This document shows, piece by piece, positions 1 to 64,000 of a DNA stretch of 64,000 nt. The notes under the pieces are model-generated. The model worked only from the letters and a program-made list of their open reading frames with translations, did not search any database and was not told where the DNA came from. The stretch spans positions 1-64,000 of the forward strand of contig MKVL01000030.1 of assembly GCA_001899205.1 (NCBI GenBank). Reading direction: 5' to 3'. Position 1 is the first letter of the stretch, and each line of letters opens with the position of its first letter. A program made the translations under genes and the position numbers. The stretch comes from Mesorhizobium sp. 65-26. GTDB taxonomy: Bacteria; Pseudomonadota; Alphaproteobacteria; Rhizobiales; Rhizobiaceae.

Positions 1-102
1 CTTCGTGATCGCCGCCGTCAGCGACGTCTTGCCGTGGTCAACGTGGCCGATCGTGCCGATGTTAACATGCGGCTTTGTACGTTCGAATTTACCTTTTGCC
101 AT
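1..102 (-). CDS. tuf: Elongation factor Tu, N-terminal fragment (cut by window edge)
   Basis: Translation elongation factor EF-Tu, the GTPase that delivers aminoacyl-tRNA to the ribosome. Only the first 34 residues lie in the window. They begin [20 protein letters not shown] and continue with the P-loop [10 protein letters not shown] (residues 20-29), which is diagnostic for EF-Tu. The ATG at 102 is preceded by a GGAAAGAG ribosome-binding site. The gene to its right is an unrelated membrane protein on the other strand, so this tuf copy is not directly behind fusA and appears to have its own promoter. Rhizobia usually carry two tuf copies; this may be the one ahead of the secE-nusG region, but that lies outside the window. 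Confidence 0.97.
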
Positions 103-150
103 AGTCTCTTTCCTTGGACGGCCTGGACCCTAGTTCAGTCGGATGCGGGG

Positions 151-179
151 CGATTAGCGACAAAGCCCAAAAAACACAA
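151..179 (-). promoter_or_regulatory. Candidate promoter for tuf
   Basis: On the minus strand TTGTGT (174-179) and TAATCG (151-156) are 17 bases apart, a reasonable sigma-70 arrangement giving a leader of about 40 bases before the EF-Tu start codon. The rest of the 103-378 gap shows no gene. This is pattern matching only. Confidence 0.35.
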
Positions 180-378
180 GGGATTTATGCCGCACGCCAT
201 TCCGAAGGACCGCATGGCCTCTCGCGATCCTTTTTGAGAGCCCGATGTATGGTGCGATCGGCGAAACTTCAAATCGGTCCGCCCGGTCGTGACGCGCCCC
301 CGGGAAACAACGCTTTCACCGAGCCTTAACGGGCACGCGGACATGGTGTAGCCGGCGGGCAAGCCGGCGGATTCGAGC

Positions 379-1578
379 ATGACGGCGATGGGGGCGATTA
401 TCGGTGGGCAACAGCCGCGGCGCGTGGCGTCGATGGGCATGTTCGCGCTGGTCTGCGCCTATGTCAGCCTGTTGTTCGCCTCATACCTGATCGGCGTATG
501 GCTCATCGACCCTTCAGGCTACCCGATCCCGACGGATTTCCTCAACGTATGGGCTGCCGGCCGGCTGGTGCTTCAACATGCGCCGGCCGATGCGTATGAC
601 TGGACGATACACAAGGCCGTGGAGGTCCTCGGCGTCCGTCGCGAATTCGCCGATTATTTCGGATGGCACTATCCTCCACCCTTCCTGCTGGTCGCGGCGG
701 CGCTGGCGTTGCTGCCCTACCCAGCGGCAATGGTAACCTGGATGGCGGTCAGCCTGCCGCTTTACCTCGCCAGCATGAGGCAGATCGCCGGCCGGCGCGA
801 CGTCGTTCTCGCGGCGCTTGCCTGGCCGGCCGTGTTCTGGAACACGGTCGTCGGGCAGAACGGTTTCCTGACCGCCGCGTTGCTGGGCAGCGGGTTGGCG
901 CTGATCGAACGGCGACCCGCTCTTGCCGGAATTCTCATCGGCCTTCTCACCTACAAGCCGCAATTCGGCCTGCTCATCCCTATCGCCTTGATCGCGGGGC
1001 GGCATTGGCGGGTTCTCGGCTGGGCGAGCGCATCCGCCCTTGGCCTCGCCCTTCTCTCGGCCGTCGTCCTCGGGACGGAACCCTGGCTGGCTTTCCTTCA
1101 TTCGACCGCCCATACAAACGAGGCCATACTGGTGAGCGGCCTGGCGCAGTTCTCGAAGCTGCAGAGTCTCTTCGGCCAGATGCGCGCGCTCGGCGCCAGT
1201 GTCGAGATGGCCTGGGCAGCACATGGCTTCCTTGTCCTGGCCCTCGCCGGCACCGTCGCATGGCTCTGGGCGCGCCGGGCGAATTTCGACACCCGGGCGT
1301 CCTTTCTCGCCACGGCCACATTGCTCGCATCGCCCTACATCTACCTCTACGATCTCGTCGCTCTCGCCATTCCCCTGGCGTTCCTGGGACGGCAAGGTTT
1401 TTCCAGGCACGAAACAGTGGTCGTCCTCATCGTCGGCGCCCTGGTCCTGTGGGGTCCGGACAAGCACGTTCCGACGGGATTCGTGGCGATGCTTCTGGTT
1501 CTGTGCCTGTCGTTGCTGCGCGCGCGGCAGGCCCGCGCCGACCATTGGCGCCCCGAAAACTCAGCGGCCCGGATATGA
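379..1578 (+). CDS. DUF2029 / GT87-family integral membrane glycosyltransferase-like protein
   Basis: A 399-residue polytopic membrane protein. The pattern fits the GT87 (DUF2029) family, polyprenyl-phosphate-mannose-dependent mannosyltransferases and relatives: an early TDFLNVWAAGRLVL segment (about residues 52-65) with the acidic residue typical of the first periplasmic loop, then WHYPPPFLLV near residue 95 and about ten hydrophobic helices. In rhizobia these proteins are usually uncharacterised. The start at 379 is the most upstream ATG; 388 or a later methionine is possible because no strong ribosome-binding site decides it. It stands alone between tuf (opposite strand) and an EamA exporter. 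The donor and acceptor sugars cannot be deduced. Confidence 0.8.
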   Translation: MTAMGAIIGGQQPRRVASMGMFALVCAYVSLLFASYLIGVWLIDPSGYPIPTDFLNVWAAGRLVLQHAPADAYDWTIHKAVEVLGVRREFADYFGWHYPPPFLLVAAALALLPYPAAMVTWMAVSLPLYLASMRQIAGRRDVVLAALAWPAVFWNTVVGQNGFLTAALLGSGLALIERRPALAGILIGLLTYKPQFGLLIPIALIAGRHWRVLGWASASALGLALLSAVVLGTEPWLAFLHSTAHTNEAILVSGLAQFSKLQSLFGQMRALGASVEMAWAAHGFLVLALAGTVAWLWARRANFDTRASFLATATLLASPYIYLYDLVALAIPLAFLGRQGFSRHETVVVLIVGALVLWGPDKHVPTGFVAMLLVLCLSLLRARQARADHWRPENSAARI

Positions 1579-1694
1579 CAGCCGTCGGATGTGAATGATC
1601 CAGCACCCGGGATCAGACTTGCAAAAGCCGATCAGGCACAGTGCTATCACCCGACCGCCACCAATGATGGCCCACGCGCCAGTCCTCACCAGCG

Positions 1695-2582
1695 ATGAAT
1701 TCGATGCCCAACGCCTTCCGTGGCCCCTTATCCATGATCCTCGCCACAGGATCCTATCTCGTGAACGACACGATGATGAAGCTGGCGACGTCAGGCCTGC
1801 CGACCTACGAGGTGCTTTTCCTGCGCGGCGCCGCCGCCACGCTGTGGGGCATCCCGCTCCTGCTGTTGCTCGGCTATGGCCGCCAGATCCCGCTGCTTTT
1901 CGACAGGCGGGTCCTGCAGCGCAACGTGTTCGAGCTGGCGGCGATCCTCTGCTACGTGGTGGCGCTCGCCAACATGCAGATCGCGGATTCGACCGCGCTC
2001 GGCCAGATCACGCCGCTGCTCATCCTCGTGGGCGCATCGTTTCTCTACGGCGAGCGGATTGGCGGGCTGCGCATCGCCCTGATCGGGCTCGGCTTCGTCG
2101 GCGCGATCATGGTCGCGCAGCCGACCATGGAGGGGATCTCCGTCTACGCGCTGCTGGCGCTCGGCAATGCCGCGCTCTCTGCCGCGCGCGACCTCGCCGG
2201 GCGGCGGGTCGGAGCTGAGGTGCTCGGCATGATCGTCGCAATCTCGGCCGTCCTCGTGGTCGTGGCCGGCGCCGGCGTCGCGCACCTGACTTCCGAACAA
2301 TGGGTCGCGCCGGAAGGACGCCACCTGCTGCTGATGGCGGGGGCGGGCTTCTTCCTGATCTTCGGCCATTTCTTCATCTTCATGGCCTACCGCATCGGCC
2401 CCACCGGGGCGGTCGCGCCCTTCTACTATTGCTTCACGGTCTGGGCCGTCATCTCGGGCGTGATCGTGTTCAACCAGCTTCCCAATCCGCTGGCGATCGC
2501 CGGCATCCTTCTCGTCATCGCGAGCGGATTGACCATCGTCTCCCTCGACGAGCGCAAGCGCCGGCTCAGCGTCGTCGCCTAG
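1695..2582 (+). CDS. EamA-family (DMT superfamily) transporter
   Basis: A 295-residue protein with about ten transmembrane helices arranged as two EamA repeats, the fold of drug/metabolite exporters such as RhaT- and YdcZ-like permeases. The N-terminus (RGPLSMILATGSYLVNDTMM) and the second-repeat helix ending in GIVLFGE-like sequence replaced here by NQLPNPLAIAGILLVIASG are typical of the family. The substrate is unknown; family members export amino acids, nucleobases or other metabolites. Start 1695 (MNSMPNAF) or 1704 are both possible. It is read in the same direction as the GT87 gene but 116 bases downstream, so co-transcription is uncertain. Confidence 0.85.
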   Translation: MNSMPNAFRGPLSMILATGSYLVNDTMMKLATSGLPTYEVLFLRGAAATLWGIPLLLLLGYGRQIPLLFDRRVLQRNVFELAAILCYVVALANMQIADSTALGQITPLLILVGASFLYGERIGGLRIALIGLGFVGAIMVAQPTMEGISVYALLALGNAALSAARDLAGRRVGAEVLGMIVAISAVLVVVAGAGVAHLTSEQWVAPEGRHLLLMAGAGFFLIFGHFFIFMAYRIGPTGAVAPFYYCFTVWAVISGVIVFNQLPNPLAIAGILLVIASGLTIVSLDERKRRLSVVA

Positions 2583-2664
2583 CCTCTCTTCGCGACGGGG
2601 CAGCGCGGCTTGCAGCGTCGCAAGCCACGCGGTAGGACGCAATGATCAACCAGGGAGATCAGCC

Positions 2665-2802
2665 ATGACGGATTCCGACCAGCAGAAGCGTTCCGACGCG
2701 GAGCACAAGGCCGCCATCCGCCAGTCGCTGGTCGGCTGGGCCGTGTTCATCGCGGGAACCGTAGCCTTCTTCGTGGCGGCCGATGCGCTGCTGATGCCTT
2801 GA
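2665..2802 (+). CDS. Small single-pass membrane protein, 45 aa
   Basis: A short gene of 45 codons: a charged, lysine- and glutamate-rich N-terminal third (MTDSDQQKRSDAEHKAAIRQ) followed by one hydrophobic helix (about residues 22-44) that ends at the C-terminus. GGGAGA six bases before the ATG is a good ribosome-binding site. I do not recognise a family. Its neighbours on the right are a GlsB/YeaQ protein and a YidB-like protein, both small stress-associated genes. The clean ribosome-binding site and amphipathic design support a real gene. Confidence 0.6.
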   Translation: MTDSDQQKRSDAEHKAAIRQSLVGWAVFIAGTVAFFVAADALLMP

Positions 2803-2808
2803 TGACCC

Positions 2809-2842
2809 GGAGTTCCGGTCTCCCGTAGGTGACAGGAACTCC
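2809..2842 (+). terminator. Hairpin after the 45-aa gene
   Basis: GGAGTTCC (2809-2816) and GGAACTCC (2835-2842) form an eight-base inverted repeat just after the stop codon. There is no T-run, so it may be a transcript-end stabiliser rather than a true intrinsic terminator. Confidence 0.3.
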
Positions 2843-2934
2843 AGTCCGGAAGGCACAGCCTGCAAGACGCAACGCGTCGCAGCCGCCCCTTGACGAATTG
2901 GCGGCTGCTTGGTCCTGCCTGAATGATGCGGCGG

Positions 2935-3192
2935 CTAGAGCGCGCGGTTGCCGGTAAACTGATGGTACGCCCACAGCACCACCACGGCGCCGACCACGGC
3001 GACGAGCAGGCTGTAAAGGTTGAGGCCTGTAACGCCGGCGGCGCCGAACGCGCTGAAGATCAGGCCACCGACGACAGCACCGACGATTCCCAGGACGATA
3101 TCGAGCACGATGCCTTGGCCGCTCTTGTTGACGATCTTGCTGCCCAGGAAGCCGGCGACGACGCCGAGGATGATCCAGCTTATAATTGACAT
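2935..3192 (-). CDS. GlsB/YeaQ/YmgE family stress-response membrane protein
   Basis: An 85-residue glycine-rich membrane protein of the transglycosylase-associated (GlsB/YeaQ/YmgE) family, made of three short helices: MSIISWIILGVVAGFLGSKI at the N-terminus, a central GIVLDIVLGIVGAVVGG segment and a C-terminal helix. The family is induced by envelope or osmotic stress in several bacteria; its molecular role is unclear. The start at 3192 is chosen because GGAGAGGAAA lies immediately upstream; an in-frame ATG at 3228 would add 12 polar residues not typical of the family. It is divergent from the following YidB-like gene. Confidence 0.88.
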   Translation of the reverse strand: MSIISWIILGVVAGFLGSKIVNKSGQGIVLDIVLGIVGAVVGGLIFSAFGAAGVTGLNLYSLLVAVVGAVVVLWAYHQFTGNRAL

Positions 3193-3320
3193 TTTCCTCT
3201 CCATTTGCCCCCGTCCAATCATGCTCACAGGATCAGGAAAAGCTCAAGGCAGCTTGAAATCCGGCCCGAATGCGCCATTGTGCAGTGACGGAGAGGGCAC
3301 AGTTTCGATGGAGACCCACG

Positions 3321-3758
3321 ATGGGACTGTTTGACAACGCCGTACCCGGCGGCAACATCGCCAAGCCGCTGCTGCTTGCGGTCGGCGCGCTGCTGGTCGG
3401 CAAGATGCTGAGCGGGAGCGGAACGAGCCAACCGCAAAGCCCCGCGCCCGACGCCGCGCCCGCCGATGGCGGACTGCTCGGCGGATTGGGCGGACTGCTC
3501 GACAAGCTGAAGGACGCCGGCCACGGCAACGTCGCCGACTCCTGGGTCGGCACCGGCCAGAACCAGCCGATCCACCCCAACGACCTCGGCAGCGCGCTCG
3601 GGCCGCAGGTCATCCGCGAGATCGCCCAACGGACCGGCATGGACGAGCAGGAGTTGCTGAAGCAATTATCGACCGCCCTGCCCGGCATCGTCGACAAGCT
3701 GACGCCGAACGGCCAAGTGCCGCAGCCGCACCAGGTGGCTTCCGCCTTCAACGGCTGA
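3321..3758 (+). CDS. YidB-like DUF937 family protein
   Basis: A 145-residue protein of the YidB/DUF937 type. It starts MGLFDNAVPGG, has a short hydrophobic stretch, a Gly/Ala/Pro-rich linker with GGLLGGLGGLLDKLKDAGHG (about residues 50-69), then the conserved domain with ADSWVGTGQNQPI (about 73-85) and a C-terminal helix pair ending in QELLKQLSTALPGIVDKLTP. The function is unknown; many copies in Proteobacteria are stress or stationary-phase associated. The ATG at 3321 follows GGAGA and gives the family-typical N-terminus, so the longer frame from 3270 is not used. Confidence 0.85.
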   Translation: MGLFDNAVPGGNIAKPLLLAVGALLVGKMLSGSGTSQPQSPAPDAAPADGGLLGGLGGLLDKLKDAGHGNVADSWVGTGQNQPIHPNDLGSALGPQVIREIAQRTGMDEQELLKQLSTALPGIVDKLTPNGQVPQPHQVASAFNG

Positions 3759-3804
3759 CCGTTACCGGAATCAGCTGGGCGGAACATCCCCGCCGACCCG
3801 TTGT

Positions 3805-3836
3805 TTCGGCCGCGCACATCCCGTGACGCGGCCGAA
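3805..3836 (+). terminator. Probable terminator after the YidB-like gene
   Basis: TTCGGCCGCG (3805-3814) pairs perfectly with CGCGGCCGAA (3827-3836) around a 12-base loop and is followed by CTTTCG. The T-run is short, so efficiency is uncertain. Confidence 0.5.
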
Positions 3837-3927
3837 CTTTCGCGACCACGAAAAACCTGTGCGCATCGATCGAGGTGGCCGACACGCCTTGACCCGGGGC
3901 GGTAGCTCGACTACGGGTGATGTCTCC

Positions 3928-4001
3928 GCGGGCATGGTGAAATGGTATCACAAGAGCCTTCCAAGCTTTTAGCGCGGGTTCGATTCCCGCTGCCCGCTCC
4001 A
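3928..4001 (+). tRNA. tRNA-Gly (anticodon TCC)
   Basis: A full cloverleaf: acceptor GCGGGCA pairs with TGCCCGC, the D arm has GTGA/TCAC, the anticodon loop CTTCCAA carries TCC, and the T arm is GCGGG-TTCGATT-CCCGC. The gene-encoded CCA is at 3999-4001. It decodes GGA and GGG glycine codons. Confidence 0.97.
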
Positions 4002-4322
4002 AGCTTTCCCTGAGCATCGTCCACCGCCCCTCCGGGGCATGCGCGCATTCGTCTCGCCGGGCGACCAGCGCGGGCTGCTTTGCGGGATGGCGCATGTATG
4101 TTAAGGACCACGCGCAAGGTGGTTTGCGCCTGGAGACCTGATTTCACGACCATGCCCGACGAAGGCGACAGTACAGACTCCGAAAGTCGACACCGATCCG
4201 GGCTGGCCTCGCCAGCGCGACGCCAGCCACATCTCCTGAACACCATCACAAAAGATACCCACCCTGGATTTGCATCCGGGGCTTTTTGCGTTGTTTCAAA
4301 CATAATTCGATAGGTCATTGCC
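4002..4322 (+). promoter_or_regulatory. Long leader / gap between tRNA-Gly and the TerC gene, with alternative hairpins
   Basis: This 321-base gap holds no convincing gene. GGCTGGC (4201-4207) can pair with GCCAGC at 4211-4216 or with GCCAGCC at 4222-4228, two mutually exclusive hairpins. About 35 bases further on lies an intrinsic terminator (separate entry), only 36 bases before the TerC start codon. The layout looks like an attenuator or riboswitch, but I could not match the known yybP-ykoY manganese riboswitch that often precedes TerC genes. It may equally be the tRNA transcript end followed by a separate promoter. Confidence 0.4.
4262..4287 (+). terminator. Intrinsic terminator immediately upstream of the TerC gene
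   Basis: CCCTGGAT (4262-4269) pairs with ATCCGGGG (4274-4281) around a TTGC loop, with one G-T pair, and is followed by CTTTTT. It either ends the tRNA-Gly transcript or attenuates the TerC gene. Confidence 0.7.
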
Positions 4323-5867
4323 ATGGACTTTCTCGCGGATCCCAACATCTGGATCGGCCTCGTCACCCTCGTCGTTCTGGAAATCGTCCTGGGCATCGAC
4401 AACCTGATCTTCATCGCCATCCTCGCCGACAAGCTGCCGCCGGCGCAGCGCCGCAGGGCCAGAACCCTTGGCCTCATGCTGGCGCTCGGCATGCGCGTCA
4501 TCCTGCTTTTGTCGATGTCATGGATCGCGACGCTTACGCGGCCGCTGTTCACGCTCGCCAGTTTCTCGTTTTCGGGCCGCGACATCATCCTCATCGTCGG
4601 CGGCGCGTTCCTGCTCGCCAAGGGCACGCTGGAGCTGCATGAGCGCCTCGAAGGTGGCCACAAGCCGCGCAAGGGGCGCGTCGTACATGCGGTCTTCTGG
4701 CAGGTGATCGTTCAGATCGTCGTGCTGGATGCCGTGTTCTCGCTGGACAGCGTCATCACCGCCGTCGGCATGGTCGAGCATGTCTGGGTGATGATCGTGG
4801 CCGTCTGCGTCGCCATGGCCGCGATGATGGCGGCCTCGAACCCGCTGATGGCGTTCGTGTCGAGGCATCCGACCGTCGTCATCCTCTGCCTCGGCTTCCT
4901 GCTCATGATCGGCTTCAGCCTTGTGGTCGAGGGCTTCGGCTTCCACATCCCGAAGGGCTATCTCTACGCAGCAATCGGCTTCTCGGTGCTGATCGAGGCG
5001 GCGAACCAGATGGGCCGCCATAACCGGCGCAAGCAGATCACGACGGCGGACTTGCGCGAGCGGACCTCGGAAGCAGTGCTGCGCATGCTTGGCGGCCGTG
5101 TCGGAGACGAACCGCTCGGGGAGACCATCGACATCATCGCAGACCGCGCCGCCGAGGGCACGCTGTTCAAGCCGCAGGAAAAGGAAATGATCCGGGGCGT
5201 GCTCGACCTTGGCGAGCGGCCCGTGAAGTCGATCATGTCCCCGCGCCACGAGATCGAATGGCTGGACCTCGACGAGGACGAGGCGGATGTCAGAAGCGAA
5301 ATCCGGCGGCTCATTCATGGCCGGGTGGTGCTGGCCCATGGCCGCGTCGACGAATTCGTCGGCGTCGCCATAACGAGGCAGCTTCTGGACACGCTGGTCG
5401 ACGGCGGTTCCATCGACTGGGACAAGGCCACGCTTCAGCCGGTCGTCGTGCACGAGATGACCGATGTGCTTCGGGTGATGGAGCTTTTGCGCGGCTCGCC
5501 GGTGCGCATGGCGATGGTCGTCGACGAGCACGGCTCGCTCGAAGGCATCGTGACGCCGGCCGACCTGCTGGAGGCGATCGCTGGAGAATTTCCCGACACC
5601 GATGAGGCGTTGGCGCTGGAACGCCAGGATGACGGTTCCTGGCTGGCCGACGGTTCGATCGACGTGCGCCGTCTCAGCGGCGCGATCGGCAATGACCTCG
5701 TCGACGATGACGATCGTTATTCGACGCTGGCAGGCTACGTGCTCACCCGCCTCGGGCACCTCCCCGCGGTCGGCGAGACGGTCGAGGCCGACGGCCTGCG
5801 TTTCACGGTGCTGTCGCTTAACCGGCGCAGCGTCGGCAAGGTGCGGATCGGCCCCAACGAAAACTGA
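4323..5867 (+). CDS. TerC-family membrane protein with C-terminal CBS pair and CorC/HlyC domain
   Basis: A 514-residue inner-membrane protein like E. coli YegH/YoaE. Residues 1-220 form the TerC module with about seven helices and the signature acidic motifs GIDNLIFI (24-31) and [16 protein letters not shown] (135-150), thought to bind or move metal ions. Residues around 300-420 form a CBS pair starting [15 protein letters not shown], and about 435-512 are the CorC_HlyC domain ([14 protein letters not shown] onward). TerC relatives are linked to manganese or calcium export and tellurite resistance, some assisting metalation of secreted enzymes. The ATG at 4323 begins the canonical [14 protein letters not shown] structured leader with a terminator precedes it. 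The exact substrate is unknown. Confidence 0.92.
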
Positions 5868-6072
5868 GCCATCGTCGTACCAGGCGAGGTGATAGGGATG
5901 ATCGGGAGGCGCCATCGCAGCCCCGGTCATCCGGGGGCGCGCCGTGGCGGAATCAGGATCGTGACGAAGGCGGAAAGATCGGTCGCCGATTCCCTCGGAG
6001 CCTGCGATCATAGCCATCTTGTCGGGAAAAACGGCGCTTGCCGCTGGTGTTGCAGGGCCTCCGGGCCGGCAG

Positions 6073-6157
6073 TGGTGGAGAGGGTTGGATTCGAACCAAC
6101 GTAGGCTAAGCCAACGGATTTACAGTCCGTCCCCTTTAACCACTCGGGCACCTCTCC
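6073..6157 (-). tRNA. tRNA-Tyr (anticodon GTA)
   Basis: An 85-base class II tRNA. Acceptor GGAGAGG pairs with CCTCTCC, the anticodon loop TGTAAAT carries GTA, there is a long variable arm (TTGGCTTAGCCTACG region), and the T arm is TTGG-TTCGAAT-CCAA. CCA is encoded at 6073-6075. It lies alone between the TerC gene and rlmB. Confidence 0.97.
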
Positions 6158-6356
6158 AGTCTGCCGCCGGAGCCATGCAACGAGGCATTCACGCTGATCC
6201 CGTCCCGGATGCTCATCCTTTCCGAAATCAGCGATGCGCCTTATGGCGGCAAGGCTTATGGGTGTCAACCACGCAAGGCGTGTTTTTCACGCCTGTTCGA
6301 CGCAGGCCGTCGCCGCCCATATCCAAAGCCGGCTTGCGCGGCTATATCAACCGGCC

Positions 6357-7205
6357 ATGAGCACCAAATCAGGCACCCCGAAAGACACCCATTACGCCAA
6401 GCTGCGGCGCGCGCACCGCGACCAGAAGGCCGGAGGCGCGCCCGCGTTCCGGCCTCGCCAGCCCATGCCGCCGGGCGAAGGCCCGACCGATGGGCTGGTG
6501 CGGCTTTACGGCCTGCACACCGTGCGCGCGGCGCTCGACAATCCGCGGCGTAAGATCAGGAACATGCTGGTGACGCGCAACGCCGCCGAGCGGCTTTCGA
6601 TCGCCGACATCGCCGCCCTGCCCTTCAAGGCCGAGATAGTCGAGCCCAAGGATATCGACAGGATCACAGGCTCGGATGCCGTGCACCAGGGGGTGCTGAT
6701 CGAAGCCGAGCCGCTGAAGCCCAAGCGCCTTGACGCACTCGGCGACACCAACCTCGTGCTCGTGCTCGACCAGGTGACCGACCCGCACAATGTCGGCGCG
6801 ATTCTGCGTTCGGCCGTCGCTTTCGGCGCTGGCGCTCTGATCACCACCGCCCGCCACAGCCCGCAGGAATCGGGCGTGCTGGCAAAATCGGCTTCCGGCG
6901 CACTGGAACATATCGACCAGATCGAGGTGAAGAACCTCGCTGACGCGCTGGGAGAGTTGCACGAAGCCGGTTTCCAGACCATCGGACTCGATTCGGACGG
7001 ACCGGCGGAACTGGAGAAGACGTTCGCCGGCGACAAGATCGCGCTGGTGCTCGGCGCGGAGGGCAAGGGCCTGCGCCAGAAGACTCGCGAGACGGTGACG
7101 TCGCTTGCCCGCCTCGACATGCCCGGCGCGATTCGCTCGCTCAACGTGTCCAACGCGGCGGCGGTGAGCCTTTACGCGGCACGAAAATTTCTTTCGACGG
7201 ACTGA
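6357..7205 (+). CDS. rlmB: 23S rRNA (guanosine-2'-O-)-methyltransferase RlmB, SpoU/TrmH family
   Basis: A 282-residue SPOUT methyltransferase that uses S-adenosylmethionine to 2'-O-methylate a guanosine of 23S rRNA (G2251 in E. coli). An N-terminal substrate-binding domain with LVRLYGLHTVRAAL (about 47-60) is followed by the knotted catalytic domain: motif 1 DQVTDPHNVGAILR (138-151), motif 2 LGAEGKGLR (about 232-240) and motif 3 SLNVSNAAAVSLY (about 259-271). The start at 6357 follows directly on the natural family N-terminus; the frame is open further upstream but that part is arginine-rich and unlike the family. The 50-residue basic extension at the N-terminus is common in rhizobial homologues. 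TrmH-type tRNA methylation is a less likely alternative. Confidence 0.9.
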   Translation: MSTKSGTPKDTHYAKLRRAHRDQKAGGAPAFRPRQPMPPGEGPTDGLVRLYGLHTVRAALDNPRRKIRNMLVTRNAAERLSIADIAALPFKAEIVEPKDIDRITGSDAVHQGVLIEAEPLKPKRLDALGDTNLVLVLDQVTDPHNVGAILRSAVAFGAGALITTARHSPQESGVLAKSASGALEHIDQIEVKNLADALGELHEAGFQTIGLDSDGPAELEKTFAGDKIALVLGAEGKGLRQKTRETVTSLARLDMPGAIRSLNVSNAAAVSLYAARKFLSTD

Positions 7206-7218
7206 ACAGGCGATCGGA

Positions 7219-7635
7219 ATGTTGGAGCCGTTCTCAAACCGGAACGAGTGGCTCGCCCTTCTCGCGAGTACAGTCGGCACATTGAGAACGCTCGCCCCGT
7301 CGGAGTTCTACGACGAGACAAATGACCGCTATCACGCCGTGATGGGCAACATATCGCGGCTTGTGCACGGCCTTGAGAATCCGGCCGATCTTGGAAAATT
7401 CCTCGACGTCAACGCCGGTCGGAAAAGTTGGCTGCCGGAGAACCCCGAAGCCTTGACCTCCATGGACGTCACAGAGATCCACTATCGGGTCGGCAGCAAC
7501 TTGGCCGATGAACGGTGGGTTGACGGCGCTCTAAACGGGGCATTCGAGAACGGCACGCTTATCCCGGCTCTTGAGCGGATTGCCGCCGATATCGGCAAAT
7601 TCAAATTGACGGGCGGCAGTCAGCACACCCCTTAA
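7219..7635 (+). CDS. Hypothetical protein, 138 aa
   Basis: A soluble 138-residue protein of unknown function starting 13 bases after rlmB. It is acidic, mostly helical in appearance, with no signal peptide or membrane segment. Recognisable stretches are SEFYDETNDRYHAVMGNISR (about residues 30-49) and LTSMDVTEIHYRVGSNLADE (about 79-98). Base composition is visibly lower in GC and codon choice is more relaxed than in the neighbours, which suggests an accessory gene. It may be translated from the rlmB transcript. No family is recognised. Confidence 0.65.
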   Translation: MLEPFSNRNEWLALLASTVGTLRTLAPSEFYDETNDRYHAVMGNISRLVHGLENPADLGKFLDVNAGRKSWLPENPEALTSMDVTEIHYRVGSNLADERWVDGALNGAFENGTLIPALERIAADIGKFKLTGGSQHTP

Positions 7636-7718
7636 TCGCCTTGCCGTTCGAGGCGCGCCATTCGACCTTTCTGAGGCGCGGCTGCGTGGACCGAACGCTC
7701 CACCAATGAAGGTGGGAA

Positions 7719-7751
7719 AACGGGTTCCCGCAAACGCCGCAGGAACCCGTT
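7719..7751 (-). terminator. Terminator after the tartronate semialdehyde reductase gene
   Basis: AACGGGTTCC (7719-7728) pairs perfectly with GGAACCCGTT (7742-7751). Read on the minus strand the second arm runs into a short T-run, so it most likely ends the gcl-hyi-reductase transcript. Confidence 0.6.
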
Positions 7752-7806
7752 CTCTGACAGGAAAGGAGCAGACGGCGTGGGAACGTTGAGTCGCCTTTCT
7801 CCTGTC

Positions 7807-8724
7807 CTAAGCGGCTTTGCCCTTGGCTTGCGTTTCCGCCTCGCCAAGCTGATGCGCGGCCATTCTCTCCAACGCCCGCACCAGCGCCGAGTGATCTTCC
7901 CTGGCCCCGCCATTGGCGGCGCAGGAATTGAAAAGCTGCTGCGTTGTCGAGGTGTTGGGCAGCGAGACGCCGAGCGCCTTGGCGCCTTCCAGCGCCAGGT
8001 TGAGGTCCTTCTGGTGCAGTTCGATGCGGAAGCCCGGCGCGAAGGTGCGCTTGATCATGCGTTCGCCATGCACCTCGAGGATACGCGATGCGGCGAGCCC
8101 GCCCATGAGGGCCTGCCTGACCTTGGCCGGATCGGCGCCGGCCTTCGATGCGAAGACCAGGGCTTCGCCAACCGCCTCGATGGTCAGCGCCACCACGATC
8201 TGGTTGGCGACCTTTGTGGTCTGGCCGACGCCGTTCGGCCCGACCAAAGTGATGTTCTTGCCCATCTTCTCGAAGACCGGCTTGGCGCGTTCGAACGCCT
8301 TCTCCTCGCCACCGACCATGATGGTGAGCGAGGCCGCCCTGGCGCCGACCTCACCGCCCGATACCGGGGCATCGAGATAGTCACAGCCGAGATCGTTGAT
8401 CTTTTGGGCGAACTCCTTGGTCGTGATCGGCGAGATCGAGCTCATGTCGATGACGAGCTTGCCCGTGGAAAGGCCCGAGGCGACGCCGTTGTCGCCGAAC
8501 AGCACATCGGCGACCTGCGGGGTGTCGGGCACCATGGTGATGATGATATCGGCGGCCTTGGCCACTGCATTGTGGCCGGTGACGGTCTTCAGGCCCCTGG
8601 CAACAAGATCGGCCGGCGGCCGGGAGCGATGATCACTGGCAATCACGGCGTAACCGGCGTCGAGCAGATGCCCCGCCATCGGCGTGCCCATGATGCCGAG
8701 ACCTATGAAGCCTATGGTTTCCAT
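7807..8724 (-). CDS. glxR: 2-hydroxy-3-oxopropionate (tartronate semialdehyde) reductase
   Basis: A 305-residue member of the 3-hydroxyisobutyrate dehydrogenase family. It reduces tartronate semialdehyde to D-glycerate with NAD(P)H, the third step of the glyoxylate carboligase pathway. Visible features are the Rossmann motif GFIGLGIMG (5-13), the substrate-binding DAPVSGG (118-124), the catalytic lysine K171 in GQTTKVANQIVVAL, and the C-terminal helical domain with FRIELHQKDLNLAL. Family members acting on 3-hydroxyisobutyrate look similar, so the specific call rests on the neighbours gcl and hyi on the same strand. It is separated from hyi by 189 bases that hold an intergenic palindromic repeat. 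Whether glxR or garR is the better symbol cannot be settled here. Confidence 0.88.
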   Translation of the reverse strand: METIGFIGLGIMGTPMAGHLLDAGYAVIASDHRSRPPADLVARGLKTVTGHNAVAKAADIIITMVPDTPQVADVLFGDNGVASGLSTGKLVIDMSSISPITTKEFAQKINDLGCDYLDAPVSGGEVGARAASLTIMVGGEEKAFERAKPVFEKMGKNITLVGPNGVGQTTKVANQIVVALTIEAVGEALVFASKAGADPAKVRQALMGGLAASRILEVHGERMIKRTFAPGFRIELHQKDLNLALEGAKALGVSLPNTSTTQQLFNSCAANGGAREDHSALVRALERMAAHQLGEAETQAKGKAA

Positions 8725-8774
8725 TGCGCAGTCTCCTGAAAGTCTTGTTCGAATAGATCAAAAAGGCTGGCACT

Positions 8775-8890
8775 ACCCCTCATCCGCCTGCCGGCACCTT
8801 CTCCCCGTATAGGGACGGGGAGAAGGAAGAAGCTCCTGCGCTGTCGCTCCCCTCTTCCCGGTCTTAATGGGGAAAGGGTAAGGTGATGGG
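8775..8890. repeat. Rhizobial-type intergenic palindromic repeat between glxR and hyi
   Basis: A compound element in the 189-base gap. It contains a perfect 12-base inverted repeat, CCTTCTCCCCGT (8797-8808) and ACGGGGAGAAGG (8815-8826), preceded by CCCTCATCCGCCTGCCGGC and ending in a degenerate AAAGGGTAAGGTGATGGG. Elements of this sequence type (CCCTCATCCG...CCTTCTCCCC) are, from general knowledge, abundant between genes of Rhizobiales genomes. In mRNA it would form a stable hairpin inside the gcl-hyi-glxR transcript. Confidence 0.75.
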
Positions 8891-8913
8891 CAGCGCCAGC
8901 GCCGGCTGAAAAT

Positions 8914-9711
8914 CTAGGCCGCCGCGCTCCCCTGCCCGGCAAACCCCGCGAACCAGTCGAGCCCAGCCTCGGTTCCGGCTTTCGGCTTGTACTCGGCGCC
9001 GATCCAGCCGGCGTAGCCGAGGCGGTCGATATGCTCGTAGAGGAAGGGATAGTTGATCTCGCCCGTCCCCGGCTCGTGGCGACCGGGATTGTCCGCAAGC
9101 TGGATATGCGCGATGCGGCTGAGGTTTGCCTCCATCGTACGGGCGAGATCCCCCTCCATGATCTGCATGTGATAAATGTCGTACTGCAAATAGAGGTTCT
9201 TCGAGCCGACGCGGTCGATCAGCGCCAGGGCCTGGTCCGAATAATTCAGGAAGAAGCCCGGAATGTCGCGCCTGTTGATCGGCTCGATCAGCAGCCTGAC
9301 GCCGGCCTGCTCCAGCTTCTCCGCGGCGAAAGCGAGGTTCTCCACGAACACATCTTCCAGGACACGTCGCTCGACGCCGGCCGGCGCGATGCCGGCGAGG
9401 CAGTTGACCTGCTGGCAGCCAAGCGCCTGTGCATAGGTGATCGCCCTGGCGACGCCTTGCCTGAACTCCGGCACGCGATCGGGCAGCACGGCGATGCCGC
9501 GCTCGCCCTTGCCCCAGTCGCCGGCCGGCAGGTTGAACAGCACCTGCGTCAGGCCGTTCTTCTTGAGGCGCGCGGCGACCACCTCGGGAGCGTGATCATA
9601 AGGCCCGATATATTCGACGCCCTTGAAGCCGGCGCGAGCGGCGGCGTCGAAGCGATCGAGAAATTCATGCTCGCCGAAGAGCATGGAAAGATTGGCTGAA
9701 AACCGTGGCAT
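8914..9711 (-). CDS. hyi: Hydroxypyruvate isomerase
   Basis: A 265-residue TIM-barrel enzyme of the AP-endonuclease-2/xylose isomerase-like family. It interconverts hydroxypyruvate and tartronate semialdehyde next to glyoxylate carboligase. The sequence starts MPRFSANLSMLFGEHEFLDR, has NLPAGDWGKGERGIA (about residues 60-74), the metal or substrate residues in LLIEPINRRDIPGF (about 140-153) and QYDIYHMQIMEGDL, and ends with HIQLADNPGRHEPGTGEINY and GYAGWIGAEYKP. Length and motifs match Hyi of E. coli closely. It is transcribed with gcl, 119 bases upstream on the same strand. Confidence 0.93.
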   Translation of the reverse strand: MPRFSANLSMLFGEHEFLDRFDAAARAGFKGVEYIGPYDHAPEVVAARLKKNGLTQVLFNLPAGDWGKGERGIAVLPDRVPEFRQGVARAITYAQALGCQQVNCLAGIAPAGVERRVLEDVFVENLAFAAEKLEQAGVRLLIEPINRRDIPGFFLNYSDQALALIDRVGSKNLYLQYDIYHMQIMEGDLARTMEANLSRIAHIQLADNPGRHEPGTGEINYPFLYEHIDRLGYAGWIGAEYKPKAGTEAGLDWFAGFAGQGSAAA

Positions 9712-9730
9712 GAGAGAATTTCCTCAATTA

Positions 9731-9773
9731 GAGCATCAGACCGAAAAGCAGTTTTCAGATCGCTCCGATGCTC
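9731..9773. repeat. Short intergenic palindrome between hyi and gcl
   Basis: GAGCATC (9731-9737) and GATGCTC (9767-9773) bracket CCGAAAAGC and GTTTTC, giving an imperfect palindrome of 43 bases. Sequences of the form GAGCATC...CCGAAAA...TTTTC...GATGCTC recur in rhizobial intergenic DNA from general knowledge. Its copy number here cannot be judged from one window. Confidence 0.6.
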
Positions 9774-9830
9774 AATCAAAATGTCCGGGCGTCCTTGTGC
9801 CTCCAATTGGGCGCGCGGCGCTCCAACGGA

Positions 9831-11612
9831 TCAGTCGAGCATGACGATCGCCGTCGGCGCGTCCTCGTGGCTCTCGGCAAGTTCCTCGAATTCGGTGATC
9901 TTGTCGATTTCCGTGCCCATGGAAATATTAGTGACGCGCTCCAGGACAAACTCCAGCACCACCGGCACCCGATATTCCTTCATCAACCGTCGCGCCTCGC
10001 TGAAGGCATTGGCGAACTCCTCCGGCTTGCGCACGCGCACCGCCTTGCAGCCCATGGCCTCGGCGACAGCGACGTGATCGACGCCATATCCGGCCTCGGG
10101 ATCATCGGCCCGGTTGACGTTCTCGAAGGCGAGGCTGACCTCGTAGTCCATCGAGAAGCCACGTTGCGCCTGGCGGATCAGACCCAGATAGGCGTTGTTC
10201 ACGACGACGTGGATGTAGGGCAGCCTGTGCTGCGCGCCGACTGCCAGTTCCTCGATCATGAACTGGAAGTCATAGTCGCCCGAGAGCGCCACGATATCGC
10301 GCTCCGGATCGGCGGCGCGCACGCCGAGCGCCGCGGGCAAGGTCCAGCCGAGCGGGCCGGCCTGGCCGCAATTGATCCAGTTGCGCGGCCGGTAGACATG
10401 CAGGAACTGGGCTCCGGCGATCTGCGACAGGCCGATCGTGGTGACGTAGGTGGTGTCGCGGCCGAACGCCTTGTTCATCTCCTCGTAGACGCGCTGTGGC
10501 TTCAGCGGCACCTGGTCGAAATGCGTCTTGCGCTTCATCGTCTTCTTGCGCTGCTGGCATTCCTTCGCCCAGCCCGACCAGTCGCGCAGCTTGCCCGCCA
10601 TCCGCCATTCGGTGGCGACGTCGAGCAGTATCTTCAGCGCGGCGCCGGCATCCGAGACGACGCCCAGATCCGGCGCGAAGACGCGGCCGATCTGCGTCGG
10701 CTCGATATCGACATGAATGAATTTCTTACCCCTGGTATAAACGTCGACGGAGCCGGTATGGCGATTGGCCCAGCGATTGCCGATGCCGAAGACGAAATCG
10801 GCCGCCAGCATCGTGGCGTTGCCATAGCGGTGCGAGGTCTGCAGCCCGCACATACCGGCCATCAACCGGTGATCGTCGGGGATCGCGCCCCAACCCATCA
10901 GCGTCGGTATGACCGGCACCCCGGTGACCTCGGCGAATTCGATCAGCAGGTCGGAAGCGTCGGCGTTGATGATGCCTCCGCCGGCGACGATCAGCGGTCT
11001 TTCCGCCGTGTTGAGCATCGCCAGCGCCTTCTCGGCCTGGGCGCGCGTCATCGCCGGCTTGTAGACCGGCAGCGGCTCATAGGCATCGATGTCGAACTCG
11101 ATCTCCGCCAACTGGACGTCGACCGGCAGGTCGATCAGCACCGGGCCGGGCCGCGAGGAGCGCATGAGATGGAATGCCTTCTGCAGCGCCATCGGCACCA
11201 GATAGGGCTCCATGACGGTCACCGCCCATTTGGCGACCGGCGATGCGATCGCCGCGATGTCGACTGCCTGGAAATCCTCCTTGTTCAGGCGGGCGCGAGG
11301 CGCCTGGCCGGTAATGCAGAGGATCGGGATCGAATCGGCGGAGGCCGAATAGAGGCCGGTGATCATGTCGGTGCCGGCCGGTCCCGAGGTGCCGATGCAG
11401 ACGCCGATGTTGCCGGCCCTGGCCCGCGTGTAGCCCTCGGCCATGTGCGAGGCACCCTCGACGTGACGGGCCAGCACATGACGGATGGTGCCTCTTGCCT
11501 TCAGAGCCGAATAAAGCGGGTTGATCGCCGCGCCCGGCACGCCAAAGGCATTGGTCGTGCCTTCCTTTTCGAGAACGAGAACCGCGGCATCGACAGCGCG
11601 CATCCTGGCCAT
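9831..11612 (-). CDS. gcl: Glyoxylate carboligase (tartronate-semialdehyde synthase)
   Basis: A 593-residue thiamine-diphosphate enzyme that condenses two glyoxylates to tartronate semialdehyde and CO2, also binding FAD. It closely resembles E. coli Gcl: N-terminal [19 protein letters not shown] with valine at position 51, the residue that in Gcl replaces the otherwise universal catalytic glutamate of ThDP enzymes; then [35 protein letters not shown] and the ThDP-binding [12 protein letters not shown] with [13 protein letters not shown]. The start at 11612 ([10 protein letters not shown]) gives the family N-terminus; further upstream in frame is AT-rich promoter DNA. It is the first gene of the minus-strand operon and is divergent from an IclR regulator. 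Confidence 0.97.
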
Positions 11613-11818
11613 TTTGCAGTCTCCAAGAGATCGTTGGTTGGCTTGACAATGCCCGCGCCATTCGGATTTTTCAATTTTTTCAGAATATTTTTTCATTTAT
11701 AGAAAAATTCATCTAGCTACTGATTTAGCTGCATTTTCTGTTTTCCAAAAAATCAAGGCGCCCAATTGATGAAAAACTTTTTCATTGCGAGCAGCCGAAA
11801 ATCGGCGACAATGACACA
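11613..11818. promoter_or_regulatory. Divergent gcl / iclR-type control region with palindromic operator candidates
   Basis: This 206-base gap is far more AT-rich than its surroundings. It contains a perfect 17-base palindrome ATGAAAAACTTTTTCAT (11769-11785) and, about 90 bases away, a weaker GAATATTTTTTC/GAAAAATTC pair near 11680-11710. IclR-family regulators bind short A/T-rich palindromes of the TGGAAA-N-TTTCCA style, so both are good operator candidates for the adjacent IclR gene. Confidence 0.65.
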
Positions 11819-12658
11819 ATGGAAACGACCGAGAAACGCCAGCGCGGCCGGCCGCGCTCCTTCAACGGGCCTTCGGATGCGGCCTCCGTGCAGTCGCTCG
11901 ACCGCGCCTTGCGGATCCTGGCCATCGTCGCCGAGGGCAGCGGCCTGTCGCTGAGCGAAGTCGCGGCCAGGAGCGGCCTTGCCGCCTCAACCGCCTATCG
12001 CATGCTGACCACGCTGGAGAACCACGGCATGGTCGAGTTCGACAGCAGCGACCAGCTGTGGTCGATCGGCGTCGAGACCTACCGGATGGGCGCCGCTTTC
12101 CTGCGCCGCCGCAAGCTGGTCGACCGCGCCCGCGTCGTCATGCAGGAGTTGATGGAGAGGACCGGCGAGACCGCCAACCTCGGCGTTGCCGAGGACGATT
12201 GCGTGGTCTTCGTCAGCCAGGTCGAAACGCACCAGGCGATCCGCGCCTTCTTCCGGCCAGGCACGCGCAGCCCCTTCCACGCCTCGGGCATCGGCAAGGC
12301 GGTGCTCGCGCATCTGGAGCCCGAACGGGTCGGGACGATCCTGCGGCGTGCCGGCTTGGAGCGCTACACAGTCAGGACGCTTTCCGACATGGGCGCCCTC
12401 GCCCACGACCTGGCGACCATCAAGCAGCGCGGCTGGTCGGTCGACGACGAGGAGCGGCACCCCGGCATGCGCTGCGTGGCCGCGGCCATCTTCAACGAGT
12501 TCGGCGAACCGATCGGTGGTGTTTCGGTGTCGGGCCCGACGGTTCGGGTCACGCCGGAGCGACTGGCGGAGATCGGACCGCTGGTCCGGGACGCGGCGGC
12601 GGCCGTCACCAGGCTGATCGGCGGCATGGCGGGCGGCGGCTCCGCCGAACAGCGATAG
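11819..12658 (+). CDS. IclR-family transcriptional regulator of the glyoxylate pathway
   Basis: A 279-residue regulator with an N-terminal winged helix-turn-helix (about residues 43-66, GLSLSEVAARSGLAASTAYR) and a C-terminal GAF-like effector domain containing FRPGTRSPFHASGIGKAVLA and VDDEERHPGMRCVAAAIFNE, the segments that in AllR and TtgV-type proteins shape the ligand pocket. An arginine-rich head (KRQRGRPRSF) precedes the HTH. Divergence from gcl and palindromes in the shared promoter argue that it controls gcl-hyi-glxR, as AllR controls gcl in E. coli with glyoxylate or allantoin signals. The effector is inferred, not shown. Confidence 0.9.
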   Translation: METTEKRQRGRPRSFNGPSDAASVQSLDRALRILAIVAEGSGLSLSEVAARSGLAASTAYRMLTTLENHGMVEFDSSDQLWSIGVETYRMGAAFLRRRKLVDRARVVMQELMERTGETANLGVAEDDCVVFVSQVETHQAIRAFFRPGTRSPFHASGIGKAVLAHLEPERVGTILRRAGLERYTVRTLSDMGALAHDLATIKQRGWSVDDEERHPGMRCVAAAIFNEFGEPIGGVSVSGPTVRVTPERLAEIGPLVRDAAAAVTRLIGGMAGGGSAEQR

Positions 12659-12737
12659 CGTCGCGTGGCTTGACAGGGACATGACGAGCGCCAAGTCTGC
12701 GCCCGCAACCAAATCCGTGGGATTCCGGCGAACACGC

Positions 12738-13214
12738 ATGAGCCTTCAGTCCGTCAAAGCCTTCTTCAGCGAGCATGCCCCCGATATCGAGGTGATCGAA
12801 ACGCCTACCAGTTCGGCGACGGTGGCGCTTGCCGCCGAAGCGCATGGCGTCGAACCCGGGCAGATCGCCAAGACCATCTGCATGCGCGTCGGCGACCGCG
12901 TCTTGCTGGTGGTGGCGCGCGGCGACGCGCGCATCGACAACCGCAAATCCCGCGACGCTTTTGGCGGCAAGCCACGCATGCTGGATGCCGAGCAGGTCGT
13001 CGAGATCACCGGCCATCCTGTCGGCGGCGTCTGTCCGTTCGGTCTTGCCTCGCCGCTGCCGATCTATTGCGACACGTCGCTGCGCGCCTACGAGGAGGTG
13101 GTGCCCGCCGCCGGCGCGACCAACGCGGCCGTACGCATCGGCGTGGAGCGCATGGCGCAACTCACCGGAGCGGAATGGTGCGACATATGCGAGGAGCGGA
13201 AGGCGCCGCAATAG
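12738..13214 (+). CDS. YbaK/EbsC-family aminoacyl-tRNA deacylase-like protein
   Basis: A 158-residue single-domain protein of the YbaK/ProX editing family, which hydrolyses misacylated tRNAs such as Cys- or Ala-tRNA-Pro. It shows IAKTICMRVGDRVLLVVARG with the conserved lysine (about residues 46-65), DNRKSRDAFGGKPRML, and the GHPVGGVCPFGL motif (about 93-104) that is the family signature. C-terminal CDICE (about 148-152) is less usual. The ATG at 12738 gives the common short N-terminus; an in-frame ATG at 12681 is possible. The exact tRNA substrate is not predictable. Confidence 0.88.
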   Translation: MSLQSVKAFFSEHAPDIEVIETPTSSATVALAAEAHGVEPGQIAKTICMRVGDRVLLVVARGDARIDNRKSRDAFGGKPRMLDAEQVVEITGHPVGGVCPFGLASPLPIYCDTSLRAYEEVVPAAGATNAAVRIGVERMAQLTGAEWCDICEERKAPQ

Positions 13215-13311
13215 CGCCGACAGCAGGGCCCGCGGCTAACTACATTAATTACAGATAGATACAGGCTGAATTTCGAGTCGATTTGAAGATCGACGGTTGG
13301 ACTGTGCGCAC

Positions 13312-13335
13312 GAAAAAGGGGCCGTGAAGGCCCCT
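13312..13335 (-). terminator. Intrinsic terminator of the BA14K-like gene
   Basis: Read on the minus strand, GGGGCC (from 13334-13329) pairs with GGCCCC (13323-13318) and is followed by five T. It starts about 20 bases past the stop codon at 13357. Confidence 0.8.
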
Positions 13336-13356
13336 CTTCCGTCAAGACCGTGCCCT

Positions 13357-13662
13357 TCAGAGCCGGCAGTAATGGCGGAAGCCATCGTAGCCGATATAGG
13401 TGTCGGAACCCGGATCGTAGCTCGAATAGCGGGACAGGCAGCGGCGGACATGCCAGGAGCCTTCGTAATCGTCGACATAGACGGGCGCAGGCTGCTGCTG
13501 GGCGAGCAGGCTGCCGAGAACCAGGCCGCCGACGCCGGCGGCAATGCCGATGCCGATCTCGCGGTCGTGGGAATGGGCGGCAGAGGGCTGGATGGTGCCG
13601 ACCAGCGAGCCGGCGGCGACGGTGGTGGCGATCAGGCCTGAAACGAGTGTGCGCTTGAACAT
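13357..13662 (-). CDS. BA14K-like secreted/envelope protein
   Basis: A 101-residue protein of the BA14K family, known from the immunoreactive Brucella 14-kDa protein and found across Rhizobiales. A signal peptide or membrane anchor (MFKRTLVSGLIATTVAAGSL) is followed by a second glycine-rich hydrophobic stretch (GIGIAAGVGGLVLGSLLAQQ) and the signature C-terminus with RRCLSRYSSYDPGSDTYIGY and FRHYC, whose two cysteines probably form a disulfide. The ATG at 13662 is preceded by AAGGAGAT. The gene upstream on the same strand starts with a nearly identical leader style (MLKRTITSAFVAIAI). Confidence 0.85.
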   Translation of the reverse strand: MFKRTLVSGLIATTVAAGSLVGTIQPSAAHSHDREIGIGIAAGVGGLVLGSLLAQQQPAPVYVDDYEGSWHVRRCLSRYSSYDPGSDTYIGYDGFRHYCRL

Positions 13663-13810
13663 GACGATCTCCTTGCTTCGTTGACCGAGGCGATCCATCC
13701 GCCTCTTGAACGTCTGTCGTCGCGCGAACAGAAAAGGTTCGAAGGTTTTTTGCGATTTTTCGAGAAAGACCGGAATCGGATCGAACAAGTCGTCGAAATG
13801 TCGGCAAACA

Positions 13811-13836
13811 AAAAGGGCGGCCGGGGCCGCCCTTTT
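13811..13836 (-). terminator. Symmetrical terminator between the His-rich and BA14K-like genes
   Basis: AAAAGGGCGGCC (13811-13822) and GGCCGCCCTTTT (13825-13836) form a perfect 12-base stem with a GG loop. A/T flanks on both sides make it work on either strand; on the minus strand it ends the histidine-rich gene 22 bases earlier. Confidence 0.8.
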
Positions 13837-13857
13837 GCCGGGATGGCTGCGTGCTGG

Positions 13858-14064
13858 TCACAGCACGATGACGACGCCACCGTGATGGTGGTGATGATGG
13901 TGGTGATACCACCAATAGTCGCCGTAATAGGCGTAGTCGTCATCGTGATGGTGATGGTGGTGATGATGCATGCCGTAGGCCAGCGACGACTGGACGGAAC
14001 CGGCCATGGCGACGGTCGCGATGGCGATGGCGACGAAGGCGGAGGTGATGGTGCGCTTGAGCAT
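13858..14064 (-). CDS. Small secreted histidine-rich protein with two H8 runs
   Basis: A 68-residue protein. A signal peptide (MLKRTITSAFVAIAIATVAM, cleavage likely after SLA near residue 29) precedes a mature peptide of about 39 residues: GM, eight histidines, DDDYAYYGDYWWY, eight more histidines and GGVVIVL. AGGAGAC ahead of the ATG is a good ribosome-binding site and a strong terminator follows, so this is a self-contained gene. Paired histidine runs with acidic and aromatic residues between them suggest periplasmic or surface binding of nickel, zinc or copper, but no named family is recognised. The hydrophobic tail VVIVL is odd for a soluble chelator. Confidence 0.75.
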   Translation of the reverse strand: MLKRTITSAFVAIAIATVAMAGSVQSSLAYGMHHHHHHHHDDDYAYYGDYWWYHHHHHHHHGGVVIVL

Positions 14065-14268
14065 GGAAGTCTCCTGATCTTTTGACCGAGGCGACCATTC
14101 GCCTCTGCGGATCAGTCGCGGGGACGAAGAGAAAGGTTCGGCCGCTCACGCGTCTGTGAGTATGCGTAGCACGAGACGCGCCCGGCCCAGCATCGGGAGG
14201 CCCCGGGAAGGCTTCCCGCCGCCCCCCGCTGGGATCGCGAGAACTCACCTTCGCTGAAAGGTGCCAGC

Positions 14269-14436
14269 TCATCCCATGCCGGTGATATGGCGCAGCCAGA
14301 AAGCGAGCGCGATGAAGCCGACAATGGTGGTGACGCCTGTCCAGTCGATGTTGGTGCGCTTCAGCCCGCGGACGAGCTTCAACAGGAGAAGCCAGGTCAC
14401 CAGGATGATCGGCAGGATGAGGACGAATCTGATCAT
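14269..14436 (-). CDS. Small two-helix membrane protein, 55 aa
   Basis: A 55-codon gene. Two hydrophobic helices, RFVLILPIILVTWLLLLKLV (residues 3-22) and a second about 36-48, are separated by a basic loop RGLKRTNIDW. GAAGGGGG lies just ahead of the ATG at 14436 as the ribosome-binding site. No family is recognised. It lies 204 bases upstream of the histidine-rich gene on the same strand but with no obvious functional link. Confidence 0.6.
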   Translation of the reverse strand: MIRFVLILPIILVTWLLLLKLVRGLKRTNIDWTGVTTIVGFIALAFWLRHITGMG

Positions 14437-14547
14437 TCGACACCCCCTTCAAGGTGATTGCACCGCAACGGAAATGTAGGAAGCCGGCGAGCTGTTTTCA
14501 GCATGTCGCTCCCGCGTCGGACCAGCCGCCATCCGAAAAACGGAGTT

Positions 14548-14575
14548 TTGTCTTTACTGGCGCACCAAATATGCT
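14548..14575 (+). promoter_or_regulatory. Candidate promoter of tRNA-Thr
   Basis: TTGTCT (14548-14553) and TATGCT (14570-14575) are separated by 16 bases and sit 14 bases before the mature tRNA 5' end. Confidence 0.45.
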
Positions 14576-14588
14576 ACCGGAGCGCCGT

Positions 14589-14664
14589 GCCCTTGTAGCT
14601 CAGCTGGTAGAGCAGCGGTTTTGTAAACCGAAGGTCGCGGGTTCGATCCCTGCCGGGGGCACCA
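14589..14664 (+). tRNA. tRNA-Thr (anticodon TGT)
   Basis: Cloverleaf with acceptor GCCCTTG/CGGGGGC (two G-T pairs), D arm GCTC/GAGC, anticodon loop TTGTAAA carrying TGT, T arm GCGGG-TTCGATC-CCTGC and encoded CCA at 14662-14664. The two wobble pairs in the acceptor stem are slightly unusual but acceptable. Confidence 0.96.
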
Positions 14665-14723
14665 GTCATCCAAACCAGATCCAAAGCGTGAGAGACAGGC
14701 GACTTAGCGCGCTGCCGCCAGGA

Positions 14724-14749
14724 AGCGACACGATCCTAATTGTGTCGCT
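14724..14749 (+). terminator. Hairpin after tRNA-Thr
   Basis: AGCGACAC (14724-14731) and GTGTCGCT (14742-14749) form a perfect eight-base stem with a ten-base loop. No T-run follows. It may shape the tRNA transcript end or act as a protein-binding site ahead of the porin gene. Confidence 0.35.
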
Positions 14750-14853
14750 GGCGCAACGGGTTGGATAATTCAAGGGCGAGCAGGCAGAGCATAATGGCTT
14801 CGCTGCCGATGGCGCGGTAATCATGCGCCATTAGAGGCGGGATTGCGTTGGCG

Positions 14854-15540
14854 ATGAAGTCGATTTTTCTTGCGGCGGCAGCCATCATCGGGTTCGCGGC
14901 CAGTGCCGCAGCCGCGGATGCCGTGACCGAACTGCCGGTAGCCTCGACCTACAACTGGACCGGCGGCTATGCCGGCGTGCAAGCCGCTTACATCTGGGGT
15001 GACGGCACGCAGACCTACGCCAATGGCGACTATTCCGCGCCGAAGCCTTCCGGCTTCCTTGGCGGTGCGTATCTTGGCGTCAACTATCAGCTCAGCAACA
15101 ACGTAGTGATCGGGCTGGAGGGTGATTGGGCGTGGACCGATGCGAAGGACACGTCGCTCTATTTCCACTCGAATTCAGCTCCCTACGGGTCGAATTATCA
15201 GTCCGCCCTGGATGTCGATTGGACCGCTGGCCTGCGTGGCCGGATCGGCTACGCCACTGGCCGCTGGCTCCCTTATGTCGCCGGTGGTCTGGCAGTCGCC
15301 CGTGTCAACTATGTTGGCTACGACAGTGGCGCGGTGTTCGATCCCGGCGCCGCGAAGACCCTGGCGGGATGGACGATCGGCGCCGGTGCCGAATACGCCT
15401 TTACCGACAACTTGATTGGGCGCGCCGAGTATCGCTACAGCGACTTCGGCTCAGCGGACTTTTCAAACAGCTATGCGCCGTCCGAAAAGGTGGGCCTTAC
15501 GTCGAGTGATGTCCGCATAGGCTTTGCCTACAAATTCTGA
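14854..15540 (+). CDS. Omp25/Omp31-type outer membrane beta-barrel protein
   Basis: A 228-residue outer membrane protein. A signal peptide (MKSIFLAAAAIIGFAASAAA) is followed by the family pattern YNWTGGYAGVQAAYIWGDGT, GFLGGAYLGVNYQLSNNVVI with GLEGDW, then GLRGRIGYATGRWLPYVAGG and a last strand ending VRIGFAYKF with terminal phenylalanine, the usual outer-membrane assembly signal. This is the eight-stranded barrel of Brucella Omp25/31 and rhizobial RopB-like proteins, which stabilise the envelope. ATG at 14854 is chosen; an in-frame TTG at 14848 sits at a better distance from GAGGCGGG and could be the true start. Confidence 0.92.
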   Translation: MKSIFLAAAAIIGFAASAAAADAVTELPVASTYNWTGGYAGVQAAYIWGDGTQTYANGDYSAPKPSGFLGGAYLGVNYQLSNNVVIGLEGDWAWTDAKDTSLYFHSNSAPYGSNYQSALDVDWTAGLRGRIGYATGRWLPYVAGGLAVARVNYVGYDSGAVFDPGAAKTLAGWTIGAGAEYAFTDNLIGRAEYRYSDFGSADFSNSYAPSEKVGLTSSDVRIGFAYKF

Positions 15541-15638
15541 CGGGCCATCGCCGACGGATTTCAGCCCGGCACGCCACAGTCTTCAAACCTTATCGAAGAA
15601 CCTTCCGCCGGTGCCTGAAGGGCTTCATCGCCGGCGCC

Positions 15639-16253
15639 CTACGTCCCGATCGCGCCCACCAGTATCCGGTTCTGCCGTCGGATCGCCGCGCGCAGGTCCG
15701 GGATTTTCGCCTCGTCGCGCTTCACGAACTCGATGAACATCATGTTCATGTTGTTGAAGATGAGCTCGCCCACGGCCGGCCCGTCTATGTCGGCGCGCAC
15801 CAGGCGAATCTCCTGCAACCGCGCGATCAGCGCGCGGATCTGCTCTGTCAGCGCGCGGTCGAGCGCGGTATAGGCCTGGCCGAACGGGCTGTCTGGCAGT
15901 TGCGTCGAGATCGCCATGGCCTGCCGCCACATCTCCTTGCTCAGATAATGGAGCGAGTGCTCGATATAGATGCCGATCAGCGTATCCAGGGCGTCGCCCA
16001 CATTGGCCGGCGGGTTGGCGACCACCCCTCGCCCGGCATTCAGCACCTCGTTCACCTCCATCGAGACGATGGCGCCGAGAATGTCACCCTTGTTCTGGTA
16101 GTAGTTGTAGATCGTGCCGATCGAGACTTCCGCCTGCGTGGCGATGGCCTCGATCTTGGCGCCTTCATAGCCCGCCTCCCGAAACAGCGCCGCCGCCGCC
16201 TCGATGATGCGGCGGTGCCTGTCCGCCTTCTGTCGTTCGCGCAATCCGCTCAT
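15639..16253 (-). CDS. TetR-family transcriptional repressor
   Basis: A 204-residue regulator with an N-terminal TetR helix-turn-helix (about residues 32-51, AKIEAIATQAEVSIGTIYNY then YQNKGDIL) and an all-helical ligand domain. The ATG at 16253 was chosen because MSGLRERQKADRHRRI is the standard TetR lead-in; upstream in-frame sequence overlaps the divergent operon. It faces the polyamine-type ABC operon, and the gap between them carries paired TTG-N3-CAA sites, so it most likely represses that operon. The ligand is unknown. Confidence 0.88.
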   Translation of the reverse strand: MSGLRERQKADRHRRIIEAAAALFREAGYEGAKIEAIATQAEVSIGTIYNYYQNKGDILGAIVSMEVNEVLNAGRGVVANPPANVGDALDTLIGIYIEHSLHYLSKEMWRQAMAISTQLPDSPFGQAYTALDRALTEQIRALIARLQEIRLVRADIDGPAVGELIFNNMNMMFIEFVKRDEAKIPDLRAAIRRQNRILVGAIGT

Positions 16254-16280
16254 GCCGGTCTCATTGCCACAAAAACAGAA

Positions 16281-16306
16281 TTGACTCAATTTTAGAATTG
16301 GTTCAA
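16281..16306. promoter_or_regulatory. Operator candidates between the TetR gene and the ABC operon
   Basis: Two nine-base near-palindromes, TTGACTCAA (16281-16289) and TTGGTTCAA (16298-16306), lie 17 bases apart centre to centre, inside a short AT-rich gap between divergent genes. TTGACT could also serve as a -35 element for the plus strand. TetR proteins often bind such paired sites. Confidence 0.55.
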
Positions 16307-16345
16307 CTTTTCTCCAACAAGCCAACAAGGCAGGGAGAACACTCG

Positions 16346-17437
16346 ATGACCGACACGTCCGCCCGGAATCCGCTTTCCACCCTCCAGCGGCGCCTGCGCG
16401 CCGCATGCGCGGCCACTGCATTGCTTCTCGTCGCCGGATCGAGCCTCGCGCAGGCGGCCGACCTCAACGCGCTGATCTGGTGCGACCATTCCGACCCGGC
16501 GCTGCTCGAGCCCTTCGAGAAGGCCAACAACGTCAAGGTCAACGTCAAGGAGTTCGAAGGCACCGGTGCTGGCCTCGCCATCGTCGAGCAGTCGCAGCCC
16601 GGCGACTGGGACGTGATGGTGATCGATTCGATCGACGTGCCGCGCGGCGTCGAGAAGGGACTGTTCGAGCCGTTGCCGGAGGACAAGCTGCCCTTCGCCG
16701 ACCTGTTTCCGGAAGTGAAGATGGACAAGTCGACCATCGTCGACGGCAAGCGCTACGGCATCACGGAGAAGTTCGGCTACAACACGATCGGCTTCAACAA
16801 GACCAAGGTCGACCCGACCGACATGCAGTCGCTGGCATCGCTCACCAACGACAAATACAAGAGCAAGATCGCCATCTATGACTACTACCTGCCCGTCATC
16901 GGCATGGCGGCGCTTGCCATTGGCAAGAAGACCGCGGATCTGACCGAGGCCGACCTGCCGGCGCTCAAGGAAGAGCTGCTCAAGATCAAGGCCAATGCCA
17001 AGCTGGTTGGCGAGGTGACAGCCAGCCAGACCGCGCTCGCGACCGGCGAAGTCGACATTCTGGTCGGCGGCGGCGAATGGGTCACGGCGGGCCTTGCCAA
17101 GGAGAACCCGGCGCTCGACTTCTCCATCCCGAAGGAGGGTGCCGTCCTGTGGTCGCAGTCGCTGGCCATGTTCAAGGATTCCAAGAACAAGGACATGGCG
17201 CTGAAGTTCATACAGTACATCCTGAGCCCGGAGGGCCAGGCACGGCTCGCCACCTCGTCCTGCTACTGGGGCATGCCGTCCAACACCAAGGCGGCGCTGA
17301 CCGACGACCAGAAGAAGGTGCTGCGCTTCGACGAGCAGCCGGGCTTCCTGGCCCGCGCCCAGGCATATCCGGCGCCGAACGCCGACCTCGACAAGAAGAT
17401 GCAGGATTTGTGGACCGAAATGCTGCAGGCAAAGTGA
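16346..17437 (+). CDS. ABC transporter periplasmic substrate-binding protein, spermidine/putrescine (PotD/F) type
   Basis: A 363-residue secreted binding protein of the extracellular solute-binding family 1/PotD type. An extended signal peptide (basic LQRRLRAACAATALLLVAGS, cleavage near residue 36 after LAQA) is followed by ADLNALIWCDHSDPALLEPF, a central VGGGEWVTAGLAKENPALDF and a C-terminal YILSPEGQARLATSSCYWGM. Family members bind polyamines, but also ferric iron, thiamine or phosphonates, so the substrate is not certain. GGGAGAA precedes the ATG at 16346. It is the first gene of a four-gene importer operon plus a hydrolase. Confidence 0.88.
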   Translation: MTDTSARNPLSTLQRRLRAACAATALLLVAGSSLAQAADLNALIWCDHSDPALLEPFEKANNVKVNVKEFEGTGAGLAIVEQSQPGDWDVMVIDSIDVPRGVEKGLFEPLPEDKLPFADLFPEVKMDKSTIVDGKRYGITEKFGYNTIGFNKTKVDPTDMQSLASLTNDKYKSKIAIYDYYLPVIGMAALAIGKKTADLTEADLPALKEELLKIKANAKLVGEVTASQTALATGEVDILVGGGEWVTAGLAKENPALDFSIPKEGAVLWSQSLAMFKDSKNKDMALKFIQYILSPEGQARLATSSCYWGMPSNTKAALTDDQKKVLRFDEQPGFLARAQAYPAPNADLDKKMQDLWTEMLQAK

Positions 17438-17444
17438 GTTGCCT

Positions 17445-18290
17445 GTGAATTCGAGCACGAGGGAGGGACGTGCCCTGCCCTGGGCGCTGGTCACGCCGGC
17501 GCTCGGCTGGACGCTGCTGTTCTTCGTGCTGCCTTTCGTCGCGATGGGCCTCTCCAGCCTGAGAGGCAGTGGCGACAGCTCTTTCTCCCTTGCCAACTAC
17601 AGTCAGTTCTTCGCCAACCCGGCTTACTGGCAGGCGATGGTCAACTCGCTCGAGGTCACGGCGATCGTCACCGTCGTTTCGGTGCTGCTCGCCTATCCCT
17701 TCGCCTGGATCCTCGCCGAGCAGGTGCCCGAGCGCTGGCAGCGGGCGGCGCTCATGCTGGCCGTGCTGCCGTTCTGGACGTCCTATGTGGTGCGATCCTA
17801 CTCATGGCTGCTCGTGCTGTCGCAGAACGGCGTGATCAATCGCGCCCTAGTGGGCTCGGGCCTGCTGAGCGAGCCGCTGCAGCTCGCCAACACACGGTTC
17901 GCCACGGTCACGGGCTTCGTGCATTTCTTCGTCATGCTGCTGACGCTGACGATCTTCGCCAATCTGAAGCAGCTCAGCCCCAGCTACCGCAAGGCCGCCG
18001 CCGATCTCGGCGCCGGCCCGGCGCGCACCTTCTGGCACGTCATCCTGCCGCTGACGCTGCCCGGCATCATGGTGGGCGCCTTCCTCACTTTCGTGCTGTG
18101 CATCGGCGACTACATCACGCCGCAGATCCTGGGCGGCAACAACGAGCTGGTCATGCCGCAGCTCGTCATGATGCAGATCGGCCGGCGCGGCGATTTTCCG
18201 CTCGCCTCGGCCCTGTCCATCATCCTGATGGCGGTCGTCACTGTCGCCTACCTCGCCTGCGCGCGCTGGCTGAAGATCGAGCGGACCTGA
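17445..18290 (+). CDS. ABC transporter permease, PotB/PotH type
   Basis: A 281-residue inner-membrane permease with six helices. The EAA-type coupling loop is visible as RKAAADLGAGPARTFWHVIL (about residues 182-201), where it contacts the ATPase. The N-terminus RALPWALVTPALGWTLLFFV is typical of PotB/PotH. The start is ambiguous: GTG at 17445 or TTG at 17439, both without a strong ribosome-binding site; the gene begins only a few bases after the binding-protein stop, so translational coupling is likely. It pairs with the next permease. Confidence 0.9.
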   Translation: MNSSTREGRALPWALVTPALGWTLLFFVLPFVAMGLSSLRGSGDSSFSLANYSQFFANPAYWQAMVNSLEVTAIVTVVSVLLAYPFAWILAEQVPERWQRAALMLAVLPFWTSYVVRSYSWLLVLSQNGVINRALVGSGLLSEPLQLANTRFATVTGFVHFFVMLLTLTIFANLKQLSPSYRKAAADLGAGPARTFWHVILPLTLPGIMVGAFLTFVLCIGDYITPQILGGNNELVMPQLVMMQIGRRGDFPLASALSIILMAVVTVAYLACARWLKIERT

Positions 18291-18292
18291 CC

Positions 18293-19075
18293 ATGCGGCT
18301 GGCGTTGCGCATCCTCGGCGGCCTCTACGCGATAGCGATCTACGGCTTCATCTTCCTGCCGGTCGTCGTGCTGGTGCTGTTCTCGCTGCAGGCGACGTCG
18401 TTTCCGATCCCGCCGTTCACCGGCCCTTCCCTGCGCTGGTACGAGGCGGTTCTCACCGACACGCGGCTGACCGCGGCACTCGTCAACTCACTGCTGGTCG
18501 CCAGCCTCTCCTCGCTGGTCGCCGTCACGCTCGGATTCCTGTCGGCCTGGGGCTTCGCGCGCTTCGTGCTGCCGGGCTCGGCGCTGCTGCGCGGGCTCAT
18601 CACCCTGCCGCTCACCGTCAGCTACCTCATCATCGGCATGGGACTGCTGGTGCTGTTCAACTGGGTGGGCGTGCCCAAATCGCTGATCGCAGCCGGCATC
18701 GGCCATGTCGTGATCAACCTGCCGCTCTGCTTCGCCATCATCTACAGCCAGATGGGCGACCATCAGGTCAACATCGAGCGCGCCGCGCGTGACCTCGGGG
18801 CGCCGGAATGGAAGGTGCTGCTGCTGATAACCGTGCCGGTGCTTGCGCCTGCCATTTTCGCGGCCTTCTTCCTGTCGATGACCTTCTCATGGGATGAGTT
18901 CGTCATCTCCTTCCTGCTGACGCGCTTCGACACGACGCTGCCTGTGGAGATCTGGAACCTGCTGCGCTCCGGCCTCAACCCGAAGACCAATGCCGTCGGC
19001 TCTCTGGTCTTCGCCGTCTCCATCGTGCTCGTGCTGCTCTTCGAACTGACGCTGCTCCGGAGGAAGAAACCATGA
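18293..19075 (+). CDS. ABC transporter permease, PotC/PotI type
   Basis: A 260-residue inner-membrane permease with six helices and the coupling loop ERAARDLGAPEWKVLLLITV (about residues 161-180). Its start codon is two bases after the preceding stop, and its TGA overlaps the ATG of the ATPase gene, so the operon is tightly coupled. It is the second half of the heterodimeric permease for the polyamine-type importer. SWDEFVISFLLTRFDTTLPV near residue 200 is characteristic of PotC/PotI. Confidence 0.92.
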   Translation: MRLALRILGGLYAIAIYGFIFLPVVVLVLFSLQATSFPIPPFTGPSLRWYEAVLTDTRLTAALVNSLLVASLSSLVAVTLGFLSAWGFARFVLPGSALLRGLITLPLTVSYLIIGMGLLVLFNWVGVPKSLIAAGIGHVVINLPLCFAIIYSQMGDHQVNIERAARDLGAPEWKVLLLITVPVLAPAIFAAFFLSMTFSWDEFVISFLLTRFDTTLPVEIWNLLRSGLNPKTNAVGSLVFAVSIVLVLLFELTLLRRKKP

Positions 19076-20139
19076 GCGCGCCGCTCGTCGACATCCGCGC
19101 CGTCTCGCACCGTTTCGGCGAGCATCTCGCGCTGAAGGACGTATCGCTTCGCATCGAGCCGGGCAGCTACACGATCCTGCTTGGCCCATCCGGCTCCGGC
19201 AAGACGACGCTGCTGTCGATCCTGGGCGGGTTCGTCCGGCCAAGCGAAGGCAAGGTGTTCATTCGCGGCGAGGACTGCACGACCATGCCGCCGGCGCGGC
19301 GCCCGACGACCACCGTGTTCCAAGACTACGCGCTGTTCCCGCATATGAGCGTCGGCAACAATGTCGGCTTCGGACTGCGCATGCGCGGTGTCGATGGCAC
19401 CACGCGGGCGGCCAAAGCCCGCGAGGCGCTCGCGCTGGTCGGACTGGCGTCGGCTTTCGACAAGAAGCCGCACCAGCTTTCGGGCGGCCAGCGGCAGCGC
19501 GTGGCGCTGGCGCGCGCCCTGGTCGTCGAGCCGGCGGTGCTTCTGCTCGACGAACCACTCGGCGCGCTCGACCTCAAGCTTCGCCGGCAGATGCAGGACG
19601 AGCTGAAGGCGATCCAGAAACGGGTCGGCACGGCCTTCGTCCACGTCACGCACGACCAGGAGGAGGCAATGGCGCTGGCCGACCATTGCGTCGTCATGAA
19701 TGACGGCCGCATCGAGGACGAAGGCACGCCCGAACGCGTCTACTCCAGGCCGGCGACGCGCTTCTCGGCCACCTTCATGGGCGAAAGCACGATCCTGGCC
19801 GGCACCGTTGCCGAAGCCACCGGTGACACGCTCCTGATCCGGACACGCTGCGGGCCGGTGTCGCTGCCCGGCAGCAGCCTGCCCGCCGGCGCCGCCGTGG
19901 CCCTGGCGATCCGACCGGAACACATCGTCCTCGGCAGCGATGCGGGCGGCGTCAGGCTCGGCGACGCCAGGGTCAGCGATGTCGTCTTCCAAGGCAGCTT
20001 CAAGCGCGTGCTTGCCACCTCGGCGCTGGACCCCTCGCTCGGCTTCATCGCCAAGGCGCCCGCCGCAGCCGGCATACAGCCGGGCGACACTGTCGCGGTT
20101 TCGTGCGATAGCCAGGACATCATCATGCTTGCGGACTAG
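19072..20139 (+). CDS. ABC transporter ATP-binding protein, PotA/PotG type
   Basis: A 355-residue ATPase that energises the importer. Walker [12 protein letters not shown] (about residues 42-52), Q-loop [11 protein letters not shown] (about 82-92), signature [15 protein letters not shown] (about 139-153), Walker [13 protein letters not shown] and H-loop [12 protein letters not shown] are all intact, followed by a C-terminal TOBE_2 domain (about 280-350) with [11 protein letters not shown]. Its ATG overlaps the stop of the permease gene (ATGA). Nothing suggests loss of function. Confidence 0.94.
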
Positions 20140-20142
20140 GCA

Positions 20143-20901
20143 ATGACCGTGCTTCCCGTGATCGACGCTCCCGACTGGTACGAAACCATCCGCATGGGCG
20201 ACGACGTCACGCTCATCCACGAGCCGTGGATCAAGCCGTTCTTCCGCTGCAACATCTGGCATGTGCGCGGCCGCGACCGCGACCTCCTGTTCGACACCGG
20301 GCTCGGCCATTTCAGCCTCCGGCGCCACGTGCCGCTGGTGAGCGAACGCAAGCTGGTCTGCGTGGCCAGCCACACGCATTTCGACCATATCGGCTGCCAC
20401 CATGAGTTTCCCGACCGCTGCGTGCATTCCGCCGAAGCCGGGATCCTCGCCGATCCGCGCAACGAGTGGACCGCCGCCGGCACCTACGCGACCGACGAGA
20501 TGTTCGACGGCATGCCGGTGGGCTGGGACACCGCCAGCTACGGCGTGAGGCCGGCGCCGGCCGGCCGCCTGCTGGAACATGGCGACGTCGTGGACCTGGG
20601 CGACCGCGTGTTCGAGGTCGTGCACACGCCCGGCCACTCCCCGGGCGGGATAGCTCTTTACGAGCAAAAGACCGGCATCCTTCTATCGGGCGATATCGTC
20701 TATGACGGACCGCTGATCGACGATGCGTACCATTCCGACATTCCCGACTATGTCGAGACGCTGCTCAGGATGCGCGAGATCGACGTCTCGGTCGTGCATG
20801 GCGGCCATTTTCCGAGCTTCGGCAAGGTACGCTATCGCCAGCTCATCGACGAGTATGTCGCCAGCAAGCGCAAGGCCGGCTGCCACCTGCGCGCCAGGTA
20901 G
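20143..20901 (+). CDS. Metallo-beta-lactamase-fold hydrolase in the ABC operon
   Basis: A 252-residue soluble hydrolase of the MBL fold. The zinc ligands are clear: SHTHFDHIGCHHEF (about residues 83-96, HxHxDH), HTPGHSPGG (about 165-173) and SGDIVYDG with the bridging aspartate (about 187-194), then a late histidine in VVHGGHFPSFG. It begins three bases after the ATPase stop, so it belongs to the importer operon. It probably acts on the imported compound or a derivative, for instance as an esterase or lactonase, but the substrate is unknown. No signal peptide is present. Confidence 0.88.
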   Translation: MTVLPVIDAPDWYETIRMGDDVTLIHEPWIKPFFRCNIWHVRGRDRDLLFDTGLGHFSLRRHVPLVSERKLVCVASHTHFDHIGCHHEFPDRCVHSAEAGILADPRNEWTAAGTYATDEMFDGMPVGWDTASYGVRPAPAGRLLEHGDVVDLGDRVFEVVHTPGHSPGGIALYEQKTGILLSGDIVYDGPLIDDAYHSDIPDYVETLLRMREIDVSVVHGGHFPSFGKVRYRQLIDEYVASKRKAGCHLRAR

Positions 20902-20910
20902 GCGGGAGGG

Positions 20911-21912
20911 CTATCCAGCCAGGGCCCGCGATATTTCCCGTGGACCCGGCTCAACCGCAACGCTCGGCGCCGCGAGCTGCTCGCGGAACCATTCGAAGGT
21001 CCGTCGGATGCCGTCCTGATAGGTCGTGCCGGCCCGCCAGCCCGGCATAAGCTGCCGGGCCATGGTCAGGTCGGGACAGCGATTGCTCGGATCGTGAGGC
21101 GCCGGCTCGCGATACTCGATGCGGCTGCCCGGAACGAGCGAGCGCACGTAGTTGGCGATCTCGATCACCGGGACTTCGATGTCGTTACCGATGTTGACCG
21201 GACCGGCGGGCGAAATACGGTCGCGCCAGAAGAACCGTTCCAGGCCTTCGATGACATCGTCGACATAGCCCCAGCTGCGCGACTGCGAACCGTCGCCATG
21301 GACAGTCAGCGCGCCGGTGGTCAACGCCTGAACGATGAAGTTGGAGACGGCGCGGCCATCATCGATGCGCATCCTCGGTCCGTAGGTGTTGAACAGGCGG
21401 GCGACGCGGACATCGAGCCCGCTGACGCGGCGGGTCTCGAACAGCAGCGCCTCGGTGCAGCGCTTGCTTTCGTCATAAGACGATCGGGGGCCGGTGCAGT
21501 CGACAGCGCCCCTGTAGCTCTCCGGCTGCGGCGAAACCGCCGGATCGCCATACACCTCCGACGTCGAGGCGAAACTGAAGCGGCCGCCCGGCTTCAGCAG
21601 GCCCAGGAGATTGAGAGCGCCGACGACATTGGCCCTGATGGTGCGCGCCGGGTCGCGCATGTACCAGGGCGGCGAGGCCGGCGAAGCGAGATGGATGATC
21701 TCGTCGAAGCGATGGGCCGACGTGAAGTTCTCGACGTCCTGCACCTCCACGCGCAACCGCGCGTCCTTGACATGCGCGAGATTGCTCCGCGAGCCGGTCC
21801 ACAGATTGTCGACCACCACGAGTTCGGCAAGGTCGCCGCGCAGCAGCAAACGGTCGACGATATGCGAGCCGATAAAGCCACAGCCTCCCGAAACGAGCAC
21901 ACTGCGCGCCAT
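20911..21912 (-). CDS. NAD-dependent epimerase/dehydratase, UDP-glucuronate decarboxylase-like
   Basis: A 333-residue extended short-chain dehydrogenase acting on nucleotide sugars. Visible are the NAD-binding SGGCGFIGSHIVDRLL (about residues 8-23), the substrate region HLASPASPPWYMRDPARTIR, the catalytic YDESK (tyrosine and lysine of YxxxK) within GPRSSYDESKRCTEAL, and RVARLFNTYGPRMRIDDGR. This combination matches the UDP-glucuronate decarboxylase/UDP-xylose synthase branch, but other sugar epimerases cannot be excluded. It is convergent with the MBL hydrolase, nine bases away. ATG 21912 is chosen; 21921 is a near alternative with a tighter ribosome-binding site. Confidence 0.85.
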   Translation of the reverse strand: MARSVLVSGGCGFIGSHIVDRLLLRGDLAELVVVDNLWTGSRSNLAHVKDARLRVEVQDVENFTSAHRFDEIIHLASPASPPWYMRDPARTIRANVVGALNLLGLLKPGGRFSFASTSEVYGDPAVSPQPESYRGAVDCTGPRSSYDESKRCTEALLFETRRVSGLDVRVARLFNTYGPRMRIDDGRAVSNFIVQALTTGALTVHGDGSQSRSWGYVDDVIEGLERFFWRDRISPAGPVNIGNDIEVPVIEIANYVRSLVPGSRIEYREPAPHDPSNRCPDLTMARQLMPGWRAGTTYQDGIRRTFEWFREQLAAPSVAVEPGPREISRALAG

Positions 21913-22459
21913 GAACCTCATTCCCCTCTCCATTCGCCATCAGGCAGGCGAACGTATTGCCGGAAATCGGAACATAGCCGCAAGAGCGGAAATGGCCACC
22001 CCATCTCGGCCAACGCCTGAGGCCAGCGCTTGGCGGAAATGCGCACTCCCGGTCATCAATGCGGCGTCAGAGCGTCCTTTGTGGACAAGGCATCACCGCG
22101 GCGGTGCCGCAACCGGAAGCCGTCGGCTGTGGCCGGAGGCTCATCTCTTCGGACTGGTGGACGAGTTCAGCGAAGACGACCGCGAAGCTGCCCAGCATCA
22201 GAAAGACAATGATCATGCGTGTAACCGGCAATGGTCTGGCCTCTACTGGCTAGGCCCCCGCGCCAACCATCAATACCGGCTAGCATGACGGCAGCGGCTT
22301 TACGAGAGTTTAAGCCTCGTCTTAACCATCACATTCGTTACATCTCGGATATGATGCGCGAGCCATTCGCTGTCGCTCCGGCGACGGTCTTTGCAGACGT
22401 GCCTGCCCATGCTACGCCGACGCCGGCGACGCAGTCCAACCGGTCATCCTCCGGAAGCA
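21913..22459. other. 547-base gap between the epimerase and NAD kinase genes
   Basis: A divergent intergenic region holding the promoters of both neighbours. The only coding candidate is a weak 49-codon frame on the minus strand (separate entry). TTAA-N8-TTAACCAT near 22310-22328 resembles, but does not match, a CtrA box. Nothing else was recognised. Confidence 0.4.
22067..22216 (-). CDS. Possible small membrane or exported peptide, 49 aa
   Basis: A 49-codon frame beginning MIIVFLMLGSFAVVFAELVH, one hydrophobic helix followed by a polar tail with two cysteines. There is no clear ribosome-binding site before the ATG, and no family is recognised. The hydrophobic start is the only argument for coding. 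Confidence 0.25.
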   Translation of the reverse strand: MIIVFLMLGSFAVVFAELVHQSEEMSLRPQPTASGCGTAAVMPCPQRTL

Positions 22460-23233
22460 ATGAGCACCCCAGTCAGCAATTTCGCCTTCATCTCATCCGA
22501 CACGTCAGACGCCCAGGCGGCGCTCCAGAGCCTGTCGGCGCGCTACGGCCAGCGCCCAGCCGAGGAAGCCGACATCGTCGTGGCGCTCGGCGGCGACGGC
22601 TTCCTGCTGCAGACCCTTCGCGACACGATGGGTACCGGCAAGAAAGTCTATGGCATGAACCGTGGCACCATAGGCTTCCTGATGAACGAATACCGCGTTG
22701 GCGGGCTGCCCGAGCGCATTGCATCCGCCGTAGCCGAGACGATTCGGCCGCTGGAGATGCAGGCCGTCACCTCCGAGGACGAGACGATCACCGCCCTCGC
22801 CATCAACGAGGTCGCGCTTTGGCGCCAGTCGTACCAGACGGCAAAGATCCAGATCACCGTCGACGCCCAGGTCCGCATGGAAGAGCTCAGTTGCGATGGC
22901 GTGATGATCGCCACGCCCGCGGGCTCCACGGCCTACAATCTGTCAGCGCATGGCCCCATCCTGCCGCTCGATGCGCCGCTGCTGGCGCTGACACCGGTCA
23001 GTCCCTTCCGCCCGCGCCGCTGGCGAGGCGCCCTGCTCTCCAACAAGGCCACCGTTCGCTTCGATATTCTGGAGCCTGAAAAGCGACCGGTGAACGCCGC
23101 CGCCGACCATACGGAGGTGAAGGCGGTGACGTCGGTCACCGTGCGGGAATCGCCGACGGCAACGGCAACATTGTTGTTCGATCCGAACCATTCCTGGAAC
23201 GAACGCATCCTTGCCGAACAGTTCCGTTACTGA
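22460..23233 (+). CDS. nadK: NAD kinase
   Basis: A 257-residue NAD kinase that phosphorylates NAD+ to NADP+ with ATP or polyphosphate. The catalytic GGDGF (44-48) in VVALGGDGFLLQTL, NRGTIGFLMNEY (about 65-76), and ATPAGSTAYNLSAHGPILPL (about 149-168) are intact. The start at 22460 gives MSTPVSNFAFISSDTSDAQ, the common rhizobial N-terminus, preceded by GGAAG. The frame remains open upstream but is arginine-rich. The gene sits alone, upstream of the DEAD-box helicase. Confidence 0.95.
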   Translation: MSTPVSNFAFISSDTSDAQAALQSLSARYGQRPAEEADIVVALGGDGFLLQTLRDTMGTGKKVYGMNRGTIGFLMNEYRVGGLPERIASAVAETIRPLEMQAVTSEDETITALAINEVALWRQSYQTAKIQITVDAQVRMEELSCDGVMIATPAGSTAYNLSAHGPILPLDAPLLALTPVSPFRPRRWRGALLSNKATVRFDILEPEKRPVNAAADHTEVKAVTSVTVRESPTATATLLFDPNHSWNERILAEQFRY

Positions 23234-23314
23234 ACCGACACATCGATATTGAGCGGGATCAGGCGTCTCGATTAAGGTTACATCGTCACAAAAGCGGCTG
23301 TCGTGCCGTTTCTG

Positions 23315-23343
23315 TTGACAAATCGCGGACTTGCGCCTAATCG
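23315..23343 (+). promoter_or_regulatory. Promoter of the DEAD-box helicase gene
   Basis: A consensus -35 box TTGACA (23315-23320), 17-base spacer and TAATCG (23338-23343). It predicts a leader of about 75 bases before the TTG start codon. The perfect -35 and ideal spacing make it one of the best promoters in the window. Confidence 0.6.
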
Positions 23344-23423
23344 CAATGCCGATCTTGCAAGCGCGCGGCGCTTGCCGCGGCGAATAGTGTCGCGCTCTCC
23401 AGAACCAGCCAAAGACACAGCAC

Positions 23424-24944
23424 TTGTCCTCAGACACCCAGACCGCTCAAGAAGCGTCGACCTTCGCAGAACTCGGCCTGTCGCCGAAGGTTCTTTCCGC
23501 CGTCACCGACGCCGGCTACACCACCCCTACTCCGATCCAGGCCGGCGCCATTCCGCACGCCCTGCTCGGCAAGGACGTCCTGGGCATCGCCCAGACGGGA
23601 ACGGGCAAGACGGCTTCGTTCGTCCTTCCCATGCTGACGCGCCTGGAAAAAGGCCGCGCCCGTGCCCGCATGCCGCGCACGCTGATCCTGGAGCCCACCC
23701 GCGAACTTGCAGCCCAGGTGGAAGAGAACTTCGTCAAGTACGGCAAGAACCACAAGCTCAACATCGCTCTGCTGATCGGCGGCGTCTCGTTCGACGAGCA
23801 GGATAAGAAGCTCGAGCGCGGCGCCGACGTATTGATCGCCACGCCCGGCCGCTTGCTCGACCACCGCGAGCGCGGCAAGCTGTTGCTCAATGCCGTCGAA
23901 ATCCTCGTCATTGACGAGGCCGACCGCATGCTCGACATGGGCTTCATCCCAGACATCGAGCGCATCTGCGAGATGATCCCGTTCACACGGCAGACGCTGT
24001 TCTTCTCGGCGACCATGCCGCCGGAGATCACCAAGCTCACCGAGAAGTTCCTGCACGCCCCGGTGCGCGTCGAGGTGTCGAGGGCTGCCTCCACCAACAC
24101 CAGCATCACCCAGCGCCTGGTCAAGTCCGGTTCCAAGCCGTGGGAGAAGCGCGAAACGCTGCGCGAACTGATGAAGGCCGAGGACGCGGACCTCAAGAAC
24201 GCGATCATCTTCTGTAATCGCAAGGTGGAGGTTTCGGAGCTCTTCCGGTCGCTTCTGAAGCACGATTTCGACGCCGGCGCCCTGCACGGCGACATGGACC
24301 AGCGCGCCCGCATGCAGATGCTGGCCAACTTCCGCGATGGCAAGCTGCGCTATCTCGTGGCCTCGGACGTCGCGGCGCGCGGCCTCGACATTCCCGATGT
24401 CAGCCACGTCTTCAACTATGACGTACCGATCCATGCCGAGGACTATGTCCACCGCATCGGCCGCACCGGGCGCGCCGGTCGCTCCGGCAAATCCTTCACC
24501 ATCGCCACGCGCGGCGACACCAAATATGTCGATGCGATCGAGAAGCTGATCGGCAACAAGATCGAGTGGCATGACGGCGACCTGTCGACCGTCACGGAAA
24601 GCGAGGGCGACGACAGCCCGCGCCGTGGCCGGGGCGCGCCGCGCCGCGCTGGACGCAAAGGCGACGAGCGCTCCGACAGGGGCGAGCGCAGGAAGGGCGA
24701 CCGCCCGCGGCGCGACGAGGCCGAGGCCGCAAGCGTGGCCGAGGAACAACCGATTGCCGCCGAGGTCGCTGATATCGACGAGCGCAGGTCCCGCAAGGAC
24801 GCCATCCGCTCCGCCAACACCGATCGCAAGGGTTCCGGCAATCAGCGTGACCATGGTCGCCGCCATCGCCACGAAGAGGACGACGCAACCGTCGGCTTCG
24901 GCGACGACGTGCCCGCCTTCATGCGGATCGTCGCCAAGGTCTGA
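23424..24944 (+). CDS. DEAD-box ATP-dependent RNA helicase (RhlE/DeaD type)
   Basis: A 506-residue RNA helicase. The Q motif TTPTPIQAGAIPHALL (about 33-48), Walker A AQTGTGKTAS (56-65), PTRELA, the Walker B box DEAD (164-167), SAT (about 192-194) and the C-terminal HRIGRTGRAGR (about 343-353) are all present. After residue 400 a long basic/acidic low-complexity tail (RRGRGAPRRAGRKGDERSDR and onward) probably binds RNA. It likely helps ribosome assembly or RNA decay, with RNase E encoded nearby. TTG at 23424 is the only credible start. A strong terminator follows. Confidence 0.93.
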   Translation: MSSDTQTAQEASTFAELGLSPKVLSAVTDAGYTTPTPIQAGAIPHALLGKDVLGIAQTGTGKTASFVLPMLTRLEKGRARARMPRTLILEPTRELAAQVEENFVKYGKNHKLNIALLIGGVSFDEQDKKLERGADVLIATPGRLLDHRERGKLLLNAVEILVIDEADRMLDMGFIPDIERICEMIPFTRQTLFFSATMPPEITKLTEKFLHAPVRVEVSRAASTNTSITQRLVKSGSKPWEKRETLRELMKAEDADLKNAIIFCNRKVEVSELFRSLLKHDFDAGALHGDMDQRARMQMLANFRDGKLRYLVASDVAARGLDIPDVSHVFNYDVPIHAEDYVHRIGRTGRAGRSGKSFTIATRGDTKYVDAIEKLIGNKIEWHDGDLSTVTESEGDDSPRRGRGAPRRAGRKGDERSDRGERRKGDRPRRDEAEAASVAEEQPIAAEVADIDERRSRKDAIRSANTDRKGSGNQRDHGRRHRHEEDDATVGFGDDVPAFMRIVAKV

Positions 24945-24966
24945 TCTTCAACGAAACGTCCACGTA

Positions 24967-24996
24967 AAAACGGCCCCGAACGGGGCCGTTTTCTTT
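24967..24996 (+). terminator. Intrinsic terminator of the helicase gene
   Basis: AAAACGGCCCC (24967-24977) and GGGGCCGTTTT (24982-24992) form a perfect 11-base stem with a GAAC loop, followed by CTTTT. It lies in the convergent gap with the OmpA-type gene and could serve both strands. Confidence 0.9.
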
Positions 24997-25015
24997 TGCG
25001 CGATGGATCGCCCGA

Positions 25016-25666
25016 TCAGGTGAGCGGCGAAAGCTGGATTTCGACGCGACGGTTCTGGGCGCGTCCCTCGGCCGTGGCGTTCGAGGCGACAGGGCGCGTC
25101 TTGCCGAAGCCGGTGACCGCAAAGCGGCGGGAATCGACCCCCTGCCCCGCGAGGTAGTTGGCGACAGCCAGCGCGCGGCGTTGCGACAGGTCGAAATTAT
25201 GCTGCTCGCTGCCGGTCGAATCCGTATGGCCGAAGACATCGACGGTGGTCTGACGATACTTGTTCAGCACAATCGCCACGGAATTCAGCACGGAATAGAA
25301 GCCGGGCTTCACCGCATCCTGGTCGACGTTGAACGTGATGTCGGACGGCATGTTGAGGATGATCTGGTCGCCGTTGCGGGTGACGCTTACGCCGGTGCCC
25401 TGCAACTGCCGGCGGAGTTCGGCCTCGTTCCTGTCCATGGTGGCGCCGATGGCGCCGCCGGCGAGAGCGCCGATGCCCGCGCCGATCAGCGCGTTGCGGC
25501 GATCATTGCCGCCGGCCAGCAGGCCGATGCCCGCGCCGGCCAAGGCACCGAGGCCAGCGCCGGCAGCAGTGTTGGAAACCTTCTGCTCCCCGGTATATGG
25601 GTCCGTGGTGGTGCAGGCGCTCACGAGAACCGCCGTCGCCACAACGACGAGCAAAGTCTTTTTCAT
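25016..25666 (-). CDS. OmpA-family lipoprotein, YiaD-like
   Basis: A 216-residue outer-membrane lipoprotein. A lipobox LVSAC (cysteine at residue 18) follows MKKTLLVVVATAVLVSAC; next are glycine-zipper repeats (AAGAGLGALAGAGIGLLAGG and GALAGGAIGATMD, about residues 34-70), then a C-terminal OmpA peptidoglycan-binding domain with VDVFGHTDSTGSEQHNFDLS and RRALAVANYLAGQGVDSRRF. It anchors the outer membrane to peptidoglycan. The ATG at 25666 gives the clean lipoprotein signal. Confidence 0.92.
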   Translation of the reverse strand: MKKTLLVVVATAVLVSACTTTDPYTGEQKVSNTAAGAGLGALAGAGIGLLAGGNDRRNALIGAGIGALAGGAIGATMDRNEAELRRQLQGTGVSVTRNGDQIILNMPSDITFNVDQDAVKPGFYSVLNSVAIVLNKYRQTTVDVFGHTDSTGSEQHNFDLSQRRALAVANYLAGQGVDSRRFAVTGFGKTRPVASNATAEGRAQNRRVEIQLSPLT

Positions 25667-25836
25667 ATCGAGGTCCCTCTCCAAATTCCGGCGGCGTCGT
25701 GACGCGCCAAATCAGCCCTTCCCGCGTCTTGTAACATGAATTGCGGCGAAAAACGGAACGGGAAAAGCGGAGAACGGGGGCTTTTCCCGGAAGTTCCAAG
25801 CCTTCTCTCGCCCACGCCTGATAGATCTGGACGGCG

Positions 25837-26205
25837 CTACCAGAGATTCCTGCCGTCGATGACGACCACCTCGACCTTCTCCAGATCGAAATCGTCGAAC
25901 AGCCGCGCGTTTATGCTGATCTTCGGCCTGTCGAAATCCGGCTCTCCGGTCGACCAGTCCGGCGTCTCGGTAAAGGTGCCGCAACCGCAGGTGCCACAGA
26001 AACCATGCTTTATCGTTTTCGATCCCCAGCGGTAGAAAGAGACGCTTTCGGGCGGGCTGGTGAGCTTGAACTGGGAGGGGGTGTAGTAGGCCCATAGCGA
26101 ACCGCGCTTCGAGCAGAAGGAGCAGGTGCATTGCGTCACCGTCTGCGGCGCTTCGGAAACCTCGAACGTGGTGGCCTTGCAGTGACAGCTTGCCTTTAAT
26201 GCCAT
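25837..26205 (-). CDS. GFA-family zinc protein (glutathione-dependent formaldehyde-activating enzyme-like), copy 1
   Basis: A 122-residue zinc-binding protein of the GFA/CENP-V fold. Cysteine clusters are MALKASCHCKATTFEV (residues 1-16), QCTCSFCSKRGSLWAYYT (about 26-43) and GFCGTCGCGTFTETPDW near residue 80, matching the Cys ligands of the family. GFA was once assigned to spontaneous S-hydroxymethylglutathione formation; most members lack a proven function. A second GFA gene lies 215 bases upstream on the same strand, with only about a third of residues alike by eye. Confidence 0.85.
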   Translation of the reverse strand: MALKASCHCKATTFEVSEAPQTVTQCTCSFCSKRGSLWAYYTPSQFKLTSPPESVSFYRWGSKTIKHGFCGTCGCGTFTETPDWSTGEPDFDRPKISINARLFDDFDLEKVEVVVIDGRNLW

Positions 26206-26420
26206 GAACGGATCCTTCTCCACTGCCCCCCGGACAGCAGGCCAGCACAAAGACGGCTTCGTGACAACTGCCGGCAAAGCCCTGATTGCAGGCAAAACGC
26301 CTGTTGGTTGTGGATCACGCCGAGGATTCGGCCGACGCCGCCAGCCAGGCCGCTTCGGCCGCACAGGCGGACGGCGACAAAAATGTCAAAGGAGGGATCG
26401 CCGTGGCGACAGCCCGGCCC

Positions 26421-26849
26421 CTAGCCGGAGACATGCTCGCTATACTGTGGCAGGTCGTCGGTGATCGTGAACCATTCCGCCTTCGAGCCGACGAAGATAT
26501 GCGCGGTCGGGCGGATGCTCGGGCTGTCGACCAGCGTGCCCATGGCGACGTGGACGTAGGCAGCTTCGCGCACCAGCGAATAGAGCAACGAGCCGCATCG
26601 TCCGCAATGCGCATCGTGGCCGCTTGTATCGCCGAAGATCAGCAACCCGTTCTCGCCATCCGTCAGGCGGAACTTCTCACGCTCTATGCCTGCGAATGGC
26701 TTGTACGCAGCCCCTGTGGTGCGGCGGCAGTTCGAGCAATGGCAATTCGCCGCGTAGACGAATTCGTCCGCCACCTCGTAGCGGACCGCGCCGCAAAGGC
26801 ACTTTCCGGCGAGCCTGCGCGCGCCCACGTCATCCGGATGATCCGCCAA
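26421..26849 (-). CDS. GFA-family zinc protein, copy 2
   Basis: A 142-residue member of the same fold, with the more canonical layout: GKCLCGAVRYEVADEFVYAA (about residues 15-34), NCHCSNCRRTTGAAYKPFAG (about 35-54) and HCGRCGSLLYSLV (about 81-93). The conserved arginine-threonine-threonine after the second cluster is the usual GFA signature. It lies just downstream of prfB, 45 bases away and on the same strand, and may be read from the prfB transcript. The substrate is unknown. Confidence 0.87.
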   Translation of the reverse strand: MADHPDDVGARRLAGKCLCGAVRYEVADEFVYAANCHCSNCRRTTGAAYKPFAGIEREKFRLTDGENGLLIFGDTSGHDAHCGRCGSLLYSLVREAAYVHVAMGTLVDSPSIRPTAHIFVGSKAEWFTITDDLPQYSEHVSG

Positions 26850-26894
26850 GACAACCTTCCTGCCTACGCCAGAGGTCAGTCGAGCTGGAGCGCT

Positions 26895-28026
26895 TCAGTC
26901 CAGATCGGCCACCGCCTCGCCTGCCCCGCCTTCGATGCGGTGCGACAGCGAGGCTTCCATGAACTCGTCGAGATCGCCATCCAGCACGCTCGACGGGCTG
27001 GTGCTTTCGACGCCAGTGCGCAGATCCTTGACCAACTGATAGGGCTGCAGCACGTAGGAACGGATCTGGTGTCCCCAGCCGATGTCGCTCTTCGAGGCTT
27101 CGGTCGCGTTGGCGACCGCCTCGCGCTTCTTCAGCTCCTCCTCGTAGAGGCGCGAACGCAGCATCTCCCAGGCCTTGGCACGGTTCTTGTGCTGTGAGCG
27201 CTCCGCCTGGCAGGCGACCGCGATGCCGGTGGCAAGGTGGGTGATGCGCACGGCGGAGTCCGTCGTGTTGACGTGCTGGCCGCCCGAGCCCGAGGACCGA
27301 TAGGTGTCGATGCGCACGTCGGATTCGGAAACGTTGATCTCGATCGAGTCATCGATGACGGGATAGACCCAGACGCTGGCGAAGGACGTATGGCGACGCG
27401 CGTTGCTGTCGTAGGGCGAGATGCGCACCAGGCGATGCACGCCGGATTCCGTCTTCAGCCAGCCATAGGCATTATGCCCCTTGATCAGCACGGTCGCGGA
27501 CTTGATACCCGCTTCTTCGCCATCGTGGACTTCCAGCACCTCGACCTTGAAGCGGCGCCGCTCGGCCCAGCGCGTGTACATGCGCAGCAGCATCGAGGCC
27601 CAGTCCTGGCTTTCGGTGCCGCCGGCGCCGGCATGGATTTCGAGATAGGTGTCGTTGGCGTCGGCCTCACCCGACAGCAGCGTCTCGACCTGGCGGGCCT
27701 TCGCTTCGCCCTGCATCGAACGCAACGACGCCTCGGCCTCGGCGATGACGCTTTCGTCGCCTTCTTCCTCACCGAGCTCGATCAGGCCGATGTTGTCTTC
27801 GAGCGCCTGGGTCAGTCCCTTGACCGCCGCGATACCGTCTTCGAGTTCCTGGCGCTCGCGCATCATCTTCTGCGCTTCGATAGGGTCATTCCAAAGGCTG
27901 GCGTCCTCGGCCCTGACGTTGAGATACTCAAGCCGCTTTATGGCCTGATCCCAGTCAAAGATGCCTCCTCAGCAGGGTTATCGCCTGCCTGATCTCGTCG
28001 ACAATATTCTGCGTTTCCGCGCGCAT
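26895..28026 (-). CDS. prfB: Peptide chain release factor 2, expressed by programmed +1 frameshift
   Basis: RF2 releases finished proteins at UGA and UAA codons. The gene is split between two frames. Codons 1-23 run from the ATG at 28026 to an in-frame TGA at 27957-27955; after a +1 shift the main frame continues to 26895, giving 376 residues, the normal length. The GGQ loop ([18 protein letters not shown]) that triggers hydrolysis and the stop-codon recognition region [16 protein letters not shown] are present, with SPY instead of the E. coli SPF, a change I believe common in rhizobia. Reading only the main frame would start falsely at an internal methionine near 27866. A GFA gene follows. 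Confidence 0.95.
27954..27969 (-). promoter_or_regulatory. prfB programmed +1 frameshift site
   Basis: On the minus strand the order is AGGAGG (27969-27964, an internal Shine-Dalgarno), CAT, CTT and TGA followed by C. This copies the E. coli arrangement with the same spacing. Scarce RF2 lets the ribosome slip from CUU onto UUU and read GAC, producing full-length RF2, so RF2 regulates itself. Confidence 0.95.
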
Positions 28027-28103
28027 GGCTGCCAGTTCTGTCCTGTTGGAGAGTGATGCTTCGATCGGCGCGATACATAGGCACCGTGCCAGCGCCTGTA
28101 AAG

Positions 28104-28131
28104 CGAAATGGGCCGGTCGAACCGGCCCATC
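28104..28131 (-). terminator. Terminator of the PBP1A gene
   Basis: ATGGGCCGGT (28108-28117) and ACCGGCCCAT (28121-28130) form a perfect ten-base stem with a three-base loop. On the minus strand it is followed by TTTCGCTTT. It separates the PBP1A gene from prfB. Confidence 0.75.
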
Positions 28132-28146
28132 GAACGGTACCAGGCG

Positions 28147-30603
28147 TCAGTAGAGACCGCCGCCGCCGTCCTGGATGGCCTGATTGGCCTGCGGCGACAG
28201 CGCGCCGCCCGTGGTGTTGGAGCCATCGGCGCCCATGCCGATCACCCAATAGCTGTCGGCGGGACCAGTGCCGGGCTTGAAGGCCTCGATAATGGTGCCG
28301 GGATCGCCAGGATTGGCGCGCATGCCGGTCTTGTGGTTGATGGCGATCAGCTTCATGCCGTCCGGAACCTGGAAGTCGACATTGGGCGTGCCGTCGAGGG
28401 CCACGCGCATGAAGTCCTTGAAGATCGGCGCGGCAAGACCGCCGCCGGTCGCTCCCTTGCCGAGGCCGCGCGGGGTGTCGTAGCCCATATAGAGGCCGAC
28501 CACGAGGTTCGGCGTGAAGCCGATGAACCAGGCGTCCTTCTCGTCATTCGTCGTACCGGTCTTGCCGGCTATATGACGGCCGAGCTCGGCGATGGTGGCG
28601 CCGGTGCCGCGCTGGACGACGCCTTCCATCATCGAAGTGATCTGGTAAGCGGTCATCGGGTCGAGAACCTGCTCGGAATTATCGACCAGTTCCGGCTCGG
28701 GCTGGTTCTTCCACTCGGGGGCGTTGCAGCCCTCGCAGCCACGCTCATCCTGCTTGAACACGGTCTTGCCGTAACGGTCCTGGATGCGATCGATCAACGA
28801 CGGTTTGATCGATTTGCCGCCATTGGCCATGATCGAATAGGCCGAAACCATGCGCATCACGGTGGTTTCGCCGGAGCCGAGCGCCATCGGCAGATAAGGG
28901 GCGAGATGATCGTAGACGCCGAAACGCTCGGCGTACTCGACGACCAGCTTCATGCCCATGTCGTTGGCGAGCCGGACCGTCATCAGGTTGCGGGACTTCT
29001 CGATGCCGGAACGCAGTGTCGCCGGGCCGGCCACCGTGCCGTCATAGTTCTTCGGCGTCCAGGTGGTGTTGCCGCTCTGAATGGTGATCGGACCGTCCAT
29101 GATGACCGAGGCCGGCGTGTAGCCATTGTCCAGCGCGGCTGAATAGACGATCGGCTTGAAGGAGGAGCCGGGCTGGCGCATCGCCTGGGTCGCGCGGTTG
29201 AACTCCGACTGCGAATAGGAGAAGCCGCCGACCATGGCCAGCACGCGGCCCGTATGCGGATCCATGGCGATCAGGCCACCCTGGACCTCCGGCACCTGGC
29301 GCAGGCTGTAGCTCGAATCGGAGCCGTCGTTTTTCTGCACGAACACCACGTCGCCGGGCTGCAGCACTTCCGCAGGCGATTTCGCCCTGACGGTCTTGCC
29401 CCCGACGAGATGGCGCATGGCGAAGCCCATGTCGTCCTTGCTGACGGTGCCGGTGATGCGATCCTTCGCCAGATCGCCCGACACCTGCCGCTTCGGCTGC
29501 AGGCCGATGGACAGACCGCGGGCCGAACTGTCGAGCACCACGGCAAGCTGCCATTCAGGCACGTCTTCCAGTCCCTTGACGTTCCCGAGCGTCACGCCCC
29601 AGTCGCCGGAGACGTCGATCTTGGTCACCGGGCCGCGATAGCCGCGCAGCGTGTCATACTTGATCAGACCGTTCTGCATGGCCCTGCGGGCGATGAGCTG
29701 GATCTTGGGATCAAGCGTCGTGCGGACGGAAAGCCCGCCCTCGTAAAGAGCATTCTCGCCGTAGCGCGAGATGATCTGGCGACGCACTTCCTCGGTGAAG
29801 TACTCGCCGGCGAACAGATAGGTGCCATTGCGCCTCGGCGTCACGCCGAGCGGCTCGGCCTTGGCCTTCTCGCCTTCGTCATGGCTGACGTAGCCGTTGA
29901 CGACCATCTGGTCGATGACCCAGTTGCGGCGCTCCAACGCGCGGTCTGCATGCTTGAACGGATGGTAGTTGTTGGGGCCTTTCGGCAAGGAGGCCAGATA
30001 CGCGGCTTCCGCGACCGTCAGCTCATTGACCGACTTGTCGAAATAGGTGAGCGCCGCGCCGGCAACGCCATAGGCGCCGAAGCCGAAGAAGATCTCGTTG
30101 AGGTAGAGTTCGAGGATACGGTCCTTCGAATAGGCCTGCTCGATGCGGAAGGCCAGGATCATCTCCTTGATCTTGCGCTCGTAGGTCTGGTCGGATGTGA
30201 GCAGGAAGTTCTTCGCCACCTGCTGGGTGATGGTCGAGGCGCCGACCTGGCGGCGGCCGGAACCGAAATTCTGCAGGTTGACGACGATGGCGCGGCCAAG
30301 ACCGGTGATGTCGATACCGGGATGGGTATAGAAATTCTTGTCCTCGGCGGACATGAACGCCGCCTTGACGCGATCCGGGATCGCCTGGATGGGCAGATAA
30401 AGGCGCCGCTCGCGGGCATATTCGGCCATCAGCGAGCCGTCGGACGCGTGGATGCGAGTGGTCACCGGCGGCTCGTACTTGGCGAGCACCTCATAGTCCG
30501 GAAGGTCCTTCGACACATGGGCGATGTACAGCCCGACGCCCGCCGCGACCAGAAGGGCCAGCGTCGTGCCGATGCCGAAGAAATAACCAATAAGACGAAT
30601 CAT
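28147..30603 (-). CDS. mrcA: Penicillin-binding protein 1A, bifunctional peptidoglycan synthase
   Basis: An 818-residue class A PBP that polymerises glycan strands and cross-links peptides in the periplasm. After an N-terminal membrane anchor (residues 5-28) comes the GT51 domain, with catalytic glutamate E87 in FMSAEDKNFYTHPGIDI and QVAKNFLLTSDQTYERKIKE. The transpeptidase domain has S480 in QPGSSFKP (SxxK with K483), SRN, and K681 in GKTGTTNDEKDAWF. An OB-like insertion lies between the two. The N-terminal basic residues are few. A promoter is visible upstream. PBP1A directs growth; in Rhizobiales it is linked to polar growth. Confidence 0.96.
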   Translation of the reverse strand: MIRLIGYFFGIGTTLALLVAAGVGLYIAHVSKDLPDYEVLAKYEPPVTTRIHASDGSLMAEYARERRLYLPIQAIPDRVKAAFMSAEDKNFYTHPGIDITGLGRAIVVNLQNFGSGRRQVGASTITQQVAKNFLLTSDQTYERKIKEMILAFRIEQAYSKDRILELYLNEIFFGFGAYGVAGAALTYFDKSVNELTVAEAAYLASLPKGPNNYHPFKHADRALERRNWVIDQMVVNGYVSHDEGEKAKAEPLGVTPRRNGTYLFAGEYFTEEVRRQIISRYGENALYEGGLSVRTTLDPKIQLIARRAMQNGLIKYDTLRGYRGPVTKIDVSGDWGVTLGNVKGLEDVPEWQLAVVLDSSARGLSIGLQPKRQVSGDLAKDRITGTVSKDDMGFAMRHLVGGKTVRAKSPAEVLQPGDVVFVQKNDGSDSSYSLRQVPEVQGGLIAMDPHTGRVLAMVGGFSYSQSEFNRATQAMRQPGSSFKPIVYSAALDNGYTPASVIMDGPITIQSGNTTWTPKNYDGTVAGPATLRSGIEKSRNLMTVRLANDMGMKLVVEYAERFGVYDHLAPYLPMALGSGETTVMRMVSAYSIMANGGKSIKPSLIDRIQDRYGKTVFKQDERGCEGCNAPEWKNQPEPELVDNSEQVLDPMTAYQITSMMEGVVQRGTGATIAELGRHIAGKTGTTNDEKDAWFIGFTPNLVVGLYMGYDTPRGLGKGATGGGLAAPIFKDFMRVALDGTPNVDFQVPDGMKLIAINHKTGMRANPGDPGTIIEAFKPGTGPADSYWVIGMGADGSNTTGGALSPQANQAIQDGGGGLY

Positions 30604-30750
30604 ACCCGCTCCGGTCCTTGGTCCGGGATTTTCCTAAACGAAGCCGCACCCCGTGCAAGCTTTCGAGACAACCCCGATCCGCGATCGGAAATCCATGTCG
30701 CGACCATGTGGACAAAATACGGCAGCGTGGCGGCGGCTATCCGAATGCCG

Positions 30751-30779
30751 CCAATAAAAGCACAAGGTGTTGTGGTCAA
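30751..30779 (-). promoter_or_regulatory. Candidate promoter of mrcA
   Basis: On the minus strand TTGACC (30779-30774), a 17-base spacer and TATTGG (30756-30751) precede the PBP1A start codon by about 145 bases. Confidence 0.5.
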
Positions 30780-30814
30780 GCAACGCCGCCTGCGGTTGCA
30801 GGCATTGCCCCCAT

Positions 30815-32080
30815 TTATCCACCCGTCACCGTTCCGGACTTGGCGGCCGCGAACAGCGCCACCGCGTTGGAAATGCTCTGGGCCGCCTTGGCGCGCCAAT
30901 CGGCGTTCACCAGCTGGGCCTCATCCTTCTCGTTCGAGAGATAGCCGAGCTCGACCAGAACGGACGGCACGTCAGGCGCCTTCAGCACCCGGAAGCCGGC
31001 GGAACGCTGTGGATTGTTGATGAGGCCGACGCTCGTCGACAACTCACCGACAAGCGTGTGGGCGAATGCCATCGAAAAGCCGTGCGTCTCGCGGCGGATG
31101 AGGTCGATCAGGATATCGGTGACCTCCTTGTCGTCCTTGATCTCCATGCCGGCGAACTGGTCGGAGAGGTTCTCGCGGTCGGCGAGCGCCTGGGCCTGCG
31201 GGTCCGAAGCCTTGTCGGAGACCGTGTAGACGGTCGCCCCGCGAATACCTTTCACGCTGATCGTGTCGGCGTGGATCGAGATGAGCAGGTCCGCCTCGTG
31301 CTGGCGGGCGATGCGGACGCGATCGTCAAGGCGCAGGAATTCGTCGTCGTCACGCGTCATGAACACATCGTACTTGCCGACGGCGACGAGCTTGTCGCGC
31401 AACTCCTGGGCGAAGGCGAGCGTGACGTTCTTCTCGACCGTGCCGTTGAGACCTTCCGCGCCGCCGTCGATGCCGCCGTGACCGGGATCGAGCACGATCG
31501 TGAACCGATGGTCGGGTTTCGCCGCCGCAACCTTCGGAACGGTCGCGACACGGTCACCCTTGTCGGTGGAAACGGTCGCGCCCGTCGTCTGCGCCTGTAT
31601 GGCGAGCGCGGCCTCGAATTCGCGCGGCGAGGATGCCGACATGTCGATGGCTATACGGTAGCCCTGGCCATCGTCATTCTTGAGCACGTCGACCCTGTCG
31701 ACCGCGAACGGGCCCTTGCCGGTGACGATCATGCGCGACACGCCCTCGCCGACGTCGCCATAGCGCACGGCGCGCACCAGTCCACGCGCCTTCAGATCCT
31801 TCGCGTCGACAGCGAATCGTGTTGCCGGCAGGTCGACCACCAGCCGGTTGGGGCCGCGCAGCAGGAACCACTTCACATCGGGCTCGCGGTCGAAATTCAT
31901 GACGATGCGCATCTTCATCGCATCGCCGGCCATCTTGTAGCTGGTGAGCTCGAGAGGCGCCGCTGCCCGCGCGCCGGATGAAAGGACAAGGCCGAGGACG
32001 ACGAACAACAGGGCGACAGCGGCACCGAAGACGGCATGCCCCGCACGACGCCCCTTGCCCGTGAAGCCTGCCACCACCAT
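30815..32080 (-). CDS. N-acetylmuramoyl-L-alanine amidase with AMIN domain (AmiC-like)
   Basis: A 421-residue periplasmic amidase that cuts the peptide from glycan strands during division. An uncleaved-looking or signal segment (VFGAAVALLFVVLGLVLSSG, about residues 17-36) leads to an AMIN domain (MRIVMNFDREPDVKWFLLRG, about 59-78) and an amidase_3 catalytic domain, with the zinc site LDPGHGGIDGGAEGLNG, SIHADTISVKGIRG and a late VLVELGYLSNEKDE with the catalytic glutamate. The ATG at 32080 is preceded by GGAGAAGAG; a longer open frame to 32188 is not favoured. The mrcA gene follows on the same strand 211 bases on. Confidence 0.94.
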   Translation of the reverse strand: MVVAGFTGKGRRAGHAVFGAAVALLFVVLGLVLSSGARAAAPLELTSYKMAGDAMKMRIVMNFDREPDVKWFLLRGPNRLVVDLPATRFAVDAKDLKARGLVRAVRYGDVGEGVSRMIVTGKGPFAVDRVDVLKNDDGQGYRIAIDMSASSPREFEAALAIQAQTTGATVSTDKGDRVATVPKVAAAKPDHRFTIVLDPGHGGIDGGAEGLNGTVEKNVTLAFAQELRDKLVAVGKYDVFMTRDDDEFLRLDDRVRIARQHEADLLISIHADTISVKGIRGATVYTVSDKASDPQAQALADRENLSDQFAGMEIKDDKEVTDILIDLIRRETHGFSMAFAHTLVGELSTSVGLINNPQRSAGFRVLKAPDVPSVLVELGYLSNEKDEAQLVNADWRAKAAQSISNAVALFAAAKSGTVTGG

Positions 32081-32733
32081 CTCTTCTCCAGTCGCTTCCG
32101 AATTAGGCGTCGAGCGCCCGGTCGTCTCTTCAGTGCCGGTTACGCCGTGAACTCGATTAACGATTGGTATCCAGAGAAGGTTAACCAAGCCTTTTCAACA
32201 AAGGCCGGAACCCAGGCTTACGCAACGGAACCGCTTTTTGCCGGCATCGGAAATCGGGGTTGCCTTCCACCACGCCAAATCATAAAAGCGACGTTGGATC
32301 ATCGCAATCCTGGAACCGCCCTCCTCCGGAGTTTCCTGCTAAAGGTCAGACGAAAGGCGGCTCTTTCGCTTCCAGGCGAAACAGGCGATCGGTGATCGCG
32401 ACGAATTTCGCAGGTACGCTCCCGTGGCGGGGGACTGGCCTGCGTCTATGAAAACGGCCGGGATGTCCCGCGCCGGCTCTGTGCGAGCAAACAAGCTGGT
32501 CCGGTTTTCCGGGCTTTGGTTCAAAAAGGTTCTGCCGGTCAGGATGGCTTCACACGCAATCATGGAAAGGTCCGCACAACACCGCGCCGTTTCGGCTGCG
32601 GGCGGCACCGCGATTGCGCTCAGTCAACGACCGGCGGACATTCAATTATCCGGCACCCATAATCAAACAGGCACGCAGCGGCGGGTTCTTTCCCGCGGCC
32701 TGCGGCCGACGGCTGCCGGGGGGAAACGAAATA
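32081..32733 (+). promoter_or_regulatory. Divergent control region and long RNase E leader
   Basis: 653 bases without a convincing gene between the amidase and rne. TTGCCT (32260-32265) and ATAAAA (32282-32287), 16 bases apart, would give an rne leader of about 440 bases. In E. coli a 361-base rne leader folds and lets RNase E control its own mRNA. The same could be true here. GC-rich inverted pieces lie near 32690-32720, including GCGGCCTGCGGCCG, close to the start codon. Confidence 0.45.
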
Positions 32734-35682
32734 ATGCCCAACAAGATGCTGATAGACGCCTCCCACCCGGAGGAAACACGCGTTGTCGTCGTTCGCGGTA
32801 ACCGCATCGAAGAATTCGACTTTGAATCTCAGGACAAGAAGCAGCTCAAAGGAAACATCTATCTCGCCCGCGTAACGCGCGTCGAACCCTCCCTTCAGGC
32901 AGCTTTCGTCGAGTATGGCGGCAACCGTCACGGTTTCCTCGCCTTCAGCGAAATCCATCCCGACTACTACCAAATCCCTGTCGCCGACCGGCAGGCCCTG
33001 CTGCGCGCCGAAGCGCAGGAGGCCGAGGACGAGGACGACGAGGAAGGCGATGGCGAGGAACGCCAGGGCCGGGATCGTGGACGGCGCGGACGCCGGCGCG
33101 GCGGCAAGGGCCGCGAGCGCGGCGAGAACAAGCGTGACACCTCGGCCGACGCAGCCGAGAGCGCCGAAGCCGGCGACAACGCCGGGACGAGCGAAAGCGG
33201 TGACGCTGGCGAAACGGTGATCGCGGCCGCAGACGAAGGCGTCGAGGCGCCGGAAATCACGGCGACCGAGAGCGAGCCGGCCGCCGAATCGTCCAGCGAT
33301 GGCGACAACGTGGCCGAAGGCGAAAGCGGCGAGGACGGCGAAACTTCCACGGGCGGCACGTCCATCGCCGCAGCCGTGGATGCCGACGTGATTTCCGAGG
33401 CCATCGCCACGGAACCGCACGAGGAAGCGGCCTCTGGCGACAACGACCGTGGCATGCTGGAGGAAGTGCATTCCTCGCATCCCGACGATCATGAGATCGA
33501 ATCGGTCGGCGCCGAGGACGCGCTCGAGGAAGTGCGCAATCGCCGCAAGCCGGTGCGCCGCCAGTACAAGATCCAGGAAGTCATCAAGCGCCGCCAGATC
33601 CTGCTGGTCCAGGTCGTCAAGGAAGAGCGTGGCAACAAGGGCGCCGCGCTCACCACCTACCTGTCGCTTGCCGGACGCTATTCCGTGCTGATGCCGAACA
33701 CGGCACGCGGCGGCGGCATCTCGCGCAAGATCACCAACGCCCAGGACCGCAAGCGCCTCAAGGAAGTCGTCGCGGACCTCGAAGTGCCGCAGGGCATGGG
33801 CGTCATCCTGCGCACCGCCGGCGAAAGCCGCACCAAGGCGGAGATCAAGCGCGACTACGAATATCTGATGCGGCTGTGGGAAAATGTCCGCAGCCTGACC
33901 CTGCAATCCTCGGCCCCTGCCCTGGTCTATGAGGAAGGCAGCCTGATCAAGCGCTCGGTGCGTGACCTCTACAACAAGGACATCGACGAAATCCTGGTCT
34001 CCGGCGACGACGGCTACCGCGAGGCCAAGGACTTCATGCGCATGCTGATGCCCAGCCACGCCAAGGTGGTGCAGCCTTATCGCGACACGACGCCCATCTT
34101 CGTGCGCAACGGCATCGAGGCGCAGCTCGACCGCATGCTGCAGCCGCAGGTGACGCTGAAGAGCGGTGGCTACATCATCATCAACCAGACCGAGGCGCTG
34201 GTTTCCATCGACGTCAATTCGGGCCGCTCCACCAAGGAGCACTCGATCGAGGACACCGCGCTCCACACCAATCTCGAAGCCGCCGAGGAAGTCGCCCGGC
34301 AGTTGAGGCTGCGCGACCTCGCCGGCCTGATCGTCATCGACTTCATCGACATGGAGGAGAACCGCAACAATCGCGCGGTCGAGAAACGGCTCAAGGATCA
34401 CCTCAAGAACGATCGCGCCCGCATCCAGGTCGGCCGCATCTCGCATTTCGGCCTGATGGAGATGTCGCGCCAGCGCATCCGCGCCAGCGTGCTGGAATCG
34501 ACCATGAAGCCCTGCCCGCATTGCGGCGGCACCGGGCATGTGCGGTCGGATTCGTCCGTCGCGCTGATGGTCGTGCGCGCGATCGAGGAATTCCTGCTCA
34601 AGGATTCCCGCAGCCACATCACCGTGCGCACGCCGACGGCAACCGCGCTGTATGTGTTGAACCACAAGCGCGGCACGCTGGTGGAGCTGGAGGCGCGTTT
34701 CGGCCTGACCATCACGCTGGAGGCCGATGACGCTGTCGGGTCGCAGCACTACGCGATCTTCCGTGGCGCGCTCGCGGAAAAGCCGGAGGGCTTCGTCGAG
34801 GCGCGCAACCTGCCGACCTACGTCGAGCCGGAGCCGGAAGACGACGTCGTCTTCGAGGAGGAAGAGGACGCAACGGCGCAGGAAGAACAGCCGCGCCAGC
34901 AGCAGCAACAGCCACAGAAATCGGGCGAGGAAGGTGACGGCCGCGACCGCAAGCGGCGCAAGCGCCGGCGGCGGCGTGGCAGGGATCGCGACCGCGACCA
35001 CGCGGACCATGAGGCGGCCCCGGGCGTGGCAGCCGATGCATCGGCGGACGAGTCGGTCGCCGCGGGCGAGGCCGACGAGACGGAAGTGGACGAAGCCGAA
35101 GCCGTCGCCGTCGAAACCGTCGAGAACGCGGACACCTCCGACGATAGCCAGGGCAAGAAGCGCCGGCGCGGCAAGCGCGGCGGCAAGCGCAACCGCCGCG
35201 AGGACGGCGATGCGGAGGCCGCCGGCGAAGAGGCGGGGGAACCCGCTGAAGACGCGCAGCCCGTGAATGCCGAAACGATCGAAGTCGTGACGAGCGAGAC
35301 TGCGGTCACCGTCGAGGATGCGGCAACGCCGGCAGTGGCGGAAGAGGCCCCTGTCGCCGAAAAGCCGAAGAGGCGCCGGACAAGCAAGAAGGCAGCCGCG
35401 GCCGCCGTCGAGGAATCCCCGGTGGCGGAGGCCGCGCCTGTCGAGCAGGCCGCGCCCGCTGCCGTGGAGGAGCCTGCTTCACCGCCGCCGGCGGCGGCGG
35501 AGAGCCAGCCCGTCGCGGAAGAGACACCCGCTGCCCCCGCGCGTCCGTCCCGGCGCAAGCCGGCCGCCTCGGAAGCGCCGGCCGCGCCCGTGGTATCGTC
35601 GACCGTTAGCGACGAGGCAGCCCCGGCGCAGGAAGACAAGCCGAAGCGTGGCGGCTGGTGGCAGCGGAAGGGCTTTTTCTAA
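32734..35682 (+). CDS. rne: Ribonuclease E
   Basis: A 982-residue endonuclease, the core of the RNA degradosome. MPNKMLIDASHPEETRVVVV opens the RNase H-like part; the S1 domain begins near residue 40 but is interrupted by a 180-residue acidic/Arg-Gly-rich insert (about residues 90-270, rich in EDEDDEEG and RGRRGRRRGG) before resuming at RRQYKIQEVIKRRQILLVQV. The catalytic DNase I-like region includes VSIDVNSGR, and the zinc link CPHC is at 594-597. A long Glu/Arg/Ala-rich tail ends KRGGWWQRKGFF, whose GWW (974-976) matches the polynucleotide-phosphorylase-binding motif known from Caulobacter RNase E. A strong terminator follows. Confidence 0.96.
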   Translation: MPNKMLIDASHPEETRVVVVRGNRIEEFDFESQDKKQLKGNIYLARVTRVEPSLQAAFVEYGGNRHGFLAFSEIHPDYYQIPVADRQALLRAEAQEAEDEDDEEGDGEERQGRDRGRRGRRRGGKGRERGENKRDTSADAAESAEAGDNAGTSESGDAGETVIAAADEGVEAPEITATESEPAAESSSDGDNVAEGESGEDGETSTGGTSIAAAVDADVISEAIATEPHEEAASGDNDRGMLEEVHSSHPDDHEIESVGAEDALEEVRNRRKPVRRQYKIQEVIKRRQILLVQVVKEERGNKGAALTTYLSLAGRYSVLMPNTARGGGISRKITNAQDRKRLKEVVADLEVPQGMGVILRTAGESRTKAEIKRDYEYLMRLWENVRSLTLQSSAPALVYEEGSLIKRSVRDLYNKDIDEILVSGDDGYREAKDFMRMLMPSHAKVVQPYRDTTPIFVRNGIEAQLDRMLQPQVTLKSGGYIIINQTEALVSIDVNSGRSTKEHSIEDTALHTNLEAAEEVARQLRLRDLAGLIVIDFIDMEENRNNRAVEKRLKDHLKNDRARIQVGRISHFGLMEMSRQRIRASVLESTMKPCPHCGGTGHVRSDSSVALMVVRAIEEFLLKDSRSHITVRTPTATALYVLNHKRGTLVELEARFGLTITLEADDAVGSQHYAIFRGALAEKPEGFVEARNLPTYVEPEPEDDVVFEEEEDATAQEEQPRQQQQQPQKSGEEGDGRDRKRRKRRRRRGRDRDRDHADHEAAPGVAADASADESVAAGEADETEVDEAEAVAVETVENADTSDDSQGKKRRRGKRGGKRNRREDGDAEAAGEEAGEPAEDAQPVNAETIEVVTSETAVTVEDAATPAVAEEAPVAEKPKRRRTSKKAAAAAVEESPVAEAAPVEQAAPAAVEEPASPPPAAAESQPVAEETPAAPARPSRRKPAASEAPAAPVVSSTVSDEAAPAQEDKPKRGGWWQRKGFF

Positions 35683-35713
35683 GCCATTCAATTGCTTGGA
35701 CTGACTTTTGAAG

Positions 35714-35745
35714 AAAGGCCGCGCCATCCGATGGCGCGGCCTTTT
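35714..35745 (+). terminator. Intrinsic terminator of rne
   Basis: AAAGGCCGCGCCAT (35714-35727) and ATGGCGCGGCCTTT (35731-35744) form a perfect 14-base stem with a CCG loop, followed by T-rich sequence. One of the strongest terminators in the window. Confidence 0.93.
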
Positions 35746-35919
35746 TCTCTGGAGCGCCCTGCGACGGTTTCCTTTTTCGTCCATGGCTGAAGACGCTGCT
35801 AAGGCAGATGGGGGCTGAAAGTAAACTGTCCGCTATGTCCTATACTCGGTCCTACACTCGGGGGGCGGCGAGGCGCTTCCGTGCCGTCGGACCTCTGCCT
35901 GCGACACCCGCAAAAACGT

Positions 35920-36849
35920 CTAGGGCGCGAAGATGGACCAGTTCATCATCCGCGCCAGCCTTTCCAGCGCGATCGAGCCCAGTTTGGAATTGCCGTTGGC
36001 GTTGAGCCCGGGCGACCATACCGCCAGCGACGCTACGCCCGGCACAATCCCCAATATTCCGCCGCCCACACCGCTCTTGCCGGGGATGCCGACGCGAAAG
36101 GCGAAATCGCCCGAGCCGTCATAGTGGCCGCAGGTCAGCATGAGCGCGCAGATACGGCGCGCCCGCTCCGCCGAGACCACGGAATGGCCCGTCGCGGGGT
36201 TCTGGCCGCCATTGGCGAGGAAGCGTCCCGCAAGCGCGAGTTGCCGGCAGCTCATGGCGATGGCGCAATGGTGGAAATAGACGCCCAGCGCCAGATCCGG
36301 CTCGTGAACCAGGTTGCCGAAGGACTTCATGTAGTTGGCAAGCGCGAAGTTACGGTACCCGGTGGCGCGCTCTGAAGCCGCTACCCCGTGATCGATGATG
36401 ATCGTGTCGTCATCGGCCAGGAACTGAATGAAACGCAGGATCTCGCCGATCGCCTCGCGCGGCTGGTGCCCGGCAAGCAGGATGTCGGAGATGACGATGG
36501 CGCCAGCGTTGATGAATGGATTGCGCGGAACGCCGTTCTCGTGCTCCAGCTGGATGATCGAATTGAAGGGATTGCCGGACGGCTCGCGACCGACGCGCTT
36601 CCACAGGGCATCGCCGACCTTGCCAAGCGCCAGCGTCAACGTGAAGACCTTGGAAACACTCTGGATCGAGAACGCCTCGTCGGCATCGCCCGCCAGCAGG
36701 GCCTGCCCGTCATTGGTGATTGCGGCGATACCGAATTTCCCCGGATCGACCTTGCCGAGCTGGGGAATATAGGTCGCGACGTCGCCGCGGTCGGTCCGCT
36801 GCGCCATTTCGGCGGCGACCTCGTTCAGTGCCTGTTCGAGTTCCGGCAT
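35920..36849 (-). CDS. glsA: Glutaminase, beta-lactamase-like (GlsA) family
   Basis: A 309-residue glutaminase that hydrolyses L-glutamine to glutamate and ammonia. The serine-lysine catalytic pair is S64-x-x-K67 in [16 protein letters not shown]; other family blocks are [20 protein letters not shown] (about 87-106), [15 protein letters not shown] (about 109-123) and [15 protein letters not shown] (about 260-274). Length and motifs match YneH/YbaS. It may support ammonia balance or acid tolerance. It is convergent with rne and 10 bases upstream of an aminotransferase gene's end. Confidence 0.96.
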
Positions 36850-36859
36850 CGCCTTCCCG

Positions 36860-38008
36860 TCACTTCAGCCAGCGTTCTATCCGGGCCAGCGCCTCGACCA
36901 TGTCCTCATGGCTGCCGGCGTAGGAAAAGCGCATGCTGCGATGGCCCGCCGACGGATCGAAATCGCGACCCGGCGTGGCGGCGACATGCGCTTCGGCCAA
37001 CATCCTGCGGGCAAACTCCATGCTGTCGTTGGTGTGCCGGCTCACATCGCAGAAGGCGTAGAAGGCGCCGTCCATGGGCGCCGCCAGCGGCAGGCCGAGT
37101 TCCGGCAGGCGTTTCATCAGCAGCTCGCGGTTCCATGCATAGCGCGCCTTGACCACTTCCAGCTCCGACGTCGCCTTGAACGCCTCGATGGCGGCCACCT
37201 GCGACAGTTCCGGCGGCGAAATGTAAAGGCTCTGGGCGATGCGCTCCACCGGCCGCACCAGTTCATCGGGCAGCACCATCCAGCCGATTCGCCAACCAGT
37301 CATGCAGTAGTATTTGGAAAACGAGTTTATCACGGTCACGCCGGAGCCCATTCCCAACGCCGTCACGTCAGGCGCGCCATAGGCAAGGCGGTGATAGATC
37401 TCGTCGGAAATCACGGTGATGCCGAGTTCTTCGGCGGTGCCGACGAGGGCGGCAAGCTCGACTTCCGGAATCACGGCGCCCGTCGGATTGGCAGGGCTGG
37501 CGAACAGTACCCCTTTCAGGGGTTTTTCGGCATGAGCTGCCCTGAGATGAGCCGAATCGAGATAGGCGGCAGTGCCCAATTCGATCTCGACCACTTCGAT
37601 GCCGAGCGCGGCCATGATGTTGCGATAGGCGGGATAGCCCGGCGCGGCGATCGCAACGCGGTCACCCGGATCGAACATGGCAAGGAATGCCAGATTGAAG
37701 GCAGCCGAGGAGCCCGTCGTCACCGCCACACGCTCGGGCGAGACCTCGACGCCGTAATGGTCGGCATAGTGATGCGCTATCGCTTCGCGCAGCGCGGGGA
37801 GCCCCAGCGTATCCGTATAGTCGATCCGCCCGACGGCAAGTGCCCTGGCCGCCGCGTCGCGAACCCTGGCCGGCGCTGGATCCGATGGCTGTCCGACGGC
37901 CATCGAGACCACCTGGATGCCCTTCGCCTTGAGGCGGTTGGCCTCCGCAAGCACATCCATGGCATGGAACGGCTCGACTTCGCCGCGACGTGAAAGCGAT
38001 ACAACCAT
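36860..38008 (-). CDS. Class I/II PLP-dependent aminotransferase
   Basis: A 382-residue fold-type I aminotransferase. The PLP lysine is K232 in [20 protein letters not shown]; other marks are [20 protein letters not shown] (about residues 97-116), [16 protein letters not shown] (about 170-185) and [11 protein letters not shown] (about 201-211). It resembles the aspartate/aromatic subgroup and also alanine transaminases; the substrate is not decided. The ATG at 38008 is preceded by AGGTG; an upstream GTG at 38017 is possible. It lies 10 bases upstream of glsA and probably shares its transcript, a nitrogen-metabolism pairing. Confidence 0.9.
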
Positions 38009-38149
38009 GCAGTACACCTGATCAGTCGAGACCGCCCGCTTGATTGGCGGCGCCGCACAAATGCCCGATTGATGTGAGGATCACAAGTTCACGAAGTTTC
38101 CGGCGCCGACTTTTCATCTTTCGCCCGCTCGTCTACCAGTGGACCCAAC

Positions 38150-39544
38150 ATGTTGAGCCGACCCAAATCGACGATTGCCGGAGCCGCGCGCTTCCTCGCG
38201 ACCCTTTCGCTCGCGGCGGCGGTGGCCATTGCGGGTTCGGTCAGCGCCTTCGCCCAGGGCGTGCCGGTGGTGCGCGACGCGGAGATCGAGGCGCTGGTGC
38301 GCGACTACGCGCGACCGATCTTCAAGGCGGCGGGCCTCGCCAACGACGGCATCGACATCGTGCTCGTCAACGATCCAAGTTTCAATGCGTTCGTCACCGG
38401 CCGGCGCCTGTTCATCAACACCGGCGCGCTGATGGAGGCGGAAACGCCCAACGAGATTATCGGCGTCATCGCCCACGAGGCCGGCCATATCGCCGGCGGC
38501 CACCAGCAGAAGCTGCGCGACCAGCTCGAACGCGCCAAGACCATGGCCATCATCGCCACGTTGCTGGGCGCTGGCGCCATAGTGGCCGGCGCCACCACCA
38601 ACAGCCGGGGGCTGGCGGGCGCCGGCATGGGCGTGGCGGCCGGCAGCGGCGAGATGGCCCAGCGCAGCATCCTTGCCTATCAGCGTACCGAGGAGATCAC
38701 CGCCGATCGCTCGGCCATCACCTATCTCAATGCCACAGGCCAGTCCGGCATGGGCATGCTGAAGACGTTCCACCGCTTCCAGAGCGCGCTGTCGCTGTCC
38801 GGTGCACAGGTCGATCCCTACCGGATCAGCCATCCGATGCCGCAGGATCGCATCGGCAACCTCGAAGTGCTCGTCAAGCAGAGTCCGTATGTCGACAAGG
38901 TCGATCCGCCTGCCCTGCAGCAGCGGCACGACATGATGCGAATCAAGATCGCCGTCTACATGCAGGGCCAGGCGGCCGCGTCGCGGCTGATGCGCAAGAA
39001 TCCCGGCAGCCTGGCGTCGCAGTACGGCGACGCCCAGTCGGCCTATCTCTATGGAAACCTCAACGCGGCGCTGACCAAGACCGTAGCCCTGATCAAGGCG
39101 CAGCCGAAGAATCCGTATTTCCAGGAATTGCGCGGCGATATCCTGATGAAGGCCAACAAGCCGAAGGATGCGGCCGAGGCCTACTCCAGGGCCGTCGGCC
39201 TCGACCCTGTCCGGTCGGGGCTGCTGCCGGTTTCCTATGGCCAGGCGCTTATGGCCATGGGCACGCCGGACGCGCTGAAGAAGGCGGTCGTCCAGCTCAG
39301 CAACGGACTGGGCCGCGACAAGGAAAACGCCGACGGCTACCGCTATCTCGCGCAGGCCTATGGCGAGCTCGGCGACATCCCGGCGGCGGACCTCGCCACC
39401 GCCGAAGGTCACTTCTATTCGGGCGACTATAAAAATGCGAAAATCTTCGCCATGCGCGCCCAACAGAAGTTGAAGCGCGGCGAGCCGGGATGGCTACGCG
39501 CGCAGGACATCATCAACTATGCCCCCGCGGGCAAGAGCAAGTGA
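38150..39544 (+). CDS. M48-family periplasmic metalloprotease with TPR region (BepA-like)
   Basis: A 464-residue protein. A signal peptide (LATLSLAAAVAIAGSVSAFA, cleavage near residue 36) is followed by an M48 peptidase domain: RRLFINTGALMEAETPNEII, zinc motif HEAGH (109-113) and a downstream glutamate ligand in QRTEEITADRSAITYLN. The second half (about residues 270-450) is a tetratricopeptide-like helical repeat region. This matches BepA/YfgC, which degrades or chaperones outer membrane proteins such as LptD. It reads toward a DsbA-like gene 64 bases on and may share its transcript. Confidence 0.94.
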   Translation: MLSRPKSTIAGAARFLATLSLAAAVAIAGSVSAFAQGVPVVRDAEIEALVRDYARPIFKAAGLANDGIDIVLVNDPSFNAFVTGRRLFINTGALMEAETPNEIIGVIAHEAGHIAGGHQQKLRDQLERAKTMAIIATLLGAGAIVAGATTNSRGLAGAGMGVAAGSGEMAQRSILAYQRTEEITADRSAITYLNATGQSGMGMLKTFHRFQSALSLSGAQVDPYRISHPMPQDRIGNLEVLVKQSPYVDKVDPPALQQRHDMMRIKIAVYMQGQAAASRLMRKNPGSLASQYGDAQSAYLYGNLNAALTKTVALIKAQPKNPYFQELRGDILMKANKPKDAAEAYSRAVGLDPVRSGLLPVSYGQALMAMGTPDALKKAVVQLSNGLGRDKENADGYRYLAQAYGELGDIPAADLATAEGHFYSGDYKNAKIFAMRAQQKLKRGEPGWLRAQDIINYAPAGKSK

Positions 39545-39608
39545 ACCGTCCGGCAGGACGCGGCGACACAGCCGAACCGGATATGAAGAAGGCAAGAGGA
39601 TCGAGACC

Positions 39609-40412
39609 ATGAACAAGGCAGTTTTGCTGGGAACCACCGGGGCGGCGATCGCGCTCGGCATGCTGGCTTTCGGGTTCGTGGCGGGAAGCCCCGAAATGGC
39701 GCGGGCCGGCACGGCGCAGGCGGTCCAGACGGCGACGGCCGATTCCAAGATCGACCGCAAGGAAGTCGAGGGCATCATCCGGGACTACCTGCTGAAGAAC
39801 CCGGAAGTGCTGCTTGAGGTCCAGGACGCTCTGGAAGCAAAGCAGAAGGAGGAGCAGCGCCTCGCCTCCCTCGGCGTCATCAAGAGCGCCAAGGACGAGA
39901 TCTTCAACTCGACCTTCGACGGCGTGGTCGGCAACCCGAAGGGCAAGGTCACCATCGTCGAGTTCTATGACTACAACTGCGGCTTCTGCAAGCGCGCCAT
40001 CGATGACATGCAGGCGCTCACCAAGTCCGATCCGGACCTGCGCTTCGTGCTCAAGGAATTCCCGATCCTCAGCCCGGATTCGCAGAAGGCCAGCGTCGTC
40101 TCGATGGCTTTCCACCTGATGATGCCGGAGAAGTATGCCGAGTTCCACACCGCGCTTCTCGGCGGACAGGGCCGCGCGACCGAGTCAACCGCCATCAAGG
40201 TCGCGCTGTCGCTCGGCGCCGACGAGGCGACCCTGCGCGAGAAGATGAAGGATCCGCGCATCAACGAAGCCCTCGCCCGCACCTACGATCTCGCCAACAA
40301 GCTCGCCATCACCGGCACCCCGTCCTATGTAGTCGGCAACGAGGTGGTGTTCGGCGCTCTCGGGCAGCAGGTTCTGGCCGAGAAGATCGAGGCGGCGAAA
40401 TCCGCCCTGTGA
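39609..40412 (+). CDS. DsbA-family thiol:disulfide protein (Com1-like)
   Basis: A 267-residue periplasmic thioredoxin-fold protein. A signal or anchor segment (AVLLGTTGAAIALGMLAFGF) is followed by a helical stalk (about residues 45-100, charged and possibly coiled) and the DSBA-like domain with active site CGFC (124-127) in VEFYDYNCGFCKRAID, and the cis-proline loop TGTPSYVVGNEVVFGAL. It resembles Coxiella Com1 and rhizobial DsbA-type oxidoreductases. Its position next to the BepA-like protease fits a role in folding of envelope proteins. The ATG at 39609 is preceded by AGAGGATCGAG. Confidence 0.92.
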   Translation: MNKAVLLGTTGAAIALGMLAFGFVAGSPEMARAGTAQAVQTATADSKIDRKEVEGIIRDYLLKNPEVLLEVQDALEAKQKEEQRLASLGVIKSAKDEIFNSTFDGVVGNPKGKVTIVEFYDYNCGFCKRAIDDMQALTKSDPDLRFVLKEFPILSPDSQKASVVSMAFHLMMPEKYAEFHTALLGGQGRATESTAIKVALSLGADEATLREKMKDPRINEALARTYDLANKLAITGTPSYVVGNEVVFGALGQQVLAEKIEAAKSAL

Positions 40413-40557
40413 TCGACGGCGGCATCCGCTCACGGGTTGATTTCCAACTGTTGTGGACAGTGAAAGAACGTATTTGCGCTCTTTTTTCTGACTGCCATGC
40501 TCGATATAGAGGTCCAGCGCGCCGGCTCGAGGCCGGCGCTGGAAAAGGTCGGTATTT

Positions 40558-40992
40558 TTGAAAACGATTTTCGTCCTGAACGGTCCGAACCTCAACGCGC
40601 TGGGCAAGCGCGAGCCGGGCATTTACGGCGGCAAGACGCTGGCAGCGATTGCCGACGATTGCAGGCAGGCCGGCGCCGCGCTCGGGCTGGAGATCGATTT
40701 CCGGCAATCCAACCATGAGGGCGATCTGGTTGACTGGATCCAGGAGGCTGGCGACAAGGCCGCCGGCATCGTCATCAATCCTGGCGCCTACAGCCACACG
40801 TCCATCGCCGTTCACGACGCCATCCGCTCCGTAGCACCGCTGCCCGTCGCCGAGGTGCATCTCTCCAACATCCACGCGCGGGAGCCGTTCCGCCACGTTT
40901 CCATGGTCGCCCCGGTCGCCGTCGGCATGATCTGCGGATTCGGGCCGCTCGGCTACACGCTGGCACTGCAGGCCCTGGCGGCACGCCTATGA
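40558..40992 (+). CDS. aroQ: 3-dehydroquinate dehydratase, type II
   Basis: A 144-residue type II dehydroquinase of the shikimate pathway, forming dodecamers. [18 protein letters not shown] (about residues 8-25) holds the catalytic tyrosine, and [16 protein letters not shown] (about 76-91) and [14 protein letters not shown] (about 100-113) are present. TTG at 40558 is the start; there is no ATG that keeps the N-terminal strand KTIFVLNG. Its stop overlaps a possible upstream start of accB, so aroQ-accB-accC form an operon typical of Alphaproteobacteria. Confidence 0.96.
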
Positions 40993-41018
40993 CCGGCCAA
41001 CAAACAGAAGGCTCGAAA

Positions 41019-41483
41019 ATGTCCATAAAGAAGACCGGTGTTGACCAGCAATTGATCCGCGACCTCGCGGGCATATTGAACGACACCAACCTCACCGAGA
41101 TCGAGGTCGAGCTGGGTGACCTGAAGGTGCGCGTCTCGCGCCAGGCGCAGACCGTCCATGCCGTCGCCGCGCCGCAGCCGGTCTACGCGCCGGCTCCGGC
41201 CCAGGCCGCCGCGCCGGCCGCCAGTGCACCGGCGACCGCCGACATCTCCAAGAACGCCGTGCCTTCGCCGATGGTCGGCACCGCCTACCTGGCGCCCTCG
41301 CCGGACGCCAAGCCGTTCATCGAGGTCGGCCAGAAGGTCAAGGAAGGCCAGACTCTGCTGATCATCGAGGCCATGAAGACGATGAATCAGATCCCCTCGC
41401 CGCGTTCGGGCACGGTAACGGCAATCCTCTTCGAGGATGCCCAGCCGGTCGAATACGGCATGCCGCTCGTCGTGATCGAGTAG
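41019..41483 (+). CDS. accB: Biotin carboxyl carrier protein of acetyl-CoA carboxylase
   Basis: A 154-residue BCCP subunit that carries biotin between carboxylase and transferase in fatty acid synthesis. An N-terminal domain ([20 protein letters not shown]) is joined by an Ala/Pro-rich linker (about residues 45-75) to the biotinyl domain with [14 protein letters not shown], biotin lysine K120. ATG at 41019 is preceded by AGAAGG; an in-frame ATG at 40989 overlaps the aroQ stop and could add ten residues. It is directly upstream of accC. Confidence 0.97.
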
Positions 41484-41493
41484 AGCAGGCAGG

Positions 41494-42837
41494 ATGTTCC
41501 AGAAGATCCTCATCGCCAATCGCGGCGAAATCGCCCTCAGGGTGCTGCGTGCCTGCAAGGAACTCGGCATCCAGACGGTGGTGGTGCATTCGACCGCCGA
41601 CGCCGACGCCATGCATGTTCGCCTTGCCGACGAGAGCGTCTGCATCGGGCCACCGCCGTCGCGCGACAGCTACCTCAACATCCACCAGATCGTCGCGGCC
41701 TGCGAGATCACCGGCGCCGACGCCGTGCATCCGGGCTACGGATTCCTGTCCGAGAACGCCAAGTTCGCCGACATTCTGGCGGCCCACAACATCACCTTCA
41801 TCGGCCCGTCCGGCGACCATATCCGCATCATGGGCGACAAGATCGAGGCCAAGCGCACCGCCAAGCGCCTCGGCATCCCTGTCGTGCCCGGCTCCGACGG
41901 CGCGATCAGCGACGAGAAGGAAGCCAAGCGCGTTGCGGCCGAGATCGGCTATCCCGTGATCATCAAGGCTTCGGCCGGCGGCGGTGGTCGCGGCATGAAG
42001 GTGGCGCACACCGAGGAGGACCTCGAAGTCGCGCTACAGACGGCGAAGTCCGAAGCCGGCGCCGCCTTTGGCGACGATGCGGTCTATATCGAGAAGTACC
42101 TGCAGAAGCCGCGTCACATCGAGGTGCAGGTTTTCGGCGATGGCGCCGGTCGTGGCGTGCATTTCGGCGAGCGCGACTGCTCGCTGCAGCGGCGCCACCA
42201 GAAGGTCTGGGAAGAGGCCAATTCGCCGGCGCTGAATGCCGAGGAGCGGTCCCGTATCGGCGGCATCTGCGCCAAGGCTATCGCCGATCTGGGCTATTCG
42301 GGTGCAGGCACCATCGAATTCCTCTACGAGAATGGCGAATTCTATTTCATCGAGATGAACACCCGACTGCAGGTGGAACATCCGGTGACGGAGGCCATCA
42401 CCGGCATCGATCTCGTGCACGAGCAGATCCGTGTCGCTTCCGGCGGCGGCCTTTCGGTGCGGCAGGAAGACATCAAGTTCAATGGCCACGCCATCGAATG
42501 CCGTATCAATGCCGAGGATCCGCGCACGTTCGCCCCCTCGCCCGGCACGATCACCCACTTCCATACGCCTGGCGGGCTCGGCATCCGCGTCGATTCCGGC
42601 GTCTATTCCGGCTACAAGATCCCGCCCTATTACGACAGCCTGATCGGCAAGCTGATCGTGCATGGCCGCAACCGCGTCGAATGCATGATGCGACTGCGCC
42701 GCGCGCTCGACGAATTCGTCGTCGACGGGATCAAGACCACCCTGCCGCTGTTCCGCGACCTCGTCGGCAATCCCGACATCGCCAATGGCGACTACGACAT
42801 CCATTGGCTGGAAAAGTATCTGGCCAAGGGCGAATAG
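41494..42837 (+). CDS. accC: Biotin carboxylase subunit of acetyl-CoA carboxylase
   Basis: A 447-residue ATP-grasp enzyme that carboxylates the biotin of AccB. It begins [20 protein letters not shown]; the glycine-rich ATP loop is [12 protein letters not shown] (about residues 161-172), followed by [40 protein letters not shown] with metal ligands, and [14 protein letters not shown]. Length is as in E. coli AccC. It starts ten bases after accB. The aat gene follows eleven bases later, so the unit probably extends aroQ-accB-accC-aat. Confidence 0.98.
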
Positions 42838-42848
42838 CCGGGGGCGCG

Positions 42849-43466
42849 ATGACCCGTCCCTACGCGCCCGGCTATCGCATCCCCACCGATCTGCTGCTGA
42901 AAGCCTACGCTTCGGGCGTCTTTCCAATGGCGGAGAGCGCCACCGACCCGGAAGTCTTCTGGGTGCGGCCGGAAATGCGCGGCATCATCCCGCTCGACGG
43001 TTTTCACACCTCGAAGAGCCTGCTGAAGGCCGTTCGCAGGCACCCGTTCGACATCCGCTTCGATTTCGATTTCGAGGCCACGATCGACGCCTGCGCGGAG
43101 CGGCGGGACGAGCGCCCCTCGACCTGGATCAACGCCCCGATTCGCGAAGCCTATGTCCAGTTGCACAGGCTGAACCATTGCCATTCGGTCGAGGCGTGGC
43201 GCGGCGACAGGCTGGTGGGCGGGCTCTATGGCGTCTCGCTGGGACGCGTCTTCTTCGGCGAGAGCATGTTCTCGAAGGAAACGGACGCTTCCAAGATATG
43301 CCTCTATCACCTGGTCGAACGCTTGAAAGCGCGCGGCTTCGCGCTGCTCGACACGCAGTTCACCACCGAGCATCTCAAGCGCTTCGGCGCGGTGGACGTG
43401 CCGCGCGCCCGATACGAGAAGATGCTGGCCGAAGCCTTGAAAGGTGAAGCGGTTTTCTTTCCCTGA
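42849..43466 (+). CDS. aat: Leucyl/phenylalanyl-tRNA-protein transferase
   Basis: A 205-residue L/F-transferase that adds Leu or Phe to proteins with N-terminal Lys or Arg, marking them for ClpS-ClpAP degradation. The family blocks are [20 protein letters not shown] (about residues 19-38), [35 protein letters not shown] (about 94-108), [19 protein letters not shown] (about 126-144) and [20 protein letters not shown]. The ATG at 42849 gives the family N-terminus [16 protein letters not shown]. It closes the aroQ-accBC run. Confidence 0.97.
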
Positions 43467-43469
43467 AGC

Positions 43470-43853
43470 CTAGTCCCGGTCCGCTTCGATCGGCGTCTGC
43501 GCGTGGAACATCATCTTCCAGCCATTGGCGCGATGAACGTAGCCGGTGCTGACGAGCGCGGCATAGGGCTCGCCGTCTTCCCGCGTCGCCCGCGCCTCAT
43601 ATGTCAGCATGACGATGTCGCTGCCGGGCTCGACTATGCCTTTGAGCTCGATGTCCAAATTGCGCCAACGGTTGGGCTTGCTCGCCGTGCCGGCCAGTTC
43701 GGCATTGCTCATCGTGCGCGCCATCTCCGGAAATGCCACCAGGCATTCCGTGTCGGCGTTCGTTGCGAAGAACGCCTCATCGCCCGTCCAGAAGCCCTTC
43801 TCGATGTCGAGAAGCTCCTGCTTGTTCGCGGTGATCGACTTGCTGGTGGCCAT
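43470..43853 (-). CDS. NTF2-like (DUF4440-type) protein, 127 aa
   Basis: A 127-residue soluble protein with the alpha+beta-barrel pattern of SnoaL/DUF4440 NTF2-like proteins: an N-terminal helix KQELLDIEKGFWTGDEAFFA, AFPEMARTMSNAELAG, then strands with DIVMLTYEARATREDG and VSTGYVHRANGWKMMFHAQT. Such proteins are often small isomerases, hydrolases or ligand binders; no active-site residues single one out. It is convergent with aat, three bases from its stop. ATG 43853 gives MATSKSITANKQEL. Confidence 0.75.
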   Translation of the reverse strand: MATSKSITANKQELLDIEKGFWTGDEAFFATNADTECLVAFPEMARTMSNAELAGTASKPNRWRNLDIELKGIVEPGSDIVMLTYEARATREDGEPYAALVSTGYVHRANGWKMMFHAQTPIEADRD

Positions 43854-43919
43854 GCCTGATCCCTTCCCTGCGCGTTCGCCGATCTCCAACGGGAAACAGG
43901 CGCCGCGGGTTCCGAAGGA

Positions 43920-44513
43920 TCAGTTGGTGTTGGTCTCGGTGTCGATGCCCGGATCATTACCCGGGTCCGCCGGCTCGGGCGTGGCCTCTGCCGGCTGGGT
44001 CGCCGCCGGCTTGGGTTTTGGAGCGGCGCTTGGCTTCGGCTTTGCCTGGTCAGCCTTGGCGGCGGTTGGCGCCGGCACATCCGACTTCTGCTTGCAAGCC
44101 TTCAGCCAGACGTCATAGACGGCATGCTCGACGGCATTGAGGCCGGGGCTCTCGGCGAACATCCAGCCGGTGAAGATGCGGCGGATCTTGCGATCGAGCG
44201 TGATCTCGTCGACCTCCACGAAAGAATCAGTCTTCGGTTCCTCCGTCTGCGGGCGGGAATAGCAGACACGCGGCGTCACCTGCAGGGCGCCGAACTGTAC
44301 CGTCTCGTCGATGTAGACATCGAAAGTGATGATGCGCCCAGTGATCTTGTCGAGGCCGGCGAACTCGGCGACCGGATTGCTGATCCGCTCGGATGTCGCG
44401 GGTGGTGCCGGCGCAACGGGTGCCTGGCCGGCGGCCATCGCAACCCCGCCAGCGGCCCAGATGGCCGCAACGGTCGCCAATGCGATCCTCGAGGTTCGAC
44501 GCAGAATGCTCAT
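43920..44513 (-). CDS. DUF2155 domain-containing exported protein
   Basis: A 197-residue exported protein. A signal peptide (RIALATVAAIWAAGGVAMAA) is followed by the DUF2155 core, ISNPVAEFAGLDKITGRIIT, FDVYIDETVQFGALQVTPRV, CYSRPQTEEPKTDSFVEVDE and IFTGWMFAESPGLNAVEHAV with YDVWLKACK. The C-terminal 50 residues are a Lys/Ala/Pro-rich low-complexity tail (KADQAKPKPSAAPKPKPAAT). DUF2155 is widespread in Alphaproteobacteria with no known function and usually sits beside NDUFA12-like genes, as here. Confidence 0.9.
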   Translation of the reverse strand: MSILRRTSRIALATVAAIWAAGGVAMAAGQAPVAPAPPATSERISNPVAEFAGLDKITGRIITFDVYIDETVQFGALQVTPRVCYSRPQTEEPKTDSFVEVDEITLDRKIRRIFTGWMFAESPGLNAVEHAVYDVWLKACKQKSDVPAPTAAKADQAKPKPSAAPKPKPAATQPAEATPEPADPGNDPGIDTETNTN

Positions 44514-44626
44514 GAAAGACTACCGGTGGTTTGTGCCCGGATGATTCGCACCACCAAGGCTATTCGCCGCTGCCGTATCGGCAAGCAGCTAAACGCCAAT
44601 TGTGGCGACAAAAGACCGGCTGCCGA

Positions 44627-45025
44627 TCAAGAACCCGGCGTCCAGGCGTCGTAGTCGCCGGTAACCTGGGGACGATGGCTGTTGGTCAGCACCGAGCCGC
44701 TCGGGCGATACGCGGCGGGCGTGCCGGTGAGATTGGGCTTATGCGCCTTCTGCCATTCGCGCGGGCGGTAGTCGTCGCTCGGCGGAGCGACATCGACGCG
44801 GTGATGGATCCAGCCATGCCAGCCGGGCGGAATCTTCGAGGCTTCCGAATAGTCCTTATAGATGACCCAGCGCCGCGTGCGGCCTTCCGAATCGATTCCC
44901 CCCTCGTAATACACGTTGCCGGCCTCGTCCTGGCCGACGCGCTTGCCGTGTCGCCAAGTGTGGAAACGCGTTCCCAGCGTCTGGCTGTTCCACCACGTGA
45001 AAAACTGCAGAAGGAAAGTCTTCAT
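44627..45025 (-). CDS. NADH:ubiquinone oxidoreductase NDUFA12-family accessory subunit
   Basis: A 132-residue homologue of the mitochondrial complex I subunit NDUFA12 (B17.2), an accessory subunit that alphaproteobacterial complex I shares with mitochondria. The blocks [20 protein letters not shown] (about residues 40-59), [20 protein letters not shown] (about 70-89), [19 protein letters not shown] and YDAWTPG are diagnostic. It is not in the nuo operon, which is normal. DUF2155 follows on the same strand 113 bases away. Confidence 0.95.
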
Positions 45026-45251
45026 CTCAGAACCCTCGCGCCGATGGCGCCTATTGCTGCTTATGGCGTCAGGGGCCGGCGATGGCAAGAGCCTTGCAAC
45101 CCGGGCCGCGCAATTGGCACCGGGACGCAGCCGCTCATGCGACGATAAGGCCAGAAGATGGCAGCGCAACCATTCTTGCCAAGGTGGCCCGGTCTTTCTA
45201 ATGCTCTGCCGCCGCGGCGCTTCCGCTGCGTCAAGCCAGATGAGGAGAAGA

Positions 45252-46088
45252 GTGGCAGAAACATCCGGCCAGCCCATCCGTATCGGTGTCGATGCCATCC
45301 GCGACCGCAAGGGCGGCACCCCCATCGTCTGCCTCACCGCCTATACCTATCCCTTTGCCCGCCTGCTGGACGACCATGTCGACCTGCTTCTGGTCGGCGA
45401 CAGCGTTGCCATGGTGCTGCACGGCCATGCCACCACCCTGGGCGCCTCGCTGGACATGATGATCGCCCACGGCAAGGCCGTCATGCGCGGCTCGAGCAGA
45501 GCCTGCGTCGTCGTCGACATGCCGGCCGGCAGCTACGAGGATTCGGCGGCCCAAGCGGTCGCGTCAGCCCGGCGTATCGTCGCGGAGACCGGCTGCCAGG
45601 CGGTGAAGCTCGAGGGCGGCGTCGAGATGGCCGGTCAGATCGCGGCGATCGTCGCGGCCGACATCCCTGTGATGGGGCATATCGGCCTCCAGCCGCAGTC
45701 GGTTGAAAGCGACGGCGGCTATCGCATCAAGGGCAGGACCGAGGAGAACGTGGCCGCCCTGCTGCGCGATGCCGACGCCGTGGAACGGGCCGGCGCGTTC
45801 TCTCTGGTGATCGAGGGCACAGTCGAGAATGTCGCCGCCGACATCACGCGCCGCATCTCCATTCCCACCATCGGCATTGGCGCCAGCCGCGACTGCGACG
45901 GGCAGATCCTCGTGATCGACGACATGGTCGGGCTGACCGTCGACCGCGTGCCGAAATTCGTCAAGGAATATGCCGATCTGCGCGGCGTGATCTCGCATGC
46001 GGCGGCGCGCTACGCCGCCGAAGTGCGGGACCGGACCTTCCCTGGCCCGGAACACGTCTTTTCAGCGAAGAAGAAAGAACAGCCGTGA
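45252..46088 (+). CDS. panB: 3-methyl-2-oxobutanoate hydroxymethyltransferase
   Basis: A 278-residue TIM-barrel enzyme; it transfers a hydroxymethyl group from methylene-tetrahydrofolate to 2-ketoisovalerate, the first step to pantothenate. Motifs are [40 protein letters not shown] (about residues 43-62) and [20 protein letters not shown] (about 141-160), with metal-binding D and E residues. GTG at 45252 is preceded by AGGAGAAGA. Its TGA overlaps the GTG of panC, so panBC are translationally coupled. Confidence 0.96.
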
Positions 46089-46936
46089 CCAAGCCGCTCG
46101 TCGTCGATACCGTCGCGGCGCTGCGCGCGCAGGTCCAGGAATGGCGGCGCCAGGGCCTGCGCATAGCGCTCGTGCCGACGATGGGCGCCCTGCATGATGG
46201 CCACATATCCCTGGTGGATATCGCCCGCGAAAGGGCCGACCGCTGCGTCGTATCTATCTTCGTCAATCCCACCCAGTTCGCGCCGAGCGAGGACTTGGAC
46301 AAATATCCACGCCAGCTTGCCCTCGACCTCGAAAGGCTGGCGCAGGCCGGCGCGGACCTGGCCTTCACGCCGACGGCCGGCGAGATGTATCCAGCCGGCT
46401 TTGCCATGAAAATAACCGTGGACGGCCCCTCCTCCGGCCTGGAAACGGATTTCCGCCCGACCTTCTTCCAGGGCGTCGCGACCGTCGTGGCCAAGCTTCT
46501 GCTGCAGACCACCCCCGATGTCGCCGTCTTCGGCGAGAAGGACTACCAGCAGCTCTGTGTCGTGCGCCGGCTCTGCCGCGACCTCGACCTGCCCGTCGAC
46601 ATCATCGGCGCCCCGACGGTGCGCGATGCGCATGGCCTGGCCATGTCGTCGCGCAACGCCTATCTCGGCGCGACGGAACTCGACATCGCGCGCCAGCTCA
46701 ACACGATCCTTCGCGACGCGGCCCGCGCTCTGGTTGCCGGCGCGGACGCGCCCAGCGCGACCGCCACCGCCTGCGAGGCGCTGACCAGAGCGGGCTTTGC
46801 GAAGATCGACTATGTCGAGGCACGCGAAAGCGGGACGCTTGGCCCCTGGCAACGCGGACGGGGTGGGCGTCTGCTCGCCGCGGCCTGGCTCGGCAGCACG
46901 AGGCTGATCGACAATGTGGAGATTCCGGCCCCGTAG
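46085..46936 (+). CDS. panC: Pantothenate synthetase
   Basis: A 283-residue ligase joining pantoate and beta-alanine with ATP. The HIGH-type site is [14 protein letters not shown] (about residues 31-44), followed by [40 protein letters not shown] and [20 protein letters not shown] (KMSK-like region). The start GTG (46085) overlaps the panB stop. A panD gene for beta-alanine is not in the window. Confidence 0.97.
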
Positions 46937-47053
46937 GCAGGTGCCGTCCCACCGGTGCGGAAACCGCACTGCCGCATCGCGGCCCGGAAGCGACTGACAT
47001 CAACGCACGCCTCCTGAAACTGAAACAGTTCTCGGCCAAAGCGGCATCGTCGG

Positions 47054-47079
47054 GTTACACAACATCCTTAGTGTGCAAC
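47054..47079 (+). promoter_or_regulatory. Inverted repeat upstream of the LuxR-family gene
   Basis: GTTACACA (47054-47061) and TGTGCAAC (47072-47079) match at seven of eight positions around a ten-base spacer. It lies 60 bases before the start codon and could be an operator for autoregulation. Confidence 0.4.
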
Positions 47080-47139
47080 CTTGGGCGGGATTACTGTGGA
47101 ACCTGACACTGCGTCACTCAAGGCGGCACGAGACGACAC

Positions 47140-48300
47140 ATGTCATTGCTTTCGAACACGGCCGATCGCGCCCTGCCGCGTATCGTCGAGGCGATCTACG
47201 ATTCGATCGCCGATTTCAGCCTGTGGCAGGACACGCTGGATGCCATCCGCCGGCTTGTCGAGGGGCAGCTCGCGATGCTCGCTGTCGTCGACACGGTCGG
47301 CAATTCCGCGCGCTTCTCCGTATCCAGCGGCGACCCCGCCTTGCTGGGCCCGCTCGAGCAGAACTATGGCTCGGAGGTCCCCTTCTTTGCCGCCGTGCCG
47401 AAGATGGATATCGACGTGCCCTTCACCGTCGACACGATCTATGCGCTGCAAGGTCCGGATACGCGGCAGAAGTGGCTCGACAGCCGTATCGCCCGTGAAT
47501 GGGTGATCCCCAACAGGCTCGACGACTTCTTCTGGGTCGCGCTGATGAAGCAGCCGACGCGGGTCGGTACGCTGATGGTCGTGACCGACAAGGACCGGCG
47601 GCAGATCTCCGACGAAGACCTTGAACTGGTGTCGTCGCTGGCGCCGCATGTGCGACGCGCGGTGACCATAGGCGACCTTTTCGAGGCCGAGCGGCGAAAG
47701 GTGGAGATTTTCCGCAGCATCATCGAAAGCCTCGACCATCCCGTGATGATCGTCGCCGACGACATGCATGTCATCTTCGCCAATCCCGCGGCTGAAGCGC
47801 TGATGGCCGACAATGAGGCGGTCTCCTGCGTGCGCGGGCAACTGTCCTTCGCCTACGCCCAGGCCAACGCGGCGATCGGCAACGCGGTTGAACTCGGCAC
47901 CCGCGACGAGTTCGCGCTAGGGCCTGCCGGCATCAACATCCCGCTCGCCAAGGTCTGCGCGCCGGCCGTCGCCCATGTCATGCCGCTGGCGCGACGGACG
48001 ATCTCGGCCCGGCTGACGCAGCGGGCCGCGGCCGCCATTTTCATAGCGGCGGCGGGTTCTGCGCCGACACCGGCCCTGGAAGCCATCGCGGCGCTGTTCG
48101 GCCTGACCGCGGCCGAGAAACGCGTCGCCGGCCACGTGGCGGCCGGCCTGACGCGCAAGGAGATCGCAGTCGCCGGAGGCGTGTCCGACGGCACGGTCAA
48201 ATCGCAGCTCGCGACGATCTTCGACAAGACCGCCACCAGCGACCAGCGCGGGCTCGAACTGCTGATGCGGGAGCTGTCGCCGCCCCTGCGCTCGATCTGA
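47140..48300 (+). CDS. LuxR-family transcriptional regulator with PAS-like sensor
   Basis: A 386-residue regulator. The C-terminal 65 residues form a LuxR HTH (FGLTAAEKRVAGHVAAGLTR, KEIAVAGGVSDGTVKSQLA). The middle contains a PAS-like segment, SLDHPVMIVADDMHVIFANP (about residues 197-216), and the first 170 residues form an uncharacterised domain with SIADFSLWQDTLDAIRRLVE, common in rhizobial orphan LuxR proteins. No autoinducer-binding pattern is seen, so it is not a quorum-sensing receptor. The start at 47140 is ATG. It has no plus-strand partner gene. Confidence 0.88.
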   Translation: MSLLSNTADRALPRIVEAIYDSIADFSLWQDTLDAIRRLVEGQLAMLAVVDTVGNSARFSVSSGDPALLGPLEQNYGSEVPFFAAVPKMDIDVPFTVDTIYALQGPDTRQKWLDSRIAREWVIPNRLDDFFWVALMKQPTRVGTLMVVTDKDRRQISDEDLELVSSLAPHVRRAVTIGDLFEAERRKVEIFRSIIESLDHPVMIVADDMHVIFANPAAEALMADNEAVSCVRGQLSFAYAQANAAIGNAVELGTRDEFALGPAGINIPLAKVCAPAVAHVMPLARRTISARLTQRAAAAIFIAAAGSAPTPALEAIAALFGLTAAEKRVAGHVAAGLTRKEIAVAGGVSDGTVKSQLATIFDKTATSDQRGLELLMRELSPPLRSI

Positions 48301-48379
48301 AGGATCGGGTTTTTCGGCACGGCATCTTGCGATCCTTGTCGCGACACCCCATCATGATGGCGTGTTCAACAAATCGAAA

Positions 48380-48565
48380 GGAGGTGATCCGATGTCGAGT
48401 GATTTCGTTTTCCAGAACGTGGCCGCAGCGGATTGCACTTTCGGGAAGCAGTCTTCCCGCTAGGGCGCGAGACGCGCGGCTGGCGATCGAAAGATCTCAG
48501 CCAGGGCCGCGCCATGGACGGAAACACGGAAGGCCGCCACTTCGGATGAAGGGGCGGCCTTTTCC
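48380..48565 (+). ncRNA. Candidate structured small RNA / short-peptide transcript
   Basis: A compact locus between the LuxR gene and the TadG-like gene. It contains, in order, a perfect anti-SD complement AAAGGAGGTGATCC (48378-48391), a 23-codon frame, a seven-base hairpin CGGGAAG/CTTCCCG (48442-48459), a long stem-loop GCGCGGC-TGGC-GATC-GAAA-GATC-TCA-GCCA-GG-GCCGCGC (48474-48512) and an intrinsic terminator ending at 48561. Such a series of stems within 180 bases is unlikely by chance. No Rfam family is recognised. Confidence 0.5.
48392..48463 (+). CDS. 23-aa peptide with a perfect Shine-Dalgarno
   Basis: A frame of 23 codons beginning MSSDFVFQNVAAADCTFGKQ and ending SSR. AAAGGAGGTGATCC, complementary to the full 3' end of 16S rRNA, ends directly before the ATG, an unusually strong initiation signal in this window. 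The last third of the frame lies in a hairpin (48442-48459). There is no membrane or export signal. The peptide may be functional, or translation may serve to control the transcript. Confidence 0.45.
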   Translation: MSSDFVFQNVAAADCTFGKQSSR

Positions 48566-48566
48566 T
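48530..48566 (+). terminator. Intrinsic terminator of the short locus
   Basis: AAGGCCGCC (48530-48538) pairs perfectly with GGCGGCCTT (48553-48561); inside, CTTC/GAAG (48540-48543, 48548-48551) extends the stem around GGAT. It is followed by TTCCTTTT. It also faces the convergent TadG-like gene. Confidence 0.85.
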
Positions 48567-48596
48567 TTTGCATGGCCGACTGCGCGGCGCGACGCG

Positions 48597-49955
48597 CTAT
48601 CTGGTCAGCGCCAGATTGTCGATGTTGCGCACAATCGTCTGGAAGGCCGCGTCGAGCTCGGCGCCGCTGGCAGCCTGATAGAAATGCTTGGTGCTCGCCG
48701 TATCGGGACTGGCGCAAGCCTGAAGGGTCGACTTGGCGTTCGCCTCGGTGAGCGCAAAGCCGATCGTGAAGATTTCGATACCCTGGTCGCGCATGGCCGA
48801 ACACAGCGTCGTCGCGGCCGTGCGAGTCTGAACCTTGCCGGCGCTGTTGTAGACCTGCCCGACACTGTTGGCGTCGAAATAGGACAGGTTGAACTCACCG
48901 TCGGTCATCAGGATCACATATTTCGAGACCTTCTTCGGATCCAACTTGGCTGGCCGCTCGGATGTCTTCAGCACGCTTCCCCAGTTTTCCGATAGCATGT
49001 ACCAAGCCCATTGCACGCCGATGTGCCCGGCGGTGCCGCCGGAGGCGACAAGGTCCTTGATGACATTGTTCAGCGATGTCGCGTTCGCGGTCAGCGGCTG
49101 CAGCGTCGCGGCCGGACAGGCGGCCGTGCTGGTCTGGCGGGCGAAGTCCGACAGATAGAAATCGCGATTGACCATGCTGACGTCCGGACCGGCATCCGAA
49201 TATTGATAGGTTCCCTTGCGCTCCGTGGCACAAGTGTCTGACGGGGTCGCGGAAGCGCTCCTCGCGGCGGTATTGCCTGGTGCCTGCTTGCGATCGCTGA
49301 CCGTGGCCTCGGCGTAGACGCTGCTTGTGGAGAGCGAACCGACGTTCACCGAATTGGCATAGGGCACGATCGCTACTCGCACCCGCGGATTGGAGGCATC
49401 CTGGCCGGTAAGCAGCGAAGTCACGGCGTTGCTCGCCGCCGTCTTGAGATCCTTGATCTTCTGGCCGGCCATCGAGCCGGTGACATCAAGCATCATCGCC
49501 ACTTCGACTGTCTTGTTGGAATAGAGCGCCGAGGTCGTGGCGGGCACGCGCTGTGTGGCACCCATGCTGAACAGCGGAAAATAGAAAGCCACATCGACGT
49601 GGACGTCGGCCTGGACCGTTTTCGCGGTCCTGTCGACCGTCAGTTTGTCGAGCACGATCTGGTTGGCCTGAAGGATGCCGGCCCCGCTGTTTGCATCGAG
49701 AAAAGCCTGCACGGATGTGTTCGCATCGGCCTCCTTGATGACGCCGAGAGTGAGATCGCGCGCCGTCGACGTCACGGCGGCGTCGACCACGCCCTGCAAG
49801 CTCGATTTGGCATTATAGATTTGCGATATGTTGACCGCGAAGCCAACGCCCAGCGCCAGGACGGACGCCACAGCGCCGAGCAGAATGGCGAAATTGCCGC
49901 CGCGATGGCCGACGAACTCGCCGGCGGTGCGATTTTTACCTACGAAGTGCCCCAT
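48597..49955 (-). CDS. TadG-like pilus-assembly protein with vWA domain
   Basis: A 452-residue protein. One N-terminal membrane helix (GNFAILLGAVASVLALGVGF, about residues 20-39) is followed by the TadE/TadG-type stretch AKSSLQGVVDAAVTSTARDL, then a von Willebrand A domain with MIDAS DVTGSMAGQKIKDLKT (about residues 152-167) and a late ILMTDGEFNLSYFD. Such proteins often belong to Flp/Tad adhesive pilus systems, but in Rhizobiales orphan copies are common, as here, where no tad genes are near. ATG 49955 is chosen; the longer frame upstream has no signal-like start. Cysteines in the C-terminal half may form disulfides. Confidence 0.88.
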   Translation of the reverse strand: MGHFVGKNRTAGEFVGHRGGNFAILLGAVASVLALGVGFAVNISQIYNAKSSLQGVVDAAVTSTARDLTLGVIKEADANTSVQAFLDANSGAGILQANQIVLDKLTVDRTAKTVQADVHVDVAFYFPLFSMGATQRVPATTSALYSNKTVEVAMMLDVTGSMAGQKIKDLKTAASNAVTSLLTGQDASNPRVRVAIVPYANSVNVGSLSTSSVYAEATVSDRKQAPGNTAARSASATPSDTCATERKGTYQYSDAGPDVSMVNRDFYLSDFARQTSTAACPAATLQPLTANATSLNNVIKDLVASGGTAGHIGVQWAWYMLSENWGSVLKTSERPAKLDPKKVSKYVILMTDGEFNLSYFDANSVGQVYNSAGKVQTRTAATTLCSAMRDQGIEIFTIGFALTEANAKSTLQACASPDTASTKHFYQAASGAELDAAFQTIVRNIDNLALTR

Positions 49956-50279
49956 TCGATCGCTCTCCTCGCGGCGGCAATTTCCCTGCGCCCACCAATG
50001 CCGGTGCAGGATTTCTGCCGATTCGGATTCGGGCGCAGCCCGAGCGCGATGAAATGGGTTTAGACCATTGTTTTTATTGAATTTCCGAGGAAAGAGCAGT
50101 AAACAAAAAGTAAACTCGAAAGCGATGTTTACGATATGCTCACCATAGGTTTCGAGACACCACTCCGGCCGCGTCCGGCACGTGTCGTTGCGGCACACGC
50201 GCGCTGTGCCGAATCGAACCAGATGTCTCGGCGTGGGAGCGTCTGAAAAAACGGACGATCGCTACTTTCAACTTGATCG
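49956..50279. promoter_or_regulatory. Gap before the TadG-like gene with repeated GTAAAC motifs
   Basis: A 324-base gap. AGTAAAC occurs at 50098-50104 and 50109-50115, exactly 11 bases apart (one helical turn), and its complement GTTTAC lies at 50127-50132. The stretch 50060-50135 is markedly AT-rich and probably holds the promoter of the TadG-like gene. No gene is seen. Confidence 0.45.
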
Positions 50280-51149
50280 TCAGGCCAGCATTGCTGCCGT
50301 CACCGTCCGGTCCACGCCGTGGTGGGGCGGGTTGAAGAGCCGGCCCTCCTGTTCGTATGTCCACACCTTGAAGAGGGTCAGCCGATGCTGCCCGAAACTG
50401 TGCAGCAGCGGGACGTCGGTGGCATCGCGGCCACGCGCGATCACGACACGGCCGATCCTGCGCGTATTGTGGCGGGCATCGAACGTGTACCATTTGCCGT
50501 CCAGGAACACCTCTAGCCAGGCCGAGAAGTCCATTGGCGCCGGGTCGATGGGCACACCGATGTCGCCGAGATAGCCGTTCACGTAGCGGGCGGGAATGTT
50601 CATGCAGCGGCAGAGCGTGATCGCAAGATGCGCGAAATCGCGGCAGACGCCGACCCGTTCCTCATGTGCCTGGGCAGCGGTGCGGGTTGCCCGCGCGTAG
50701 CCGTAACCAAAGGACAAACGGTTGTGGACGTAGTCGACGATCGCCTGCACCCTCGCCCAACCCGGCGGTATATGGCCGAAGAGCTGCCAGGCCAGATCGC
50801 TCAGATGGTCAGTCTCGCAGTAGCGGCTGCCGAGCAGGTAGCCGAGCACCTCGTCTGGGAGAGCCGCCACAGGCACCTCGCGGGCCATGGTGTTGACTTC
50901 GTCCGGCTCGCCACTGTCCTCGATCACGGCATCGTAGAGAATTCGAAAGGATCCCGCCGGCGCGGTGAAACGCCGGCAGGCGTTGCCGAACAGATCTTCA
51001 TACAGGTGCGTCGGAGTCGACGGCGACGTCAGCACACGCGTCTGCCGTTTAATGTCGGTCTGCCTGTCCTTGTGAATTTCCAGCAACGATATGACCGGGG
51101 TGGCCAGAGCGCACTCGAATCCAACTTCATAGCCGAGCCGTATCAGCAT
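50280..51149 (-). CDS. Transglutaminase-like protein (bacterial transglutaminase N-domain type) with altered triad
   Basis: A 289-residue protein. The N-terminal beta-sandwich (MLIRLGYEVGFECALATPVI and onward) precedes a transglutaminase-like cysteine-protease domain: catalytic C169 in RVGVCRDFAHLAITLCRCM, ARYVNGYLGDIGVPIDPAPM, and the aspartate in WYTFDARHN (about residue 224). The usual histidine of the triad (DFHAW) is replaced by S209 in MDFSAWLEVFL. This suggests either an inactive binder or a subfamily using another base. TCF-like fragments of this family are often next to circularly permuted ATP-grasp or alpha-E genes, which are absent here. Confidence 0.88.
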   Translation of the reverse strand: MLIRLGYEVGFECALATPVISLLEIHKDRQTDIKRQTRVLTSPSTPTHLYEDLFGNACRRFTAPAGSFRILYDAVIEDSGEPDEVNTMAREVPVAALPDEVLGYLLGSRYCETDHLSDLAWQLFGHIPPGWARVQAIVDYVHNRLSFGYGYARATRTAAQAHEERVGVCRDFAHLAITLCRCMNIPARYVNGYLGDIGVPIDPAPMDFSAWLEVFLDGKWYTFDARHNTRRIGRVVIARGRDATDVPLLHSFGQHRLTLFKVWTYEQEGRLFNPPHHGVDRTVTAAMLA

Positions 51150-51247
51150 TCGGGGCCCCCGTTCGTCGTCAGTGGAAGATGTCGTTCCAACGCGACAGAA
51201 TGGCGGAGGTTCCGTGGCGATCCCGCTCGGGCGGTCTCCCGCCGGCG

Positions 51248-51469
51248 TCAGAAATCGCTTGTCAGGCCCTTGACCTCCCAATCGCCGTAGCGGCCAGGCT
51301 CCTTGCCGCCCCGACCGCCGATCTCCTTCGGCCTTTCGGCTTCCTCGGCCTGATATTTCTCGCGCCGGGTCTCGGCTTCCGCCAAGGCGCGACGAGCTGC
51401 CTCGGGAATTGTCTTTTCACGCGGGGCGCTCGCGGGCTCGGCGGGCGTTTTACTGGTCTCTTCGGTCAT
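51248..51469 (-). CDS. DUF1674 protein, SdhAF4-like succinate dehydrogenase assembly factor
   Basis: A 73-residue basic, mostly disordered protein ending in the DUF1674 signature GGRGGKEPGRYGDWEVKGLT followed by SDF. The mitochondrial homologue SdhAF4 binds flavinylated SdhA and protects it until complex II is assembled. The start ATG 51469 gives MTEETSKTPAEPASAPREKT. The position next to htpX and rsmB (divergent) is commonly seen in Rhizobiales. Confidence 0.92.
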   Translation of the reverse strand: MTEETSKTPAEPASAPREKTIPEAARRALAEAETRREKYQAEEAERPKEIGGRGGKEPGRYGDWEVKGLTSDF

Positions 51470-51585
51470 GCGATAGTTCCGGCGGATTGTCAGGGTCGGC
51501 CAATTGAAACGGGCTCGGGCGGCTCCCATCATATAGCGACGGAACCCAAGGTTCGAACTTTTTTCGACACCCGACGGAGCAGACG

Positions 51586-52593
51586 ATGAACACACTTCGC
51601 ACCGCCATGCTTCTTGCCGCCATGACCGCGCTGTTCATGGGCGTCGGCTTCCTCATTGGTGGGTCGGGCGGCATGGTGATCGCGCTGATCATCGCCGCGG
51701 GCACGAACCTGTTCAGCTACTGGAATGCCGACAAGATGGTTCTGTCGATGAACCATGCCGTCGAGGTCAGCGAGAAGAACGCGCCGGAATATTATGCGAT
51801 CGTGCAGTCGCTGGCCAAGCAGGCCGGCCTGCCGATGCCAAGGACCTATCTTATCGACAGCCCTCAGCCGAACGCCTTCGCGACCGGTCGCAATCCGCAG
51901 AATGCAGCCGTGGCGGCGTCGACCGGCTTGCTGGAGCGGCTCACCCATGAAGAGGTCGCCGCCGTCATGGCGCACGAGCTTGCCCATGTGCAGCACCGCG
52001 ACACGTTGACGATGACGATCGTGGCGACGTTCGCCGGCGCCATATCCATGCTCGGCAATTTCGCCTTCTTCCTGGGTGGCAGCCGCCAGAACAACAACCC
52101 GCTCGGCATCGTCGGAGTGCTGGCGGCGATGATCGTTGCACCCTTCGCCGCCATGATCGTGCAGATGGCGGTCAGCCGGACGCGCGAATATGAGGCAGAC
52201 CGGCGCGGCGCGGAAATCTGTGGGCATCCGCTCTGGCTGGCCTCCGCGCTTGACAAGATCGCGCGGGGGGCCGAACGCATCCCCAACCCGGATGCCGAGC
52301 GCAACCCGGCAATGGCCCACCTCTTCATCATCAACCCGCTTTCCGGCGAGCGCATGGACAATCTGTTTTCCACCCATCCCAGCACGGAGAACCGCATCGC
52401 GGCCCTGCAGCAAATGGCGAGCGAGATGGCGCCGACCGGCGCCCGTACCGCCCGACCGGCAGCGCCAGCCGAGGAACCGCGCCAGCCAGGTCCGTGGGAT
52501 CGTGCGCCGGACTCCTCGTCCGAACAGCCGCGTCAGCCCAAGTCCAATCCGTGGGGACGCAACCCGACCGGCCCGAGGGGGCCGTGGTCATGA
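51586..52593 (+). CDS. htpX: Membrane-bound zinc metalloprotease HtpX
   Basis: A 335-residue inner-membrane M48B protease that takes part in quality control of membrane proteins with FtsH. Two N-terminal helices (residues 5-45) precede [20 protein letters not shown] and the zinc motif HELAH (130-134); two further hydrophobic segments (about 145-190) and [11 protein letters not shown] with the third zinc ligand follow. The C-terminal 60 residues are a proline-rich tail ([20 protein letters not shown]), longer than in E. coli. Its TGA overlaps the ATG of rsmB, so the two are coupled. Confidence 0.95.
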
Positions 52594-53966
52594 ACGTAAC
52601 GAAGGGACGGCGACGCCCGCCTTCTGCTGACCAACGGCCGAACAGCGATGTCGCCGGCCTTGCCGCGCGCAAGGCGGCGGCGCGGCTGCTGGCCGCCGTC
52701 ATCGACGCGCATACACCGCTCGACGGGCTGACCGACAATGAACATGGTCATCCGCAGTACAGGGCGCTCGACCCGCGCGACCGCGCGCTGGTGCGCGCCA
52801 TACTGGTCACGGCGCTGCGCTACCGCCTGACGATAGCGGCGCTGCTTGCCCGCCGGCTGGAGAAGCCCCTGCCCGCCAACGCCACCGCCTTGTCGCACAT
52901 TCTGCATGTGGCGGCGGCGCAGATATTGTTCCTCGACACACCCGACAGCGCAGCCGTCGACCTTGCCGTGACGCATGCCAAGTCCGATCCGCGCACGGTA
53001 CGGTTTTCCGGGCTGGTCAACGGCGTGCTGCGCGCCATGGCGCGCGCCAAGGCCGAGGAGTTGCCGGCAACCCTCGCGAGCACGGAAGAGGCGCCGCAAT
53101 GGTTTGCCACGCGGCTCAAGGCTGCCTATGGCGCGGAGAAGACGACGCAGATCCTGGCTGCGCATCGCCTCGAAGCGCCCGTCGACTTTTCCGTAAAGAC
53201 CGCCCCGGAAGGATGGGCAAACCGCCTCGGCGGTATCGTGCTGCCGACCGGCTCGGTGCGGGTTGAACGGCTTCCCGGGCCGGTCACCGAACTGCCCGGC
53301 TTCGCGGAAGGCGAATGGTGGATCCAGGATGCCGCCGCCAGCCTGCCGGCCAAGTTGTTCGGTCCGGTGGCCGGCTTGCGTGTCGCTGATCTCTGCGCCG
53401 CCCCCGGCGGCAAGACCGCCCAACTCATCCTAGCCGGCGCCCATGTCACGGCGATCGACGCCTCCCGCAATCGTCTGGCACGGCTTGCGCAAAACCTGGA
53501 ACGGCTCAGGCTTACCGCCGACATTGTGCAGGCCGATCTCTTGGAGTACGAGCCACCGGAGCTTTTCGACGCGGTGCTTCTCGATGCGCCATGCTCCTCC
53601 ACCGGCACGGTGCGTCGTCACCCCGACGTGCCCTGGACGAAGAGCGCCGCCGATGTCGAGAAACTGGCCGCGTTGCAGCGCAGGCTGCTCGACCGGGCTG
53701 TCAGTCTGGTGAAACCCGGTGGGCGGATCGTCTTTTCCAATTGCTCGCTCGACCCGCTCGAGGGCGAGGATCTCCATCGCGCCTTCCTCGCTGAAATGGC
53801 AGGCGTGATCGACGATCCGATCCTGCCCGGCGAGATCGCCGGCATCGATGCCTTCCTTACGCCCCGGGGAACGCTGCGTACCACGCCCGCCGACATGCGG
53901 CTTGGAGCGCCCGGCATTTCGGGACTGGACGGCTTCTTCGCCGCGCGCATGCAGCGCGCGGGATAG
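52590..53966 (+). CDS. rsmB: 16S rRNA (cytosine-C5)-methyltransferase RsmB
   Basis: A 458-residue m5C methyltransferase for C967 of 16S rRNA. An N-terminal NusB-like RNA-binding domain ([40 protein letters not shown]) is followed by the catalytic domain: SAM motif [39 protein letters not shown] with one catalytic cysteine, and [20 protein letters not shown], where the usual PCSLxxxEnE second cysteine motif is [10 protein letters not shown]. The start overlaps htpX's stop (ATGA). A GC-rich palindrome near 54030-54063 follows. Confidence 0.93.
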
Positions 53967-54029
53967 GTCGCGCGCGACTATCCGCAGGAGGGCGCGGCAC
54001 CTTGATTTCGCGCATGATCCATCCTGAAT

Positions 54030-54063
54030 CGAAGGTCAGCGGAGAAAACCGTCTCCGCCTTCG
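54030..54063. repeat. Palindromic element after rsmB
   Basis: CGAAGG (54030-54035) pairs with CCTTCG (54058-54063), and CGGAG (54040-54044) with CTCCG (54053-54057), around an eight-base loop with a four-base bulge. It sits after TTTCGCGCATGATCC, a context typical of dispersed rhizobial palindromes; it may also act as a transcript end. Confidence 0.5.
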
Positions 54064-54221
54064 GGACCACGCCATGGCTCGAAATGCCGCAATACTGTTG
54101 ACCTTTTCTGGGATCACCCTGGACAAAACCAGGTGAAGACTACGACGGAGGGAGAATTTTGCCTTCGCACGACTTGTTGAATCACATAGTCTTCGCCGAT
54201 TGAGAATGGGGCAGGAAGGGT

Positions 54222-55946
54222 TTGGCGATCGCAGCCGGCAACACCACGCGTCTGTGGACGCTTGTCGTGCGCGAGTTCTGGCGCAAGACGCGTCGGCGCT
54301 TGCGCGCCGGGCCGATCTATCGTTGGCGCTATTCGGGCCGCACGCCTGAACGTGTCCTTATCGCTCCGCCCGATCTGCGTCTGGCCGACACGCAGATTGC
54401 GCTCGAAATCTACTATGGCCGCTTCCCGCTTTCGGGACACATGGTCGAGACTGGCGGCAAATCGCCGTTCCAGCTCGACGTCCCCAACTATGGCTGGCAG
54501 CGGACGCTGCACGGTTTCCGCTGGCTGCGCCACATGCGCGCCGCCGGGACCGAGCTTGCCGCCGCGAACGCACGAGCCCTGGTTTCCGACTGGATCACCA
54601 TGCACGGCAGCCATATTTCCGGCGTGGCCTGGGAGCCAGGCACGACCGCCAAGCGCATCATCGCCTGGCTGCAGCACTCGTCCGTGGTGCTGCAGGGCGC
54701 GGAGTTTCCGTTCTACCGCGCGTTCCTGAAGTCGCTCGCCATGCAGATCCGCTATCTCAAGTCGATGGCGCGGGAGATGCCGGACGGCAAGGACCGGCTG
54801 CGCGCGCGCATTGCGCTGGCCTTCGCGGCATTGTCGCTGCCGGCGCCCGCATCCGCGCTGCGCAACGCCACCCGCAATCTCGCCGAAGAGCTCGACCGGC
54901 AGATCCTGCCCGACGGCGGCCACATCTCGCGCAATCCGATGGCCGTCCTGGAAATCCTCGCCGACCTGCTGCCCTTGCGCCAGACCTATGCAAACCAGGC
55001 GGAGGCGCCGCCACAGGCGCTGATCGGCGCCATCGATCGGATGCTGCCGGCGCTGCGCTTCTTCCGCCATCAGGATGGCAGCCTCGCCCGCTTCAACGGC
55101 ATGGGCGCAACGATCCATGATCGCGTCGCTTCGGTCCTGCATCACGATGATACCGCCGGCGCACCGCTGCTGCACGCCCCGCATTCAGGCTACGAGCGGC
55201 TGTGCATGGGCGGCGTGACGGTGATCGCCGACACCGGACCACCACCGCCCGTCGACCTGTCCAATGCCGCGCACGCAGGCTGCCTGGCTTTCGAAATGTC
55301 GTCGGGCCGCCAGCACTATATCGTCAACGCCGGCATAGACACTTACGGCGCCGCGGAGTTCCGGCCGCTGGCCCGGGCCACGGCGGCGCATTCGACAGCG
55401 ACCATCAACGACACGTCCTCCGCCCGCTTCAGCCATTCGCTGCGGATCAACGACCTGCTCGGCTCGCCCCTTATCGGCGGGCCACAGCACGTGCCGTGCA
55501 AACGCATCGACCACAAGGGCACCCAGGGTTTTGTCGCTCGCCACGACGGTTATGTCGCGCGCTTCGGCTTCCTGCACGAGCGCGAACTGAAACTGTCCAC
55601 GGATGGCAATGTGCTGGCGGGCCGCGACAAGTTCCAGCGCCCGGGCGGCGCGCCGGCCCGCAACAGCGGTCGGGACTTCGTGACCGTGCGCTTTCATATC
55701 CATCCCGACATCAACCTGCTGCTCGACGAGCACGATCGACTGGTCCTGACGGCGCCTCACGCCGACACCTGGGTGTTCACGGCAACGGAAGTGGTGCCCG
55801 AAGTCGAGGAATCGATCTATTTCGCCGGCCTCGGCGGCCCTCGCCGCACCCGCCAGATCGTGCTCGCGTTCAAGGCGTCCGAAGTTGGCGAGGTGCATTG
55901 GCAGTTGACCCGCACCGCCATCGCCGGCCCTTCGGAACACGGCTAA
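54222..55946 (+). CDS. Heparinase II/III-family protein
   Basis: A 574-residue protein with an N-terminal alpha/alpha-toroid half and a C-terminal heparinase_II_III beta-sandwich. Recognisable blocks are LALEIYYGRFPLSGHMVETG-like DTQIALEIYYGRFPLSGHMV (about residues 55-74), LRATIALAFAALSLPAPASA region, and in the second half FEMSSGRQHYIVNAGIDTYG and ATAAHSTATINDTSSARFSH, the part bearing catalytic His/Tyr in polysaccharide lyases. Members between rsmB and purH are conserved in Rhizobiales with no known substrate; there is no clear signal peptide. TTG at 54222 follows GCAGGAAGGG. Confidence 0.85.
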   Translation: MAIAAGNTTRLWTLVVREFWRKTRRRLRAGPIYRWRYSGRTPERVLIAPPDLRLADTQIALEIYYGRFPLSGHMVETGGKSPFQLDVPNYGWQRTLHGFRWLRHMRAAGTELAAANARALVSDWITMHGSHISGVAWEPGTTAKRIIAWLQHSSVVLQGAEFPFYRAFLKSLAMQIRYLKSMAREMPDGKDRLRARIALAFAALSLPAPASALRNATRNLAEELDRQILPDGGHISRNPMAVLEILADLLPLRQTYANQAEAPPQALIGAIDRMLPALRFFRHQDGSLARFNGMGATIHDRVASVLHHDDTAGAPLLHAPHSGYERLCMGGVTVIADTGPPPPVDLSNAAHAGCLAFEMSSGRQHYIVNAGIDTYGAAEFRPLARATAAHSTATINDTSSARFSHSLRINDLLGSPLIGGPQHVPCKRIDHKGTQGFVARHDGYVARFGFLHERELKLSTDGNVLAGRDKFQRPGGAPARNSGRDFVTVRFHIHPDINLLLDEHDRLVLTAPHADTWVFTATEVVPEVEESIYFAGLGGPRRTRQIVLAFKASEVGEVHWQLTRTAIAGPSEHG

Positions 55947-55976
55947 CCTGTCCCGCCTCGGGGGCTCGATCGGCCA

Positions 55977-56276
55977 CTAAGCGATACCGAACGCGTCGTA
56001 GGTGTTCAACACCGGCGACCCTGCGAAAGCGAAGCGGATCTTGTCGACCATTGCCGACGCCTGGCCGCTGGACTCGTAACGCTCGGCATCCTCGACGCCG
56101 CTCCAGATCGTTATGGCCATGAATGACTCGCGTTCCGCGTGATCCTGCAACAGGACCGCGCTGACATTTCCCTTCGCCGCGCGGATGGCGGGAATGGCCT
56201 CCAGCTCATAGATCGCCCTCAGCTCCTCCATCCTGTCCGGAAGTGCCTTGAACCTACCGATGCGGACTAATGCCAT
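55977..56276 (-). CDS. Antibiotic biosynthesis monooxygenase (ABM)-like small protein
   Basis: A 99-residue ferredoxin-like-fold protein. It begins MALVRIGRFKALPDRMEELR and has IPAIRAAKGNVSAVLLQDHA (about residues 29-48), ITIWSGVEDAERYESSGQ (about 55-72) and a C-terminal helix. ABM-domain proteins include heme- and cofactor-free oxygenases and stress proteins with unknown roles. It is convergent with the heparinase-like gene, 30 bases away. No strong catalytic residues decide the reaction. Confidence 0.8.
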   Translation of the reverse strand: MALVRIGRFKALPDRMEELRAIYELEAIPAIRAAKGNVSAVLLQDHAERESFMAITIWSGVEDAERYESSGQASAMVDKIRFAFAGSPVLNTYDAFGIA

Positions 56277-56339
56277 GGCTTTTCCCTCCGGGCTTGCGGG
56301 GCTGACTGATCTCATGCCGTTCTATTGCAGGAAACGACA

Positions 56340-56368
56340 AAGCTCCCCGCGGCGGAGCTTCACTTTTT
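56340..56368 (+). terminator. Hairpin with T-run before purH
   Basis: AAGCTCC (56340-56346) pairs with GGAGCTT (56354-56360), followed by CACTTTTT. It lies on the 5' side of the minus-strand ABM gene, so on the plus strand it would stop read-through from the heparinase-like gene before purH. Confidence 0.45.
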
Positions 56369-56498
56369 CGCGAAGGACGCCATCTGCTGGCACGCACGAT
56401 GGCTTTCGGTGCCATGACGGCGCGCGGCGCTTGATTTCCGGGCCTCATGTGCTACGGCGCGGGCTTCCGTCACACCAGCCGTGAAAGGCAGCCAGCTC

Positions 56499-58115
56499 AT
56501 GGCCGTCGCCGCCAAGAACATTCCCGCGCCCGACCTCGTTCCGGTCCGCCGCGCGCTGCTTTCGGTCTTCGACAAGACAGGTCTCATCGACCTCGCCAAG
56601 GCGCTGGCAGCGGCCGGCGTCGAGCTCGTGTCCACTGGCGGTACGGCAAAGGCCATCGCGGGCGCCGGCCTGACGGTGCGCGACGTCTCCGACCTGACCG
56701 GCTTTCCCGAAATCATGGATGGGCGGGTCAAGACGCTGCACCCGTCCGTGCACGGCGCGCTGCTTGGCGTGCGTGACGACCCCGAGCATGCCACGGCAAT
56801 GCATGATCACGGCATCGAGCCGATCGACCTCGTCGTGGTCAACCTCTATCCGTTCGAGGACGTCCGCCGTTCCGGCGCCGATTATGCGGCGATCGTCGAG
56901 AACATCGACATCGGCGGCCCGGCGATGATCCGCGCCTCGGCCAAGAACCATGCCTATGTCGCCATCGTCACCGATCCATCCGACTACGCCGCGGTACAGA
57001 ACGCGCTCGAGATGAACATCGGCTCGCTCTCGCTCGACTTCCGCAAGAAGCTCGCGGCCAAGGCCTTTGCCCGCACCGCCACCTATGACGCGGCAATTTC
57101 CGACTGGTTCGCGGAGACGCTCGAGGTCGAGCATCCGACATGGCGCGCCTTCGGCGGCAAGTTGGACCAGGTGATGCGCTATGGCGAGAATCCGCATCAG
57201 GGCGCCGGCTTCTATGTCACCGGCGAAAAGCGGCCAGGCGTCGCCACGGCGCGGCAGATGCAGGGCAAGCAGCTCTCCTACAACAACATCAACGACACCG
57301 ACGCCGCCTTCGAACTGGCCGGCGAGTTCGACCCGGCAGGCGGCGCCGCCGTCGCCATCATCAAGCATGCCAATCCTTGCGGTGTCGCCGAAGGCGCGTC
57401 GCTGAAGGAAGCCTATCTCAAGGCGCTCGCTTGCGATCCGGTATCGGCCTTCGGCGGCATCGTGGCGATGAACCGTATCCTCGACGCGGAGGCGGCAGAA
57501 GAGATCGTCAAGACCTTCACCGAGGTCATCATCGCCCCCGAGGCATCGGATGAAGCCACAGCGATCGTCGCGGCGAAGAAGAACCTGCGCCTGCTGGTCA
57601 CTGGCGGGCTGCCGGATCCGCGCGCCACGGGCACCATGGTAAAATCCGTCGCCGGCGGCCTTCTGGTGCAGAACCGCGACAACGCGGTGGTCGACGATCT
57701 CGAATTGAAAGTGGTCACGAAGCGTGCGCCGACGCCAGCCGAAATGGCCGATCTCAAATTCGCCTTCCGCGTGGCAAAGCACGTGAAGTCGAACGCCATA
57801 GTCTATGTCCGGAATGGCGCCACGGTCGGCATCGGCGCGGGCCAGATGAGCCGCGTCGATTCCTCGCGCATCGCCGCCCGCAAGGCGCTGGATGCGGCGG
57901 CAGCGGCCGGTCTCTCCGAGCCGCTGACCAAGGGCTCGGTCGTCGCCTCCGATGCGTTCTTCCCCTTCGCTGACGGACTGCTCTCGGCGATCGAAGCCGG
58001 CGCCACCGCCGTCATCCAGCCGGGCGGCTCGATGCGCGACGATGAGGTGATCGCCGCCGCCGACGCGCATGGCATCGCCATGGTGTTCACCGGCGTCCGG
58101 CATTTCCGCCACTAG
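56499..58115 (+). CDS. purH: Bifunctional AICAR transformylase / IMP cyclohydrolase
   Basis: A 538-residue enzyme for the last two steps of IMP synthesis. The N-terminal IMP cyclohydrolase ([20 protein letters not shown], about residues 11-30; [20 protein letters not shown], about 76-95) is followed by the AICAR transformylase with [40 protein letters not shown] (KH catalytic pair) and [20 protein letters not shown]. The length matches E. coli PurH. ATG 56499 is chosen; GTG 56481 would add six residues. Confidence 0.98.
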
Positions 58116-58149
58116 CTGATTGGCTGCCGTCCCGGACGGGAAGGACAGA

Positions 58150-59526
58150 TCACTCTTTCGGTTTGTCCGCCGGATAGGGCGTGCCGATCAGGATCGCCAT
58201 GCCTATGGCAAGGAACAGAATGATCACCGACATGCCGAGCCGCGATGAGCCGCTGGCGAGGGTGACGGTGGCGACCATGAACGGCGCCAGGAAACTGGTC
58301 GCCCGTCCGGCCAACGCATAGATGCCGAAATACCGGCCGGACTCCGCCGCAGTGACGCTGCGCGCCATATAGGAACGCGAGGACGCCTGTACCGGACCGA
58401 AGGCGAGGCCGATCAAAAGGCCGTAGAGGATGTATGCCTTTTCCGCGGCCGTGCCGAAAAGGCCGCCCGTGCTCTCGGTCGACAGTTGCAGCACGCCGAA
58501 CAGCGTGTAGCCGGGCCCGGTCGAGATGATGCCCAGGGTTGCGATCGACAGCATCGTCAAGGCGATCATCACCACCACCTTCGACCCCATCGCCGTATCC
58601 AGCCTGGCCGCGATCCAGCAGCCGAGGATGGCGACGACGTTGAGGATGATGCCAAACATGCCGATCTCGGTGATCGACCAGTGGAACATCGCCGCGGCGA
58701 AAGTACCGCCCAACGCCAGCAGGGCGTTGACCCCGTCCTGGTAGATCATGCGGGCGATGAGGAAACGGAAGATTCCAGTTCGCCTGCGCACTTCCGCGAG
58801 TGTCGATTTCAGCTCAGACAAGCCCTCGCGCACCGCCGGCCCGATCGGAATGCCCTTCACCGCGTCCGGCGTGAAGAAGAACATCGGCAGGATGAATACG
58901 AAGTACCACGCGGCCGACAGCGGCCCCGTGGCGCGCGCATCCTGGCCGAGCTTGGGATCAAGGCCGAAAAGCGGATCCAACCCGACGATCGTCTTGCCGG
59001 TTTGCGGCAAGCCGGCAAGCATCGCGACGACGAAGATCAGCGCGATCATTCCGCCGAGATAACCGAGTCCCCAGGCGACGTTCGAAATCCGCCCGATCTC
59101 GCTCTTCGGCACAAGGCGCGGCATCATCGAATCGTTGAACACGGTCGAGAATTCCGCCGCTACCGACGCGCATGAAAAAAGGAGGACGATCAGGAAAAGA
59201 TTTGAGCCGGGCGCGGCGAGCCACAGCAGGCAGAGGCTGACTATCTTGATGGCGGCGAAGAAGGCGATCCATGGCTTTCTCGGCCCGGTCTGGTCGGCGA
59301 TCGAGCCGAGCACCGGCGAGAGAACGGCGATGACAAGTCCTGCCGCCGCGATGCCGTAACCCCAAGCCGCCTGCCCCATATCGGGGTTTGGCGCCATGCG
59401 GGAAACGAAATACGGTCCGAAAATGAAGGTGGTGACAACCGTGAAGAACGGCTGCGCCGCCCAATCGAAGAACATCCAGCCCCAAATGCCGCGTCCGGAG
59501 GCACGCTGCACTGTTTCTACGGCCAT
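58150..59526 (-). CDS. MFS transporter of the UMF1 (Atg22-like) family
   Basis: A 458-residue transporter with about 12 helices. The family pattern is visible in WGWMFFDWAAQPFFTVVTTF (about residues 16-35), PVLGSIADQTGPRKPWIAFF (about 74-93) with the MFS loop motif, VFNDSMMPRLVPKSEIGRIS and SNVAWGLGYLGGMIAL. UMF1/Atg22-like members include amino acid effluxers but bacterial substrates are unknown. The ATG at 59526 is preceded by GGAGGGAAC. It is convergent with purH and downstream of gdh on the same strand. Confidence 0.9.
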   Translation of the reverse strand: MAVETVQRASGRGIWGWMFFDWAAQPFFTVVTTFIFGPYFVSRMAPNPDMGQAAWGYGIAAAGLVIAVLSPVLGSIADQTGPRKPWIAFFAAIKIVSLCLLWLAAPGSNLFLIVLLFSCASVAAEFSTVFNDSMMPRLVPKSEIGRISNVAWGLGYLGGMIALIFVVAMLAGLPQTGKTIVGLDPLFGLDPKLGQDARATGPLSAAWYFVFILPMFFFTPDAVKGIPIGPAVREGLSELKSTLAEVRRRTGIFRFLIARMIYQDGVNALLALGGTFAAAMFHWSITEIGMFGIILNVVAILGCWIAARLDTAMGSKVVVMIALTMLSIATLGIISTGPGYTLFGVLQLSTESTGGLFGTAAEKAYILYGLLIGLAFGPVQASSRSYMARSVTAAESGRYFGIYALAGRATSFLAPFMVATVTLASGSSRLGMSVIILFLAIGMAILIGTPYPADKPKE

Positions 59527-59673
59527 GTTCCCTCCAGCATCGTCCGCGCCGTCTCGCGGCCCGCGCCATGTCTGCATGTTTTCTTGTAGCGACGCAATTA
59601 AACATCATCCGGGCGCCGCCGAGTCTCGGTTTCCCGCCCCCAGAAACGAGGGCGAGGAACAAGTCGCCAAGCC

Positions 59674-62600
59674 CTATATCCCGGTCAGATCGCTCATCAG
59701 CCCCGACGCCACTGACAGCCGGGACACGGTGATGTCCCCGCCTTCGGTCAAGGCCTGCAGGCGCTCGCGGATGCGGGCCACCCGCTCGCCGCCGGCCTCG
59801 AGCCAGGCCGCCACCGGGTCGGCCGCCTTGCCGTGACTGGCCAGCGCCGCCACCGCGATGCCGCGTCGCGCCGCGCCGATCGTGTCGGTGGCGCGCGAGA
59901 GGGCGAGCTGGTCGTAATAGTCCGGAGGCGTGATCGAGCGCGCGGCGTCCTCGACGCGCGGGATGCGGAAGGCATCGCTGACGGCGAAGAATGCCTTGGC
60001 GGCCGTCACGATATCGGCCTCCGCCATGCGGGCGGTCAGCGCGATGTCAGGTATCAGTTCGCCGATATCGGCCAGGGCAAGCTGCTCGGCCAGCTTCTCG
60101 GGCGCGCCGCCCTTGAACAGGCCATGGCGCCGCTCCTCGATCCGTTCGCGCGAGAAAGCCGGCAGCAGCGAGATAAGCTTGGGCTCGAGCGCCTTGCGTG
60201 CCTCCTGCAACTCGGCGATGCGCTGGTCGAGCGCCGCGCTGCCGGTATCGTTCTTCAGATACCAGCCGCTGGTCGTGTAGATCAGCCGGCTGACCGCCTG
60301 GTAGAGGTCGAGTTGCACCTGCCCGTCGATATGATTGTCGAGCGCATCGATCTCGCGATAGAGCGCCGACAGGCCAAAGCCGTCCCGCACGACAGTGAAG
60401 GCGCGCACGACATCGGCGGCGCTTCTTCCGGTCGCTTCCTGCAGGCGGTTGACGAAGGACGGCCCACCCCGATTGACGAGGTCGTTGGCAACGACGCGGG
60501 CGATGATCTCGCGGCGCAGCCGGTGGCCATGGATTTCGGCCGCGTACTTCTTCGCCATCCGGTCCGGGAAATACCCCATGAGGTCGCGATCGAAATGTGA
60601 TTCATCCGGCACGTCACTGGCGACGATATCGGAGAACAGCACGATCTTCGCATAGGCGAGCAAAACGCCGAGTTCGGCCCTGGTGAGAGGCTCGCCCCGC
60701 GCCTCGCGGTCGGCGAGCGCAGCCGGCGACGGCAAGGTCTCGACCGTTCGGTCTAGAAGCCCCCGTCCCTCCAGCGCGGCCATGAAGCGCGCCTGGTGCG
60801 CGATGTCGGCGAGGCCGCGCTTGCGCGCAACCGACAGAGCGAGCGTCTGTTCGTAATTGTTGGCCAGGACAAGACTTGCGACCTCGTCCGTCATCTCCGC
60901 CAGCAGCTTGTTGCGCGCCGGGCGCGATAGCGAGCCTTTGCGCATCGCGGAGGCCAGCGCGATCTTGATGTTGACCTCGACGTCCGAGCAATTCACGCCG
61001 CCGGAATTGTCAATGGCGTCGGAATTGCAGCGCCCGCCGCTCAATCCGAACTCGATACGCGCCCGCTGCGTGACGCCCAGATTGGCACCCTCGCCAATCA
61101 CCTTGGCGCGAACCTCGAGCGCCGTGACACGTATGGCGTCGTTGGCGCGATCACCGACATCCGCGTTGGTTTCGCCGGACGCCCTGAGATAAGTACCGAT
61201 GCCGCCGAACCAGAGCAGGTCGACCGGCGCCCTGAGGATGGCACTCATGATTTCGACGGGGGTTGCCGTCGTCTTGGCGAGGCCAATCGCGGCCGCCGCC
61301 ACCTGAGGTAGCGTGATCGACTTCTGGTTGCGCGAGACGATCACGCCGCCTTCGGACAGTTTCGACTTGTCGTAGTCCTGCCAGGAGGAACGCGGCAGCG
61401 CGAACATGCGCTGGCGTTCCGCCAGCGACGCAGCGGCATCCGGCTCGGGATCGATGAAGATGTCGCGGTGGTCGAAAGCGGCGATGAGCCTGGTCTGCGG
61501 CGACAGAAGCATGCCGTTGCCGAACACGTCGCCCGACATGTCGCCGACGCCGACGACGGTAAAGGGCGACGTCTGGATGTCGCGGTTCATCTCGCGGAAA
61601 TGCCGCTTCACCGCTTCCCAGGCGCCCTTGGCGGTGATGCCCATCTTCTTGTGGTCGTAGCCGGCGGAACCGCCACTGGCAAAGGCGTCGTCCAGCCAGA
61701 AGCCGTGGCTCTCGCTGATGGCGTTGGCGGTGTCGGAGAACGTCGCCGTGCCCTTGTCGGCGGCGACGACGAAATAGGGATCGTCCTGATCGCGCCGGAC
61801 AACGCCCGCCGGAGGGATCACCCCTTCGAGACCGATATTGTCGGTGATCGACAGCAGGCTCGAAACGAAATTCTTGTAGGCGGAGGTGCCCGCCTCGAAC
61901 ACGGCGTCGCGGCTACCGCCCACGGGCAGGCGCTTGGGGAAGAAACCGCCCTTGGCCCCTACCGGCACGATGACGGCATTCTTGACCTGCTGCGCCTTGA
62001 CCAGGCCGAGCACCTCGGTGCGGTAGTCCTGCGCGCGATCCGACCAGCGCAGGCCGCCGCGCGCCACCGGGCCGAAGCGCAGATGCACGCCCTCGACCTC
62101 GGAACCATAGACGAAAATCTCGCGCCATGGCCGGGGCTCCGGCAAGCCCTCGACGGCGCGAGAATCGAGCTTGATCGCGAGCGACTGGCCCTTTTCCCTG
62201 GTGTCGGCGACGAAATGGTTGGTGCGCAGCGAGGCCTCGATCAGATTGAGGTAGCGCCGAATGATGGTGTCGTCGTCGATATTGGGAACTTCTTCCAGCG
62301 CATCCCTGATCTTGGCCTTGAGGTGCTTCGCCGCGACCGCGCCTTCCGTCTCCGCTTCAGGTCCGAGGCGCGCAACGAAGAGGGCGTGCAGGCCACGCGC
62401 GATCTCGGGGTAGCGGTTGAGCGCGGCGGCAATGAAATCCTGGCTCTGCGGAATGCCGGCCTGCTGCAGGTAGCGGCCATAGGCCCTCAATATGGTGATC
62501 TCGCTCGACCACAGGCCGGCCGTCTGCGCGAGACCGTTATAGCCGTCATTGTCGACGTCGCCGCGCCAAACCGACAGGAAGGCATCCTCGAACAACGAAC

Positions 62601-64000
62601 CGCCGTCACCGAGGTCGATCGGCTTGCCGTAGCGATTCTCGAGCTCCATGTCGTGGATGAAGACCATGCCCGTCTCGGCATCGCCGACCTCGAAGGTGCG
62701 CTCGCTGATCACCCGGAAGCCGATGTTTTCCAGCACGGGCACGCGCCGCGACAGCGCCACAGGGCTGCCGTGATGGTAAATCTTGAGTGCCGCCTGATCG
62801 GGCTTCTGCTCCGCATGCCGGTAGTAGTCGATGGCGATGGGATTTTGGGCATTGATCCGTGCGATGCGGCCGGCATCCACCAGCGCCACGGCAGGCGAGA
62901 AGCTGTCGCGATAGCTTTCTGAGAACCGCGCGGCGATGGCGGTGAGCGTTGGATCGGCGCCGCTCTCCGCAGCGGTCTCGCGAAGCGCGTCCTCCCAGGT
63001 CCGCACGATATCGCGGATCGCCGCCTCGATTGCCGCCTGCTCGATCTTCGGCGTCTTGCCGCCGGAACGGCCGATGATGAAATGGACACGCGCCAGCCCG
63101 CCCTCCGGGAACGCCGGATAGTAGGCCGAGAGCCGGCCGTCGAACACGGTCTTGAGGTAAGTGCCGACCTTCTCGCGCACAACGCTGTCGTAGCGGTCGC
63201 GCGGCACGAAGACGAGGACCGAGACGAAACGGTCGAACTGGTCGACGCGTACCAGGGCGCGGACCCGCGGCCGCTCGATCAGGCCCAATATCGCCTCGGC
63301 ATGCTTGCGCAGGATCGGCACCGGCACCTGGAACAGTTCGTCGCGCGGATAGCTTTCCAGCACATTGATCAGCGCCTTGCCGGAATGATCGCCCGGATTG
63401 AAGCCGGATTTGGCGATGACGGTCTCGGCCTTCGAGCGCAGATAAGGAATCTTCATCACCGAGCGCGTGTAGGCGGTCGAGGTGAACAGGCCAACGATGC
63501 GGAGCTCGCCAGCCAATGTCCCCTTGGGCGTGTAGGTCTTGATGCCGATGTAGTCGAGATAGGCGCGCCGATGCACGGCCGACTTGGCGTTGGCCTTGGT
63601 GACGATCAGCGGCTCCGGCCCGTGCAGGAAAGCTCGGATCTCCGGCGTTGTGGTGACGGCCTCGGTGCCGCGTCGCAGCACCAGCACGTCCGGGTCCTTG
63701 AGGATGCCGAGGCCAGGTTTGTCGGCCCTTTCCAGCGTGCCGCTCTTTTCGCCGCCCGTATACTTGAACTCGCGCATGCCGAGGAAAGTGAAATTGTCGT
63801 CGCGCAACCATTCGAGAAAGGCTATCGCCTCGGTGACATGGGCCTTGTCGAGCGGGACCGGCGCATAGCGGAACTCTGAAATCGCCTGATCGAGGCGCGC
63901 CAGCATGGGCTTCCAGTCGCTGACGGCGTCCCGGACCTGATCGAGAAGCTTCTTCAGGCGCTGGGCAAGGCCATGAGCCACTTCCGGAGAAAGCCGGGCG
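59674..64000 (-). CDS. gdhB: NAD-specific glutamate dehydrogenase, large type (N-terminus beyond window)
   Basis: 1,441 residues of a giant NAD-dependent glutamate dehydrogenase (about 1,600 residues in full), which oxidises glutamate to 2-oxoglutarate and ammonia. The N-terminal regulatory ACT-like region is present from the right edge on (FLEWLRDDNFTFLGMREFKY). The catalytic core shows RGGLRWSDRAQDYRTEVLGL with substrate lysine in VPVGAKGGFFPKRLP, ADKGTATFSDTANAISESHG and VGVGDMSGDVFGNGMLLSPQ (NAD-binding). The gene continues past 64000 and is complete on the 3' side. It needs no partner gene. Confidence 0.97.
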   Translation of the reverse strand, partial: ARLSPEVAHGLAQRLKKLLDQVRDAVSDWKPMLARLDQAISEFRYAPVPLDKAHVTEAIAFLEWLRDDNFTFLGMREFKYTGGEKSGTLERADKPGLGILKDPDVLVLRRGTEAVTTTPEIRAFLHGPEPLIVTKANAKSAVHRRAYLDYIGIKTYTPKGTLAGELRIVGLFTSTAYTRSVMKIPYLRSKAETVIAKSGFNPGDHSGKALINVLESYPRDELFQVPVPILRKHAEAILGLIERPRVRALVRVDQFDRFVSVLVFVPRDRYDSVVREKVGTYLKTVFDGRLSAYYPAFPEGGLARVHFIIGRSGGKTPKIEQAAIEAAIRDIVRTWEDALRETAAESGADPTLTAIAARFSESYRDSFSPAVALVDAGRIARINAQNPIAIDYYRHAEQKPDQAALKIYHHGSPVALSRRVPVLENIGFRVISERTFEVGDAETGMVFIHDMELENRYGKPIDLGDGGSLFEDAFLSVWRGDVDNDGYNGLAQTAGLWSSEITILRAYGRYLQQAGIPQSQDFIAAALNRYPEIARGLHALFVARLGPEAETEGAVAAKHLKAKIRDALEEVPNIDDDTIIRRYLNLIEASLRTNHFVADTREKGQSLAIKLDSRAVEGLPEPRPWREIFVYGSEVEGVHLRFGPVARGGLRWSDRAQDYRTEVLGLVKAQQVKNAVIVPVGAKGGFFPKRLPVGGSRDAVFEAGTSAYKNFVSSLLSITDNIGLEGVIPPAGVVRRDQDDPYFVVAADKGTATFSDTANAISESHGFWLDDAFASGGSAGYDHKKMGITAKGAWEAVKRHFREMNRDIQTSPFTVVGVGDMSGDVFGNGMLLSPQTRLIAAFDHRDIFIDPEPDAAASLAERQRMFALPRSSWQDYDKSKLSEGGVIVSRNQKSITLPQVAAAAIGLAKTTATPVEIMSAILRAPVDLLWFGGIGTYLRASGETNADVGDRANDAIRVTALEVRAKVIGEGANLGVTQRARIEFGLSGGRCNSDAIDNSGGVNCSDVEVNIKIALASAMRKGSLSRPARNKLLAEMTDEVASLVLANNYEQTLALSVARKRGLADIAHQARFMAALEGRGLLDRTVETLPSPAALADREARGEPLTRAELGVLLAYAKIVLFSDIVASDVPDESHFDRDLMGYFPDRMAKKYAAEIHGHRLRREIIARVVANDLVNRGGPSFVNRLQEATGRSAADVVRAFTVVRDGFGLSALYREIDALDNHIDGQVQLDLYQAVSRLIYTTSGWYLKNDTGSAALDQRIAELQEARKALEPKLISLLPAFSRERIEERRHGLFKGGAPEKLAEQLALADIGELIPDIALTARMAEADIVTAAKAFFAVSDAFRIPRVEDAARSITPPDYYDQLALSRATDTIGAARRGIAVAALASHGKAADPVAAWLEAGGERVARIRERLQALTEGGDITVSRLSVASGLMSDLTGI

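Follow-up and report, generated by a model that had tools for sequence, protein, structure and literature searches.

A diverged relative of the small RNA CC2171 in Mesorhizobium joins a maximal Shine-Dalgarno sequence to a short frame within a co-evolving helix

In a 64,000-nucleotide stretch of Mesorhizobium sp. 65-26 (contig MKVL01000030.1, positions 1 to 64,000; "the window" hereafter), we find a compact element of ~200 nt on the + strand, which has the layout of a stand-alone RNA gene and comprises a 23-codon frame along with hairpins and a terminator. This is a real and widespread RNA gene, in part known before as an sRNA. What is new is the combination of a maximal Shine-Dalgarno (SD) sequence, a frame lying within a helix whose strands co-evolve, and apparent selection on translation and not on the peptide; its function we infer. 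Comparison among relatives shows that the element is conserved, that the two strands of its long helix co-evolve, that start, SD, and stop tend to persist, and that most groups lack amino acid constraint. We put at about even the chance that the element is a small RNA, not a peptide gene, and that ribosome loading and translation open its fold.

The element lies between a 386-aa frame upstream (47140-48300, + strand) and a convergent 533-aa frame downstream (48597-50198, minus strand); by eye, the former resembles a LuxR-type regulator and the latter a TadG/von Willebrand-type protein. A putative promoter, also read by eye, consists of CTTGCG (48326-48331) and CATCAT (48350-48355) separated by 18 nt; CATCAT is shared by a related locus (L017), and a consensus scan returned no sigma-70 site. 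From the presumed transcription start, the probable 5' leader GTGTTCAACAAATC (48362-48375) would run up to the SD sequence GAAAGGAGGTGATCC (48376-48390), which complements the 3' tail of alphaproteobacterial 16S rRNA and is preceded by CAAC in many relatives. The frame MSSDFVFQNVAAADCTFGKQSSR (48392-48463) opens with ATG at 48392 and closes with TAG; among relatives its start and stop tend to persist and its amino acids do not. Codons 3-11 form the 5' strand (48399-48424) of a long-range helix, P1, and pair with the bases directly ahead of the terminator (3' strand, 48505-48527), as indicated by the minimum free energy (MFE) structure and by the z and swap tests described below. A hairpin, GGGAAG-CAGU-CUUCCC, sits within the 3' end of the frame (48443-48458). 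It is followed by a possible small hairpin, GGCGCGAGACGCGC (48464-48477), suggested by its letters only and paired otherwise in the full-length MFE structure, and by a GAAA-loop hairpin (48478-48502) seen in the MFE structure. An intrinsic terminator with a U-rich tail (48530-48566) appears in both the MFE structure and a terminator scan; its hairpin lies at about 48530-48563, with a shorter version at 48548-48564 in the scan (0.5 expected in shuffles). All of these features are on the + strand. The folding energy of the whole RNA is -94.3, versus -72.3 for shuffles (standard deviation of 4.2; z of -5.3), and 0 of 200 shuffles were as good. The parts claimed in an earlier note, made from the letters of this DNA (SD, 23-codon frame, 3'-end hairpin, GAAA-loop stem, and terminator), are thus all present, with coordinates shifted by one base.

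The same note had called the SD much stronger than that of any other start in the window, and this was borne out. The 20 bases upstream of ATG 48392 are predicted to pair with the 16S tail at -29.9 kcal/mol, which ranks first among 5106 ATG/GTG/TTG positions in the window, versus -19.6 kcal/mol for the next-best start outside the element. The 14-mer AAAGGAGGTGATCC is matched at 48377-48390 with 0 mismatches; this is its single exact copy in the genome, where one further site has 1 mismatch. At up to 3 mismatches, the window holds 4 other matches, each with 2-3 mismatches (4.08 expected by chance); only the exact match is notable, and the looser ones are at chance level. A mis-read 16S gene was ruled out: behind the motif comes a start codon and not helix 45, which is presumably what would stand there in a 16S gene, and Rfam at its gathering score finds no family but tRNAs in the window. 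Because searches found no 16S gene in the genome itself or in four others of the genus, complementarity was judged against a 39-mer RNA oligonucleotide given in the available part of an S. meliloti paper (PMC6943124).

The earlier note knew of no named family that fits, and in this it was wrong. Rfam family CC2171 (RF01867) matches 48368-48560, the full length of the element, at 34.6 bits (E of 5e-6 to 8e-6, relaxed thresholds), below the gathering score of 75 bits; at the gathering score, the window yields tRNAs only. Aligned to the Rfam model, the element has the conserved 5' module, CAAC..GAAAGGAGGTGATCC..RTGTC, the terminal G+C-rich hairpin, and a helix joining the early part to the pre-terminator region, but the letters and register of this helix (P1) differ from those of the Rfam alignment, and the element also has extra hairpins and another peptide. 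Its sequence makes it a homologue, though a diverged one, of CC2171, a Caulobacter RNA that Rfam types as an sRNA. The portion of the Rfam entry that we saw mentions no frame, and Rfam 15 records a single additional covarying pair for RF01867 (PMC11701678, in part). A member of the genus had already received the label: MH_s33 of M. huakuii 7653R, a 215-nt chromosomal sRNA from RNA-seq, is assigned to RF01867/CC2171 in the accessible text of PMC5596092, and is a probable orthologue. It shares genus and label with our element, a likeness by description and not by sequence, and differs in that both of its flanking genes are on the sRNA strand, whereas the downstream gene here is convergent. The passages on MH_s33 and CC2171 available from that paper do not discuss a frame or SD. 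Nor was the SD or the frame of CC2171 found to be described in the literature searched (CC2171, RF01867, and GGAGGUGAUCC with sRNA), as far as its accessible text goes and excluding the original Landt 2008 paper; the peptide start MSNEIS gave no literature match, and neither did anti-Shine-Dalgarno and dual-function combined with further terms. The earlier note had let its reading depend on conservation and a transcript; conservation is found, and the only reported transcript is that of MH_s33, the probable orthologue.

DNA relatives were found in 29 of 41 genomes, including 24 of the 25 in the genus (its own counted); outside the genus, 5 of 16 genomes matched, across leader, SD, and start only. 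At E≤0.01, a covariance model, R1, built on 16 Rhizobiaceae-type elements found matches in 152 of 198 family genomes, the lowest ones being partly weak and partial, with one match per genome save in three genomes. On 62 loci mostly from other groups, R1 gave a long match in 59 (E up to 0.0011); in two more, L192 and L199, it matched the 5' module alone, at 15.8 and 20.4 bits, which provides a yardstick for the module by itself, and at the module of L208 there was no match. Scanning the species genomes of GTDB for GAAAGGAGGTGATCCNRTGTC gave at least 119 stretches; among the 80 matches listed, 77 bear names that we take to be alphaproteobacterial and 3 are named just "Proteobacteria." RF01867 itself matches 8 of 9 relative loci tested, again below its cutoff, and its gathering score was passed in 4 of 150 genomes of the phylum. 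By sequence, relatives occur in several alphaproteobacterial orders, and RF01867 may be much wider than its curated cutoff shows. Matches to RF01867 outside the Alphaproteobacteria (4 genomes, E of 0.001-0.009) were taken as chance, since no stretch examined had a start behind an SD (in one, GGAGGTGATCC is present but lacks a start); the phylum search also gave a match in one non-alphaproteobacterial control, Deinobacterium chartae.

We sorted the relatives by peptide start into MSS/MSN (the type in the window), MSHGS, VSR..LE, KRCHLAG, SH/SHC, and others. Going by their named members, we take the first four to be Rhizobiaceae-, Sphingomonadales-, Rhodobacterales-, and Bradyrhizobium-type, respectively. 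Counts across relatives are inflated by relatedness, as kinship was left uncorrected. Two genus relatives (L019 and L020, genomes G016 and G020) match in two separate pieces, as if carrying an insert before the P1 3' strand. At L065 and L192, the SD-start module opens a longer frame of 56-59 aa (MSHGA.PV.A.LFG..ALLTAG..), by its look a small exported protein.

The exact 14-mer followed by NNTG is present in 63 of 385 genomes of the class (with 0 for a control pattern among the matches listed) and in 85 of 199 family genomes. Within the genus, 23 of 24 loci have the exact 14-mer; the exception, L013, has a T to G change and reads GAAAGGAGGGGATCC, with frame and start unaltered. A universal perfect SD is therefore ruled out, the exact 14-mer being usual and not universal. 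Among 40 family elements hand-picked from genomes with a model match but without the exact 14-mer, 20 have 1 mismatch, 17 have 2, and 3 have 3. An extra A within the SD, GAAAGGAAGGTGATCC, occurs in 15 of these 40 (L290, L293, and L295-L307, Rhizobiaceae-type), for which pairing is still -24.2 kcal/mol. These 15 loci retain the short frame, most with QPS plus one residue at its end.

For the structure, we aligned 26 of 38 non-redundant elements out of 82 candidates (A1), and a hand-chosen 16 of these 26 rows formed a second alignment (A2), from which we left out the remaining 10, whose P1 letters differ or which carry indels. In A2, 86.2% of cells were paired versus 43-50% in slid controls, and both sides had changed in 22 of 50 pairs versus a shuffled mean of 13.2 (reached in 0 of 500 shuffles) and 5-11 in the slid controls; the covariation score was 0.234 versus 0.170. 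The excess stems mainly from the hairpins and terminator: both-side changes were found in 3 of 7 pairs of the in-frame hairpin (99.1% of cells paired), 7 of 10 pairs of the GAAA-loop hairpin, yet with just 74% of cells paired, and 7 of 14 pairs of the terminator. P1 alone did not rise above shuffles in A2, whose sequences are much alike within it (both-side changes in 5 of 19 pairs versus 3.6; 93 of 500 shuffles), and RNAalifold on the 26 sequences retained just 7 P1 pairs.

Because of this result for P1, we compared the pairing of each element's own P1 strands with that of strands exchanged among relatives, using non-redundant elements and 2000 permutations; the input was the 220 of 263 elements with a recognized terminator. 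The own partner was better in 48 of 51 MSS/MSN elements (-28.5 versus -20.3 kcal/mol), 20 of 22 SH-type elements (-30.5 versus -23.9 kcal/mol), and 13 of 16 others (-25.4 versus -16.6 kcal/mol), with 0 of 2000 permutations as good in each case. The effect was weak in VSR..LE (4 non-redundant elements; 91/2000), there was no difference among 8 non-redundant Sphingomonadales-type elements (1450/2000), and Bradyrhizobium-type strands were too uniform for swapping. By this test, the two strands of P1 co-evolve. Compared with shuffles, the P1 duplex had a mean z of -1.79 over 166 elements, with p≤0.05 in 88 of them: 57/73 MSS-type, 13/17 SHC, 9/27 Sphingomonadales-type, 9/27 others, 0/9 Bradyrhizobium-type, and 0/13 VSR..LE. 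A cruder test on group alignments was unfavourable or uninformative for P1 in most groups; the Mesorhizobium-like, SH, and Bradyrhizobium-type sets gave no signal.

The peptides vary among groups (MSSDFV.., MSHGSA.., VSRVILERGVGT.., and VSYTKRCHLAGIAR), those of different orders looking unrelated past the first residues, and relatives starting MS[SN]E[IFY]S have 22-24 aa. Within groups, for sets limited to the commonest frame length, pN/pS was 1.10 (27 sequences; off-frames 0.74/0.79), 1.33 (34; 0.74/0.64), 0.76 (17; 0.71/0.85), and 1.15 (9; 2.09/0.90). The value of 0.76 belongs to VSR..LE and lies between its off-frames; purifying selection on amino acids was thus seen in none of three groups and, in the fourth, no more than in its off-frames.

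The limits of the frame are another matter. The 263 elements, each of which ends in a stop by construction, use TGA (135), TAA (87), and TAG (41). Counted at the site of the commonest stop, without a length filter, a stop is in place in 19/19 VSR..LE (with no TGG, 3.8 being expected by independence), 9/9 Bradyrhizobium-type, and 35/37 Sphingomonadales-type elements. In the Mesorhizobium-like set it is in place in 45/54, and its first base is barely better kept than its neighbours (entropy of 0.78 versus 0.84). Of 123 MSS/MSN-type elements that match a motif in the in-frame hairpin, [GA]GCA[AG][CT]C, read as [KE]Q[PS], 113 have it in one frame relative to the start, and in 109 of 110 with a single match it lies 52, 55, or 58 nt from the start (97 nt in the remaining one). 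In the other 10 of 123 it falls in another frame, some perhaps by chance, and 9 of these in a later count stop 9-22 nt from the motif; L093, L108, L280, L282, and L281 are instances. These patterns suggest, with kinship uncorrected, that start, strong SD, and stop position tend to be kept and that translation is selected while the peptide mostly seems not to be.

Predicted accessibility divides the family. Relative to shuffled bodies, the start codon is more open in MSS-type (0.85 versus 0.50, first 40 elements) and SHC-type elements (0.77 versus 0.43), with no gain for the SD core in MSS-type (0.40 versus 0.39 in the control), but it is masked in VSR..LE (0.06 versus 0.46) and Bradyrhizobium-type elements (0.00 versus 0.36), where the SD-start stretch fell below 10% of shuffles in 13/15 and 4/9, respectively. 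SD masking as a general rule is ruled out by the open start codons of the first two types. The element in the window is of the open type; its full-length MFE structure pairs part of the SD with the terminator tail. A universal anti-SD mimic (GGATCGCC-like stretches within frames) was likewise rejected, being clade-specific, with p = 0.36 for the element in the window. Over 174 elements the mean z was -0.89, with p≤0.05 in 25, and it was clearer only in MSS-type (mean z of -1.42, 18/76) and Bradyrhizobium-type elements (-1.72, 2/9); elsewhere the counts were 0/28 Sphingomonadales-type, 1/14 VSR..LE, 0/17 SHC-type, and 4/30 others. One locus, L184, has a perfect internal complement to most of the SD, CGGATCACCTCCG, downstream of the frame. 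Upstream of the element, GANTC (the CcrM/GcrA site) is enriched in the SH group (20/45 versus 8.1 expected) and depleted in the Mesorhizobium-like group (1/55 versus 11.1 expected), and 9 of 19 VSR..LE loci (e.g., L121, L128, and L133) have AAAATCTGTG or ACAAAATCTG upstream of the SD.

Could the element simply be a small mRNA, with the 23-aa peptide as its product, clade-specific functions, and a strong SD for high expression? Having the strongest SD in the window and a [KE]Q[PS] motif in constant frame from the start would fit this, as might S. meliloti SEP1, which is, according to the accessible text of PMC10117765, a protein of 23 aa conserved in Rhizobiaceae, with the top translation efficiency among 54 non-annotated sORFs and visible by Western blot when tagged. 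SEP1 resembles our peptide, by description, in length and Rhizobiaceae-wide occurrence, and it is our guess that it belongs to this family; its stated pI of 4.18 (PMC10117765) equals that of none of the 24 relatives computed, the nearest being 4.17. Set against this are the pN/pS values, the out-of-frame motifs with stops nevertheless close by, and the unrelated look of peptides from separate orders. The idea of a short-peptide gene in the usual sense, one of those offered in the earlier note, is weakened because in three of the four groups the codons change as an RNA would and not as a protein would, and those of the fourth are no more constrained than its off-frames; we regard it as doubtful. 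Still less probable, in our estimation, is a base-pairing sRNA with an incidental frame, in which the SD-like sequence serves as a pairing site, e.g., as a decoy for anti-SD sRNAs of the alphaR8/SisA family. Alphaproteobacterial sRNAs with UUUCCUCCCU or CCUCCUCCC, bindable by a free GGAGG, are described in the parts of PMC12559287 and PMC3927594 that we saw, and Rfam's typing of CC2171 points the same way; conservation, however, extends across UGAUCC as well as the start codon, neither of which an sRNA of this kind would require, and in three groups the stop is held in place while its identity changes.

We think it quite improbable that the RNA acts chiefly to sequester 30S subunits through 14-15 bp to 16S rRNA. 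The pairing energy of its extended SD (-28.0 versus -10.1 kcal/mol for AAGGAGG) would suit such titration, but a start codon, a stop, and a long helix would be needless for it, and the lineage with an extra A in its SD keeps everything else. In attenuators, hairpins and a terminator usually come after a short frame, and the element has this layout. Its downstream gene is convergent, though, and at 115 loci a mechanical gene caller placed the downstream frame in the opposite orientation in 68 and the same in 44, with none in 3, so that a cis-acting leader for a downstream gene is very improbable indeed; no conserved co-oriented downstream gene was found across these loci. The other part of the earlier note's proposal, a dual-function or ribosome-binding RNA, gains support from the covarying hairpins and terminator, the co-evolving P1 strands, and the tendency of start, SD, and stop to persist.

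For an RNA opened by ribosome loading and translation, the following course of events can be envisaged. The 5' landing site can pair with the whole 16S tail, and P1 begins just past the start codon. A 30S subunit would bind during transcription, before the 3' strand of P1 exists, and translation would start; the ribosome would then hold P1 open until it terminates at the stop just beyond the in-frame hairpin. In RNAs lacking a ribosome, P1 would close. Translation would in this way switch the RNA between an open form, whose 3' strand is available for pairing or cleavage, and a closed one. SEP1, if it belongs to this family, would fit such a course too. Translation of the frame in this strain, the switch itself, and a target of any kind are all inferred. 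Counting against translation in Caulobacter is a ribosome profiling study in which, in its accessible part, intergenic ncRNA regions are reported as not translated (PMC4117421; CC2171 is not named there). A small RNA with a translated, very short frame is known from S. meliloti, rnTrpL/peTrpL (PMC10117765, as excerpted), which differs in its leaderless start, its role as a trp attenuator, and its functional 14-aa peptide.

More tentatively, and with considerable doubt on our part, RNAs of this family may act across Alphaproteobacteria as sensors of free or specialized 30S subunits, the act of loading and translating an otherwise meaningless short frame being the signal because it decides whether the embedded helix can close. 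Since the landing site spans the whole 16S tail, 30S subunits whose 3' end is fully matured and unobstructed could be preferred, such as those without bS21, in the manner of the strong rpsU SD in Bacteroidota. The rpsU mRNA of Flavobacterium (Bacteroidota) likewise has an exceptionally strong extended SD, which, according to the sections available to us, can select a ribosome class in a bS21-dependent manner (PMC9976891); it differs in encoding the ribosomal protein bS21, in having no short frame within a helix, and in belonging to another phylum. In E. coli, bS21 is said to hinder extended SD pairing of the kind seen in S. aureus (PMC13009471, in part).

An sRNA of several alphaproteobacterial orders whose translation is seemingly selected and whose peptide mostly is not would be an unusual intermediate between sRNA and mRNA. 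It would offer a system in which the reading of ribosome availability or 30S composition by bacteria through an RNA can be tested directly, and it suggests that very short frames detected by Ribo-seq need not imply functional peptides.
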